NCBI GenBank assembly: GCA_964036665.1
Contig: OZ038530.1
Coordinates: forward strand, 15,633,001 to 15,697,000
Source of the DNA: Gordius sp. MW1
Taxonomy: Eukaryota > Nematomorpha > Gordioida > Gordea > Gordiidae
Direction of reading: 5' to 3'
Length of the DNA: 64,000 bases
A program made the translations under genes and the position numbers. Numbering within the stretch: position 1 is the first letter of the stretch; every line of letters starts with the position of its first letter. Below, in pieces: positions 1 through 64,000 of this stretch. The notes under the pieces are model-generated. The model made no database searches. It saw only the letters and a list, made by a program, of their open reading frames with translations, and was not told where the DNA came from.

Positions 1-89
1 CTTATAATTTAATTTTTCTATTAAAAAAACTTTTATAAGATCAGATTATATTTTTTAAAATATTCCTACCTATTGAATCTTAAATATAG

Positions 90-377
90 CCGAACTTAAA
101 TTTGCGCAGCAAGTTGAAGATTTAAAACGATCCAAAATAGAGTAACGTTTAATTTATAAATTTGATACATATTTAACGGGAATAAATCATTTTCATTTAA
201 AAATATAGATTTCGTAAGCTTGTAACATTTTATTGTTGGAAACCTGGTAAATTGGACGATTTAAATAAACCCTCCGAATTTTTTAAAATTTGGCAAACGT
301 TTTGTCAAGATTATAAAGATATGTGGACAATTGAACAACAAAAAAGATTAAAGTATAAAAAATTTATTCAATGTTAA
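90..377 (+). CDS. 3' end of a formin-like (FH2 domain) gene, last two coding exons
   Basis: Two exons join in phase: 90-141 (entered in phase 1 after ATATAG, left in phase 2 before GTAACG) and 209-377 (after AATATAG, stop TAA at 375-377). Together they encode about 73 residues. They run from a charged helix (AELKFAQQVEDLKRSKIE) into FRKLVTFYCWKPG and then EFFKIWQTFCQDYKDMW, followed by a basic tail. The pattern of a helix, then 'LVxFY', then 'EFFxIWxxFxxDFKxxW' is that of the C-terminal end of FH2 domains of the formin/cappuccino group. FH2 proteins nucleate and processively elongate actin filaments. The rest of the gene lies outside the window on the left, and positions 1-89 are intron. No AATAAA was seen right after the stop. 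The family call rests on about 70 residues, so the subfamily is uncertain. Confidence 0.62.
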
Positions 378-2104
378 TTTAATAATATAGTACACATATA
401 TCAAGTCAATTGTAATTGTCATACATAATTTTCTATGTTATATTTAAGAAAGATGAAAATTCAAGGAACGGCACAACAAAATCCTGTAATTAGGCGTCTT
501 AGCATTAAACTGAAGGAAAAGTGAAATGCGTGGATGATAAAAATGATCAAAACTTTAATAAAATATGTGATGCTTCAATAAAATATTTTTTTAACACTAT
601 ATATTTTTTATTGAAAACAAAGATTATATGGAAACTGGTCAAGAGAGCGCAATATCTTTTATATAATTTATATTTATATAAACCAGTAAAATTGTTATAC
701 TCAAAAAAAAATTTTAAAACTAGAGTTAGAGATATTCCCAATTTTGTAATATTTAAAATATGATTATTGCTATTTGTATCAAGCTAACCTATGGACTACT
801 CGAAACATATTCTAACATGCAGTACATGTCGAGTTTAATCTTGGTAATCCTGAGTATCGCCTTTTTATTTGCTTTCTCCTAAGCTCAATTTATTGATAGG
901 GGTGGTTGTCAGTCTATCTATTACGTCCTATCAATGTTAATTATGACGCCTACGATTTTCAGTTATCAATTCAAATTACTTCTCCTTTTTAAAAGCTCTA
1001 GTACTTATCAATTTCGTTGCTGTATCTAGGCTATTTTATTGGAGCTCTTAGGTAGTTTTGGTTTTTTTCTAATTCAGGCACTATCAAAGTTTCGGCAGTT
1101 TTAACTTTGCTCCGTTGCTTGTCATCCGACTATCTGACGAAATTCCATTAGTTTCCCCCTTTTTATGAATTAAAGAACTAACTCTTATCTTTCTTTCTTT
1201 TCCTGGTCGCTGATGCTCCATTTAATATCATGTGAACGCCCTCGGCTTTTGCCTTTTGCCCTAGTAACTTTTTAAACATTCACTTATGAGTAATTGGGTC
1301 TTAGAAAATGATGGTACAATCTCGATTTATGGATCTATCGTCCCAATGATTTAATATATATTAGCCTAGTGATTGTACAACTTATTAAGCCTTTAAAATT
1401 CAGATAATAGAAAAGCAATTTAAAATAATACAGAAACATTAAAAAAAGTTTTACTAAAAAATCAGAATGTTTACGAACTTACTTATCTTAATAATGCACT
1501 ATTGCACCATCAAGAGTAAAATTCAAAGTTAATTCATCTAACATATTATGGAGTTAATAAATTAAAATGTCAATTCAGATATGAAATTTGTGCAATATAA
1601 GTACAAATTTTTAAAAAAGTTGACAAACAGCTACTAGGAAAAAGAGAAGCACTCATAGCTTTTACTCATGCGCGTACTTTCGCACACATTGAATTATAAG
1701 TTTTATAGTGCATTTGAACGTTTATCTTATATATAAAAATGAAACTGTATATATGTGTTTTTATATGCCGCCACCAATTTTGGAAAACTACCAGACCTAT
1801 TTGGCTCAAAATTTCACAGATTATTCCTGACATTCCGGAGCATGTTTTAAGATTTGTTCGAGCCAAATCGGTCCAGTAGTTTTCGAATATTCGTACGCGT
1901 TGCACTGTATACGGAAATAGAACAATAGAAGTAGAACATATAGATATCAAATTTATTTTTACTTCACTAACCGCTTTATCATCATATATGCCCTAAAATT
2001 CCAATATAATTTAATACACCCGGGTAAATGGCAAAACAACGTTTGCCGGGTTCATCTAGTATATTATAATTCTACACCAAATATTATAATTCCATATAAT
2101 TCAT
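378..2104. other. Intergenic spacer, no gene recognised
   Basis: AT-rich DNA downstream of the formin tail. Roughly 780-1330 is less AT-rich than its surroundings but has stops in all frames and gives no recognisable protein, so it may be old mobile-element debris. Short open frames here (for example 521-763 and 1666-1950) lack any family signature. Confidence 0.5.
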
Positions 2105-2267
2105 CATAAGCGTAGGCAGGATTGAAATTAGAGGAGGACAATAAAGAATTAGGGAGGGGCAAAATGATAATTATTCGTAATTTTAGGTATAATTTAAATT
2201 TTGAAAAAAAAATTAGATTTAGAGGGTGGCAGCCGCCCCTCCCTGCCTCCCCCTGGCTGCGCCCCTG
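2105..2267. mobile_element. Non-autonomous DNA element, CATGGGCG family (copy 1)
   Basis: A 163-bp copy of the family whose ends are CATGGGCGTAGCCAGG and its complement; here they have diverged to CATAAGCGTAGGCAGG and CCTGGCTGCGCCCCTG. It is flanked by a perfect 8-bp direct repeat TAATTCAT (2097-2104 and 2268-2275), a target-site duplication of hAT length. It contains the GGGCAGCCGCCCC core shared by most copies. It has no coding capacity. Confidence 0.8.
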
Positions 2268-3023
2268 TAATTCATTCTCTCGTTTATCTGCCACACATTC
2301 TTTTCTTATCAAAAAAGGTTTGTAATTAATGCATCTTTTAGATGGTTTGTTCTTCTGTTATCATTATGTTTATTTAAAATTTATGTTCACATTCTTCTCA
2401 TTTTAATTGCGAACCTCTAATGGGTAAAAGGAATCCTTTTTGGCTTATATTAAAGATTAAAATTTATAATTACTACATAAACTATTTTTATTAAAGAGAT
2501 ATAAAATGTTTTTATTAATCCCATTTTAAAATCGAGCGGATGATCAACTATATAAGCTCAAATTGTGCATAGCAACACGGATGTGGCTTAGGCATGCTTT
2601 GCTCACTCACACGCTTGAGGTATAGATAGATAAGTATAACAATTTTTGTCATAATAGCTTTTATGTTTAGAGTTTAAATGATGATGATCCAAATCTTGTA
2701 TGCAAAAACTTTAAGCGTCCATTTTTATATAATTAAATTAAAGAAGATTCATTGGTTGAGGAAGCTAGTTTCTGGCTTTCGCTTTCAATTGAAAAAAATT
2801 TTTTATATATCTAAACTATTTTATTTATTATATTATTTGCTTTTTTGTGTTTGAATCAACACCTATTTATATAGGCCAAAAAACACTTTCACGCCTGTGT
2901 AATTATGTAGTGTTAAATTGTGACCAATGTCACATCTAGGGAATTTACGTAAATTGACACAATTATTTTGACACTCATACATATAGAATAATTAGAACGG
3001 AATCGAAAGTTTTTTGAGCTACT
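2268..3023. other. Spacer upstream of the lectin-like gene
   Basis: No exon or repeat recognised. It must contain any promoter of the lectin-like gene that starts at 3024, but no TATA box or other element can be assigned with confidence in such AT-rich DNA. Confidence 0.4.
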
Positions 3024-6000
3024 ATGTATCTAAAAATTATATTTATATGCCTATCGTCGTTATCCTTAATTCACTATACGTTATGTAAGTTAACACATGA
3101 CATAGTTTTTAAAATTAAAATAGCTACGTTTTAGAAGAAAACAAAATAAATTTATAATTTAAAAGTTGATCCTGAAGGATAATTTTTATTAAATGGCAAA
3201 GTTTTAATGGTTTTTGATTATAAACCCGCTTTTTTGACCATTGGAATAAATACTTAGTGGTCCTAGATACAAATAAATTATAATTATAAGATTGACGCTT
3301 AAGTTCTCCTTTTTAAATAAATTTCTCTCGTATTTTAAATAGTCTTTGGTTATACTTTTCTGAGCTAATTATTAGTATTTAAATTGTTAATAAGCATTTT
3401 CACATTTAAAAATAAGGTTATCATTACCAGCCACATGATGAGTGGATTTCACCGTCAGACCAGAATTGTCCTTTACATTGGCTACCAACGGGGTATTCCT
3501 GTATTAAAGCCTTTTTGGGGAGACGTCAATTATTGAATTGGCACCAGGCGCGTAGCAAGTGCAAGAGCCTCGGCGGGACTCTAATTAAACTCGACACCAA
3601 GGCTAAGAAGGATGTCATTTGGGATTATTTAGGGTGGCCGCTTAAAGGTTAATTGTATGCAATCAATGTCAATTAATAACATAATATAATCGGTGGTTTC
3701 TGTATTTATTCACGTTTATTTAGATATAGTTATTAAAACATTAGCAAATACTACATTTAAGTGTCTTTAAGATTAATATTAGAAAACTTGAACTAAATAA
3801 ATTTTATCGTACAAGATAGAATTGAAAGTTCCTTAAAAAGGGAACTAGTTCCAGTTTCAGTTCATTGTTCCTTCCTTTAAAACTAGTCCATTCACAAGTT
3901 CCTACTTATTTAGATGAGTTCCGATTTGTTCCTCTAAAAGCTATTTTTCAAAATTTTATAAATATATAAATGTAATGCGTTCATCAAAAGAAATTTTTTA
4001 ATTTGCCTGTATTAATTGCTTTTTTAAAAAACTTTCTCTGTACTAATTAAATGTGGTCTTTGTTTAAATGTGTAGACATAATTATAATTAAATCATAAAA
4101 ATATGCTTACCAGAGGTCTGAAATATTTTTTAGTCCAAATTCGGCAAGGCCCTTGTTTTACCTTTGCTCAATCCGACCTACCACTTGAACCTCTTCCCGT
4201 CCGGCTTTCTGAAAATGAAAAAATATACAAAATCTCAGATAAAAATGTTCATTCACTCAAATATATGATTATAATTAATTGCTATGCAATTTATTTTACA
4301 GTCAAAAGGAAAAAATAAGTCATATATTATATCGTGGAGTAGGGGAGACCGGGGCTATCTCGACCATAAAATTCCGATTTTCATAAACTTTTTTTAGAAA
4401 AATGTTCTTGTCCACAGTGTTTATCAAAGGGGGAAAAAAATTATAGCAACACAATTGATAGATTTTTCGTAATAAGGGTTCAAAAAAAAGACAACTCGTA
4501 TAATTTCTAAAAATGACCGGGGTTAAAGCGTCCTTTAAAGGGGGCTATCGCGTCCTCTCTTATATTAAGTCCTAAAACTATAAAATATTTATTTGCATAA
4601 GCTTAAATTGCCAAAATATTAAATGTATATAGTCTTTTGCAACTTATAAAATTTAATATTATTATTTAAATGTGTTTTATCTATGATTTATATGTTAAAA
4701 TTATGATATAGACTAAGTGCATGGCATAAATTGCAAAAATATAAGTTTATACAGCCTTTATAAAGCTTCAAATAAGAATTTTATTATAGGATATTTGTGT
4801 ATTTTATGTTAAAATTTAAATTTTAAAAATACTAAAAAGTTTATAACCTATTAATATAAAGCTTTTTAAAATGATTTAAGAAAAGTGCCTTTCCCAAGAT
4901 TTTTGTTTTAGAATCAATAATTTAAATGCTTTATTGATACCAAAATGTCATATAAAGTTGACAATTATCAAAAATGCAATTAAGATATACAATTATTGCA
5001 AATAAAGAAAATATCATGATTGCAACATGAGCCATGAATTTTCTAATATTCTTTTCTTAGCATTTGGCCACCTTTTCTTTGCCTTGGCTATTATGTGAGT
5101 ATTGTTGATATTTGCTGTCTAATGGAGTCTTTCTAGCCAAAATAGGATGGGATAAAGTAATAATTCTCTTGATTATTGGAAGTTTGAGATACATTTAGAT
5201 TAAATGATTCACTTGCATTGGAGGAATATAGGGTTTACACTTTCTTCATTATAATTTTGTAGGTTGAATGGCCAAATACCACATGATGTTAATCCTTTAA
5301 AGATAAACATATTAACTAGTGGTAATTACCTGTTTCATCACAGGGTAAGTATTATTGGTGGTTAATAGAGCCGCATAATTCTTAAAAAGGCATCAACACT
5401 TAGCATATTGAACCTTGTGGCCTTTGAAATTCTAGGTTTTTTTCGGTGGTAATTACGCACAAAAATTAATAATGAATGAGTGAAAAGGAAACTATAGCAC
5501 CGGCCGCGATAGCCCCAGCGTAGTCATTGCACTTTAAGTTGTGCTTATATATTATTAAAATCATCAAAGGTATAAATTTATTACACATAAATATAATAAA
5601 AGAGTCAATACTTATTTAAGTTAGTAAAACAAGTAATTTTTGAATAATTGACAATATTCGAAAATTTAAAAAAGGACGTTTTAGCCCCGAAAAATCGTAT
5701 TTTCTGCATAATTTTTTTGTAGCATAAGTTAACACAAATAATTTTTGTGTTCAAAATGTGCGATAATAAAGTACATTTAAGATTAAAATTTGAGGTCAAA
5801 ATAAGCATAAATGACAAAATTAATTGAGAGGACGTGTATAGTCCCGGTAAAGGAATAGCCCGGTCTCCCCTAAACTGTACGTTTTATAGATTCTCGGAGC
5901 TTAAATTTTAATAAGTCTGTCTGAAGCCACTTGATAAGCCAAAATAAGTTTTATTCGGTTGACTTCAAAATCATATCTTGAAATATTAGCCGCTTCTTGC

Positions 6001-7169
6001 ACGTCTTTATAAATATAACGTGTTAGGGACAATTATCTAATAAATGGCATCAGCAATATAGTATATATACTAATAAAGTTAGGCTAAAATAACTGTAATA
6101 AGGTAAGGTTTAAAATGGAAAAAAAGTGAACGGGGTTTTTAGAGTGGATTATGTCCAGTCCGACCAATAGTCGGGCATGCATACCTTCGAGACTTTAATA
6201 TGTCTTCTATATTTGCTTTAGAAGATTTTGGCACAGAGACAGGCCTTAACTTTAGTTTGCCAAAGATTTGCATGTTAATTAAAATAATATTAAATTATAA
6301 TGTTAATTATAACATGTAAAATCTCCATAATAAGCAAAAAATTAAACTTAGTCTTTTATTATAAATGATAGCATTATAAACTAGAAATTACTTGCACAAT
6401 GCTGGATTGTAGTTATTAAAATTAAGTGGTATCAAATTTTTTAAAATTTTAATAATTAAATAATACAAATTTAATGAATATTGATTTCAATCAATTTATG
6501 CCTTTTTTGTCGTTATGAAATAATGACGTCGTCATTAACATACAACTTGTTGTAAAATTAATTGATATGTTGTGAATTGTTTTAATTTTAGAAGACATGT
6601 GTAATATAAGTTTTTAAAATGCTCTATTTCTTAAAAAGGGGATCTTTGGGGTCTTTATCATTTTCAAATCCCTCATTTTAAAAGTTTCCAACTCAACCCT
6701 TATCATAAATCAAGGTTGAGGACATACCATCCCCTCATGCCCTTTTAGACTTTGATTCAATAAACTTAAGTCAAAATCCAATTAGATAGTTATTAATTAC
6801 ATTATAATTAACCTAATCTATAAGCTTATAAATGATCTAAAAAATATACAAGTTCTTTTTTACTGAAAACATGAAAACGTAGCAAAGAATTATAACGTTA
6901 TATAATTTTTAGGTAGCAAAACAGCTATATGGACGGGTGGAATGAAAAGGAGCATATCAAATTTACAACATCACAGCCATAATCAGTGGTATGAGTATGA
7001 TCGACCATGGGAACCGCAGCCCATTTGTTTATTTATACATTTGAAGAGGGGGATAAGATTACACGAAGCTCATTGCAATATAGCCAAAAATTTTATTTGC
7101 GAAAAAAGGAGAAATTGGCCTATCCGATCAAATTATAATCATAAACATCATAATTATTGGTATGATTAA
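3024..7169 (+). CDS. Secreted C-type lectin-like domain protein, three exons
   Basis: Exons 3024-3084, 3417-3647 and 6913-7169 join with all junctions in phase 1 and give 182 residues, ending at TAA 7167-7169. Exon 1 encodes a clear signal peptide (MYLKIIFICLSSLSLIHYTL), with donor GTAAGT. Exon 2 encodes the first half of a C-type lectin fold: a CPLHWLPTGYSC cysteine pair, then WHQARSKCKSLGGTLIKLD. Exon 3 supplies IWTGG, PICLFI and the closing HCNIAKNFICEK, then a His/Asn/Tyr-rich tail. The calcium-site triplets EPN and WND are not kept (WEPQP and RLHEAH occupy those places), so calcium-dependent sugar binding is doubtful. The protein is probably extracellular; ligand unknown. Intron 2 (3.3 kb) holds a DNA transposon. 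AATAAA lies 6 bp after the stop. Confidence 0.8.
4340..5872. mobile_element. Non-autonomous DNA transposon with TA target sites, GGGGAGACC family, copy A
   Basis: Inverted ends GGGGAGACCGGGGCTAT (from 4342) and ATAGCCCGGTCTCCCC (to 5870) are bounded by TA on both sides (4340-4341, 5871-5872), as in Tc1/mariner-like insertions. The interior is AT-rich and non-coding, but GGGGCTA-type motifs recur just inside both ends (near 4545, 5500, 5685 and 5840), each beside a GCGTCCT/AGGACG-like word. It lies inside intron 2 of the lectin-like gene. No transposase frame is visible. Assignment to Tc1/mariner rests only on the TA duplication. Confidence 0.82.
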
Positions 7170-7174
7170 ATAAC

Positions 7175-7180
7175 AATAAA
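7175..7180 (+). promoter_or_regulatory. Poly(A) signal AATAAA of the lectin-like gene
   Basis: AATAAA begins 6 bp after the TAA stop of the lectin-like gene, and a second AATAAA-like word follows within 12 bp. The 3' UTR would therefore be very short. Confidence 0.5.
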
Positions 7181-7478
7181 CTAATAAAAATTTTGACTGT
7201 TATGAAAGTATTTTTTATGTAATGTATCTAAAGGGAATGACAAAAAGTAGCGTAATTACCAAATTAATTTTTTTTATTATATTTGGTGAAATTAGAAGAA
7301 ATATCAAGACATTCTTAGTTATTATCTTCAACTAAACCTTTATAACTCAAATATGGCTTTTGATAAAAAATGGAAAAATGAAAGTCTCGATATTAAATAT
7401 GTTAAAATTGAGACATCAATTGGCGCTAGACACTATAAGGCTTAATCCTAAAATTATTATTGGGCAAACGTTAGAATT

Positions 7479-8406
7479 TAGGGGAGCCTGGGGCTAGTCG
7501 TAGCCCGGGGTTACTATTATCTTTCCAATTATTTTTTAAAATAATAATGATATTAAATTAAAATTTAAACCATATGTGTATTTTTCCATCATGTGTAAGT
7601 AAAAAATTTTTCTTTAGAAAAAATAAAATTTAAAATTTTTATTGAAAAAAAAACGATTTTTCGGGGCTATTAGTAGCCTTGACAAATTTTTTTATTTTAC
7701 ACATAAAATTTTTTTGGCTGAATATTTTGGATTAATTTAAATTTTATCTTATAAAGGGAGATTTTTTATATAAAGACCGTCTAATGATTAAATTTTTATA
7801 TGCAATATAACATCTTAAATTATTAATTGTTTATGAAATAGGGGTCGGGGCTAGTCGGAGAGGGGCTATTGCTAGCCATTTTTCATTGTGTCTTACAAAT
7901 GGCAAGATTTAAAAAACAAAAAATTTTGTTTAATAATCTAACTTAGTGTTATTTGGATTAGAAATAGACTATGATTATACATTATAGAACGACTAAAAGT
8001 TTTTTTCCATTGCTAATTTGTCTTTTAAGTGTTCTTAAGTCAGATTGTCATCTTGACCCTTTTTTATTTGTTTTATATAAAATACAATCAAATTACATTT
8101 AAATTTTCTACATTTTTATAATGAAACAATTTTTTTATTGATTTGAGTTAGCATACACTAATAAGAAGTGAAAACGTCAGAGTTAATCTATCGGCTATGA
8201 CTAGCCCCGGTCATTTATGAAACTTTTTGGATTTTTGTTTTTTTTTTAACTTAATTTGTGAGAAAACTATATTTCCTCCAAATTTTTTTCCTATAGTAAA
8301 CAAAGACCTTAAAAATATATTCTGACAAAAAAATTGGAAAAATAATTGTAGTTTTTTTAAAACGCGATTTTATTTTTTATGGCTAAAGTAGCCCCGGTCT
8401 CCCCTA
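7479..8406. mobile_element. Non-autonomous DNA transposon with TA target sites, GGGGAGACC family, copy B
   Basis: Ends GGGGAGCCTGGGGCTAG (from 7481) and GTAGCCCCGGTCTCCCC (to 8404) match the element at 4340-5872 and are again flanked by TA. The length is about 930 bp against 1.53 kb for the other copy. GGGGCTA/TAGCCCC motifs recur inside (near 7664, 7857, 7875 and 8199). Interiors of the two copies share base composition and motif layout more than exact sequence. Non-coding. Confidence 0.8.
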
Positions 8407-8699
8407 ACTGCTAATACATGGCGTAGCCATTTGAAAGACGCTAAGAGGTGATTGTCGTCGGTAACTTTATCAAATGTACACATCTAAGTGACCTCACATC
8501 ATGTTCACGAATATTAAGTTTAATCTGTGGTTTAAACCAACAGGTCAAGACTGGTATGATTTTGTAAAAATAAATTTTTGTTGTATATAAAATTTATAAA
8601 AAAAATGACTTTAATCCCAAAAGTGCTATAAAAATATTATACGATAATAACTCAATTGCTCCCTAATTCCTTAATTCATACCAACAGTTCAAAGACTCC

Positions 8700-9655
8700 T
8701 TTTCACAGCCTCTCCCAAAAAACTCGACCTTACCGACATCCGGGAAGCCATTCATTCCTTCCCAATTGACTCCGCACCAGGCCTTGACGGTCCTAGTTTA
8801 TCTACAATACCTGATTAACCTTCAAACACTAGAATCTTACTTAACTCCATAACCTCCCTATGCAACTTAATTATCAACGGAAATTATTCCTATATTGCTC
8901 GGCGCTAAAATTATTGCTATAAAAAACTTGATAATTCGGTATGACCTATTGCTATCGGCAGCGGTCTCCGACAAACTCATTTGCAAGGTAATCAAACCTA
9001 ATTTAAGCGATAAATTATTTCCCCATCAATTAGTTGGTGTTAAAGGCAGCTGTGAGGCGGCTCATCACTCTGCGAGAATTAGCTTACGATAAATTCCCTC
9101 CAATCACTGAAATTGGACTTTGCCAATGTCTTCAATAATATGAGAAACGGTGATAAACTCATTCCTTGATGAGTACCCAAAGTTCTCAAATTACATCTTT
9201 TTATGTTATGGTTGTAAACCAAGACTCAAGTTTGGGGACTTCCTAATTGAATGTGCTGAAGGTATCCAACAGGGTGACTTACTTGGTCCACCTTTGTTTT
9301 GCCTAGTGATTAAGAATTTAATCGAATCGCTCTCTAACCAATGCGCATTAACACTAAACGTCTGGTACCTTGATGATGGCACCATAAGCGGCCCTCCCGA
9401 ATAAATTTTCAAGGCCATGCATTTAACATGTGGTTATGAAACCGCCTTAAATCTAAATCAAATATATCTAAATGCGAGATATTCCAATGTCTTGATACAG
9501 ATTTTTTCCCCATTTTTAAACCCTTCATAAAAGTTGAAATGGAGAGTTCGGTCAAACCGCCTTATACGAGTCTATGCGTAATTATATATCCAATCTAATT
9601 TTAAAGATGAAACTTGTCCATACCTTCCCCAATCATCGTGCATTTTATATTAAAA
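8700..9655 (+). pseudogene. Decayed reverse transcriptase (non-LTR type), N-terminal and central part
   Basis: Translating across several stops and frame changes gives successive reverse-transcriptase landmarks: SFPIDSAPGLDGPS near 8750, PIAIGSGL near 8950, PHQLVGVKGSCEAAHH near 9020, then EGIQQGDLLGPPLFCLVI and the catalytic YLDDG box near 9270-9390, and SKCEIFQ near 9470. This order fits the non-LTR-type reverse transcriptases common in marine invertebrate genomes. Internal stops show it is dead. The frame ends at FPNHRAFYIKI (about 9655), where the GC-rich hairpin block begins, and the same polypeptide resumes at about 13267, so the copy is split by an insertion. Confidence 0.82.
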
Positions 9656-9657
9656 TA

Positions 9658-9744
9658 CGCCCTTCGGGCGTAACTGGGGGCTTCGCCCCCAGACCCCCTT
9701 GGGGGCTTCGCCCCCAAACCCCCTGCTGGGGGCTCCGCCCCCAG
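9658..9744. repeat. Row of four GC-rich hairpins
   Basis: Four near-perfect stem-loops stand side by side: CGCCCTTCGGGCG (9658-9670), CTGGGGGCTTCGCCCCCAG (9674-9692), TTGGGGGCTTCGCCCCCAA (9699-9717) and CTGGGGGCTCCGCCCCCAG (9726-9744). Stems have TTCG or TCCG loops. A purine-rich GGGGAGAAGG tract follows to about 9785. The composition is unlike the surrounding AT-rich DNA. Confidence 0.85.
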
Positions 9745-9831
9745 CCGGAGAAGGGGGAGAAGGGGGAGAAGGGAAGGGGGGGGGTAGGGAAGATGGGACG
9801 ACTCAGCTATTCTACGTATAAATGTAGCATA

Positions 9832-9853
9832 TTTGCTATGCAATTTATGGGCG
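9832..9853. repeat. Dispersed TTGCTATGCAATTTATGGG motif
   Basis: One of five copies of a roughly 20-bp word (TTGCTATGCAATTTATGGG): forward at 4274-4295, here and at 63431-63454; reverse at 10182-10202 and 13203-13225. The core is a near-palindrome. The copies here and at 13203-13225 face each other across 3.4 kb, near the two edges of the insertion that splits the reverse-transcriptase frame, and may belong to its ends. Confidence 0.6.
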
Positions 9854-9975
9854 AGAAAGGTGTCAAGGGGCGAGAATGCCTTAAGGGGGTAGGATAATTG
9901 CTAGGGTTTCCCCCTTGGCTACTCCTACGCTAGTTACACAACATAAAACTCCATTTTTTTTGGCCAAAAAAATAA

Positions 9976-10179
9976 ATGAAAATTCATTTTAATTTAAAAC
10001 CTCAATTTTACTCGCCGTTTTATAACGTATGTTTTGTATGTGATAAAAATTTGAAGAGGAAAAAGAATAGTATTTTTATATTTGGCAAAAGCTGGCTATG
10101 TAACAAGGGATTGTTTTGTAAAATAAAATGTGAACATTACAATATTATTAAGGCAATCAAAAAATTAAACGGCGTTTAA
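9976..10179 (+). other. Small open frame of unknown meaning inside the insertion
   Basis: A 67-codon frame rich in Lys, Phe and Cys (CVFC-type and CNKGLFCKIKC cysteine pairs). No family recognised; it may be a remnant of the inserted element's own protein or chance. It lies between two 35-bp near-repeats (9889-9920 and 10347-10382, both containing GGTAGGATAA and GCTAGGGTTTCC). Confidence 0.2.
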
Positions 10180-10564
10180 GGATAAATTGCATAGCAATTA
10201 ATATATAATGAATTATTTTTTTTTTACATAATTTTTTTTAACAGCAAATATTTCAAAAACTTGAAGTGTAAGGACTAGCTTTATAACCATTTTGGCATCT
10301 TTATTAAATCACTTAAATTATAAAATCTAAAAAAATTGTTAAATATAGGGGGTAGGATAAATGCTAGGGTTTCCTCCTTATCTAAGACAGCCAACCATAT
10401 AATATATATTTTTAACCTTATAAAAGCATATATATTTTTTTATTGGGTTTATATATTTCATTTAATTAGATTGTGATTTCATAGAAAACCTAAAAAGTAT
10501 AGTTAAAAAAATATATACCTTAATGTATAAATAATTATAAATAAATGAGTGAGTTTAAATATTA

Positions 10565-10800
10565 TTTTTACTTTTAAACGTTTTGCCCCCCCCCAATCCA
10601 AAACCTGGCTACGCCCATGTATATAGATATCCTAGGGCTACTTAATTAACATTTAATTATCTTTAGATATTAGGCTTATTATCGACCTTGAAGGTACAAA
10701 TAAACATCGGCATAGCCAGTGGGTGGCAAAGAGGGGCGGTTGCCCCCTCTAAATCCATAATTAATTTGAAATTTATTAAAACTATGACTAAAATGCCAAT
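10565..10800. mobile_element. Two fragments of the CATGGGCG element family
   Basis: A right-end fragment ending CCTGGCTACGCCCATG (about 10565-10619) is followed by a left-end fragment with GGGGCGGTTGCCCC and CTCTAAATCC (about 10705-10800). Neither has a matching partner end, so both look truncated. Confidence 0.55.
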
Positions 10801-11518
10801 ATTGTGAAATAATCTTCATCTCCTCCACTCCCGCTTCCTAGCGGTGGGCTGATAAGAGAGGAAGATAGGGGTAGGGGTTTAACCTTGGCATAGCGCCATT
10901 GAAAAAAAATCAATATAAAATGACGAAGGAATAATTTCCCCTTTCCCCTTTTAATTGCTATATAATAATATATAGTAATTTGTAAAATACGTAAGGTACA
11001 TACTACTAAAAATAAAATAGATGCAACTAAATGCAAATTTTTAAAAAGTAATTATTAATGATGAAAATTAGTCCAATAATAAAATAAAATATAGTGCTTA
11101 CAATTGACTAGTGGCCACAAGTGGTGTCAAATAATTCTGTTTTCAATGAAATGAGGGAAATTCATGTGGATTAATTGGAAACATAAAAGCTTGAAAACTA
11201 TTTTTAACACTACCACTAAACCGATTATATTAATTTAAATATCAATATTCATTATTCGCTCTCTGGTTTTACCTTAAATATTAAAAGTTTTACAAAGCAT
11301 AAAGGTGGCCTGCTAGTGAAATCAATTCTACAAATATACGAGATAGATAACTCTTTAACTTGTTTGCATGTTCCACATTCTTAGTTAATAGCTTAGTTAT
11401 AACATTTTGCAACACAATAACCCTATAAGCTATTAGCTGGGAAATTAAAATTTTGTCTCGATTTAGACCTATCTTTAGGCGTCAACATAGCAATTAAAAT
11501 GCTTACGACGAAACTATC

Positions 11519-11633
11519 AGCGACATGCAATAGCTCCGCTATTGCCTGTTACGACCGCGCATCTAAAAATGGCACAATTAGCAGCGATATGCAATAGCTC
11601 CGCTATTGCCTGTTACGACCGCACATCTAAAAA
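11519..11633. repeat. Two-unit 64-bp tandem repeat with internal hairpin
   Basis: Two adjacent copies of a 64-bp unit carrying the stem-loop AATAGCTCCGCTATT, followed in both by GCCTGTTACGACCGC and ATCTAAAAATG. Only a few mismatches separate the two units, so the duplication is fairly recent. Confidence 0.75.
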
Positions 11634-11849
11634 TGATAAAATTTAAAAACTTACTTTTGGTTAATGTAAAATGTTATTAAATTGGGATAATTCCTATTGT
11701 GGCTTATAATAAAATTTTTGAAAATAAAATTGAAATATATAAAAATGCGTTAGATATTAAAAAATATGACTTTTAAAAATAAGATGTAATAATAATTAGA
11801 TTTATTAATAAGATATCTAAAATAAAATAGTATAGATATTCAAAAATGG

Positions 11850-13060
11850 TATAAGTCATTTTTTTCATTGGTCAGCAGCCAGGACAGGGTAGAAGTGGTT
11901 ATAAATTCATAATAGTCAAAAAAACGAAAAAATAATTTTTGATTTATAAGAGTCAAAACAAAAAAAGGAAAAAAAAATTTTCGATTCACATTTTGACCAA
12001 TGGTCATTTTTTTTATTGGTCAGCACCCAACGGACGGCCAAAACATCTTATTATCAATGGTAGTAACAGGAACAATTTATTAATGTAAGAAAAAGTAATT
12101 ATTCGAATTCCAAGCGGTTTTAGCAGTAAACAAGCCGAAATCATTCGGTGCGTGACCGAACAGCGTGACAAACAAATTGGAAAGTAAAACAAAAAACAAA
12201 AACAAAAAATTTTCGAATCACATTTTGGCCAATGGTCATTTTTTTCAATTGGTCAGTACCAACAGATGGTCTATAAATCAGTGTTAGCAAAAATGAGGAA
12301 AAAAAAAATTTCGATTCACATTTTGACCAATGGTCATTTTTTTCATTGGTCAGCACCCAACGGACGGCCAAAACGTCTTATTATCAATGGTAGTAACAGG
12401 AACAATCATAATAGTCGAAAAAAAAACAAAAAAATAATTTTCGAATCACATTTTGGCCAATGGTCATTTTTTTCCATTGGTCAGCAGCCAACGTACGGCC
12501 AAAAAGTCTTATTATCAATGGTAGTAACAAGAACAATCATAATAGTCGAAAAAAACGAAAAAATAAACTTGGATTCACATTTTGGCCAATAGTCATTTTT
12601 TTCCTGTGGTCAGTAGCCAGAGGACGGCCAAAAAGGCATATTAACAATGGTAGTAACGGGAACAATCATAAGAGGCAAAAAAAACCGGAAAAAAATCACA
12701 TTTTGGCCAATGGTCATTTTTTCTATCGGACAGCAGTCAGCGGACGGCTAAAAAGTCATAATAGCAATGGTATTAACAGGAACAATCATATTAGTCAGAA
12801 AAAAGGGGGAAAAAAACCTGGATTCACATTTTGGCCAATGGTCATTTCATTCCATTGGTCAGCACCTAACGGACGGCCAAAAAGTCTTATTATCAATGGT
12901 AGTAACAATAACAATCATAATAGGCGAAAAAAACGGAAAAAATAAACTTGGATTCACATTTTGGCCAATGGTCATTTTTTCCATCGGTCAGCAGCCAACG
13001 GACGGCCAAAAAGTCATAATAGCAATGGTAGTAACAGGAACAATCATAATAGTCAAAAAA
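11850..13060. repeat. Minisatellite of about nine degenerate 130-bp units
   Basis: A unit of about 130 bp recurs, with starts of the word GATTCACATTTTGGCCAATG or its variants near 11983, 12215, 12313, 12443, 12572, 12695, 12821 and 12951, and a partial unit near 11850. Each unit also contains TTGGTCAGCA, ACGGACGGCCAAAA and AATGGTAGTAACAGGAACAA. The period is not a multiple of three, so the open frames seen across it change frame from unit to unit and are not a protein gene. A 27-bp GCGTGACAAACAAATTGG-type word stands near 12165 and again at 13178, bounding the main array. Confidence 0.88.
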
Positions 13061-13076
13061 AACCCGGGATTCGAAC
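13061..13076 (-). other. tRNA-like T-arm/B-box relic
   Basis: On the minus strand GGGTTCGAATCCCGGG is a perfect tRNA B-box/T-arm word and is followed by a run of T like a Pol III terminator. No A-box or cloverleaf is found on the upstream side, so this is not a working tRNA. It may be a SINE or tRNA relic caught at the end of the minisatellite. Confidence 0.4.
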
Positions 13077-13266
13077 CCAAAAACTGGTTAAATTAACAAA
13101 AATTAAAAGTAAACTAAAAAGACATTCGGTGCAAGATTCGGTGCAAGACATCCACGTTCGGTGCGCACGCCGAATAGCGTGACAAACAAATTGGAAAGTG
13201 AGCCCATAAATTGCATAGCAATTAATAAAAAATAGTTCAATGTCTCCTAAATTCAACACTGATTTT

Positions 13267-14210
13267 GTTCTCCTGCTTTTCTACTTTCTGATATCAAAAG
13301 CTACGATAGCTTTATGATAAGTTCTATGGAAGCAATCCTTAGTACTTCCTCGTGGCTCCAAGCCTCTTTACCTTCTAAAACAGGCGACTTAGGCATATGC
13401 CCAGCTGCCTCAATCTCATTGAATGTCTTCATCTCTTCCTGTAAATCAGCCCATGTTTTAATCGACAGATTAATTACACCAAGCTGGAACCCATCTTTTG
13501 TACTCGCTCTAGATGTCTGGTCTGCCAACGTAAATCCAGTGACCCCCTTCCCCTCAACCTCAAGACAAAAGGATTAGGAAGCCGGCCTCGTATCCCGCTT
13601 TGTTGATTAACTTTTATCGAGCGGCGACGCCCGTCAGCACTTTAATCTAAGATCTTTGGTTTTTGACGGATCGTAGGAATGGCTTTCTTGATTGAGATTG
13701 AATGACTCTGAGCTATCATACTCCATCGCCCTTAGTTTAGGAGTTTCCTATTCTAAAATATTTTTCTGCCTCAACTGCTCCCAGCAGGTAGACATCTACT
13801 CAAGGCACCCTTTACACTGCCTTTTTAATTAATTTAAATAAATGCTCTTATCCAAGCCGCTTTTATAAAAGCTAATACCCCGTCCATTTTAGAGCCGTCT
13901 GACTTATCGTTGGAAGGAAAGATGCGACCCAACGGCTTTATCCTGTTACCTTGGCAAAATGGTTAATCCCTTAAATGGGAATTCACTTGTATAGACTTTT
14001 TCGCCCCTTTCAACCAAAAGTACAATGCTCTGGCTCTCGCCAAAGCCCGTAAAACGGCTAAGTACCAGGCCTCTCCAACTTTCAAATATTTTTACCTCTT
14101 GTTGCCTCATGGTTCAGGACCTTTGGACCAGCCGCCATTAAACTTTTTAAAGAATCAGCAGGCACTGCCCGGTCTCTAAATATTCCTAAACTGTTTACTT
14201 AAACAAAAAA
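13267..14210 (+). pseudogene. Decayed reverse-transcriptase element, C-terminal part
   Basis: The frame resumes with SPAFLLSDIKSYDSF, then SWLQASLPSKTGDLGI (the family's ASLPxxxGGLGI motif), LNVFISS and, after further stops, RPNGFILLPWQNG, LKWEFTCIDFFAP and KARKTAKYQ. These are the hallmarks of the C-terminal region of the same reverse-transcriptase family as at 8700-9655 (the LVPWxxGxSLxWDxTCxDxxAP box). The two halves together lack only about 15-20 residues. Stops and frameshifts make it a pseudogene. Confidence 0.75.
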
Positions 14211-14325
14211 TAGGTATTTTAATCGTAAAGTATAATTTTTTTTAAATACCTCGCCGGCCCTTTTAATGATACAAGCTACGCTTTCAATTTATTATTTATT
14301 TATTTTTATTTCTTACCCACTTTTA

Positions 14326-15475
14326 TAGTGTTTCGATCTCGTCTCGTCTCGGTCTCGAAAACAAAATCTCGTCTCGTCTCGGGAGCGATTATGAAAATCT
14401 CGATCTCGTCTTGTCTCGGTCTAAAAAATCTCGGTCTCATCTCGTCTCGACGAGAATTTTCGTCTCGTCTCGACATTTAATAAAAATATAAACGGAATAA
14501 AAATTTCTCCTCTTTTATTAAAAATATTAAATAAGTGTTCAAAAATCCAAATGGCAAACTTTAATATGTTTGGAAAAACTCTAATACACAAACTTTTTAA
14601 AGATTTAGCGGGACACGACATCTTATTGACAATATAAAAATAAGAATTAACTCATAAAAATAACATTTTCTATAAAAAGTGCAGACTAAAAAAACTATGA
14701 ATAAATTTGAAATATAGAAAATTAAATTTAATCGTTCTAGCAAATTATAAGATTTGTATCAAAACTGTGTCTGTCAACTATAAATGGACTTCGAAAATTA
14801 TAAGTTCGCTTATAGTTAACTTAGTTGCATAATTGAGCAAATTGAGACTCTTTATTTACCCTTGCCAAAGATTCAAAGTAGACCTTAACATATTTAAGGC
14901 AAACGTTTAAGTCCATTGATATAACCAACATCAATTATAGCCCATAGTGTTTATTGCGTGTTTACTATAGCGTTATTAACCACAAAGTTCGAGTGACATT
15001 TAAAGATGTTATTTATTTACAGAATTGATAACTAGTTGCACAGATTAAAACGTTGTAAAAACAACAATAAAAACAGCATTATTATAGGATTAAGAACATA
15101 AAGTTTTAAACTTTAAATTAAAGAGTACGTATTAAAATGTATGACAAAAATCAACAATACTTAGGTAAATGATTGCCAAATTTTAAATTTTTTGCAAAAT
15201 ATATAATATTTACTACACTTATGAATTTTTTTAATTACACATCTATTCCATACATATTGATTTACACTTAATATACCTTAAATGTAAATCATGTAAATTA
15301 AAATACACAATAATTTACTAAAATCTAACGATCAATAAAAAGTCGAGATCTCGCCGAGAAAATCTCGTATTGTCTGGTCTCGACATCAAAATTCTCGTTC
15401 GATCTCGACTCCATTTTTTAATTTCTCGTCTCGTCTCGCGAGACCGAGATTTTTCTCGGTTTTTCCGCATCACTA
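14326..15475. mobile_element. hAT-type non-autonomous element, TCTCG family (copy 1)
   Basis: 1150 bp bounded by a perfect 8-bp target duplication CACTTTTA (14318-14325 and 15476-15483). Outer ends are TAGTG and CACTA; subterminal regions on both sides are packed with TCTCGTCTCG and GTCTCGAC words. No coding capacity. The element at 47131-50506 is a second copy with the same interior, which allows insertions in that copy to be recognised by comparison. Confidence 0.87.
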
Positions 15476-15483
15476 CACTTTTA

Positions 15484-17029
15484 TATATTTTTCATTTTTA
15501 TACTCTGCCTTTATAATGTTTTTGCATCAAATAAACAAAATTTTTGTCATAAAAAATTAAATTATCTTTTGTAAATACAATATGACGATCTTTCTCTCAA
15601 AATAAAATTATTTATTTAAATCAAGGCAAATTCATAAATGAAACTTCTAGAGCTCAGAGGTATACGCTTTATCTTTAAATCAAAAGGCTCGTGTTTCTTA
15701 TCCCGCTTACGGTTATTATTTTATTATGATATAAAATATATGCTTCATTAACGCGTGTTAGTATATTCATTTTGCCTCGAGGTTTTTTTATACCGGTCGC
15801 TGCATAAAATCCTTGTTCTTTTGCTTTTTAGTCAGATAATTAATTAAACGAATATGGTTTCCATTTAATGAGTAACAATATGCTTTGCAAACCTTTTTAA
15901 ATAGGTTATGACTATTACCATGCCGTATGCTTAAGCTACTTGTAGTAATCGCTCCCATTACATGTTCCCTCTGTTATGTCGATGCTCCATAATTCTTTTC
16001 ATAACATGACCGTTTAAGTCTAACATATATTAACTTTTCCTCAAGTCGTCTTCTTTGTATCTCCTTCCAACGATTTAAAGTATTTTACCTTATTTGAGGA
16101 TCATACATAAATCTGATGGTTAGAGGGCGTCAGCAATCTTCACCTAATCAACAAGTGGGAACATCTTGCGGCTCTCTCCATTTTGTCATTGAACAATTCA
16201 ATAAGAAATGTACAGATCCTGTTAATACGATTTGGTATTCACTGTATAATACCATGTATCCTTCTCATAACCCCCCCCCCCCCCGCTTTAGCCATTTTAT
16301 CTAGTCTCTTGTACGCAAGCGTTGACTATCTTTTTTTAGTAATTGTACTACCTAGGCTCTTTCGCATCAAAGCATGCTATTTGCGTGCTACCAGAACTTA
16401 AATCCTTAACCGCCTTATTTGAGTGTTAGACAGTAACCATAGTATATTTATCGCATTACACGGTCGATAGATTCACTGAAAAAGGTGATTGTTTTTAATC
16501 TTTTTTAGATTTACAAAGTGGGTATTACAGTTTTTTTCTCCACCCGACGTCGACCCTTCATTTTTGCACATAGACTTAGGCAGTCATTGATAATGTTTCG
16601 ATGTCGGTAGAAATTTATTGCAAATTATACAGTTCCATTTACCTTGTAACCGGAGATAAAAGCGTTTAAAATTAGATTTTGTACTTATTTAATTGAGAGA
16701 ATGGACGGGATTTCGAATAAACAACATGTGTGATTGGGCAGAGACATTGGACACTCATTCCTATCAATCTATGGGTAAGAATCTTAAAATTGCAAATTCT
16801 ATCATTGTTTAAAATTTGGAAAATAAATTTTTTTTTCGATTTGATATGACAGAGTTGTTTTATATATCTACTAAAAGTGTGTATATTTTTATCGTCTATA
16901 ACAAAATTATAATTGTTAATAAGCGTTTCTATAATTTTAAGAATTAAAATTAACAAGTTAGTTATACACCACGCATAATTTAAAAGAAATACTATGTCTT
17001 GTCACGAATAATTGGTGCTTATAAAATAT
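15484..17029. other. Intergenic spacer, no gene recognised
   Basis: AT-rich spacer before the RBM28 gene. 15650-16470 is less AT-rich and broken by stops; it may be decayed repeat DNA. A C-run sits near 16270. The open frames at 16116-16401 show no family features. Confidence 0.4.
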
Positions 17030-17173
17030 CATGGGCGTATCCAAAGGAAGCAGGAAAACCCGGCTACCCCCTAATTTTGGCTAAAATTTAAAAAAATATT
17101 TATTTTACCTCTCTCTAAATTATTTTTACCCCCCCCCCCCCCCCCCTTAAGTGCACTGCTGTCTACGCCCATG
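17030..17173. mobile_element. CATGGGCG-family element (copy 2)
   Basis: Ends CATGGGCGTATCC and CTACGCCCATG, flanked by TAAAATAT (17022-17029) and TAAAAAAT (17174-17181), a 7/8 target duplication. The interior includes a C-run of about 18. It lies about 200 bp upstream of the RBM28 start codon. Confidence 0.8.
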
Positions 17174-17377
17174 TAAAAAATTATGTCATATATTGAACTT
17201 ATACAAAATCCCACCTATAATTTAATCCTAAACCAAACATTGAATTCAACTCTAGTACCAATCACTTCTGAACCTTAAAAATGCAAACAATCATATTTAT
17301 ACTAAAATTAAATGGTATTTCTCCATGTGTACCATAGGTACCATATCGTTTTTGGGATCGAATGAACACAACCTGTT

Positions 17378-20300
17378 ATGAAGCCTGATTTTCAAAAAAC
17401 GGTTGTTGTCCAGCTAGGTTCAAATGTCCAAGACGCTGATTTAGAAAGGGTATTTTCAGATTTTGGACCACTGAAAAGATGCTATATACTTAAATCTAAA
17501 AGTTTTTTATATTTGATTTGCTCTTAATGTTTACTCAGGTAATAATAAGCCTAACATTGGATTTGCAACCTTTACTACACAGTAATTTAATAAGTATACC
17601 TTAATATACCTAAATAGTGAGGATGCTATTAACGCCATTAATACCATTAAAAGCATAAATAGTGAATGTGTTGAAGTAAAATTTTCTGAAAGAAAAACAG
17701 GAGTTTCAGGTTCATTAAAAAGATATATTATATGATTTCTTGTAGGCAATAAAGAGGCCCTAAAATTAGCAAAATGCAAAAAGTTTCGTTTAATTATTAG
17801 AAATTTGCCTTATGAAGTAAGTTTTAGGGAAAAACTATAATTTTTTTAGGTGACAACAGAAGAAATCAAAGATACTTTTCAAGCCTTTGGAAACCTAATT
17901 GAGATCAAAATGCCTTTGGGAGAATCAAAGAATGTTAATAAAGGATTTGCTTTTTTGCAATTCACTACACAAGAAGAAGCTTTGAATGCAATTAAAATGG
18001 CAAATGCTACAAAGATTAAAGGTAGTAGTTTCTATAAAAAAATTAAGCAACATTTTATATTCTATTTTCAGGAAGACAAATTGCTATAGATTGGGCAATC
18101 CCAAAAATCAAATATGATACTCAAACTAATCAACTTAAGATTGGAACTATTGATCAAAAAGAATGCAAATTGTATGACAATGTATTAAGTTCATTAGATG
18201 GAGTAAGAGAAACAAGAAAAAAGGATGAATTAAATAGCACAACAACAATAAAGCCAAAGAAGAAATTACCTGATATTATATCACTCAAGGAAACCAAACA
18301 ATTTAATCATAAAAAAATTGATGAAACAAATCCCCACGATGTGGATGAGAATAAAACATTGTTTATTAGGTATTTAATCTAATTTCATTTATATATAACT
18401 AATATAGAAACATTCCACTTGATTGTGATTCAAGTGATCTCAGACCAATATTTCAAAAATTTGGAATTATTGAATATTTAAAGTTAAATTCATTTATTGG
18501 AGAAAAGCAACATAAAGGTAAAAAGGGAATTATTCTAAATTTAACTTATAAATAAATTCAGGCATGGGTTTTGTAAAATTTGCAAACCAAAATGATGCAA
18601 AAGCATGTTTGGAATCTTACGTAAACTTCAAAACAGCACAACCTAAAGTAGATAATTCACTTTTTGGGTCTGGAGGATTGAGAGATTTGAGCAGCAATCC
18701 ATTTGAAATAGAAGGCCAAATGCTTAACATTTGTGTGGCAGTGAATAAAGAAAAGTTGGAGGGAATTATCAAGGACAGAAAAAGAAAATTTGCATCATTG
18801 CTTCATGATGAACCAGTTGAAATTGAACATGGAACTAATAAATTTAAAACTCTTGACAAACGCAATCTACATTTGTTAAAGGAAAGATGTAAGAAATATT
18901 TCAAATTTTTTACGACAATTTTAATAAATATTACCTTTTATATTACTTTGTTAAGCTCTTAAAAAATGCCAAAATCAGTATGGTCCTCTGCCCCAGGTTG
19001 ACATCATCAAGCGCACAAAGCTAATGACAGCTAGTAAGAGAAAGCTTAAATTACTTCATTTCTTTGTATCACCCACCCGATTGACTGTTCATAATTTGCC
19101 TAAAAACGTGGACAAAATTCAGTTGAGGAAAATCTTTTTTGATGCATGCAAAGATCCCACAGCAAAAATCAAAGAAGTATTTGATAATAATTTGTGTGGT
19201 GATTAGTTTTATAACCTTATTAAATGTATATTTAATTAATTTAAAGACCTTCTAAAGTACATAAAATTTTATAAATTAATTACACCTCTCTTAGTAATTC
19301 TAATATTTGCAAAATTTTGTTTTGTAACCATTGAACCTTAACATCTTTCTCACGTATATCTTCTAGATAGTGATGGGAAAAGCTAAGGTCTGTCAACCTA
19401 ATAGGTTAGGTTAGGCTTTGCAAAAAAACCTTTGAGGTCTTTTAAAAACGCTAACCTCTGCCTCGAGGTCATATGTCAATATCAACCTCAGAAAGGTTAA
19501 TCTACTTTAAACCTCGATGCAGAGGTTAGCATTTCTAAAAGACCTTAGAGGTTTTCAACCTCTAACCCAGCCTAAGGTTGACCTGAGCTTAACTCACGCC
19601 TAACTTTTTGCCACCACTACTTCGAATGAATGATCTTTTTTGCTTGCCCCAGGCTCGTATCATGGTGAACAAGCAAGAATTGAATGGACAAGGTGTTCAT
19701 CCTTCTTTGGGTTTTGGGTTCGTCGAATTCGAAAAACATGCCCATGCCTTAGCCGCTCTCAGGGTCATAGATAATAACCCAAACATCCTTCCACCCGACC
19801 CGAGGCATAAAGAAACCCGGAGACCGATCGTTCAATTTGCCGTGGAAAATATGCTGGCGCTCAAGCTTAAAAAGGCGCGTCAGGAAAAAGCTTTGGTAAT
19901 TCCATAGACTAGACTAGATAGACTACTCATGCCATATGTTCCACTTGGTAAATTGTATGTCAAATTTTTCTCCATTTTGAAGACAACAACTGCTGTATTT
20001 CAACCATGTCATTTTGCGCTATATTAGTCGATTTAACTTCCTCACTAGTCGTCAATAACTTAATATTATCCAAATGGCGCTATATTATTAAACAAACTTC
20101 CATCACAGTTTTTACATTTTTAGTTTTTATATACTGTGTAAATGATATTTATTTTAAAATCCAATTCAATATTATTTTTATCTACTTTTTAAGATTATTT
20201 AATTTACAAAAATTACGTATATTTATATAATCACTACTTTTCCCTATTATCATTAAAATGGTGGAAAAAAGGGTACACATTTTGCGCGTTGATGAGCAAT

Positions 20301-22821
20301 TTATCTAGTCGAGGTAATTCAAGCTAAGTTATCAAAATTCCATTATTGCGAGCAGTGGCGGCAGTGGGCCCGAAAGGCTGAGCGTGAGGAAGGGGGCTGA
20401 GGGAGTCGAAAGGGCCTAGAGGTCCTAAAGCAAGTCTTGATCTCTAGCAATCTCGGTTCCTACAACCTTCTCGGCCCCCCCTAGCTGCGTTACTTACTAA
20501 TTGCATGTTGAAATATATGTGAAAATTCTTTTTTATGGACGACTAGAGCCCGGCCCGACATTTTTTGTTAATTTTGGTAACTTTGCCTTATAAGAATTAG
20601 TGATGGTGAAACGCTTAGCATTAGCGCGTAGAGTTGTTAAATTGCCAACTTTCTTCAACTCCAGCTACCATCTGCTCGAATTTCTGCTCGGCCCTCGAGC
20701 ATTTTTATATGCTACTGTTCTGCCTAGTGCACCGAGCAGCGAGCACATATTGTGCTAACGCGCATATTAAGAAACTCAGTGTGCGTGCTCGTGTCTGGAG
20801 TTTGAAGCAAGTTAGCAATTTAAAAACTCTACCAGCGCGTGTAGCGCCTCCCATCTACATAGCATAGTCACTTGGAGGCGCTAGAGCTGTAGGACATAGT
20901 CACACGAGGGCGCTAGAGCTATAGGAGATAGTCACATAAGGTGTTAGGAGCTATAGCGTGGCGCTAACATTGTTATGATTTTTTATTGTTAAGTAGCATA
21001 ATTAGATTAACTCCGTATAACACTGTATCTCACTTTTTTAATACGATATTTTTATTCAATCCTCCCCCCTTTACAAAATATTCGGAAATAAAAAAAACAT
21101 GCCTAGTTCTTCATAATTTTTATAAAATTTTATAATACATTTACTTGAAAACTCTAACGTTTTATAATTGAATTTTTATCTTTAGAACTACGGTCTTTTA
21201 AAAGTATTCTCTACGAGGGACAAAAGATATATTCAATACGGTTTAATTTTTAAAAAAGCCTCAAATATAAATATTAAAATTATTTAATTAGAAATAACAG
21301 ATCTACAAATCTGTTTTTAGATCGATTGAAATGAAAATAATATCAACTTTCTTGTATATATAAATCTATCGTCAGACCAGCCAAATTATGTTTATTTATA
21401 TGCCTGCGTCTTTCGTAATTAATTTAGGTCACTTATTGATAGCCCTGAGCTTTTTAATTAAATTACCTTATAAACTTAGTTCAAACCACATGTGCGCATA
21501 TGCTACTTAACAATAAAAAATCATAACAATGATAGCGCCTATAGCTCTAGCACCTGATGTGACTATCTCCTACAGCTCTAGCGCCCTCGTGTGACTATCT
21601 CCTACAGCTCTAGCGCCTCCACGTGACTATGTGCTATAACTGTAGCACCTCCACGCGACTATGTGCTATAGCTTTAGCGTCTATCAAACGCTAATTCACC
21701 ATCACTAAGAATAAAGAGCGCTGTTGCGTCACTGATTGCAAACGAAAATTTTAAGAAGTCGAGTGTTGCTTGATGCTTTCAAAAATTATTTTGGTGATAC
21801 CAACAAATAGAATTAAAGGAGAATTTGTATTAGAATTGCAGTTCCTTGTACAAAATGGTATGTTATAATCGTTGAAATCTAGTATTTGACCTCACTAATT
21901 TCTTTACCTACTTTTACATATAAAGATAAAATAGTGAGAGGATTTAAGGCACTTTATTGAGGGTTATTCTCTCAAAATTTTCACTTTAATTTTATTTAAT
22001 TCCTCTTAAGTTTTTCAAATAATCTCACTATTTATATGGACTTAGATTACGCAAAAGAAACAAAAAGGTTTCGCGCTCGAGCAATATCCAACAAACGTCG
22101 ATAAAACAAATAAAGATAAAGAATCTAAACCACCCGCACAAAAATCGCTGGATACCAGAGTTTCGAAAGCGTCTAAAAAACAAGGCTCTTCGTCTAAAGT
22201 TTCTAAAACTATCGATGAACAACCGAAGGCCAAAAATAAAAAGATAAAAGAGGTATGATTCTTTGAATAAAAATAGTCTTTATATGGGTTCAACGCCATG
22301 CTGAATTGTTGATAAATATCTTAGATTTGTCTTAGTCAGCCAAATAAAAATAGGTTGTTATGGTGTTTTTATGCTAAAACTATGGTTGGCTCTAGTTATT
22401 TGTGGCTAAATGCAATGGTTGAAATATTAAGATAGATGGAGAACAACACCATAATTTGTTGTTATCTTGGGTAAGATTTATAATTTCTGTAGTTGGGGAA
22501 AAAATTTCTCGGTTTAATTATAACTAAGCGAACACGGTCAAGTAGTTTGGCATCAATAATTTTAGGCTAAAATCGAAAATCATGTGTCTCGTTTGGAAAT
22601 TAGCCTTATTTTAAACTTTGATTGTGTTGAATCATTTTTAAAGTCATTTAATGGAATGCCTTTAGGTCATAACTGAGAAAGCAAAGCTGAGTAATTGCGA
22701 CCAAGAACTGGATGAAATGGAAGAAGCGCGTTTGCTTAAGAACGCCCGAAAAGTTCACGCTAAATTGTTTGCAGAAGTCGGTTCGCAATTTTTAGAATCT
22801 GACGACGATGAAAACGATTGA
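17378..22821 (+). CDS. RBM28: RBM28/Nop4-type nucleolar RNA-binding protein, 12 exons, complete
   Basis: Exons: 17378-17501, 17539-17581, 17618-17709, 17746-17816, 17850-18021, 18072-18369, 18408-18517, 18562-18888, 18956-19176, 19653-19895, 22046-22252, 22666-22821. All join in frame to 687 residues (yeast Nop4 is about 685, human RBM28 759). Four RRMs follow in order: RRM1 (TVVVQLGSNV, GFATFTT), RRM2 (RLIIRNLPYE, GFAFLQFTT), RRM3 (LFIRNIPLD, GFVKFA) and RRM4 (RLTVHNLPKNV, GFGFVEFEKHAHALAALR), then a Lys-rich tail. The long RRM4 insert and the ALRVIDNNP word are RBM28-like. The family works in 60S ribosome assembly and snRNP-associated RNA binding in the nucleolus. Most introns are only 30-80 bp; introns 9, 10 and 11 are longer and two of them host transposons. 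Confidence 0.92.
19368..19619. mobile_element. Palindromic hAT-like element in RBM28 intron 9
   Basis: About 250 bp with ends TAGTGATGGGAAAAG and CTTTTTGCCACCACTA that pair with few mismatches. Most of the interior is also inverted (AACCTCTGCCTCGAGGT against ACCTCGATGCAGAGGTT). Flanks share only CTTC plus scattered bases (CTTCTAGA/CTTCGAAT), so the target duplication has decayed or the boundary is slightly off. No coding capacity. Confidence 0.68.
20598..21706. mobile_element. Foldback hAT-like element in RBM28 intron 10
   Basis: Ends TAGTGATGGTGAA and TTCACCATCAC are flanked by the direct repeat TAAGAAT (about 20591-20597 and 21706-21712). Each arm is several hundred bases and contains three to four tandem copies of a roughly 38-bp unit (CATAGTCAC.., GGCGCTAGAGCTGTAGGA and its complement). 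The arms end in mirrored TATGCTACTTAACAATAA words around an AT-rich centre. The left arm is interrupted by a smaller element at 20629-20831. Confidence 0.78.
20629..20831. mobile_element. Small palindromic hAT-like element nested in a foldback element (TAGAGTTG family)
   Basis: Ends TAGAGTTGTTAAATTGC and GCAATTTAAAAACTCTA; flanks TTAGCGCG and CCAGCGCG share 6 of 8 bases. A second copy with a perfect target duplication is at 24456-24635, which confirms the ends. The interior holds CTGCTCG/CGAGCAC-type inverted words and reads in opposite orientation in the two copies. Confidence 0.75.
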
Positions 22822-24005
22822 AACGCTAATTTTCCCTTATATTTTGAAGGTTGTATGTGTATTTGTCCAACTAAAGAAATCATGCGCTAAATGGGAATTT
22901 TTTGGTTTTATCATATGCAACCGTGACTTAAATGCTGATGATGGCCGTAGGAATATTTTTACATGAGACTATTCTTATAAATCTATCTATTTGAATCGAA
23001 AAAATACTTAATATTAATTCATTAAATTTAAAACAAGGACTTTTCGTGCTCTCGTACAATTGTAATAAAATGGAATATTTTTTTCCGCGATGCTTAATCC
23101 TGAATAATTTATTATCACCTAAACTTTGTTTTAAAATTGTTAACCTATAAACTATTGCATTGAACTAAAAACATTATCCTTGAATTTCTATATTACCTTA
23201 TTTTTATATGACCGAATGATAGGGTGGCCTACTAAAAAGTTTTAACCAAAGCAAGCTTATTGTTATTATTTCAATGGTGTAAGAGGAGTTGCACAAAACT
23301 GGCATACTCAATGAGAGTCCTAGAATTATTCAAACTTTAATTTCTCAATCCTTGTATTAAGGCAAAAACAAATATGTTTAAAATGAACGTTTAAAATTAT
23401 GAAAGCACATTTTCTAATTATACTAATTAATATCAATAACATTTATAAATTATATTAATATTTGATGCTAATCATACATGACAAAATACGTTGGGAGGGT
23501 TATAATGTTCTCAAATTGGTTGCTTGAATTAAATATTTGCCAAACTCTTTGCTTTAATGGCTTCGAAGGAACTTTATTTTCTGAAACTAATGGCTTATAA
23601 TTTGGGTTTACCGCTTAAAATTCGTTATTTTATTTTAAATTCTATATCAACCGCATTTTGCCCGTCAATGCTAAACAAAACACTTACATTTAATTAGAGT
23701 GGGCCCAGCTTGCTTTTATATTTTGTTTACCAGCCTATTTCTTTTTTTATGACAATTATACTGGTGTGTTAATTGGGAATTCGATTAAGAATGCAAATTA
23801 TAATTCACATCGTATTCACTGACAATTTTTTCCCTCTATCATTTGTTCGGTTGTGCCTATTATAATTTTGTTAAGTACTGCATAATATCCTATACTTTGT
23901 ACTCATTTAAAATTTTTACATAAAACACGTGGCATTCAAAAATCTTACAATTTAAAAAAGGTCATAAAAACGAGTTTTACAAATGGATCAAGGCATCGTA
24001 AAATC
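22822..24005. other. Spacer between convergent RBM28 and kainate receptor genes
   Basis: The two genes end toward each other across 1.2 kb of AT-rich DNA. It must hold both 3' UTRs and poly(A) sites. No further exon, RNA gene or repeat was recognised. Confidence 0.5.
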
Positions 24006-27000
24006 TTAATACATCATAAATGAATTTGCAGGGTTGCGTATTTCGCGTTCGGGCGTCTTATTGCTATGACTGGCAAAATTAGAGAGCTTGGGATTAAAGT
24101 AATTTGGTAGAACGTCTTCCCCATTGTCCATGTCATCGTTTATTTCATCTTCCATGGAAGTTTCTAAAGTCTGTGGTGGAGCCATGTCAATTTTATCGTC
24201 GAAACTTCTTACTCTATCCCCTCCCTCCTGCACATTGTGGTTGTAGGTCTGATAGCTGGAATTAGGCTGGCACTGGGAGCAATGTCTTTTTAGCCTGGGT
24301 CGTTGTCGAGATTCCTTGCATTTTATGGCATACTTTAATTCTTCTCCCAATTGGGAACACATGGATTGCTGCATAATAACACCATAAAATAAAGTTGTGT
24401 TCTTAAAAGTTTAAATTTTGACCTAGAATTTTATTTACTAGCCACTCGTGTGATTTAGAGTTGTTAAATTGCTAACTTTCTCTAAACTCCAGACCCGAGC
24501 ACGCACACTGAGTTGCTTAATATGCGCGTTAGCACTCGGTGCACTAGGCATAGGCAGAACAGTAGCCTATAAAAATGCTCGACGGTCGAGCAGATGGTAC
24601 CTGGAGTTAAAGAAAGTTAGCAATTTAAAACTCTAGTGTGATTTATTAATCGCGAGGGATCAAAAAAAGAAATGGGAAGGAACATGTCGCGTTGTTTTAG
24701 CTGGCTAAATATGTTTAAAGAGTAATAGTTGAATTTCTTAGGCAGATCTATAGTTGATAACATATAGACAAGACGGTTAACAAAAACTTTTTGTAAATGT
24801 TACCTTAATCCGCAAATATGTATTTTGCGAAAAAAATGATAAAAAATCGATTTTAGATTTTAGCAATAAGTTAGGATACTAGATTCTAAAAAATTATTAA
24901 ATAACTTAAAGAAGCCTATACTAGGTCATATTTAGGGCTAGTATACATCTATTTAACCTTCTAAAATAAAATTAATCATTTTAAAAGCAACAGATTGGTC
25001 TACTTTGTAACTATCCGCATTTTTTCTCGCCTTCCACACAAATTCAAGGATGCCCACAACGAACGAACAGGCTATACCACCCAGTAATACGACAAAAATA
25101 CCCCCGACATTTTCTAAGCCTAATTCGCTGGCTTTGGATTCTTTAGAAACAGCGTCTCTGTGGCAAGTTACTCCGATATTTTTCCACCATTTGTTATACA
25201 GCAAAGTTATTTGGCCGTTTTCCTGCATTTCCAATATGGCCAAAGAAATCGGATCTCTGAATGGTGATCCTAAGAAAAATAAGTCAAAAACATTGTGTAA
25301 GCTGTGTACAAATGAATATTTTTAATTAAGAAGAGCGCCATTATATTTACATTATATTGAAAACTTTGCTCATAAAAATGAGAGCGATTATATTTATCCA
25401 TTAGAACATAATAAAACTCAACCAAATCTTTGATTGATGGCATTATACCGATCAAACTGTTTAAAGGTTAGGCCAGTCTCTCTGGCTAGTCTATGGTTGT
25501 TCAGATTAGTGTTGTAAAAGCGGCTGGGGTTTGTTTGGTCGGTTTTTGGCTTTAGTCAGCTAAACATAAACAGACCAAAGTTTGATCAAAAAACCCTTGG
25601 ACTGTTTATGTTTAATCGACTAAACCAAAAGCCGACCAAACAAAACCCAGCCGTTTTTGCAACATTAGTTCAGATTAGTATGTGTTAGCCAAAATTGGCA
25701 TACCTAAAGGGGTACCGATGCCATAACCCTTGGAATCTAGGAGGCCACCTATTTGCGTAAGGTTACAATTGCGTTGTATTATGTAATCTATGGTAGTGGA
25801 TTCCATAAAAAAGGCATAATTCCCATCTAGAACTCTCTTGACGCCCTCTTCTTGGGTTTGTGTAAACACTTGAGCTCCCCGATTCTCCATAAATCTCCAC
25901 ATCTTTTTGAATAAGGTCACTTTGGCGTTCTATTTGAAATCATAATGTTACAAGACAACTTATTACCATATCCATTGTCAATAGGGGTCATGTTGACAAA
26001 AATAATAGATCAATAGCTAGTTTAAAAAGTCATAGACTTTTGCTTTAAATTAAAACTTTGGGATGTAATTTATCGTTAATTTTTCATTTTAAGTCTTGTT
26101 TAGCTACCATTTTGGTCAAAAAGTCTTTTCTGGGATTTTAGTTTTAATCCTTATCAACGAGATAAAATTTTTTCCATTACTTCCCTAAGGCAGCAAAATC
26201 TATGAAACAGATTTTAATGCATAGGTTTTTTAAAGTAGGCGTAGACTTGAATTTAACCTTCACAGATTAGAAATAAACTATCCCCAGGACATAAAAAATT
26301 TTTTGAACATTTTTCGTAAATTTAAGAGAGTTTTAACAATGAAATTTAAACATTAATATATTACTCTAAAAAACGTAAAGGTAGAGCCGGATGCCAAGGT
26401 TCCGTAGCTGATAATGGTTTGTTCGGCCAGATCTTCCGCACTCTCTATAGGACTAACCATTTTTTCCACGGTCAAAAAAGCGGCCAAATTAGCCGTGTAA
26501 GATGAGATAAGGATGAGGGTAAAAAACCACCACACTCCACCCACTATTCTTGTTGAGGTGGCACTGGGACTTATATCACTCCCTTGTTGCATCAAAGTCC
26601 CCAATGTGAACCATAGACTGTTGGTTAAGGTAAATCTATTTTCCGTAATCGGAGGTTGATAGTTATATGGGAAGGGTCGAAAAGGAACGGAATTAGAAGG
26701 GTAGGAAATATCTTTGTTGCTCCATGTAGGTGCAGCAGGGGAGAGGTTCGAAGTGTTTTTGAGGTTTAATCGTAACGACTCTCGCTTAATTAAACCGTTG
26801 TGTGGCTTGGCTTTATGGTAGATATCGTTGATTAAAAAATCCACACGATCATACCCTTTAAGCGTATTATGGGCTCCGTAAAATCCATTATTATCCTCCA
26901 CTAACGAAGGTAGGGCAGTTTTGCCGTTATCTTGTCTATGCCCGTTGTGTTGGTGCTTCCATTTTTGAGCCTCTAATTTTATATAACGTAAAACATTATA

Positions 27001-30000
27001 TATAATTTAGAAAAATATACATTCCAAGCCGTTTAAATTCATGCCATGGCTTCGGGTAAGCTCTCTAGCCAATATTGAAGAGGGTCCCTAAATCTATAAC
27101 ATATTTCAAAAAACCTTATCAATTTTTCTTTATTAAAATTGTAAATAATTCGACATTACTCTGGGGTAGAGATACATAATAAAGTTTCAATAAGTTCTCA
27201 TGCTTAACTAGTTACAATCATTGTTAAAAGGGCCAAGGGGACCCTACCTTTAAAACACAATAATTTTTAACAGCAACCATTTTTATTGATTGTTAAATGG
27301 GCGTAGCCAGCTTTGAAATTAGAGGGGGGCAATAATGATTAAAGGATGTTTAGGGAGGGGCAAAATGAACATTTTTTGAAATTTTAGCCATAATTTCAAT
27401 GAATTTCAACAATTTTTTGGATTTAGAGGGGGGCAGCCGCCCCTCCCTGCCCCCCCCCCCCCTTGGCTACGCCCATGAATGCTACTGACCTATTGATTAA
27501 TTATTATAAATTAAATATTTTTAACCTGCTAATTTTGGACTCTTTATCGTTTTTTCCGACTTCTTTTCTGCGGGATCAAGGGCTGTGGCCGAAGCTAATT
27601 GATCGTAACAAAGGTAATGTGTAACACAACAAGGTGGATGTGTATTGACCCATTCATATGGGCTGAATCGGGCGAGAGTAAATAACAGGATGGAAATGCC
27701 AAAAAAGGCGGCAACCACGTAAAGCCATATTTCGATGGAGAGGGGATTTAGGAATGAGAATAGGCCTGGTTTAGATTTTTCCGGTAGCTTGAAGAGTATA
27801 CTAATACCCAGAGACATGAAAGGTTTAGTGAAGTCTACAACTTGTTCCCGTAACCAATTTATAGTCAGCGGAGCTACCGATAGGTCTGCTCGCTGTGTTA
27901 AAAATTAAAAAAATATATATATAACCAGTCTTTAGTCTTTGATAGATAAATATATTTAAATGGAAAAAAGGTTTCATAATAATCAAGTTATAACAAAGTA
28001 TAAGAACAAACATTCAAATGTTTAAATTTGATAATGCATGATTATAAAATATTGGCATTCAACCTAGCCGATTCCGTTGAAACATCGCTGCGCTGTAAAA
28101 TGGATTGATATTTGAACACCCAATATCATTTTACATATTTTAGGCACATATAAAACTTATTTTCTTTCAATATAGATGTTTCAAATAACCGATAAAATTT
28201 TAAATCAGGAGAAATTTATTTCCCCAGAGACCCCTAATATAAAAAAATTTTAATTTAGAAACGCAAAGTAGGAATAATATAAGGTCATAAAGGCGAAAGC
28301 AAATTAAAAGGTTAAATTTTTAAAAACTTATAAATCCTAAATTTAAAAACATTTGAAATTTTTTTATTGTCATGTGCTTTTAATCCAGGGACGGGATGTG
28401 GGCCTTATGAAACAAACCCTATTTTTCTAATATAACTTTATTTAATTAATTTAAATTTAGGCTTAATAGTACACAAGGAAAATAATTTGTTGATTACGTT
28501 ATCCATTAGTTCCCTAATCATTCCGGTCCATTCTCCATCAGCATCAGGGGCGCCGTAGGTGCCATCTGGAACGAGGATTATTTTATACTTAAATCCAAGC
28601 TTTTTGCCCAACTTGTTGAGCATGTCCATGCAAAAACCTTCGAAATGATCGTTCTCCGTAGCACAGCTATTGTCATTGTGGCATTTGCTATACATTACAT
28701 AAGGACGCTCCTAAGAAATATCAGATATAGCATATATAAACTAGAGGTGCGCGCGGATCAAGTGCACACCTCTAATATAAACTAAACTCTAAACAGACTA
28801 TATAAAATTTAAATCTTATGCCATTTTTAGTTAAATATATTAACCTTTACATTTGGTTCATATTTTCTTACACGAAATTTTAAAATTGTCCCTCTTACCA
28901 TTATTTTAATAATGTTTATTTACAAAATAAATGTGACATTTAGTTGGTTGAATTATTGATTTATTTATAGTAAAGAAAATATCAAATCTTTTTCTCATAT
29001 TTCTTGACAATGCGTAAGCAGTAATATATTAATATTAGCAATAAAAATGATATCTTTTTAATTTTTAATCTTAATAGTTAAAAAAATAACTCTACAATGT
29101 TTATTATGTTTTAAGATTAATTATTATATTAGATATTGGCTTACTAATATGGTCGTAACGATAAGTGGTCGCTAAAAACATAAAGAATATATATAGTTGT
29201 TACAATATATAACAATATAAAATTAGTGAACTTTATAATACTAAAATTGAAGTTATGATGAGACTCTTATTGGAAGCATATTTTGCCATGTATTTTGAGT
29301 CTTCCTGTTTAGGTATTACGCTTAATCCTCCCGTAGGTGTCCAGTATCCTACCTTTTCAATAGTGTACAATAAGAATTAAATAATCATTTTGGCCCAATC
29401 GATAAAATATTTATAATTGTTGGGACTAATTTAAATTAATAACCGAACCCATAATTTTTTTGAAAAAAATTTGAGATTGAACTCGTACATTCATTTATAT
29501 AACATTTTATTTTCATTTTTAGACCAAGTTTTTTAAATGTAGGCTACACAAATAAAAAATGAAATTTTTAATTTGCTAGTAGTTATTATGAGTTCTTTTT
29601 GAATAAAAAGCATTTACTCATTTTGGAAATAAATTTGCTTCAATAATTAATTAATACCTTATAGAGCCCTTTAAAGTCTAGTTCCAGAAGATCTAAATTG
29701 AAGTAGGATCTAGCGCCGTTTTTGAATTTTATCGGTCCCGTAAGTCCCGTCATTTCTACCTAAATATATAATGCAATTATCAGATTTACAGAAAAAACCA
29801 TTTTAATGACTATTTCAAATATTTTATAAAAGTACTGTTATCCACGGGCGTAGCCAGGTTTTGGATTGGGGGGGGGGGTGTATTGAAAGAATTTTTTGTC
29901 ATTTAGGGGGGGGGGGGCCTCCTGCCCCCTGGCTACGCCCATGCTGTTACCCTAACACTCGATTAAGTTTTAATGCAATGAGTTTTTTACAAGTATGCGC

Positions 30001-33000
30001 ATTATAACTTTATATCTATACATTATAATTTATACCACCAGAATTATAGAAATTAGCTATCATGGCTACATTTGAAGTTTAATTTTTATAAAAATTAAAA
30101 TGTTAAAACGAAATTTTGGATTAAAGGAAGAAAAAAAAATTTTGACACTGTTGAATACAAGTAATAAATTGGCAAAAGGATCAGGATCAATATTGCAAAT
30201 TGTACTGAATTTAGGTAATTGAATAAACTGGTCCCATAGCCTGTGGGCTGTTCGTGTTTGCATGAAATGTTGGGAGCTTTTATGGTCATACTCCTATCGG
30301 CTAATTGTAAGCCATGGGCCAAAACCCATATTGAATCGTACATCATAGCTGCTTCAGTCTATTTTATATTTTAAAATTCAAAAAATATATAATAGAGCTA
30401 ACCCAAAGTTATATTATAATTTTAAGAAGATATTTGTTATCTATTATGTATTGCTGATATGGATTATTATTTATTTTAATATATAAGCTAATAAATTCGT
30501 AAATTTTTAAATTAAATAAAAATTATTTACATAAATTTCTTTATCTTTTAGAGGGTAGTTTTTGGAAAATCGGTCAAATAAAACTTGATGTTCGTATTTC
30601 TTTTCCAGCAATTTCATATTGGGGTCGTAAAAAACTTTGAAACCATTCATGTATACACCATTATACTTGTAATCTTCTAAATCTAACGTTTCGATATCCT
30701 ATGTAATAATCCATAGTCATAAAAAGTCTACTATTTTATTGTTTGTTTTTGCAACGTTTCTTATATTAACATTGTACTTATTATTACCCTAAAGTCAATC
30801 TGTTTAATAGTAATTATTCTCATAATCCTACAAGTATCAATAAATTGGTTAAATAAAGTTAATAGCATCTAGTCTAGAATAAAACAAAATAATTTAATGG
30901 GTTTATTATCCTAACGTAACTGCTTGTATAAGTTTCTAAATGATTTTTCGCATAGATAAATTGATGATTTAAAATTTATAAAAAAAATATATTAAATATG
31001 TTACCAGGTTTGTTAAAAGGTAGTGGTAATTTTCGTTCATCATTTCAAGTTGCAATCCCTATAATAGTAATCAATTAAAAATGTAAATTATTTTTTTATG
31101 TAAGTCGAATTTAAAAATCTTAGCCCAATCTTATATGTAATGTAATAAATAAAAATCTGCATCGGCTAATTTGGTGTAATCATAATACAACCACAAACTA
31201 TTTAGCTTTGTATTTTAATTTTGTCAAAACAATTTGAATTTATCTATCATTTTTATATATGATTCCAAAGTTCTTTCAAATATAATACTAACAAATAAAT
31301 TGAGAATATTGAAAAGTATCAAATGAATACACTGGGTAAAATTTGATGATTGTTAGATATATTAAATAACCAAGCAAAAATCAATTAAAATTTAATTAAA
31401 TTTAGGGAGTGTCCCAAAACTTTGTTCTGTCACTTACATTACAGCACGCGAGAAAAAATTGATTAACAAAGAATCTAGTAGTGTCCTCGTATACGTCCTT
31501 AGAGATTTTGCTTACTAACCGGTCCCCCCTTCCCCTAAAAATGACATTACACATTTATTTTGTCGCGGTTTTTTATAATTAAATTTTTTATATATTTTTT
31601 GCAGAGAGATAATTGAATCGAGATAAAATGTATCACATACCCTACCCGTTAACTATATTTTCGTGACATAAAATCTATTATTTTTCTGTCTGTTTCGAAA
31701 AATAAATACTTATTATTTCATTTGTTTTAGTAATTAATGATATAGGTGACATTAAAAGAAAAATTTATAAAACAAATTTAATGAAAAAACTCATAAAGTT
31801 TGCGTTTAATTTAAGGCCTATGTATATATGTATATATTTATGTGAGATGATGTATATCAGAAGTCTTGGGCGTACGCAGGGGGGGGGGCGGCTCCCCCCC
31901 CCTAATTTTATAAAAAAAATTCCAATACAAAAACCCTTAAGAATTAAAAAAAATTATGTTTTGCCCCCCCCCTAATTTTGCTCTGCCCCACCCTCATTAG
32001 GCTCTGCCCCACCCTAATTAGGCTCTGCCCCCCCCTCCGGATAGTTGGAGAGTCGAGACCTTTTTTTTTTTTGCTCTCAGGAAAATTTGAGAGGAAAATT
32101 TTTGGATTTGGATAGTCGAGACCTTTTTTTTTTTTTGCTCTCAGAAAATTTTTTTTTAATTTGCCCCCCCCCCCCCCTAATTCAAAACCTGCGTACGCCC
32201 ATGTCAGAAGTATAATATGGGCATAAGTTTCCAGCAACTTTTTTTAAATATTTCCATCTTGACCATAAATTGTTTACAATATTTACTATGAAACGTATAA
32301 AATGAATTATTACTTGCCATAAAAAGTAATAAGACTACGACCCCTTCTTATATTGTGCCTTATTTTGAATTCTAATTAATTTTTTTTTTATAAATTACCG
32401 TCTTTAAAATGGATTGAGTAAATTTAGGAGTTCCGTCGATGATGATTTTATTCCAGCCCATTTGTTTAAGCATTTTCATGATCCTTATGCGAGATTTTGG
32501 TGTAATATTAATCACTCTCACCTTCATAGTTTCTGAAGGTGGTTCTTTTATAATACTCTGAAGATGTATTAGAGCTAATGAAAAGATAATAACTTTATTA
32601 ACTCATATTTTTTATGTTTAATAATATTTTTTATTATTATCTATATTTCTATTTTTTCAATAAAAATCATATTATTCTTTGTTGCCATAAAGTGTAATAG
32701 ATTCAAATATTTTTGGCAATTAAATTTTAATCATTTCGCTGGCGTGATGCAACTTCATAAAAACGTAATAAATATCGCCGTTAAAAAATCCAATGCAACT
32801 TCGTTTATTTATTGTACAACCGATCATAGCATTTCTAAAGTTATTGGTTTTAACTACTTATTATTTTTAAAATTAAAACACATATATTGGTTTTAGGGCT
32901 ATCAATTTCAAAGTCAATAAATTATAAATCAAGGAAGTAATTAACTTAGGCTTATTAAGGAAAGTCAGATAAGGGTAGCTAAAATCTCAAAATACTGAAA

Positions 33001-34616
33001 TTGAGTCCCATCATTTATTAAATCCTTGCCCCGCCCATAATTTTAGGTCTTAATAAAATAATTGAATTATTTTTATCTCTATAATTGCGACCGTTCTTGG
33101 CAGTCTGGGCCAACGCTAAGTCATAATTTACCCTTAAAAACTGGGCAAGAAAAAACGTGAAAAGTTTCCAGATAGAAGTTAAGTATAGCTCTAACTAACG
33201 CAATTTTAATCCATTAATCAATGTCAGGAGACTTTAGCCTTTTCCCCATTATTCGCATACATTTTTTAAATTATTTTTCCGATTCTACAACAATTACATT
33301 TCATATTTTATGTTTATAGATTATTTCAAATTTAATCTACTGCTAGCGATGAAATTTAGAAAAGCAGCAAATATTGACCCTACCCGTGTAGTGCTGGTAG
33401 AGTATAATTACATCATGCCATTTCCAATGCTTGATGGCGTCCAAAAAAGCCTGACTTAATATCCCGCTTTGAGGGTAGACGTTAAGGGATATGGGCGACG
33501 CTTTGGAGTCACTGTGATCCCAAATGGCTTGAATGTGGGGCACCTCTAAGGATTCACAGACTGATTTAACGTGTGACAACAACATCAAATCTTGCGGACC
33601 GATTATTGCCATGGACCCACGTTTAAATTCTTCACACACTGACCGTGCCAATAAATTAAAATATTAAATGCAATTAAATTTTATAGGTACCAATCAATCA
33701 ATACGCGTTGGGTAAACATTTGAATATCATGATGAGATATTAATATTTACAAATAGTTATATACCGATTTTTAATTGGATAAACTAAAACCTCGGGTTTA
33801 TAGCGCCTTATTATTGTTTCATTTGAGGGTTCATCCTGTTGGAATTATATGGGAAAAGGGATAAGTAATGTGGATATTTAATAAATTTTGTTAGCTCAAA
33901 AACTAAAATTTAAGCAGATTTTTTTATATAAATTATAGCCAATCTTAAATAGTTAATCACTAGTTCAAAAATTGCTGATAACGACTTTTCTATTTTATAT
34001 CCAGTCTTGTGTTTTATATTTAATTGATTGATGTTACTAATTTTTGATACACTAGAAAAATGGGTAAGATATCATTCGCCAGAACAATCTTCTATTATTT
34101 CCTAAGGTTTAATTATAAATTTAAATAGAATATAATTGTTCAAATCGGGTAATAATCATAATTTCTAGCTTTTGAAATATGTTGGAATTAAACATAGAGT
34201 TAATTTAATACCTTTATATATAGTAATAAATAGCAGCTAAGAACCATTTATGGTGTTATATATAAGCTTCATTAAAATTCAATTTATTAAAAATGGCACA
34301 TACACTTAGACGATCATTTCTAAAGCTCATCTAATTAAATCGTCACTAGCCGTCTAAAACATAAAGAATTCACAATTCATATATTAAAAAGAATTATAAA
34401 CTTAATAAACAAAAATTTGGCATTTTGGGAAGGATATTAGTTATATTTTTAAACCTTGACCATAAGATGCGTAACTCTTCCAACTTTTAAGATTAAATTC
34501 TTGGTAAACTAGTTTAGACTGTGGCAAAATGTCTTCGTTCGTATTAATGGATTCAATGGCAGCTTTGACAAACAACTCTAGCAGTTTATTGTCGTTCGTA
34601 TAATCATAGAATACAC
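24006..34616 (-). CDS. Kainate-type ionotropic glutamate receptor, 14 exons; first exon(s) not located
   Basis: Exons in transcript order: 34461-34616, 33384-33638, 32399-32574, 31005-31058, 30531-30698, 30206-30358, 29658-29759, 29242-29352, 28498-28710, 27526-27892, 26365-26972, 25704-25929, 25004-25269, 24006-24368. All join in frame: about 1072 residues without the signal peptide. Order: N-terminal domain ([15 protein letters not shown]), binding lobe S1 ([22 protein letters not shown]), M1, pore loop with an unedited Gln (TLMQQGSD), M3 ([16 protein letters not shown]), lobe S2 ([14 protein letters not shown]), M4 and a cytosolic tail starting [17 protein letters not shown]. The glutamate-contacting Arg, SGST and Glu are kept. 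Oddity: about 150 residues lie between M1 and the pore loop, against under 20 usually. Introns host several transposons. Confidence 0.92.
24456..24635. mobile_element. Small palindromic hAT-like element (TAGAGTTG family) in a kainate receptor intron
   Basis: 180 bp, ends TAGAGTTGTTAAATTGC and GCAATTTAAAACTCTA, flanked by a perfect 8-bp duplication GTGTGATT (24448-24455, 24636-24643). It is the inverted-orientation counterpart of 20629-20831. It sits in the last intron of the receptor gene, 88 bp upstream of the final exon's acceptor. Confidence 0.88.
25507..25667. mobile_element. 161-bp palindromic hAT-like element in a kainate receptor intron
   Basis: Ends TAGTGTTGTAAAAGCGGCTG and CAGCCGTTTTTGCAACATTA; nearly the whole element folds back on itself (TTTGGTCGGTTTTTGGCTTT against AAAAGCCGACCAAACAAAA). 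Flanked by a perfect 8-bp duplication GTTCAGAT (25499-25506, 25668-25675). It lies between the exons at 25704-25929 and 25004-25269. Confidence 0.9.
27296..27477. mobile_element. CATGGGCG-family element (copy 3) in a kainate receptor intron
   Basis: Well-preserved interior with GGGGCAGCCGCCCC and both ends (ATGGGCGTAGCCAG, TTGGCTACGCCCATG). No convincing target duplication (GATTGTTA against AATGCTAC). It lies in the intron that separates M1 from the pore-loop exon. Confidence 0.75.
29843..29943. mobile_element. CATGGGCG-family element (copy 4), short form
   Basis: Only 101 bp: CACGGGCGTAGCCAGG, two G-runs, then CCTGGCTACGCCCATG. Flanked by CTGTTATC (29835-29842) and CTGTTACC (29944-29951), 7/8. 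In a kainate receptor intron. Confidence 0.82.
31865..32203. mobile_element. CATGGGCG-family element (copy 5), long CGTACGC subtype
   Basis: 339 bp, ends CTTGGGCGTACGCAGG and CCTGCGTACGCCCATG, with a perfect 8-bp duplication TCAGAAGT (31857-31864, 32204-32211). The interior has GCTCTGCCCCACCCT tandem words and two copies of GAGTCGAGACCTTTTTTT. A reverse-orientation relative is at 57311-57591. It lies in a kainate receptor intron. Confidence 0.88.
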
Positions 34617-37600
34617 CTAATTATAAGAAATAAAAAACCATTATTATTGACAATTTTCAGAAAATTAATAAACTAATTGTTTCTTTATAAAAAATTAGAC
34701 CTATTGACCTCATTAAATAAATTATTACTAATGACGCCTTACTACACTACATAATTTATAGTTTGCACAAGTAGGTAAAGGTTTAAGTTATGGCATTTCA
34801 TTAACTGTACGGGTTTAAAGGGGATTCTAAATAAAAAGCTAATGTCATTTTTTTATGCACAATGTCGCAGTGAGACATAAATAACTTAAGATTATATGTA
34901 TATAACTGATTTATTTAAGGATGATTTATACCATAAATCATATGCTACGTGAATCACTTATTAATATTGCATTCATGTTGAAAGTTAATTTTCTTGTTAT
35001 TGATTAATCAACACATTTGATGAAGAGCGGAGAGAATACATTTAGTAGATTTAATATTCAATCTAATTTTATGAAGTAACTAAATTAATTTGGAGACACT
35101 CTGCAGCTATTCACAACTCAACGTTCGTTTGTCGGTTCGATCAAATTTGCATTAATTTTCATTAATGAGATAACATGGCTTGCTACACATAGTTGCATAA
35201 ATTAATAATCAGGTTCAGGTGTGGTTTAAAATATTTATAGAATACGGCGAACAAAATTATAGTGTTTTAGACAATATAGGATTAACAAATTAGATATTTG
35301 GGATAGTTAATCAAATATAGCAAAAGTTGATGTTATATAGGGGGAAAATTTACGTTGAGTTGTGTTTAACTAGCTTAAAAAATAATTGGATTTATTTTTA
35401 TTTATATATGTACAAAGTTCTCGGGTATCTTTAAAAAAAGACTTTGATTAGTACAGCAGTTTATCATTAATTTACACTTAAAACCTTCACAATCCTTTAT
35501 ACCCTATAAGAATCTTTCACTTATATCTTAGGGTTTGTAAAAAAAACGTTAGAATTATCGCCGCTATTTGAGCGGGGACATTTTCTGCTGATTGATTAGT
35601 TATTTTTTTGAGATTTGAGGAAAGATGTCACTCTATAAAAATCTATATGATATAATCCTTAGAAAAGTAGAAAATAGTATTTCATTACTATTAAATATTT
35701 TAGGTACAAAATTCTAATATTATAGTAAAATACAAAGTTGTTACCTATGCGAATAACGTTCGGTAAGGAATAAGACCATTTGATATATAGATATATATGC
35801 ATGATAATTCCAACGCGTTCATGGAACTTCATAGAATCTCCAATTCTTTCAGGCTATTGAAGAATAATGCTGGCCTCCACAAATTGTGTTTGGATTAATT
35901 GAGCAATTTAGTCCCGGTAATATATTAGTTCTGAGTTTCCAAAAATTTAATTCCATTATTTTCCCCCGTCAAAGATCATTAATTGTATATGGAAACAGAG
36001 GATGTATATGGCACTGTTCTCTCATAATAGAAGACTTCAATCTATATTAATAGCATTATGACATCAAATTACTATTTCTATTAAATTTATTTAGCTCCAA
36101 TTATTAAATCGCTTCGCAACACTGTTACGCGCACAATTATAACCTATCGTTAAATGAAAAAGTACACTCCTTTAGCTATATAATATAGGTTGGAACTAAT
36201 ACAAAAAGCGACATAACATAAACATTGTAAATTAAATTACGTCGAGTTTATATCTTGATGTTTACCTAAATTTCTTTTGAGTGTTCATAGTAATAGAAAA
36301 GAATGTCCTTTAAGCTCTTTGCAAACTAATATCCAATATTTATTGTTAATTAAGCCTTTATTATTATTATTTAGTCAGTACTTAATAAAAGCATATTAAT
36401 CTAGCAGATTACAGACAGTAATGAGATTATATGCATCATTTGCATTATCATTCGAATATAATATGTTTAATGTGCTTGCTAAATCAATTTTTTAGATCAT
36501 GATTTATTCAAATATTGTGGTAGTATAATTTAATATTATTAAGTTGTTTGAATTACAAATAGCATGAGGATGCACTCCGATTATATCGTTGATCATTTTT
36601 AAATTGATTTTATGCTTTAAGGGTAAATTACAAATATCAGGCGGTCTTTTTATACATTTTTCAAAATAGATTTATTGAATATATAGCACAAAGTAAAACA
36701 TAAATCTCATTATTATATTAAAGTTTTTCTGTCCTCCATGTAAAAATAATTCGATGATCTTCTCCTAATAAAAAAGCCGCCGTTTGTAGTGGGAAGGAGT
36801 TACATAATTGAATTACGCTTATCGATAATTTGCAACGAAGGTCTGAGCAGTAGGGCGCCTTTAATGCAATTATTCTAAATCGTTGTATCAAATGGCTAAC
36901 ATGACTACTTAATACATAAATTATGTTAAATTTTCAGTTTTATCTCTTGACTTATGAATTATGTGTGTGTGTCTGAGCTAAACTTATATTATTTTGAATT
37001 TATGATTTAAATTTAAAGGAAAATTTATTATTAATATAGCGAGTAAAGGTTTAATGGAAGGAACTAGTTTTGCAAATTGATTTTGACCTATAGGTATATA
37101 ATCGGGGTTATTGGCCAAGGAAAGCATGCATTATTTGTATTGGTAAAATTGAATCTATGCCCTCACTCTAATTGAGATATATTAGGTCTTATTAGGAAAA
37201 AGTTCGCTAGAGCATCAATTAGATTCCATGATCCCAGGGGTATTAGTTGTGGTGCTGCATTGTATTACAAAGACATCTTGTTTCAGATGTTGCCTTAGAG
37301 TATAAAATTATTGTTAAACAGAGACTAATGTGTTTACAAAATTTTGATATAGAGAATTTTATGCTTTCTAATCTAAGTTCATTCCTTTAATATGTATTAA
37401 TTTAATTACCCAAGTTAAAAAATTGGTATGAAGTTGAGTTTTAAAAAACCAAATCAATTGCATCACAAATCATGTACTTTCATGAAATTGAACTGAATAA
37501 ATTGAAAAAGAAATGTTAATGCTAATTTATTGACAAAATGGAGTGAATAAATATGACTAAAGGACTTAAGTATGTCGCAAGTCAAACTAATTTGAATTGT

Positions 37601-37887
37601 CATTCACTGAGAAGTCGGAAGATATGTGCATATATTAGACCTTGTCGTGGAAAAAATATATTGTGCTTTTATTTGGATCCACATTTGCATTAAGCTAAAA
37701 TAAATATACCGTATAAATAAATATTATGCTGATCAACTACTATTTCAAGAATACCAGGTCCACACATTTATTATATAAATTTCTATAATAAATAAGCTAA
37801 TAATATTTTTTCCAATTTTGATTTTACATAAAATAATTTTGTTCATAATAATTTTCATATATTAAAGTGGTTAATGCATGTTTGCTA
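34617..37887. other. AT-rich region upstream of the known kainate receptor exons
   Basis: The first exon(s) of the receptor, including its signal peptide and a phase-1 donor, should lie here or further right, but no convincing candidate was found. No repeat or other gene was recognised in these 3.3 kb. Confidence 0.35.
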
Positions 37888-38244
37888 TTATCGAGCTGTT
37901 AGGTTTAAACAAACACCGCTCGTGTCTATTGTTAAGGCCAGCTTGCCCTTAAAACTAAATTCTATCGGTAATAAGCTGTCTAAGTTTAAAGAATAAGCCA
38001 AAAAAGCAACATCTCCAGAATTAATTTTGAAATTTCTGAAAAATTTTAAAACTTCAATTATTATTTTAGCCCGCAAGTAAATACAATATATGGGGTTGGG
38101 GAGGTTGGGTGATTCATTCCACCCTTGACCAGGGTCTTGTAATAAGAGAGCCAATATTTTAGAAAGAGTTAGATGCCTTTTTAAGTTAAGTATACATGCG
38201 TCCCCTTTTTTAAAATTATGTATTGTAAATAGTGACACCCCCAT
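37888..38244 (-). CDS. Unrecognised open frame, possible terminal exon
   Basis: A 118-codon open frame ending at TAA. Its C-terminal half (about residues 70-118) looks protein-like, alternating hydrophobic and charged residues and ending in LALTIDTSGVCLNLTAR. No family recognised. Plausible acceptors inside it (after TTACAAG or GGTCAAG) would enter in phase 1. It may be a terminal exon of an unknown gene or chance; the 148-bp candidate exon at 38538-38685 does not join it in phase. Confidence 0.25.
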   Translation of the reverse strand: MGVSLFTIHNFKKGDACILNLKRHLTLSKILALLLQDPGQGWNESPNLPNPIYCIYLRAKIIIEVLKFFRNFKINSGDVAFLAYSLNLDSLLPIEFSFKGKLALTIDTSGVCLNLTAR

Positions 38245-38537
38245 TTATTTAAAAAAGACAATGATCCAATAGTGGCTGTCATCTGTAAGCTTTACAAATA
38301 ATTTATAGGGTCCCTAGTAAATGACAATATTCAATCAATCATAATTATGAAAAATTTGAACTATTTAATCCAAAAATTTCTTTCGATGTTTTGCGAAATA
38401 AATAACTATATAAGCTGATTATAAAATACGCTCGGAAATAACATTGTTGGATTTCCTCTAAATATTTAAATATCATTACACTTTATATATTATAATTTTT
38501 AACTTAGCAATTTATATGAAATAAACTTATCGTTTAC

Positions 38538-38685
38538 CTTATATTGACAGGAATAAACTTTAAAGTAAACAATTGGAATCAATTTACGAAATCCGGAGGA
38601 ATTGGGGATATATTTGGTGGTGGTGCGCAATCTATTATAGGTCAAATTCGAGAGCAATATTTTTTTGATCAGCGGTAGTCGGCCG
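38538..38685 (-). CDS. Candidate internal exon of an unknown gene
   Basis: On the minus strand a 148-bp segment between an acceptor TTTCATAG and a donor AAG/GTAAAC stays open in one frame (49 codons, phase 2 in, phase 0 out) with a peptide containing NRLRTTTKYIPNSSGF and LIPIVYFKVYSCQYK. No family recognised. Without partners it is only a possibility. Confidence 0.2.
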
Positions 38686-39209
38686 CTATGAAAAAATTAG
38701 TTTAACATCATATGTAGATAGAATGCTAATCCCCCGAGATTCAAACGATTGCTACGTATAAACAGTTTAAATTCTTTTCAATTCAATATCTATTCAGAAA
38801 TCCCAATATAATTGGAAACATCAGAAAGTCATACAATGTTGGGAAATATTTTGCCAGCGCGTCTATTACTAATAAAAATTTATTATTGGTATTGCTTTGA
38901 GAAATTAATAAAGAGCCAAAAGCGATTTAAATGTCTTGATTTATAATAATAATTTCAAGACGTCTAAGTAGTATCATTTAATATGTCTCTTGGGGGTTTT
39001 GGGCTATTAACTAGGTTCAAATATTAGCAGTTCAGTACCAAAGTTAAGTGAAAAATGGTATTCACAATTATTACATGGCACAAAAAATACTTTTTAGCTC
39101 ATTAGTTGAAAGTGATTTCAATTTGTGTCCATATACTTTTGATTTTTGATAGATTTAGTTGCATTTTAGTTTATTATAAAATAAACGACAAAATTAATAT
39201 ATTCATTAG

Positions 39210-39386
39210 CATGGGCGTAACCAAGGGGGAGGGCAGGGAGGGGCGGCTGCCCCCCTCTAAATCCAAAAATTTGTTTAAATTCATTAAATTATGGCTAAAA
39301 TTTCAAAAAATGTTCATTTTGCCCCTCCCTAAACATCCTTAACTCATTATTGCTCCCCTCTAATTCCAAAGCTGGCTACGCCCATG
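39210..39386. mobile_element. CATGGGCG-family element (copy 6)
   Basis: 177 bp, CATGGGCGTAACC ... GGCTACGCCCATG with the GGGGCGGCTGCCCC core, flanked by TTCATTAG (39202-39209) and TTGATTAG (39387-39394), 7/8. Confidence 0.85.
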
Positions 39387-39394
39387 TTGATTAG

Positions 39395-40933
39395 TCTCCT
39401 AAACTTTACAAGACGGAAAACCTGAATAGTGTTGGACTGGTCATCATACTAAAGACAATAAACAAGTTTTGCGTTGTTCTAATTAAAGATCCTAACCTTT
39501 TTAAACAATGTTTTGAAGTCGTTTTATATTGGATGCAAAAGATAAAATATTTGTTGCACAAATACTAATCGGTTTGCTAAACAAAATCCTGAAACAAAAA
39601 ATAATGATTTTTACTTAGTGGAATTAGTGAATTTAGGCATAATTTTTGTCGAGCAAAGAAAATGCAATACTTTTCTTTAATTTTTCAAAAATGTGATAAA
39701 ATACGTGGAAGGGATGGTACCGACAGCTTGAAAACATTTAATCTAGCTATTAATCAGGATCATAAAATCAATCATTAAGCCACGAAGAGGACTGTTATCA
39801 GTTTATAAGAGATGATAGGCTAGTTGACGACCATGGAACTGGAGACGATGTGTGTTTTTTATATCAGGGATTTAATGTCGCGAATGCAAAAATGCAAAAT
39901 TTGCGATAATCCACGTGAGAGAGAGAGGGCACTTGTAATGTGTGAATATTGGGAGATAATTTAGTTGACACTCCTGTTAACGGTTTAGTAGACAATTCCG
40001 TCTAACCTCATGTTAGTTATTATTGTAACTATTATCTCTATCTCTCCAAAGGCACACACCATAAAGTCTCTCTTTTGCGATTTAATTCCATAATCCCCCC
40101 CCCGTTCAATCTTGATAAAAGCGGTAGGATTTCTAGGGGGCAGGGAAGAATTCAATGTGTTGCTAGTAGATTAAAATGAGAGTTATATTGAAATAATCCT
40201 TTGCTGCCGTTTAGATATACACAAACACACAGATTTTAAGGTCGAGAAGGAAGATTCTTGACTAGGTTCATTCCATAATCCCTTAGGTGCTCAACTATTA
40301 GTTTTTGTTATTTTAGGCGAAATGGCTTGGTGGAAAGGGTTTGGAAAAATGTTGCCCTTGAATTGCCACATTAAAGCATACCCCCCATTTCTAGGTTAAT
40401 TAAAAGTTCGGGATTAATCTAAAAACATGATGATATTAATCGATTTTAGACGGGTTGTTTGATTGAATATAAAGACGAAGGATGATCTTGTATTAAAATT
40501 GTTTATGTTATGTAATTTAACAAAAAAATGCGATTTTGATACAATCATACTATAACAATTAATGTAGCATAAAATTATAAATATCAACAATAAATGCTTA
40601 ACTTGGCAACCAAAGGTGAATGAATTAAGGGTTCGAGTATGTGACATGTTAGATATAAACTTTTTTTATATGTAGATTTTTAATAAATTTATACACATAT
40701 TTAATCTAATTCACATCATTGATGTTATGCCTTATTTTTATAAATTTATAATATTTATTAGGTTGTCATAATTTATGTCTATAGAAATACTAGTACAAAA
40801 CCAAAATAGGATATTAATATCATTAATTATATTCAATAATTTTGGGTCCAATCGGGCCCATTCTGTTAAAAATGGATTTAAAATATTTTAAATCAGAGTT
40901 TTAAATAATCAGTTAGACCCTTTGAGAAAAAAT
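39395..40933. other. Spacer, no gene recognised
   Basis: AT-rich DNA between a transposon and the 3' end of the MEI4-like gene. The open frame at 40414-40647 has no family features. Confidence 0.4.
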
Positions 40934-40939
40934 TTTATT
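40934..40939 (-). promoter_or_regulatory. AATAAA overlapping the stop codon of the MEI4-like gene
   Basis: On the minus strand the stop and signal read TGAATAAAA, so a poly(A) signal shares its first A with the stop codon. If used, the 3' UTR would be only some 10-30 nt. Confidence 0.4.
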
Positions 40940-42808
40940 CAACATTTTATTTCAGTATTTATAAAATCTATCATATGATATAGTTTGTAAAATAACATGG
41001 GATATTTATCAGATAAATTACTAATGCAAATTTCCAATTTTTGACAAAATTCTTGAAAAAATGGGTGGGTTTTATTGACTTTTTTAGATTTTGAAGTGGT
41101 TTCAGTGATCGAATGCAAAGTTAATAAGTTATTTTCTTCACTCCCAATTAGTATATTTTTATCGGTATAATTGTAAACAAAAGTATATATTAAAAATTCA
41201 AGGCAAAAAACTATATAAAAAATGTTGTAAAATAAAATAGGGGGAGGCAGGATTGATTTTAACGCAAGCTTTTTATCTTTCATAGTAGAGTATTTAAATT
41301 TTATTTGTAGTTCTTGGAGCGATCTCAAATGGTCGCAATCGTCTTTTAAATGTGTCAATAGCTGATTCAGTGCGTCAAACGTGATTTCCATATCTTCAGG
41401 ATCATCCATTGAATCATGTCGTGCCAGATATACCAATAGTCTAGCTTTCATAATTTGTTCCAGAGACTATATAAAGTCATGAAATTTTGATGAGATTTCT
41501 TAACGTTATAAAAATTATTTAATTTATGAAATGGGTTAGAAAGTCTTACATTAATTTCTGAAGAATTTTCATGCAAGCCTCGACAAAGAGCTGGGATTGT
41601 TTCGCCTTTTAGATTCCTCATTTGCCTGCACAGAACCGCGTTTTCGCTTGTTAAATCATATTGGGATGCTATAAAGTGTTGCGATGCATAGCCCTGATCT
41701 TCACTCTCATTTAACGAGGCATAACAAGCATTTTTAATTGACCTTCCGTAAAGATCAACTACTTTAACCAATTTAAATAGCCAAGACCATTTGAGAGAAT
41801 CAGCTGGTAAATTTTGTTTTTCACGTAAATTTTCAAATTTATAAATCGGTGAATTGAGGGTTAAATTGAGTGTTTCGCACATAAATTGCCAAGCAGTTAG
41901 TACGTTTGACCAAAGATTTTCCCTGAGACGAGAGCTTAAGTCGTGATTGAGTGGTAGGCATTGAATTATGTAATCGACCCTCATGATTTGTTCAGCTAGA
42001 TAATTAACCGTTATACAACGAGGTACTATATCCCAATTGCAAGAATCAATTGAAGAATGATCCTTATAAATGGCTATTTCGCTTTCTATTTTGTGGGGCG
42101 TTTGAAATATGGGATACAGCCTATCTTCACGCACTTGAACGCCTTTAAATTTAAAAAAAAATCAAGTTTTAATCATTTTAAACTATTTCAATCTTTCTAT
42201 TTAAATAAAAAAATGTGTCTGAAGAGGTGTACTTGCTTAACTAGATGATTTAGTTAAATGCGAAATAAGAAGGCAAAACCCAATTTGTTTAGCCTTTCAG
42301 CACTTATTAGTTTAATTTAATTTGGAAGGAAGGTTGATTAAAATAATATTTTTATTAGCGGCTTAGTTAAAGGATTAAATCTTAGATAAAATATTATTTC
42401 CATATTTAAATATAATTAGTTGTAAATAGTCCTAAATTTTTAAGATTTCAATATATATGTATAATTAGTGAAGATATAAATATTAAATAAAAAGATTTAA
42501 TCGGTAAAAATGATGTCATATATTTGGGGTTACAGAGCTTCAATAAGAATTTTCTAATTTATATTAGCATAGAGGTTACCTTGTAAAATTATGTTAGTTT
42601 GTTGACATAAACTGTTTGTTTTGTAAAATGCCAATTCCATTTGCAAATCATTGCATCTTTTTTTAGTAGTTGAAATATCCTGGCATATATTAACAGTTAG
42701 TGACTTTACAAAATCGAATGCAGTAATGTGGCACGGCTTGATCCGCAAAAGAGCGAAAGCCAGCGCAAGTTTCATTTTTAATATATAAATATCTGTTTCA
42801 TCTCCCAT
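40939..42808 (-). CDS. MEI4-like meiotic protein, three exons
   Basis: Exons 42580-42808 (ATG at 42808), 41550-42142 and 40939-41466 join in phase 1 then phase 0 to 449 residues. The N-terminus (LKMKLALAFALLRIKP, then a helical stretch to residue 76) matches the opening motif of animal MEI4 (KLALALAIIRSKP in vertebrates). The rest is a helical, Leu-rich protein (for example YLAEQIMRVDYIIQCL and MKARLLVYLARH), compatible with the MEI4 helical fold. MEI4 acts with REC114 and IHO1 on chromosome axes to permit SPO11 double-strand breaks. A hydrophobic stretch near residues 330-360 (ILFYNIFYIVFCLEFLIY) is odd and could be retained intron. It is longer than human MEI4 (about 385). The name depends mainly on the N-terminal motif. 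Confidence 0.5.
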
Positions 42809-43267
42809 TAATACCTTGCCGAAAAAGGCATTGCCTATACGAATTTTGATTACATCAAATATAGTTTACTTTGTTTTGATTAAGTTGACTTCTAGAATTA
42901 ATTTGAATGATTTCTGAATATTAGCTGTTCTTAGATCCTTTATTAAACTAAATAATTTATCAATAATAAAAATGTTATAGGATAAATGATTTTTAAAATA
43001 TGATATCCACATATGTTTAATAATACTTGATATAGTTTTGAGGATTCCAAAATAGCAGACGATATATTACTTAAAATCAAATAATTTACATTTGGATTAA
43101 AATTTGATTGATGATGACGTAAAGTCATTTCTAATTTATGTTAAATTCTTTGCGCCAGACGTTGTAAAATTATTAATATGAGCTTTACAAGAAGGAAGGG
43201 TTGATCTTTATTAATTGAAATAATACTATCTTATAAATTGGGTTATTATTATTAATACTATTAAGGC

Positions 43268-43431
43268 CATGGGCTTAGCCAGGGGATGGTAGGAAGGGGC
43301 GGCTGCCCCCCTTTAAATCCCAAAATCTTTCAAAATTAAATAAAAATATGGCTAAAGTTTTAAAAAAATATTATTTTGCCCCTCCCTAAATCATTATTGA
43401 CCCTCTAAATATAATCCTGGCTACGCCTATG
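43268..43431. mobile_element. CATGGGCG-family element (copy 7)
   Basis: 164 bp, CATGGGCTTAGCCAGG ... CCTGGCTACGCCTATG, flanked by a perfect 8-bp duplication ATTAAGGC (43260-43267, 43432-43439). Confidence 0.9.
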
Positions 43432-43439
43432 ATTAAGGC

Positions 43440-46400
43440 ACTAATGAAGATTTAAGGTATAATGTATCTAAATTCAGATAAGTAAAGACTATCAAATAGA
43501 CCCGACCCGAAAGGTGAAGGAGAGGGGGAGAGGGTTAGTAACCCTTTCCACCCTCCCCCCCCCCCCCCATAATCCCACCCTCTCCTCCCCCACTAGCAAA
43601 TTTTAAAATTATTTCCTGGAAGAACTTTATGATAGGGTTAGTGTTGGGTAGAAACTAATAATTAAGTTAGCTTAGTTATAAAAATTTATTTTTCCCCTAT
43701 TTTATTAAACTTTTTTGACATGAAGCTAATTTATACTTATATATACAACGTTTTGAGAAAAAAAAACATCAAAAATTTTTAGATTAACTTTTGGTCTATA
43801 GAGAGAAAGGATATTAATAAAATTTATCCGATTTTAACAGGATTAAAAATAAATAATCTTAAAATGTGCTTAGAAATTTCATATAACTTTTTTCATTAAA
43901 AATGAAAGTATTAATTTAACAAAAGATGAATATACTAGATCTAAACTCAACAAATACAAAGTAGTTACGGTAAATTTAGTATTTTTAGTCTATTTATTTA
44001 CTTAGATAATTATGACATAGCCAAATATATTAACCTACCATAGATCAACTTCATTTTTAGAATATTATTGGTGTTCTGAGTTTATAAGACCCTACACTTA
44101 AAGTCGTCTTATTTTAAAAGTATATTTGATTGCGATTTGATTCGAACGTTTTTTTAAAATATACATTAATATAGGCCTTAAAACAATATTTGAGTTCATA
44201 ACTTATAATTTTATCAAGGTAAGTTAAAAAAAGTAAAAAAAATCACCCATTATTTTGTCGTGTATCTTTTAACATCTATATAATGAAAAGGTATATGATT
44301 TAAAATAATTAATATAATATTAATACAAGCGCAAAACTATAAAAAAGGATTTTATGATGATGAGCCCCCTAATATTATTTTTTTTTTTGGCCAAATTTGT
44401 CTTTATTACATTTAAGTTAATCGCTATGAATATTAGGAAGGGAGATTTAGATTACTGTACTTATATTATCTCAATTAAGCTTAAAAAATCTATTTAAATC
44501 ATTATATTTAATTACCTTGCTATAATAAGTTAGGATAATGAATTGTGATATATTCTCTTCAATTTTTAATTTACTTTTACATATGTATTAATGAGTTTAA
44601 AGATTAGAAGGGACCTTTTAAAGACATGATAAAAATTTATTTGTAAAGTTTTTCCTCTAAAAAATTTATATTTGTCCATAAAGTATTCTTCAATTTTACA
44701 AACTTTAAACATATATAATATATTTTTGTCCGTCGAATGTGAATAAACAAATATTTTATAAAACACCATAATTTAACATTAAAGAATAATTGTAGAATGA
44801 AATGCCATAATATTCAAAATTATTTTCTGACATAAGCCAAAAATTGTTATATTTAAAACTTTATTAAAATCGCATAAACTTGCAGAGTTGTTCCAAGGGC
44901 ATAATTAGGGGGAGACCAGGAGGGGCAGCTGCCCCCCCCATCTTAAACTGGAAAATTATAGAATTAAATTATGGTTAAAATTTAACTAAATCATCATGTC
45001 CCTGCCTAAATCATTATTTCCAATGTGGTTGTTCTATGGTCAAGCTAAACAAAATTTGCTATTCCTATACTCAATACTTTATGTTTAATAGGGGCTCAAA
45101 AATGTTATGGGTTATATAGACCTAAACCAATGGAGGTTTAAAACAACTAAATATAGTTCTCAAATTCGTAAATTACTTCTCAAATTCGTAAATTACTTTA
45201 CAAGCCAAATAAGATTACACAATCTTTCTAGATATGGATCAGGCTAGGCTATCTTAAATTTCAATACCAATGGTTCATACAATGGTTCTAGTTGGTGTAT
45301 TTAGAAAATTTAGGTAGGAGTAGGAGCAAATCATTTAACACTAAATTATAATTTTAATCGTGCAACCGATGTATTAAACCCACTTAAAAATATTTATGGC
45401 AATTAATAACACCTTTTCCCATCAAAAGTGTTTGTATTATTAAAAAAAAGTTAATCTGAAAATTAAAACCTCCGACCCCTTTAAGTAAACTGCGCCCTGA
45501 AAACTATATTATTTAAGCTTTTTATGTTCAATATTTCTCTGCAAAACAGCTCTAGGAAAAACAATCATCATAAAAAGATGTTACAAAATACAATGAATAC
45601 ATATTTGAGCCACATTATCCAAGCTAGTTGTAAAGAGCCTTATATTTTATCAGAACCAGACTCTTATGATTCTGCCAAATATTTGCGAGTATTTTTCATC
45701 AGTATTTATGCACCTTTAGGTGCAGACATAATCTGACATCCCAAATATGGCCCGAAGTCACGTATGATATTAATTAAGATTTATTAATGAGAATTGGACA
45801 TTAATCTTAATTTAAAATTTTGGGCCGTATTAGATTATATTCAATGATCGTCATAAATGATCACTAATATCCAAATTAGAAAGCCCACTTAGTGAAAAAT
45901 AGGGTTTCCCTAAAGCCAATACTGGACAATCTCAATTGTAAATAATGTAAGGATTATTTGAAGCTAATAAAATATTAGGTTGTTATAATAAAATATTAAT
46001 TTAAAGAAGATACGCAATAAATATCAAGTATGGTGGGTGAGATTACGTTTGTGTTAATAAATAAAAAATTTGCGTATATACACACAATAAGACTGGTAAA
46101 AAAATAAATAACCCATTAAAAGGTGTTTTAAGCTAATTTTATAGTAAATGGTCAAAATACTTTTCTAAAACTAGATTTGATTTGATACTTATAGGCAAAT
46201 TGAGGTCTGTGTCTATTAACACCTAATTCAAACTATCATCAATGGTTGACATTGTATTCGTGATGATGTAATCAATATTTAACAAAGAGAGAGCATGAAT
46301 ATGCTAATAGGGCTGATAGTAATTACACTTTGATAGCAAGTCATGCCTTGTGTGGGTGGTGCTATGTTTTGTCCTATTAATGCAAAACTTATGCAAAATA

Positions 46401-47130
46401 GATTAATTTATCACATTGTAGTTGGTAGTTAAGCAGTAGGCAGTGTTATATTAAACAATGTTGGTCGGTCGAGTGATATTAATAATTTGCAAATTATTTT
46501 GTCCAGGCCGTTCCATAACTTAAAACTTTACTATTAGTTCGATGGCAAATTGGTAAACTGAAAAATATTATAAGTCATTTGACAAAAACAGTAGGACTAT
46601 CGAATAGAATGTGGGAGGGGGAAGTTTATTGAACTTTGCTTGCGATGCACACCGAACTGATCAAGAGTCATATATTGCATCAAAAAAAAGAAAATAATTT
46701 GATAGAAACCTCTTACCACACCATTCATGCATAAACATGTAATGTGAATATTCATAAAAGCAATTTAAAATTGTGCCCTATGCAAAACACGTTGAATTTA
46801 CATAATGCTTTTTATCCTAATATTTTGCCGCAAAATTATTGGCTGTGTCAAAATCGTTAATGACAAAAAGTACGGACTAGAACTAAATGAAAGAGCTCTT
46901 CTCTTATTTATTAACCGAACTGACACCGTCGCCTTTTTTAATGAGAAAACGCTCTTTGTTATTGAGAGACTCTGTAGAGATTATTAGTTGATATTTTTAC
47001 GAAACATCATAAAATCATAAATTAACTATGTATTTAAAACAATATACATACAACATCTTAACTTGTGCAACAATTTTTTATAAATAATTTTATTTAGGTT
47101 AACTCAAATTCACTTATTTTTTGTAAAATA
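43440..47130. other. Spacer with minor repeats, no gene recognised
   Basis: Contains a C-run near 43553-43569, a decayed CATGGGCG-family copy (about 44897-45040, core GGGGCAGCTGCCCC) and an exact duplicate of a 20-bp word (TCTCAAATTCGTAAATTACT, about 45157-45198). The open frames at 44566-44769, 45524-45736 and 46805-46987 show no family features. Confidence 0.45.
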
Positions 47131-47666
47131 AAGTGTTTTGATCTCGGTCTCGAAAGCGAAATCTCCTCTTGGAAGCGATTATAAAAATCTCGATCCAGTC
47201 TCGGTCTAGGAAAATTTTGGTCCCGTCTCGTCTCGCCATTTTTGGAAAAAACTTTTACGTAAAATTTTTTCTATTTTAGTAAAATTATTAAAAAAGTGTT
47301 AAAATATTAATTTATTATATTTTAGCATAGAACATAATTATTTGGAAATAAATTACTATCGTTTTATTCAAAAAAATATCCAAACCATTGTATTTTTGAA
47401 AAACTTTAATTCAAAATTTTGAAAGATTTAGCGCGACACGCCATCTCACTGACAACATAAGGATATGAACTAATTTTTAAAGATAACGTTTTCTTTGGAA
47501 AATGCAAATTAAAAAGGTATAAATAAATTTGAAGCATAGTACGAAAGGACCGCTTTTTGTTTAATATATAAAATAGCATAATGCATTAAATTTAGAATTT
47601 AATTGTGGTGTTATTTGACACTTTCTAGATTTCAGTTTAGACCTGCACTCTTGTGAGTGTTTTGGT

Positions 47667-48075
47667 ATCGTTTCAATTGACAAAAGTTCATTTGTAAAAA
47701 TCTCTAAATCTCTAAACTCCCGTTCTTTAAAAAAATCGCTTCTGTGCAAAATCTAACATAGTCAAAATCTAATATAGACAATAATTGCTTATGCGCATGC
47801 TAGTTTAATAACTTTTTTATGTTTTTAACTCCACAAAATCTAATACAGGCAATAATTGCTTATGCGCATGCGCAGTTATAAGTGTGACTTAAAACCCTCT
47901 GCGTTTGGTAAGTTTTCCAATATTATTATCATTTATTATGTAAATTTCACTTCTGTGCAAAATGTATATAGGCAAAATGTAATATAGGCAAGGGTTAGGG
48001 TTAGATTTAGATATAGGGTTAGGGTTAGATTTAGATATTTAGAGATTTTTACAAATGAACTTTTGTCAATTGAAC
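47667..48075. repeat. Foldback repeat with perfect 38-bp arms, nested in the TCTCG element
   Basis: Arms starting TTCAATTGACAAAAGTTC and ending ATCTCTAAAT occur in opposite orientation near 47668-47705 and 48038-48075, identical over 38 bp, with weaker pairing outward to TTTCAG/CTGAAA (about 47631 and 48103). The loop holds direct repeats of GCAATAATTGCTTATGCGCATG (two copies near 47781 and 47851, 22 bp in full). Confidence 0.78.
47990..48033. repeat. Interstitial TTAGGG-like repeats
   Basis: Two short blocks of GGGTTAGGGTTAG separated by ATTTAGATATA, inside the foldback repeat just before its right arm. The word is the common animal telomere repeat, but only about two units stand in each block. 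Confidence 0.6.
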
Positions 48076-48351
48076 CAGATTCGAGTGTTTTATAGCTGAA
48101 ACATATATCTAATAAATATACTAACTAACTGCTAGATTAAAGACCTTATTAAATTTTAAAATTCTAGCAAATTATTATATCAAATTCACTGTATCTGTCA
48201 AATATAAATAGACTTATCAAATTTATAAGTTCATCTATATTTGACTTAGTTATAAATTTGGGTATTATGAGACCTCTTATTAACCCTGGCTAAAGCCTCA
48301 AAGTTGACCTAAACATATTTAAGACAAAAGTTTAAGCCCATTGATATTACC

Positions 48352-49471
48352 TAGAGGTCTGCATGGGCCGACATTTTAGTACAGGCGCGGCCCATACCCG
48401 CACAAATATTATTTTTTTGGCCCGCACCCGGCCCGCAAAAAAAAGCCAAAAATTGCGCCGCATCAGGCCCGAGTAAAAACAAGTCTACGTTGTTTCAAAA
48501 ATCATTTACTTGTATAAAAAACCCTTTTGTATTGTTTCAAAAAATAACTTAGCTAGAGCATATAAAATCGGTTTTAATTAAAAATTATAATTTAATATTG
48601 TCATTAAAAATAAAAGACAATCTATTCTATCAGGCAATAATTTCGTTCTTCTCTGTTCTATAAAGCGACTGGCCTTCAATGTACGTTCACTCGTAGCACT
48701 GGTGGCTGGAATTGACAAAAACTGAATAGCTAATTTTGTTAAGTTTGTGGTGTTCTTTCCATCATAAAATCACACCTAGCTGAGCATCTTCAGGTTTTAG
48801 ATTTAATTTAAGATATGAATGGAGATATCCATATCTGCCTCACCAATAGATAATTGTTTAGTGTTGCACACCTGAGCTGGAATGCTCATAGGTGGACGAC
48901 TTATGCAGAAAGAGCCAGGATCTTCTTGCATGAATTTCTTTACTAATTCTGTTACTGTAGTTTTTACGCAGTTTCTTTCATCTTCGGGTAGCATTTTTAA
49001 CGTGCGAAACTTAGGAGCAAGAAAGGTTGATATTTTATTATAAATATGGATCATCATTACGCGTAGAAAATGGAAACAAGTCTGGGATGCATTTTAATGA
49101 TGTATAAAAGGGTAAATCTTGTCATATCCGCTTCTAACTCAATTCTTGACTTTCCATAAGGTGAAAGCTTATTAATTAATAACATAATATTTTTTTAAAA
49201 TGTCTGCAAGTTTTTCCATTAAATCTTTGCCAGATAAAAAACTAATTATTTTATCATCAACTCATGCAAACTTTTTAACATAATGTTTTTGAGTTTCACC
49301 AGATTTTTGTTCGGAAAAATAAATTTTTTATCATCAAGCTAATAAGTGCATTTTTTTGTTTCTATATTATAAATATAGTATAGAATTCAAATTTTTTCAC
49401 TTATCAAAGCCCAAGCCCGGCCCGCACTTTTTTATGGCTTTATTTTAGGGGGTCGGCCGATGCAGACCTCT
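48352..49471. mobile_element. hAT transposon (decayed), nested in the TCTCG element
   Basis: 1120 bp with ends TAGAGGTCTGCATGGGCCG and GGCCGATGCAGACCTCT and subterminal CCCGCACCCGGCCCGC words, flanked by a perfect 8-bp duplication ATATTACC (48344-48351, 49472-49479). The unoccupied site can be read in the related element near 14925-14945 (GATATAACCAACATC against GATATTACC..ATCATC here). The minus strand carries transposase remnants, so this is a shortened, dead autonomous-type element. Confidence 0.9.
48617..49057 (-). pseudogene. hAT transposase remnant
   Basis: Two pieces on the minus strand. 48803-49057 encodes ISTFLAPKFRTLKMLPEDER, the hAT 'FLDPRFKSLxFLxxEER' region. Further on, about 48617-48720, reads LSIPATSATSERTLKASRF and RRTKLLPDRIDCLLF, the C-terminal dimerisation box (IPATSAxSERxFS...RRxxL...LLFL). 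The upstream catalytic regions and zinc finger are missing. Part of the element at 48352-49471. Confidence 0.85.
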
Positions 49472-50513
49472 ATATTACCATCATCAATTATAGCCCATAA
49501 AGTTTATTGCATATTTACACTATAGCGTTATAAACGACATATTGTTATTTACAAAATTGATAACTAGTTGGACATATTAAAAAGTTGTTAAAACAACAAT
49601 AAAAGCAGCATTATTATAGGATCAAGAACATACGGTTTAAACTTTAAATCAAGGTGCACGTATTTTTTACGATAAAAATCTTTATAATCAAATTTGTAAT
49701 CTAAATAATTACCTTCCAATTCTAACTAACTTTGCCATTAAATAGTTATTTATTTAGTCAGTATAAGTTCGTGTATATTCATTTTATATTGCACAATTAC
49801 CAGAAATATAAAAATTATAGTAAATTCGAATGCACCTCTCAAGCCATGTTTATAATATAAATATGAAAGGCAATGCATATGACAAAACAATGCATTCACA
49901 TAAAGTCTTATTAAGGTTCAAAAATTTGGGAGGTATATTATTAGTTGAAGGATGAAAAATTCTAGAAAAACTCAAGATTTAATCTATTAGGGTATCATCG
50001 AATACTCATTTGTACTTTTGAAATCGTTAGGCTAGGGCTCAAAAAATCTCGAGCCACCTTAGCTTAATTGATTACCAATTTAATTACCGCATCATGCAGG
50101 TTGAAAAACTGCGAAATTCAATCAAAACTTATTCAAAGTCTAAAGTGATAAAAATGTTATTAAATTATTCACATATCCTAAGGGCCATCATACTTAGGTA
50201 AATGAACTGTAATTGCCAAATTTTAAACTTTTTGACACTTAAGTGTTATTTTAATATCAAATATATTCCTATCATATTGATTTATATTTAATACCTTACA
50301 TGCAAATAAAAATACGCAATAATTTACTAAAATCTAATATTCTATAAAAAGTCGAGATCTCGCCGAAAAAATCTCGTATCGTCTCGTCTCGACATCAAAA
50401 TTTTTGTCTGGATCTCGGGTCAGTTTTTTTAATTCTCGTCTCGTCTCGGTTTTTAAAGGCGAGACGAGAAAAGCCCAAGAATTTTTTCGGGTTTTTTGCA
50501 TAATTATAAAATA

Positions 50514-52474
50514 TCTATATTTGTCAATTAATAAAACTTGTCTATTATATGAATCTAATTAATATAAATGAATAGTTGGTAAAATTGGAAAGAAGACTAT
50601 TGCCCGGTAATGGCGGGAGAAGTGAATGTTAAAAATCATCAAAAGGCTTATGTCCTTGGTTGAGATTGTATTTGATTTTACCATGGGATAGACTGCTCAA
50701 CTCCTGTATATTTACGCATCTTATGTGTTGCGAAAAATTCAAAAAAGAATTTGAATTATAGATGGCTCTATAAAACTTAATCTTAATTAATATGAACACT
50801 TTTTTATTTCATGCTCTAATATTTAGTTTGAAAAGGCTTAGGCAAGTAACATCTATTTGTAAAGGAATAACCAACAACAATATTAACATTTTTTTACAAT
50901 CTATAAAGAGAATAGAAAGTTGTCAAAAGGGGTCGATAGTCTATGCCTAACAGCCTTCGGGACATTTGTTTTTTATATAAGTTTCTTGGAAAACATATAT
51001 ATTTTACATCACACAAGATGCTAGGTTATCAAAAATCCGGCCCCTTGTCTACAGCACCCTTCAAAAAATTTAGTCTACTCGGAAATCAGTGAAATGTTAT
51101 GAATAAGTCTGATAAGAGGATGTCAGATTTGAGTTTATCAATAATTTAAAAATGATATTGAATAAATAAGAGTAGCGATAGTTGTTACGGTTTTTATTCT
51201 TTTTCCAAATTTAGGACCAAAACACAATTTATTATTATTAGGCATTTATAATATATGGTGTAAAATTTGAAAAACCATACTAATTTGTCTTAGGACTAGG
51301 ATGTAAGCCTATTAATTGCTCGGGAATTTACGGTTTAATAAGTATTTAATAGCTCATTGGGATGAAGATTTATTTTAACACAATATTACTTATTTGTTAA
51401 CAGAAAATTAACATTTATAATATATATATTGAATGATATTCATTAATAAATATGCAACGTATGCAAATGAGAGCCTATAACATATGAAGTTTTATGAAGA
51501 TATTTGTGAAAAAAACTGATAGAGAAAGATCTGAAAATTAAAAGTACACCGGTGTGATTTAATGATGTTAAAGGCCTTATCTCTAGGGCGAGAGATTGTA
51601 TATGAAGAAGATGTTCTTGAACTGTTGGTGAAGATATGCTGAGACCAATAGCTAAACTAGTGTGTGTATTACTGTATATCTACAATGACAAACAAAACTT
51701 AGAATATTTTAATCGAAAACAAAGAAAAAATTAGGTGCTATTTCGAAATGGTATAAATTTGGATACTGATGTGTGTTTTATACTTTTTATGAAGGCAGAT
51801 TTTAGGGCGCCCCTAAACGTAGTATGACTAAAAATGCAATGTTAGGGAAAGGGAGAACAAATGACAGCAAATAAAGTTGGGGTTTTACAGAGATGATATG
51901 GGCATTTTTAAATAACATGATAACCATATATGAAAGTATGGAATGGTGGTAAATGATAATAGGAGTTGTTCAAAGTTAGGGCAATTTAGGTAGCCAGCGG
52001 GTAAAAGCTCTTCCACTTTTTCATGTTTTAGATGGTAGATAGACTTTTCTGGGTATACGATGCTTTCTCCTATTTAAAATAACGATATATTATGAGTATG
52101 TGCAATATTAGGGGAAAACACGAGTGTTTGGGGTGCAGTAGTCAAAATATCGCCTAAAACAATCATCAACATATCCATAAATTAAATCTTCCTCAGTCAA
52201 AGTATTTGTAATAAAAGGGGCAACATTATGAATATTTTAACAAAGATAGTATAAAAAGTAATTATGGGGAGGCATATGTCACTTAAGTTCTTCTTAAACA
52301 AATTATTCCTTTGGATAATTATGAAGTAATGCTTGGACCTCAATAAAAGAAATTATACAACCTGTAAAAAATTAAAATCGAAAAACCAAAACTTGAACCC
52401 AAATTCACTAACACCACGGCACGGATATTAAAAACTCGTTAACCATAGGTTAGTTAAACCTAGTTTAATCATAC
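50514..52474. other. Spacer downstream of the known intermediate filament exons
   Basis: No gene recognised. The last coding exon and 3' UTR of the intermediate filament gene (minus strand) should lie here, because the exon at 52475-52588 ends in a good donor (GAG/GTATGA), but no tail exon could be picked with confidence. Confidence 0.4.
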
Positions 52475-55400
52475 CTCTCCGTTGTCAGAAATCAGGGAAG
52501 TCACCACATAACTTCCAGTACCAAAATCGGTGTAAGCCACAATCTCGCTTGGGGGTCTGTTTTGACCATTGCTATTTTTCGACCATACCTAAACGAAGGG
52601 ATTATGATTAATTTTAAAGCGCGTTAGTGTGTTCGCCAATTAACATATGTAATAATGTGCAGAAAAGTTTAGCCGATTATAGACAAGACTTTGAATATAA
52701 TTTTAAGATAAGATTTCTTCACCTTTCTTTTATCAACCTAGCTATTGATTTATATTTTTATACTAAGAACACTTTAAAGAATAGGAGATATTGTAAAATG
52801 TAAAACTCGTAAAACTTAATAAATAATCTTACCTTAAGATTTCTACCGGATTTCAAAACGGTGTTGTTGGGGATCGTGTACACTATATCTGAAGCGTCAT
52901 CTACCCGGCGTTTGATTTGCCATCCGCCTAAGTTTTGATCCTTTATAACAAATCAATTTTAACTCATTTTTATGTAGAGCCAGTCTATGTGACATCAATA
53001 AAGTTCTATAAGATTCTAACAATAAAGTTTTATAAGATTTTAACAACCATCTTATGTGGAAAACCTCTTTGAAAGGTTGGCTAAATAAAAATTGATAGCA
53101 AAAGGTCGTTTAATTGGCCTCATTTATATTCAAGTTCCAACAACAAGAAGGTCTATTGTTTTAAAAAGTTACTCGGGCCATTTTGATCAAATATAAAGTG
53201 TACCTTAAGGCGGGAAGTGTTTTCCAAAAGAATAAATTTTCCTTCAGGATCGATTTCGGCAAAAGCTACGTTCCCTTTGGCACTGCGTTGCACATTGGTC
53301 TTGGTAGTGCTTTCTTTCTGCACCATTCGACTACTGTAATATCGTTCTCCACCTCCGCTAGCTTTATTGACACATTTTTTCAAAATAATATATTTAAATG
53401 CATCAATTTTAAACAAGTAACTTTATATAACTAAGGTGTGGCGTAAGATTTGCATTGGAATTGTTAATACAACCACTTAATATATTAGCTGATATTGATT
53501 GCATGGTGATGAAGTGATAAAAAGAAAAAGAACGCCATTATTCATGAACGTAGCCAGGGGGAGGCAGGGAGGGGCGGCTGCCCCCTCTGAATCCAAAAAA
53601 ATGTTAAAATTTAATACAATTATGGCTAAAATATCAAAAAATGATCATTTTGCCCCTCCCTAAATCATTAATGCCCCTCTCTAATTCAAATGCTGGTACG
53701 CCCATGCCAGTGCTTCGGACCACAGGTTATCAATTTTTAAATTAACTTGCTTATGTTTTTATGTTGATGAGCGCTTTCCTTAAATTTTTAAAATGGGCTT
53801 CAACTTATTAAAAAGAGTCTACAATCATAAAATATTATTGATTATATTAATTTTAATTAAAAAATTACCGTATCGTTGTCCAGAAGATCTGCCCGACATA
53901 GAGTCAAAGTTAACTTCGTCGATGATCTGTTGAACAGCAGCCATTTTATCGGTGGCTTCACGAATCCTAAAAATAATAAATTTTCAGATAATTATTAAGT
54001 ATATTAATCAATTTTTTAATGTTTACATTAAGCTATTGCCATGCATGTGTGTACAATTTTAACGTCATAGAGCCGTTAACACAAACACTTAAAACTTATG
54101 TAAATATAAGAAACCATAAAGTTCGCTATATTGCTAGAAAGCTTATATTGGTTGTCTCAAAAATGCAAGTCCTTCTATTTGCAATTCAGCATTTTTTGCA
54201 AGCAACAATAAACTTTGCTTGCAATATAGAGAATTTTTTTAAGGGAAGCGCTAAATCAGCGATTTTTACATTTATTATTTGCAATGTAAAATTTTTGCCA
54301 CAAACACGAGTTAAGAAGCTACGTGGCCACTGTAGCTAACAATTGATACTACCTGGATTGTTCGGATATCATTGCGCTCGCAATGGCTATATCTATGGGT
54401 CTATGTATAAAGTTATACCATTTTAAATTATTTTTTGATTTTTTGATTAAGCCTGCGAACTAAGTACAAACAAAACATTATTTTTTTTTAAATTCCTATG
54501 CATCCGAATATAACCCAATAAACAAAATTTATTTGCAAATTAATTAAATAAAAAATCATAAATTATTAATAGCCCTTTTTAAAAAAATGATAAATTAGGA
54601 TGGTTCAAGGGTTACGAAACATTTAAAAGGTAGCGACATTAGTCATACCGAGAAAAAGTTTGGCTCTAAAAGTTACATTATATAATTGATGATGTCGGCA
54701 TTGAAAAGGTTTATCCTAAACTTCCTCTAGGCATATTTATAAGCGATTAAATATAATAGGCGGAGGCCAAGGTTGTTGTCGTATTTAAAAAGGCAAGGTA
54801 AAAGTATTGACTGCAACTGTGCGTTAATGATAAATTTGAGCTTATAAAAAAAACTAAAAAACACGTTAAGGTACAGAATAGTTATCAAAGAGATATAAAG
54901 TTAATATATTCCAGGACAACCTTGAATATTGGACAGGTTTATGTAGGCTCACATTACATTTGCCTTTTAATGGTCAAGCAAGTAGTTATAACAATGGCCT
55001 TGAAGTTGTAGTTTATGCAAGCTTTTTATAATAACTGCCGCTAAAGGCAAAATTATCAAATTTATAGTTTGATAATAAAAAAATAAATTATAAGCTTTTG
55101 CCTAATACAAATACTTGGACTATTGAGATAAACACCTATTATGTGTATAATTAAAATCTCAAATTTGTATGCATATCATAATACATACCCTAGAAGTGAT
55201 ATTAAAGAATTAAAGGGTCTACTTTGATCTTAATTTGTATACGTATTTATTTAAATAAATACGTATACTTAACCTTATAAAAATATATAAATAAATAATC
55301 TTCATTCAGCATACCTAGTTTCTTCCTCTTCCAACAAGCGCCTGTAAACTTGGATTTCGCGTTCCAGAGATAATTTGTGATCGAGCATCTCTCTCAATTC

Positions 55401-58400
55401 TTCCATTTGGCTTTCCAACTTGGCTCTCATCTCTTCCAACGACCTGTCCCGAGACATCAATATATCTCTATGGTGCTGGCTGTCGCTTTGGAACAATGTC
55501 TCCAACTCTTTCAATCGTTCAGACAGGTGACCATTCTATTAATTTGGAAAAAAATGTTATTTTTTATTATTGTCATGGGCGTAGTTAGGGAGGGGCAGAG
55601 AGGGGCGGCTGCTTCCCTTAAAATTAGAAATTCCTAAAAATTTAACATAATTATGATTTAAATTTTAAATGGTTTTCATTTCGCCCCTCCCTAAAGCATT
55701 ATTGACCCCCCCCCCCCCCATCTAGTTGCAATCCTATCTGGGCCCATGATTATAGTTAATTACATTCCGTAAATGTTATATTCAAGTTTCCTGTTTTATA
55801 TAAAGTTTTATTTACTTGAAAAAGTATCAATCTAATTAAGTAGCATATTCGAATCCTTTTGATTTATATAATCCTACTTTATATGAAATTAAATATAATG
55901 ATAAATATAACCTAATCAAAACCCAAAAAATCATAAGTTTAAAACTGCTGATCTTTATAGCACTTAAAAATTACAGAGCGTAAAACAACTGCAGAAGAGA
56001 AAACAGATATATTCTTTTTTTCGTTCAACATATTTTCATAGTTAAAATTTTTTGCTAGATACCTCGGTTCTAAGAGTCAAAAGCTCTTTATTCATTTCCA
56101 TAACTTTATCTCTGGCCTTTCGTGAATCCTCTTTGGCCGTCAACTCTTCTTGAGCCTTACGGTTGGTCATAGTCATCATTTCTTGAATCTATGTGAATAA
56201 TTGTGTTAATAAAAACTTGAACTTTTTACTTAAAAATAGATTTACCTTAGTTTGGTAGTAAGTGTCTGTATCGGGCCTTTGCCTGGCCATATTTTCGTAT
56301 TCAATTCTAATCTCTTTGAGTGCGTCGGATAATTCGTTGTGGAAAATATTTCTGTATTGATCGGTATCGTCTTTCAAAAATTTGTCCAACAATTCTTTTA
56401 ATTCCTGAATGCGTGAAAAAGGATTTAATTTCAATTTAGATTTCACTTTTCAAATTGATTTAAAAAATATTTAACGTTTAATTTTAAGGCCTTCATATTT
56501 ACATAAATTAATAAAATTTAGATAAAAAACTCTTTTGAGCCTTATTTAAACACTTTTAAACGATCCTCATATATAAAATACTATTAAGAAAATTGTTAAA
56601 ATCATTGATTGGAAGGTTTATACTTGTTGATGAACTTGGTTTTGGAAGTCAAGCTCGTCTTCCAAAGTTTGGATCTTAACCTCCAAATCGGCTCTAAGCA
56701 TTCTTTCTTCGTCAGTGTTCTAATAATTTTGAAATTAATTAGCAAATAATTTCAAAATAGAGTTTTTTACCATTTGAACATTGCCCAATTTCACTTGGAG
56801 TTGATGAATTTCTTTCTTGTACCTAAGCAACTCGCATTCAATCGCCTCTAATTTTTTGGTCAAGGCATCCATTTGACCCATCTTCATTGCCAATTCAACC
56901 TCAATTTGGACCAAATGGTTTTTATCAGTTTCACGCAATCTAAAAACTTCCTCATACCTTTAAACAAATTTGGAAATACATTATATATATGCAATTTATT
57001 TGAGGAATAACAAAAACTAAATTAATTTATATATTCATTTGCACGCCAAAAAATGATTGACTTAAAGTTTTACTAGGTTCGTCCTGGAGATTTTATGCTT
57101 GTCTGATCCTATTATTACACTTTTTAATGATCCAAGTATAATGGGACATTGTACAGTGACGCTTCATTAAACTCTTGAGCCGTCATTGTAAAAATGTGCA
57201 TGCAATGTCATATTCTTCCCCGACTTAATAAAAAGGGGGGACCATACTTAAATTTATTCGAGCGAAGGTAATTTAAAATGAGAACCTACACCATATTAAG
57301 TTGTAGGCATCATGGGCGTACGCAGGTTTTGAATTAGAGGGGGGCAGATTAAAAAAAAAAAAAAAAATTTTCTAAAATTTTCCTGAGAGCAAAAAAAAAA
57401 AGGTCTCGACTATTCGGAGGGGGGGGGGGGAGCCAGGGAGCCACATTAGGGTGGGGCAGAGCCTAATGAGGGTGGGGCAGAGCAAAATTAGGGGGGGGGG
57501 CAAAACAAATTTTTTTTAATTCTTGAGGGTTTTTGTATTCAAAAAAATCTTATTTTTAAAATCCCTGCCCCCCCCCCTGCGTACGCCCATGTGTAGGCTG
57601 ATATTTCATAAACTACGAACATTAACTTATGGTTTAAGTGTTAGAAATTAAGTAGACCTATGTTAGATTAAATATATTAACTTATTATAAATAATATAGA
57701 AATTAACTAAAATTAATAGATTGGACTTTTAAGCATTTAAGTTCAAAAAAATGTTTAAATTTTAATTATGTATAAGTAGAAGTTTATAGGGTATTTATAG
57801 AAAAAAATAAAAGTGGAGAGTAGTAAAGATATTTAGCAAAACTGTTTAAATTAAATTGGTAGACTATTGTAGATCACTTGGACAAATTTTAATTACCATG
57901 CAATTTATGTTCAAACCAAGTAAGATCAAAACTAATAAAAGAAGGGCGGGGGAAAAGGAAGGAGAGCGCTTATATGGTCATTAAAATTTCCCGATATGTA
58001 GTCGGGTTCGGGAAACTTATAATGACTTTGAGAATTATAATGACTTTTTGGAAAAAGGGTGGGAAGATAAAGTATTGATTTTGTAAAATTTTACCCCAAA
58101 AAAGCACCAAAAACGCGAGGTGAATGTAAATAACGGGTCGAACGTCGGCCTGCAAAACTGTTAGCGAGTTAAGAAGGGGGCTTTCACATACGACGTTCGA
58201 TCGATATAACAAATTTAGATACATTACAAATCCGATGTCAACTACCGCTAAAAGTTGGTCCAATAACGCATTAAATTTTTAAACTAACACTCTAGTAGTT
58301 ACTATCGCAGACTTATTGTAAACTTAAATATAATCAATATAATGGCTTTGAGAGTGCGATTGGGTTAAATTAAGGAAATTAAACAGCATTTGCAGTTTAC

Positions 58401-61400
58401 AGTGAGGCGCCTACAGAATTTTAAAATCTAATTTACATTTCATCGATGCCTATGCGCCTTCACTGAGGTATGTGAACTCTAGTAATTTTTTTTTGAAAAA
58501 AACGGTATTTTGTCCCATACTCCGGTGACAACTTCATATGTCGCGATTTGGAATGTTTTTTTGCAATTTTTAAGTTATAACGTGGAGTACAAACAAGGAA
58601 AATGTTTTAAGAATTTTTTTTAAAATCAATGAGTTTTATAAGGATTTTATTCCAGAGATGGGGTGGTTTTGGAAACCTAGCTTTTCCTTATTATTGGTAT
58701 ATTCAAAACATCCTATATTCTTTAAAAAGTTAGATAACTTTTGAGTAAAAGCCATTTAATAAATTTGTGGTAACTTCATGAAAATATCATTGTAAAAATT
58801 ATGAGCAAAACAGGTATTTTTAAAATCATTATTCCAAAGAGGCGGACCCGATTTCTTGAGGATTAAAAAATTATTTTAATGGAAATGATATATATTTTAG
58901 CCAGATTGTATTAATTTTTTCTTGGATCTAAGAAAGAGAAGCTGCCAATCTTTAGTAGAGCTAAGTCTTACAAAATCAGGTTAGTAGAAGACTGTCTGTC
59001 ATTGTTTAGCTGTCCTATGTCTGGTGTTATGTAAAAAAAGTGGGTGCCCTATCATCTCGCCGAATTTAATGTCCCACAGTTAAAAAATGTCCCCCAATCA
59101 ACCAATCACAAAATGTCCCGAGGTGATTCGGCGAGATGGTTTTCGGCAAGTTGACGGGCCACCAAAAAAGTGCTCTCAGTGTACTGACTGTCAGTCTCGT
59201 CTTGTGTAGGTAGTGTGTGTATTTAGCAGGAAAAAGGAAAGGGGGGGGGGGGGGGGGTGGCTAGGATTTGTAATCATATCGTCATTAAATCGGTCATCCA
59301 ACTTTAAGCAGTGTGGGTGGGTGGGGGGGGGGGGGGTGGGGGTAAAGAGTTGTGGCAAGGAAAAACGGAACATAAGGCGTCGCCTGATTAAAAGTGTGCT
59401 CAAAAAAGAGAACTCGAGGAGGGAAAATTATGTAACACCTAGGAGGCGCTCACTTTTGGCAGTAGGATGCAAAATGTGAAAAAAAATTTAATTAAAATAT
59501 AGTGCGGAAATTAGTAATGGGGTTAATGGCATTCATTTGTGCACTTTATTTTTAATAAAGATTTTAAATAAAACGTATAAAATGTGCAAATTTTGGATAT
59601 GATTTTTCAACAAAATCTTATTTTTACAAAATCACGAGCGGGGAAAAACGTCATAATTAAAACTGTACACAAATGTTTAGTATATAAAGGTACATTTTAA
59701 AGTCATTACTTTAGCTAATAAAAATGCACTAAGCTTTTATTTCAAATACAACGGTGAAATTCATTAAAGCTTTTGTTGTACGATTATTTATACAATTTCT
59801 TGACAAACTCAACTAACAAACAATGTCATGCTCATGTCTCGATCAATGTTCATTTTACAGCAATTTATGTCACAATTGTGTGAGACTAGACCATAAAAAC
59901 TGGATTCGATTTATACGGCAATGCCGTTATGACTCATTGGTATTCGTGCAGAAAAACATACAAAACGTTCAGTGAAATTATTATTGTTGCTATAGCCAAC
60001 GCAATATGGGCAGCATTTATGCATAAATTATGGGCCGAAGGAAAAAAATAAAAATCGCCTGAAGAGAAACAGTGAGAAGTATGTGTCATTGGATCCCGCG
60101 ACATTAACCATATAGTACATAATAAGGTCACATTATTTTTAATACATTGTTGTTTTTGTCCAAAAAGGTCCGGTACCTTATTATAATTTCTCGGAAAAGT
60201 GTCTGCTTCGACAAAGTCAATTTATTTTGAGCAAAAATGATAACATTTAATATACTTAAGACAATACAATTGACACAAAGCATTAAATCAGAAATTTCAA
60301 AATATTTATAAGCAAGAGTTAAAAAATCTCCTTTTCGATAAATTTTAACAGCAATTTTATAAATTTTAACCATAATAACGCAATTTTTTTTATTTCGGTG
60401 GTACCATTTTTCCGAAATTTACCCCATCTTCTAAAAAACCTTTATTTGCATTTAAACAAATATTTAAATGACAATTATAATAGAGTTATGGTTTAAATAT
60501 TAAATGCTATAGAATTTATCTTTTTAGACACCAAAATCGGTTAAAATTAATTTCGCACAAAATGCGACACAATAGTTAAAACAGTTATCCCCCCCCCCCC
60601 ACAATTTAAAACTTAATATAGACGATGAGGGAATATATAGTCATACATATTTTGGAATCGGGACATATTTTCCTTAAGGGCACAAAAATCATCCCGACAA
60701 CTTATAACTAAAATTGAGAGGTACGGGGAAACCAAAATGTTTGCCATTTCGACAACCCTTTGGGCGTGGGAACTAAAAGAAAATGAAAGTTGGAAAGGGA
60801 AGGTGATAAAAATGTATTGCATTTGACTGAGATAACATTGTATCTTAGTCAAATGCAAAAGAAACAGATTACGATAACGTTGACAGACAGACTTACAGCA
60901 AATAGGGTTTAGTTTGACTTCTATCTCAGCATAAATCGGTTAAAATAGTTAGGAGAAGTTTTATACAATTTTATAACTTATTGAATTCGCAAAACTAACT
61001 TTAATAAACTGTATTGTCAATATTGTCACAAAATTTGTAGAGAAAAAGTCATAAATTTTCAACTTAATAAATAATTCGCCTCTTTTTAAAAGATAGAATA
61101 AAAGAGTTTTTCTGAAAAAAAACTGCAAAATTATAGTAAAAAATAATATCTAAAAAATTTAGGCTCATTTAAGTCGAAATTGAGGCAAATAAAAGTAGCG
61201 GTAAGGCTTATTTTGGTGATGAACATTGCTCGATATTATGCACGCAGCGAGACTCACCCCTGTTTGACAGGTAACTGCGAGGCGAGTATATTATATGCAA
61301 AAGATCGAGGTCAAGCTTATAAAGCTGAAAGCGCGTGTTTTAATATACATCCATCAATCTATATGTAAATCAAGCCTTAAATTTGTGAGCGATAAATTGA

Positions 61401-63210
61401 AAATACTCCGAACTCACCACGGTCACATGTGGCCGGCCTTGGGGATGTTTATATTTAAATCAGGAATATAATAAGATAAATCCAAAATTTAAAATAATTG
61501 GTCAGGAAATGTATCGAAGTACCTTCCTCTTTTAAATTTGTCTAAACTAAATTATGTCCTTGACGGATGATTCTTCTAATTCAATGCGAAAAAACAAAGG
61601 CTGTAGGTTTTGCTAAATAACATCTAGTCCAAAACCAAATGTCATTCCCAAATTGTCCTTTTATCGTTGTAATGGAACGTGTATAGCTTACAAAATGGCA
61701 AAATATTATTGTCACCTTGTCATTTTACCTTAATTTTTAGTCAAATTGTCACCTTGTCATTTTACCTTAATTTTTAGTCAAATATGACTAAAAATTTATA
61801 TAATAGTCGATTAGTTTATTCTTAATTAATTAACTATCATGGCCACTTTGTATCAAATTTCCGTTGGTGCGTTTAAAAAAACAAGCTAAAAAAAACATTT
61901 CCTCTTTCAAACATTTTCATTACCAAACTATTTACCCATCTCCCCAATCAAATCAAGAACTTGTCTCATCACGCCGAAAAAATATTTCAAATTATAGTTT
62001 CAAAAGTTATAAATTTTTTATTTAATAGAATAACGACTAAGAAATCAAGATTATACAGCCTAACAATAAATTTCAGTCGAATATTCCCATAAAAAAACTT
62101 AACTTAAATTTATTCGGTCAACCACACCTAGTTGTTAATAAGTTGCGCGGATATGGCGAATAAACCAAAAACAATTATGTTATGTCACGTACAATTTATA
62201 AAAAATATTAATAATATCAACGTGAGTGAGATGATGGAACGGAGATAAAATACTAAATTTCACCTTGAAAACGCATTATATTGTTGCATTGTTTAAATGA
62301 TTCAGTGAGGATTTGGACACTAATAAACAATGCACCATTCTTATTTAAAGACGATACCGAAGCATTAATTAAATTATTATATATAAAAACCACTTAATGT
62401 CGTATGGTATTTTTAATTAATACGTTAAAAATACCGCATATTTTTCATTTATATTGCCCAACACCAAATATTGCTTTAAGCAACAAAAAATTAGTTTACT
62501 ACTCTTTTAAGGTGTGCTGATCAACTTTAGCAATATAATTTTAGCGAATAAATGGCTTTATTAACTTTTAAACAGCAATTATTTAATTTTTAATAAAGTA
62601 AGGGAAAAATGAGAATTAATTACTTGCTCTTCCAATCGTTCAAGTTATCTTCGAGCTTGTTACGTTTGTCATCTAGCCTCTCGCGCTCCCGGTTATTTTC
62701 TTCGGTCACTTTGCGGGCTTGATTGAGCTCGGCTTCAAACATGCCCCGCAAAACGCTACTAATTTTCTCTAATTTTTCCCTGTACAACCCGATATCGGCC
62801 GCTAGCTTCTTATTTTGCGCCTCCAAAAAACGCACATTTTCGATGTAATGGGCCAGGCGGTCGTTTAAATCCTGTAATTCACGTTTCTCACGTTCCCGAG
62901 AAGCAATCACTGTGGCGGTGGTTGTGTCCCCACTATCAGTGTGGACCGTGGTAGATCCCAAAGGGTTAAAACGGCGAGGGCTCATCATCCTACCAGCAGC
63001 CCCAAACCCAGCAGATCCGAATCCTGCAGCCCCACCACCTGAACTACGATAGCTCGTGGTAGTTCGGCTATAACCTCCACCGGACCCACCATAGCCGCCG
63101 GTCGGAGATCCGGCTCGGACCACAACAGCCCGGCGCGGGGTTATGCTAGATCTGTAGGTTCGAGTCTCCTCGATGGTGCTACTGCTACTCTTAGTTTTGC
63201 TCGAAGACAT
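52475..63210 (-). CDS. Cytoplasmic intermediate filament protein with lamin-type rod and lamin tail domain, 10 exons
   Basis: Exons in transcript order: 62624-63210 (ATG at 63210), 56771-56957, 56624-56719, 56246-56404, 56063-56188, 55315-55535, 53869-53966, 53204-53361, 52833-52940, 52475-52588; all phases agree, giving 618 residues so far. Head (1-104) is Ser/Gly-rich. The rod starts near 105 with LNDRLAHYIENVRFLEAQ at 115 and ends near 459 with the helix-termination box YRRLLEEEET. That makes about 355 residues: lamin-like length, with the extra coil 1B heptads of protostome proteins. The lamin tail domain (about 520-618) includes GNVAFAEIDPEGKFILLENT, GGWQIKRRVD, YTIPNNTVLKSG and VWSKNSN. 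No CaaX end or nuclear signal was seen. It forms cytoplasmic filaments. A short last exon is probably missing. The 5.7-kb first intron is the longest. Confidence 0.9.
53543..53706. mobile_element. CATGGGCG-family element (copy 8) in an intermediate filament intron
   Basis: 164 bp, CATGAACGTAGCCAGG ... TGGTACGCCCATG, core GGGGCGGCTGCCCC. The target duplication is weak (CCATTATT/CCAGTGCT). Confidence 0.75.
55237..55268. repeat. Perfect 32-bp palindrome
   Basis: The left half is GTATACGTATTTATTT and the right half is its exact reverse complement, with no spacer. It lies 46 bp past the donor of the exon at 55315-55535, inside an intron of the intermediate filament gene. Confidence 0.9.
55574..55748. 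mobile_element. CATGGGCG-family element (copy 9) in an intermediate filament intron
   Basis: 175 bp, CATGGGCGTAGTTAGG ... GGGCCCATG, flanked by ATTATTGT (55566-55573) and ATTATAGT (55749-55756), 7/8. It starts 39 bp upstream of the acceptor of the exon at 55315-55535. Confidence 0.83.
57311..57591. mobile_element. CATGGGCG-family element (copy 10), long CGTACGC subtype
   Basis: 281 bp, CATGGGCGTACGCAGG ... CCTGCGTACGCCCATG. The interior is the reverse of that at 31865-32203 (GGGTGGGGCAGAGC words, AAAAGGTCTCGACTATTCGG). Both flanks contain TGTAGGC, with a one-base offset. It lies in the first intron of the intermediate filament gene. Confidence 0.82.
57970..58263 (-). other. Hydrophobic open frame inside the intermediate filament first intron
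   Basis: A 97-codon frame with two possible membrane segments (LLAVVDIGFVMYLNLL, VIYIHLAFLVLFWGKIL) and a plausible start. No family recognised, no splice partners found. It could be an exon of an unrelated nested gene or chance. Confidence 0.15.
59053..59138. repeat. Short inverted repeat, 13-bp perfect arms
   Basis: CATCTCGCCGAAT (59053-59065) and ATTCGGCGAGATG (59126-59138) face each other; the loop contains several TGTCCC words. Possibly a remnant of a small palindromic element. G-runs follow near 59239-59257 and 59322-59343. Confidence 0.6.
61708..61781. repeat. Exact 37-bp tandem duplication
   Basis: Two adjacent identical copies of a 37-bp unit starting ATTGTCACCTTGTCATTTTA. It lies in the first intron of the intermediate filament gene. 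A recent slippage or duplication event is likely. Confidence 0.85.
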
Positions 63211-64000
63211 TGCACTCGTCGGTGAACGCTGATTAAATTAGAAGGGAAAAAATGCATTAGGCTCTAGCATTGATTATAAGAAATTAGCTAGAAGGACCAA
63301 GATTCTAATTTAAATTATGCTTTGGTCAAACTCAACTCATTAACATTTTAGAAAGAACTTGAGGTTTGAGGTGTTATTCAAAAGCCTGTAATAGACGTAA
63401 AGCCATTATTTCATTTCATTTTATTACTTTTTTAATTGCTATGCAATTTATGGGTTATACTACTACTTGATTAAGGTTACTAACTAAAAAAATTGAATTT
63501 GCATGATCAAAATCTTTCAAGTCGAGCATGTTAATTTAGTTTTTACAACGAGATAATATAACAAAACTAAGTAAAAAAAACCGCCTGCCATTCCTAAACT
63601 ACCCGTTTTACGTTCGATTCATCATTTCGAGCCCAGAACAGAAGAGTGACCGTAAAACCTTGGGGTGTGGGGTTAACTGCTAATTTATCCAAAATAATAT
63701 TGCTTAATTTTGAACCCATTTTGGAACTAAAATAATGTCAAAAGATTTCTTACACATTTGAATAATCAACTTTTAGACGCTGTCAAACTGTGAAATCTGT
63801 TATTATATTTTAATGAATATTTTTTTATGAGGTGGGCATATTATAAATGATTAAATCCAATTTACCATTTGCAATTTTTAAATAAGCAGCGATTAATGTT
63901 CGAAAAAAATCGAAATATATAGGTTAACATCTACGATAAAAAAATTAAGAAAAAGAATTCATTTAAATAAAGAATGAGAATATTACCTAAAATTTAGATC
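63211..64000. other. 5' region of the intermediate filament gene
   Basis: On the minus strand the start codon is preceded by a short leader CGTTCACCGACGAGTGCA, itself preceded by TTAATCAG, which could be a splice acceptor. An untranslated first exon further right (perhaps about 63590-63670, less AT-rich) is therefore likely. A copy of the TTAATTGCTATGCAATTTAT word stands at 63431-63454. Confidence 0.35.

Follow-up and report, generated by a model that had tools for sequence, protein, structure and literature searches.

A gene for an ionotropic glutamate receptor (iGluR) of the kainate type, from what is probably a horsehair worm, appears from its reading frame to code for about 138 additional residues in the inner loop between M1 and the pore, a site where so large an addition would be unusual. 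From SPYEW at the end of M1 to FTLTN, the loop of this receptor counts 154 residues, and the equivalent stretch of GluK2 (5kuf) counts 16, which leaves 138 in excess. A preliminary description of this DNA had put the excess at about 130 residues within an open frame of about 150 running across two exons; the frame is open as described, with 154 residues and no stop, and the excess is slightly larger. The reading preferred here, which we hold at even chances, is that the gene product would be a functional kainate-type subunit in which the ~138 extra residues are translated as a largely flexible and perhaps regulatory cytosolic arm.

Genome and receptor gene

The window, i.e., the whole 64,000-nt stretch of DNA analysed (G000:C4:15633001-15697000), lies on a 24.1 Mb contig of a 211.8 Mb genome assembled in 12 contigs. 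Contig C12 of the same assembly is the mitochondrial genome (14,798 bases), in which the genes are ordered cox1, cox2, atp6, cox3, nad3, nad4L, nad4, nad5, nad2 (minus strand), nad6, cob, rrnL (minus) and nad1 (minus). Pfam confirmed COX1, ND1, ATP6 and cytochrome b, and recognised ND2, ND4 and ND5 through one common family, while the Rfam models that matched the large rRNA were bacterial and archaeal ones; ND6 scored below its Pfam cut-off (30.9 vs. 33.2), nad4L, nad3, cox2 and cox3 were placed by eye, and rrnS was not found in C12. Of the 30 inverted repeats detected in this contig, 11 in one piece of it and 19 in the other, 25 are 100% complementary and some overlap one another; by inspection, most lie within frames read as genes and a few precede cox1. 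Nematomorpha are reported to stand out by such palindromes in their mitochondrial genes (PMC6649704), and the C12 order fits the Gordioida order described in PMC10380579, including the opposite-strand nad2 and the nad4L-nad4-nad5 and nad6-cob blocks. From both palindromes and gene order, the genome is probably that of a horsehair worm (Nematomorpha, Gordioida). An insect source was set aside because of this nematomorph-like mitochondrial genome and because a gene next to the receptor gene codes for an intermediate filament protein, a kind of gene that insects are not known to have; a bryozoan source was likewise dropped on the palindromes and the gene order.

The receptor gene occupies the minus strand of the window from at least 34616 down to 24006; the gene adjoining it codes for an intermediate filament protein. 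Its 13 exons between 34616 and 25004 make up one frame of 953 residues with 0 stops, and the splice sites used have GT and AG. The exon borders of the preliminary description, including the 27526/26972 junction, proved correct to within a base. No signal-peptide exon was located upstream of 34455..34616. Exons b to i together make up the rest of the amino-terminal domain (ATD) and S1 (28498..33638, minus strand; ANF_receptor in Pfam). The exons are as follows.

34455..34616, minus strand: first ATD exon read, in the joined frame
33638-33384, 32574-32399, 31058-31005 and 30698-30531, minus strand: exons b to e, part of the ATD and S1 set, in the joined frame
30358-30206, 29759-29658, 29352-29242 and 28710-28498, minus strand: exons f to i, part of the ATD and S1 set, in the joined frame
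27526..27892, minus strand: exon A, with the end of S1, pre-M1, M1 (ending ARFSPYEW) and loop residues 1-41 (Pfam, frame)
26365..26972, minus strand: exon B, with the remainder of the loop, the pore loop (Q site), M3 with SYTANLAAF and the start of S2
25929-25704, minus strand: exon C, S2/M4 region, in the joined frame
25269-25004, minus strand: exon D, the M4 exon, read in the joined frame
24006..24368, minus strand: C-terminal exon including the stop codon (first base 24368), in frame with the preceding exons

The layout of the joined protein (ATD, two-part glutamate-binding domain, M1-pore-M3-M4) is complete, and ANF_receptor, Lig_chan-Glu_bd and Lig_chan all score above their Pfam cut-offs, the last in two stretches. 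Exon A by itself matches Lig_chan-Glu_bd and the start of Lig_chan, the latter below cut-off for this exon alone. Among the best 60 of 369 matches in the PDB (E 0.001), GluK2 ranks top (411 bits), ahead of other GluK and of GluA receptors, the best GluA reaching 366 bits; closeness to GluK is here a matter of phmmer bit scores among solved receptors and not of a tree. The joined protein contains the gating motif SYTANLAAF, strings with the glutamate-binding residues and the string LMQQGSD. Mammalian GluK2 (5kuf and others) is resembled in domain order, gating and binding strings, the Q at the Q/R site and the position of the loop. The assignment of the product to the kainate-type iGluRs, already made in the preliminary description, is therefore supported by its predicted protein.

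The long loop and its coding status

When searched with phmmer against GluK2, the receptor aligns as two pieces, query residues 1-85 and 221-432, which abut at one and the same place of GluK2. The loop is encoded by 124 nt of exon A and 338 nt of exon B, which join in phase 1 on both sides to form a single GAG codon, with AG/GT borders. The features of this region, including those that exceed the loop of a sister gene described below, are listed here.

27526..27649, minus strand: 5' part of the loop, ending ...KSPKLA; excess over the sister gene 27625-27526 (100 nt)
26973..27525, minus strand: intron A-B, 553 nt, phase 1, CAG/GTTAAA ... TAAAATTAG/AG, containing a MITE-like repeat
27295..27485 (query range), minus strand: the MITE-like element, with GGGCGTAGCCA ends, inside intron A-B
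26635..26972, minus strand: 3' part of the loop (AQKWKHQ...PPITENR); excess over the sister gene 26972-26659 (314 nt)
26636..26854, minus strand: hypothetical in-frame exitron of 219 nt, a candidate with donor AGG/GTATGA (7.69) and acceptor scoring -2.58

Stop triplets make up 8.25% of the triplets in the introns of the gene, so that 154 codons would stay open with P ~1.7e-6, and when the single bases of the insert were shuffled, 2 of 20,000 sequences remained open. The GC content of the insert (0.42) is close to that of the coding sequence read outside it (0.404), against 0.272 in the introns. Six 300-nt windows in the insert gave codon log-odds of 0.242-0.354, above the maximum of 138 intron windows (0.185). 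The lowest of the six is slightly below the lowest value among 35 coding windows (0.246), the scoring table having been trained on these coding windows themselves. Over the whole insert, the true frame (0.239) was not preferred to the other two frames of the same strand (0.294 and 0.268), and the codon score hence says more about composition than about coding; taken by itself, the exon A part scored weakly (0.079). Overall, these observations support the insert as an open, exon-like segment.

The composition of the insert is led by N, P, and K. A Cys-rich start, a Lys/Ser stretch and short motifs of the KRES and YDQL/YDRV-like kinds were noted by eye, the motifs being of sorts that commonly occur by chance. 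Its best 19-mer has a mean hydropathy of 0.63, i.e., there is no hydrophobic stretch, and its charge-hydropathy value (-0.084) falls on the disordered side by a small margin; because of these two properties, a flexible arm is likelier than a new domain. No known domain scored above the Pfam cut-off (Phospholip_A2_1, E 0.059, was taken as chance) and the best PDB match had an E-value of 0.38. Internal duplication was likewise rejected, none being found in the protein (best E 0.36, against the C-terminal tail).

Relatives, origin and rival explanations

A channel-family search of the genome returned eight stretches, assigned to at least five genes including that of the window. A sister kainate-type gene (L018, G000:C4:22.708-22.709 Mb) has GluK2 as its best PDB match, an AMPA-type gene (C8:6.43 Mb) has GluA3, and two further genes, on C1 and C2, are NMDA-type by eye; the sister kainate and AMPA-type query sequences were joined by hand from the genome reading. 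The sister gene shares with the window gene the kainate type and an intron within the M1-pore loop. It differs in that its loop counts 16 residues, aligned without gaps to GluK2, rather than 154, and in that its intron, placed by eye 8 residues past EW and 8 before FT, is in phase 0 rather than phase 1. The AMPA-type gene has a loop of 11 residues and no intron at that position. The short loops of these two genes favor the earlier proposal that the insert is lineage-specific, as far as a comparison within one genome can speak to it.

At the point of the window gene that corresponds to the sister intron (27625), the sequence TGT/GTTACA would make a poor donor in the local splice matrix described below (0.91). 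The donor in use lies 100 nt beyond the matching point and the acceptor in use 314 nt upstream, a total of 414 nt or 138 codons. Since the insert flanks the intron point of the sister gene, it may come from an outward shift of splice sites: both sites of the loop intron would have moved outward, and ~100 nt on the 5' side and ~314 nt on the 3' side would have become coding. This is the simplest account of the origin of the insert, and no intermediate was seen. An origin as a transposon or repeat is unsupported, as genome searches return only the insert itself and the nearby repeat, which has 39 other genomic copies at 93-98% identity (3186 candidates on first look), stays intronic. In loose first looks at the whole genome, the exon B part as a DNA query and the whole insert as a protein query each found only themselves. 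The exon B frame gave 14 pattern matches in prokaryote contigs and 2 in viral contigs, 0 of them confirmed, with a query of 217 residues whose ends took in a few residues of intron and with collections not meant for animals.

Splice-site drift or exonization of intron sequence could also have lengthened a tolerant loop neutrally, the added residues being translated and doing nothing specific. This neutral expansion is a serious rival to the regulatory arm and one that we consider quite possible, if short of probable. It is in keeping with the insert lying to both sides of the point where the sister gene has its loop intron, with a composition dominated by N, P, and K, and with the want of a Pfam match over cut-off, a PDB match better than E 0.38 or a second genomic copy among those found. 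Against it stand 138 open codons with an exon-like, not intron-like, GC content, a point that is not decisive; given that GC content, a neutral insert would have a coding history long enough for its composition to have shifted.

Alternative splicing, in which the long form would be minor and most transcripts would drop the insert wholly or partly, was judged with a crude, local splice matrix built on 12 donors and 12 acceptors of a single gene, the used exon A donor being left out, and this narrow base itself tempers the case that the scores make for it. The donor of the exitron candidate at 26854 (7.69) outscores the used donor at 27525 (5.07), which lies below 9 of the 12 other donors (range 3.43-8.27), and the acceptor at 26784 (3.52) outscores the used exon B acceptor (3.03), itself below 11 of the 12 other acceptors; these other sites were scored by the matrix trained on them. 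Removal of the exitron would shorten the loop to 81 residues, but the very weak score of its acceptor (-2.58) speaks against this; the 27649/26784 join, which gives a 50-residue loop, ranks 5th of 49 with a weak donor (2.0). By summed score, the full-length join comes first among the 49 in-frame choices enumerated, and each of the four that would leave fewer than 45 residues in the loop scores negatively at donor and acceptor alike. Of the shorter splice form that the preliminary description had proposed to look for, loops under 45 residues thus score poorly by this matrix and the 50-residue form is still a candidate; predominance of any shortened form seems improbable. An artefact (a wrong gene model, an assembly error or a decaying gene) is more improbable still, in view of a frame intact over 13 exons and the C-terminal exon, the conserved functional strings, the GT and AG dinucleotides bordering the exons, the failure to find a second copy and the 24.1 Mb length of the contig.

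Loop insertions in other receptors and possible roles of the putative arm

Insertions in this loop have precedents. According to PMC6307864, Epsilon iGluRs carry an insertion in the M1-pore loop that is most distinct in ctenophores ("cysteine-rich loop"), and this subfamily was not found by the authors in the protostomes that they studied. The Epsilon insertion and that of the window receptor share the loop and differ in subfamily, the closest solved relatives of the window receptor being GluK instead. The cytosolic M1-pore loop of AMPA receptors, Loop1, is named as an intracellular domain in PMC6505502; its position is the same, and it counts 21 residues in GluA3 vs. 154 here. The preliminary description gives this link fewer than 20 residues in known receptors, which does not strictly hold in view of GluA3 and of the Epsilon receptors (PMC6307864). 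In the literature searched, represented mostly by titles and the beginnings of abstracts, no kainate receptor carrying an insert of this kind was noticed; further papers cited are PMC5225553, PMC12226733, PMC11599716, PMC11480708 and PMC11603191, the last of which names genomes of the hairworms Acutogordius australiensis, Gordionus montsenyensis, Gordius aquaticus and Nectonema munidae.

In GluK2, as described in PMC12580572, the M1-M2 loops form an intracellular dome or cap under the pore, with four side portals for ion exit, and touch the C-terminal region of Neto2. A short M1-pore loop that builds such a cap, which is a trait of known GluK structures and not a subfamily criterion, is absent from the window receptor with its 154 residues. 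As the GluK2 loop forms a cap under the pore, the putative arm must lie at the pore mouth. Under the preferred reading of a translated, flexible arm, two to four long arms per tetramer would hang under the pore mouth. Their likeliest function would be that of an additional cytoplasmic tail, in which the Cys-rich start, the Lys/Ser stretch and the short motifs would offer a platform for docking and modification that may alter the cap, rectification or the docking of auxiliary subunits. By analogy of position, the loop makes a gating, trafficking or scaffold role, as suggested in the preliminary description, plausible and no more.

A more specific proposal, which we think unlikely, is that the insert would be a hairworm-specific regulator of the pore mouth, in which the arms replace the GluK2-type cap and govern ion exit, polyamine block or Neto docking under the control of lipidation of the Cys cluster or phosphorylation, with four arms per receptor, or two where the short-loop sister subunit joins it in heteromers. 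A predicted membrane protein (L041, C3:1.01 Mb) with one CUB followed by one LDLa domain (family search) and a hydrophobic stretch (by eye) could be a candidate Neto auxiliary partner; in phmmer it matches Neto2 with E 2.4e-29, but the summed scores of its CUB domain are higher against cubilin and neuropilins.

If the preferred reading is true, a natural receptor with 138 extra residues in this loop would be a ready-made test of the function of the cap. It would likewise test how much the pore mouth tolerates, and whether regulation can be gained from the side of the loop rather than from the C-terminal tail.

Repeats and a neighboring gene in the window

Beyond the receptor gene, the window carries the following features:

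27295-27485, MITE-like element with GGGCGTAGCCA ends, member of a MITE-like family
near 29846-29940, 39213-39383 and 43271-43428, other copies of the GGGCGTAGCCA end motif of this family
63237-53153, minus strand, intermediate filament gene with Filament rod pieces

With at most one mismatch allowed, 13 GGGCGTAGCCA end motifs were observed in the window, against 0.23 expected. A first look across the genome returned 3186 candidates for the MITE-like family, and 40 genomic copies, including the element at 27295-27485, were scored. On the plus strand, the list of open reading frames also revealed a peptide recurring in overlapping frames (12188-13096), which is apparently a tandem repeat. The Filament rod pieces lie at 63234-62620 and 55535-55302 (minus strand), and the piece that follows them bears a weak likeness, below the cut-off, to the lamin tail domain (E 0.049).

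Mitochondrial inverted repeats

The mitochondrial contig, G000:C12, contains 30 inverted repeats of 17 to 108 nt (stretches L025 and L028), 25 of them perfect; as in published hairworm mitochondrial genomes, they occur in coding frames, where the majority are found. A short tandem array directly upstream of cox1 was noticed in the list of open reading frames.

CUB-type proteins and candidate auxiliary subunits

CUB matches on contig C11 (39-67 kb) pair with equal-scoring ones on contig C6 (3.40-3.43 Mb), which suggests that contig C11 is possibly a second haplotype left unplaced in the assembly. Two further loci encode CUB-type membrane proteins:

G000:C3:1009246-1013560, minus strand, L041
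G000:C4:5962003-5964579, minus strand, L037 (LDLa recognized by eye only)

Neto2 ranks 9th among the PDB matches of L041 and 11th among those of L037. Both are candidates for Neto or for a related auxiliary protein of the synapse.
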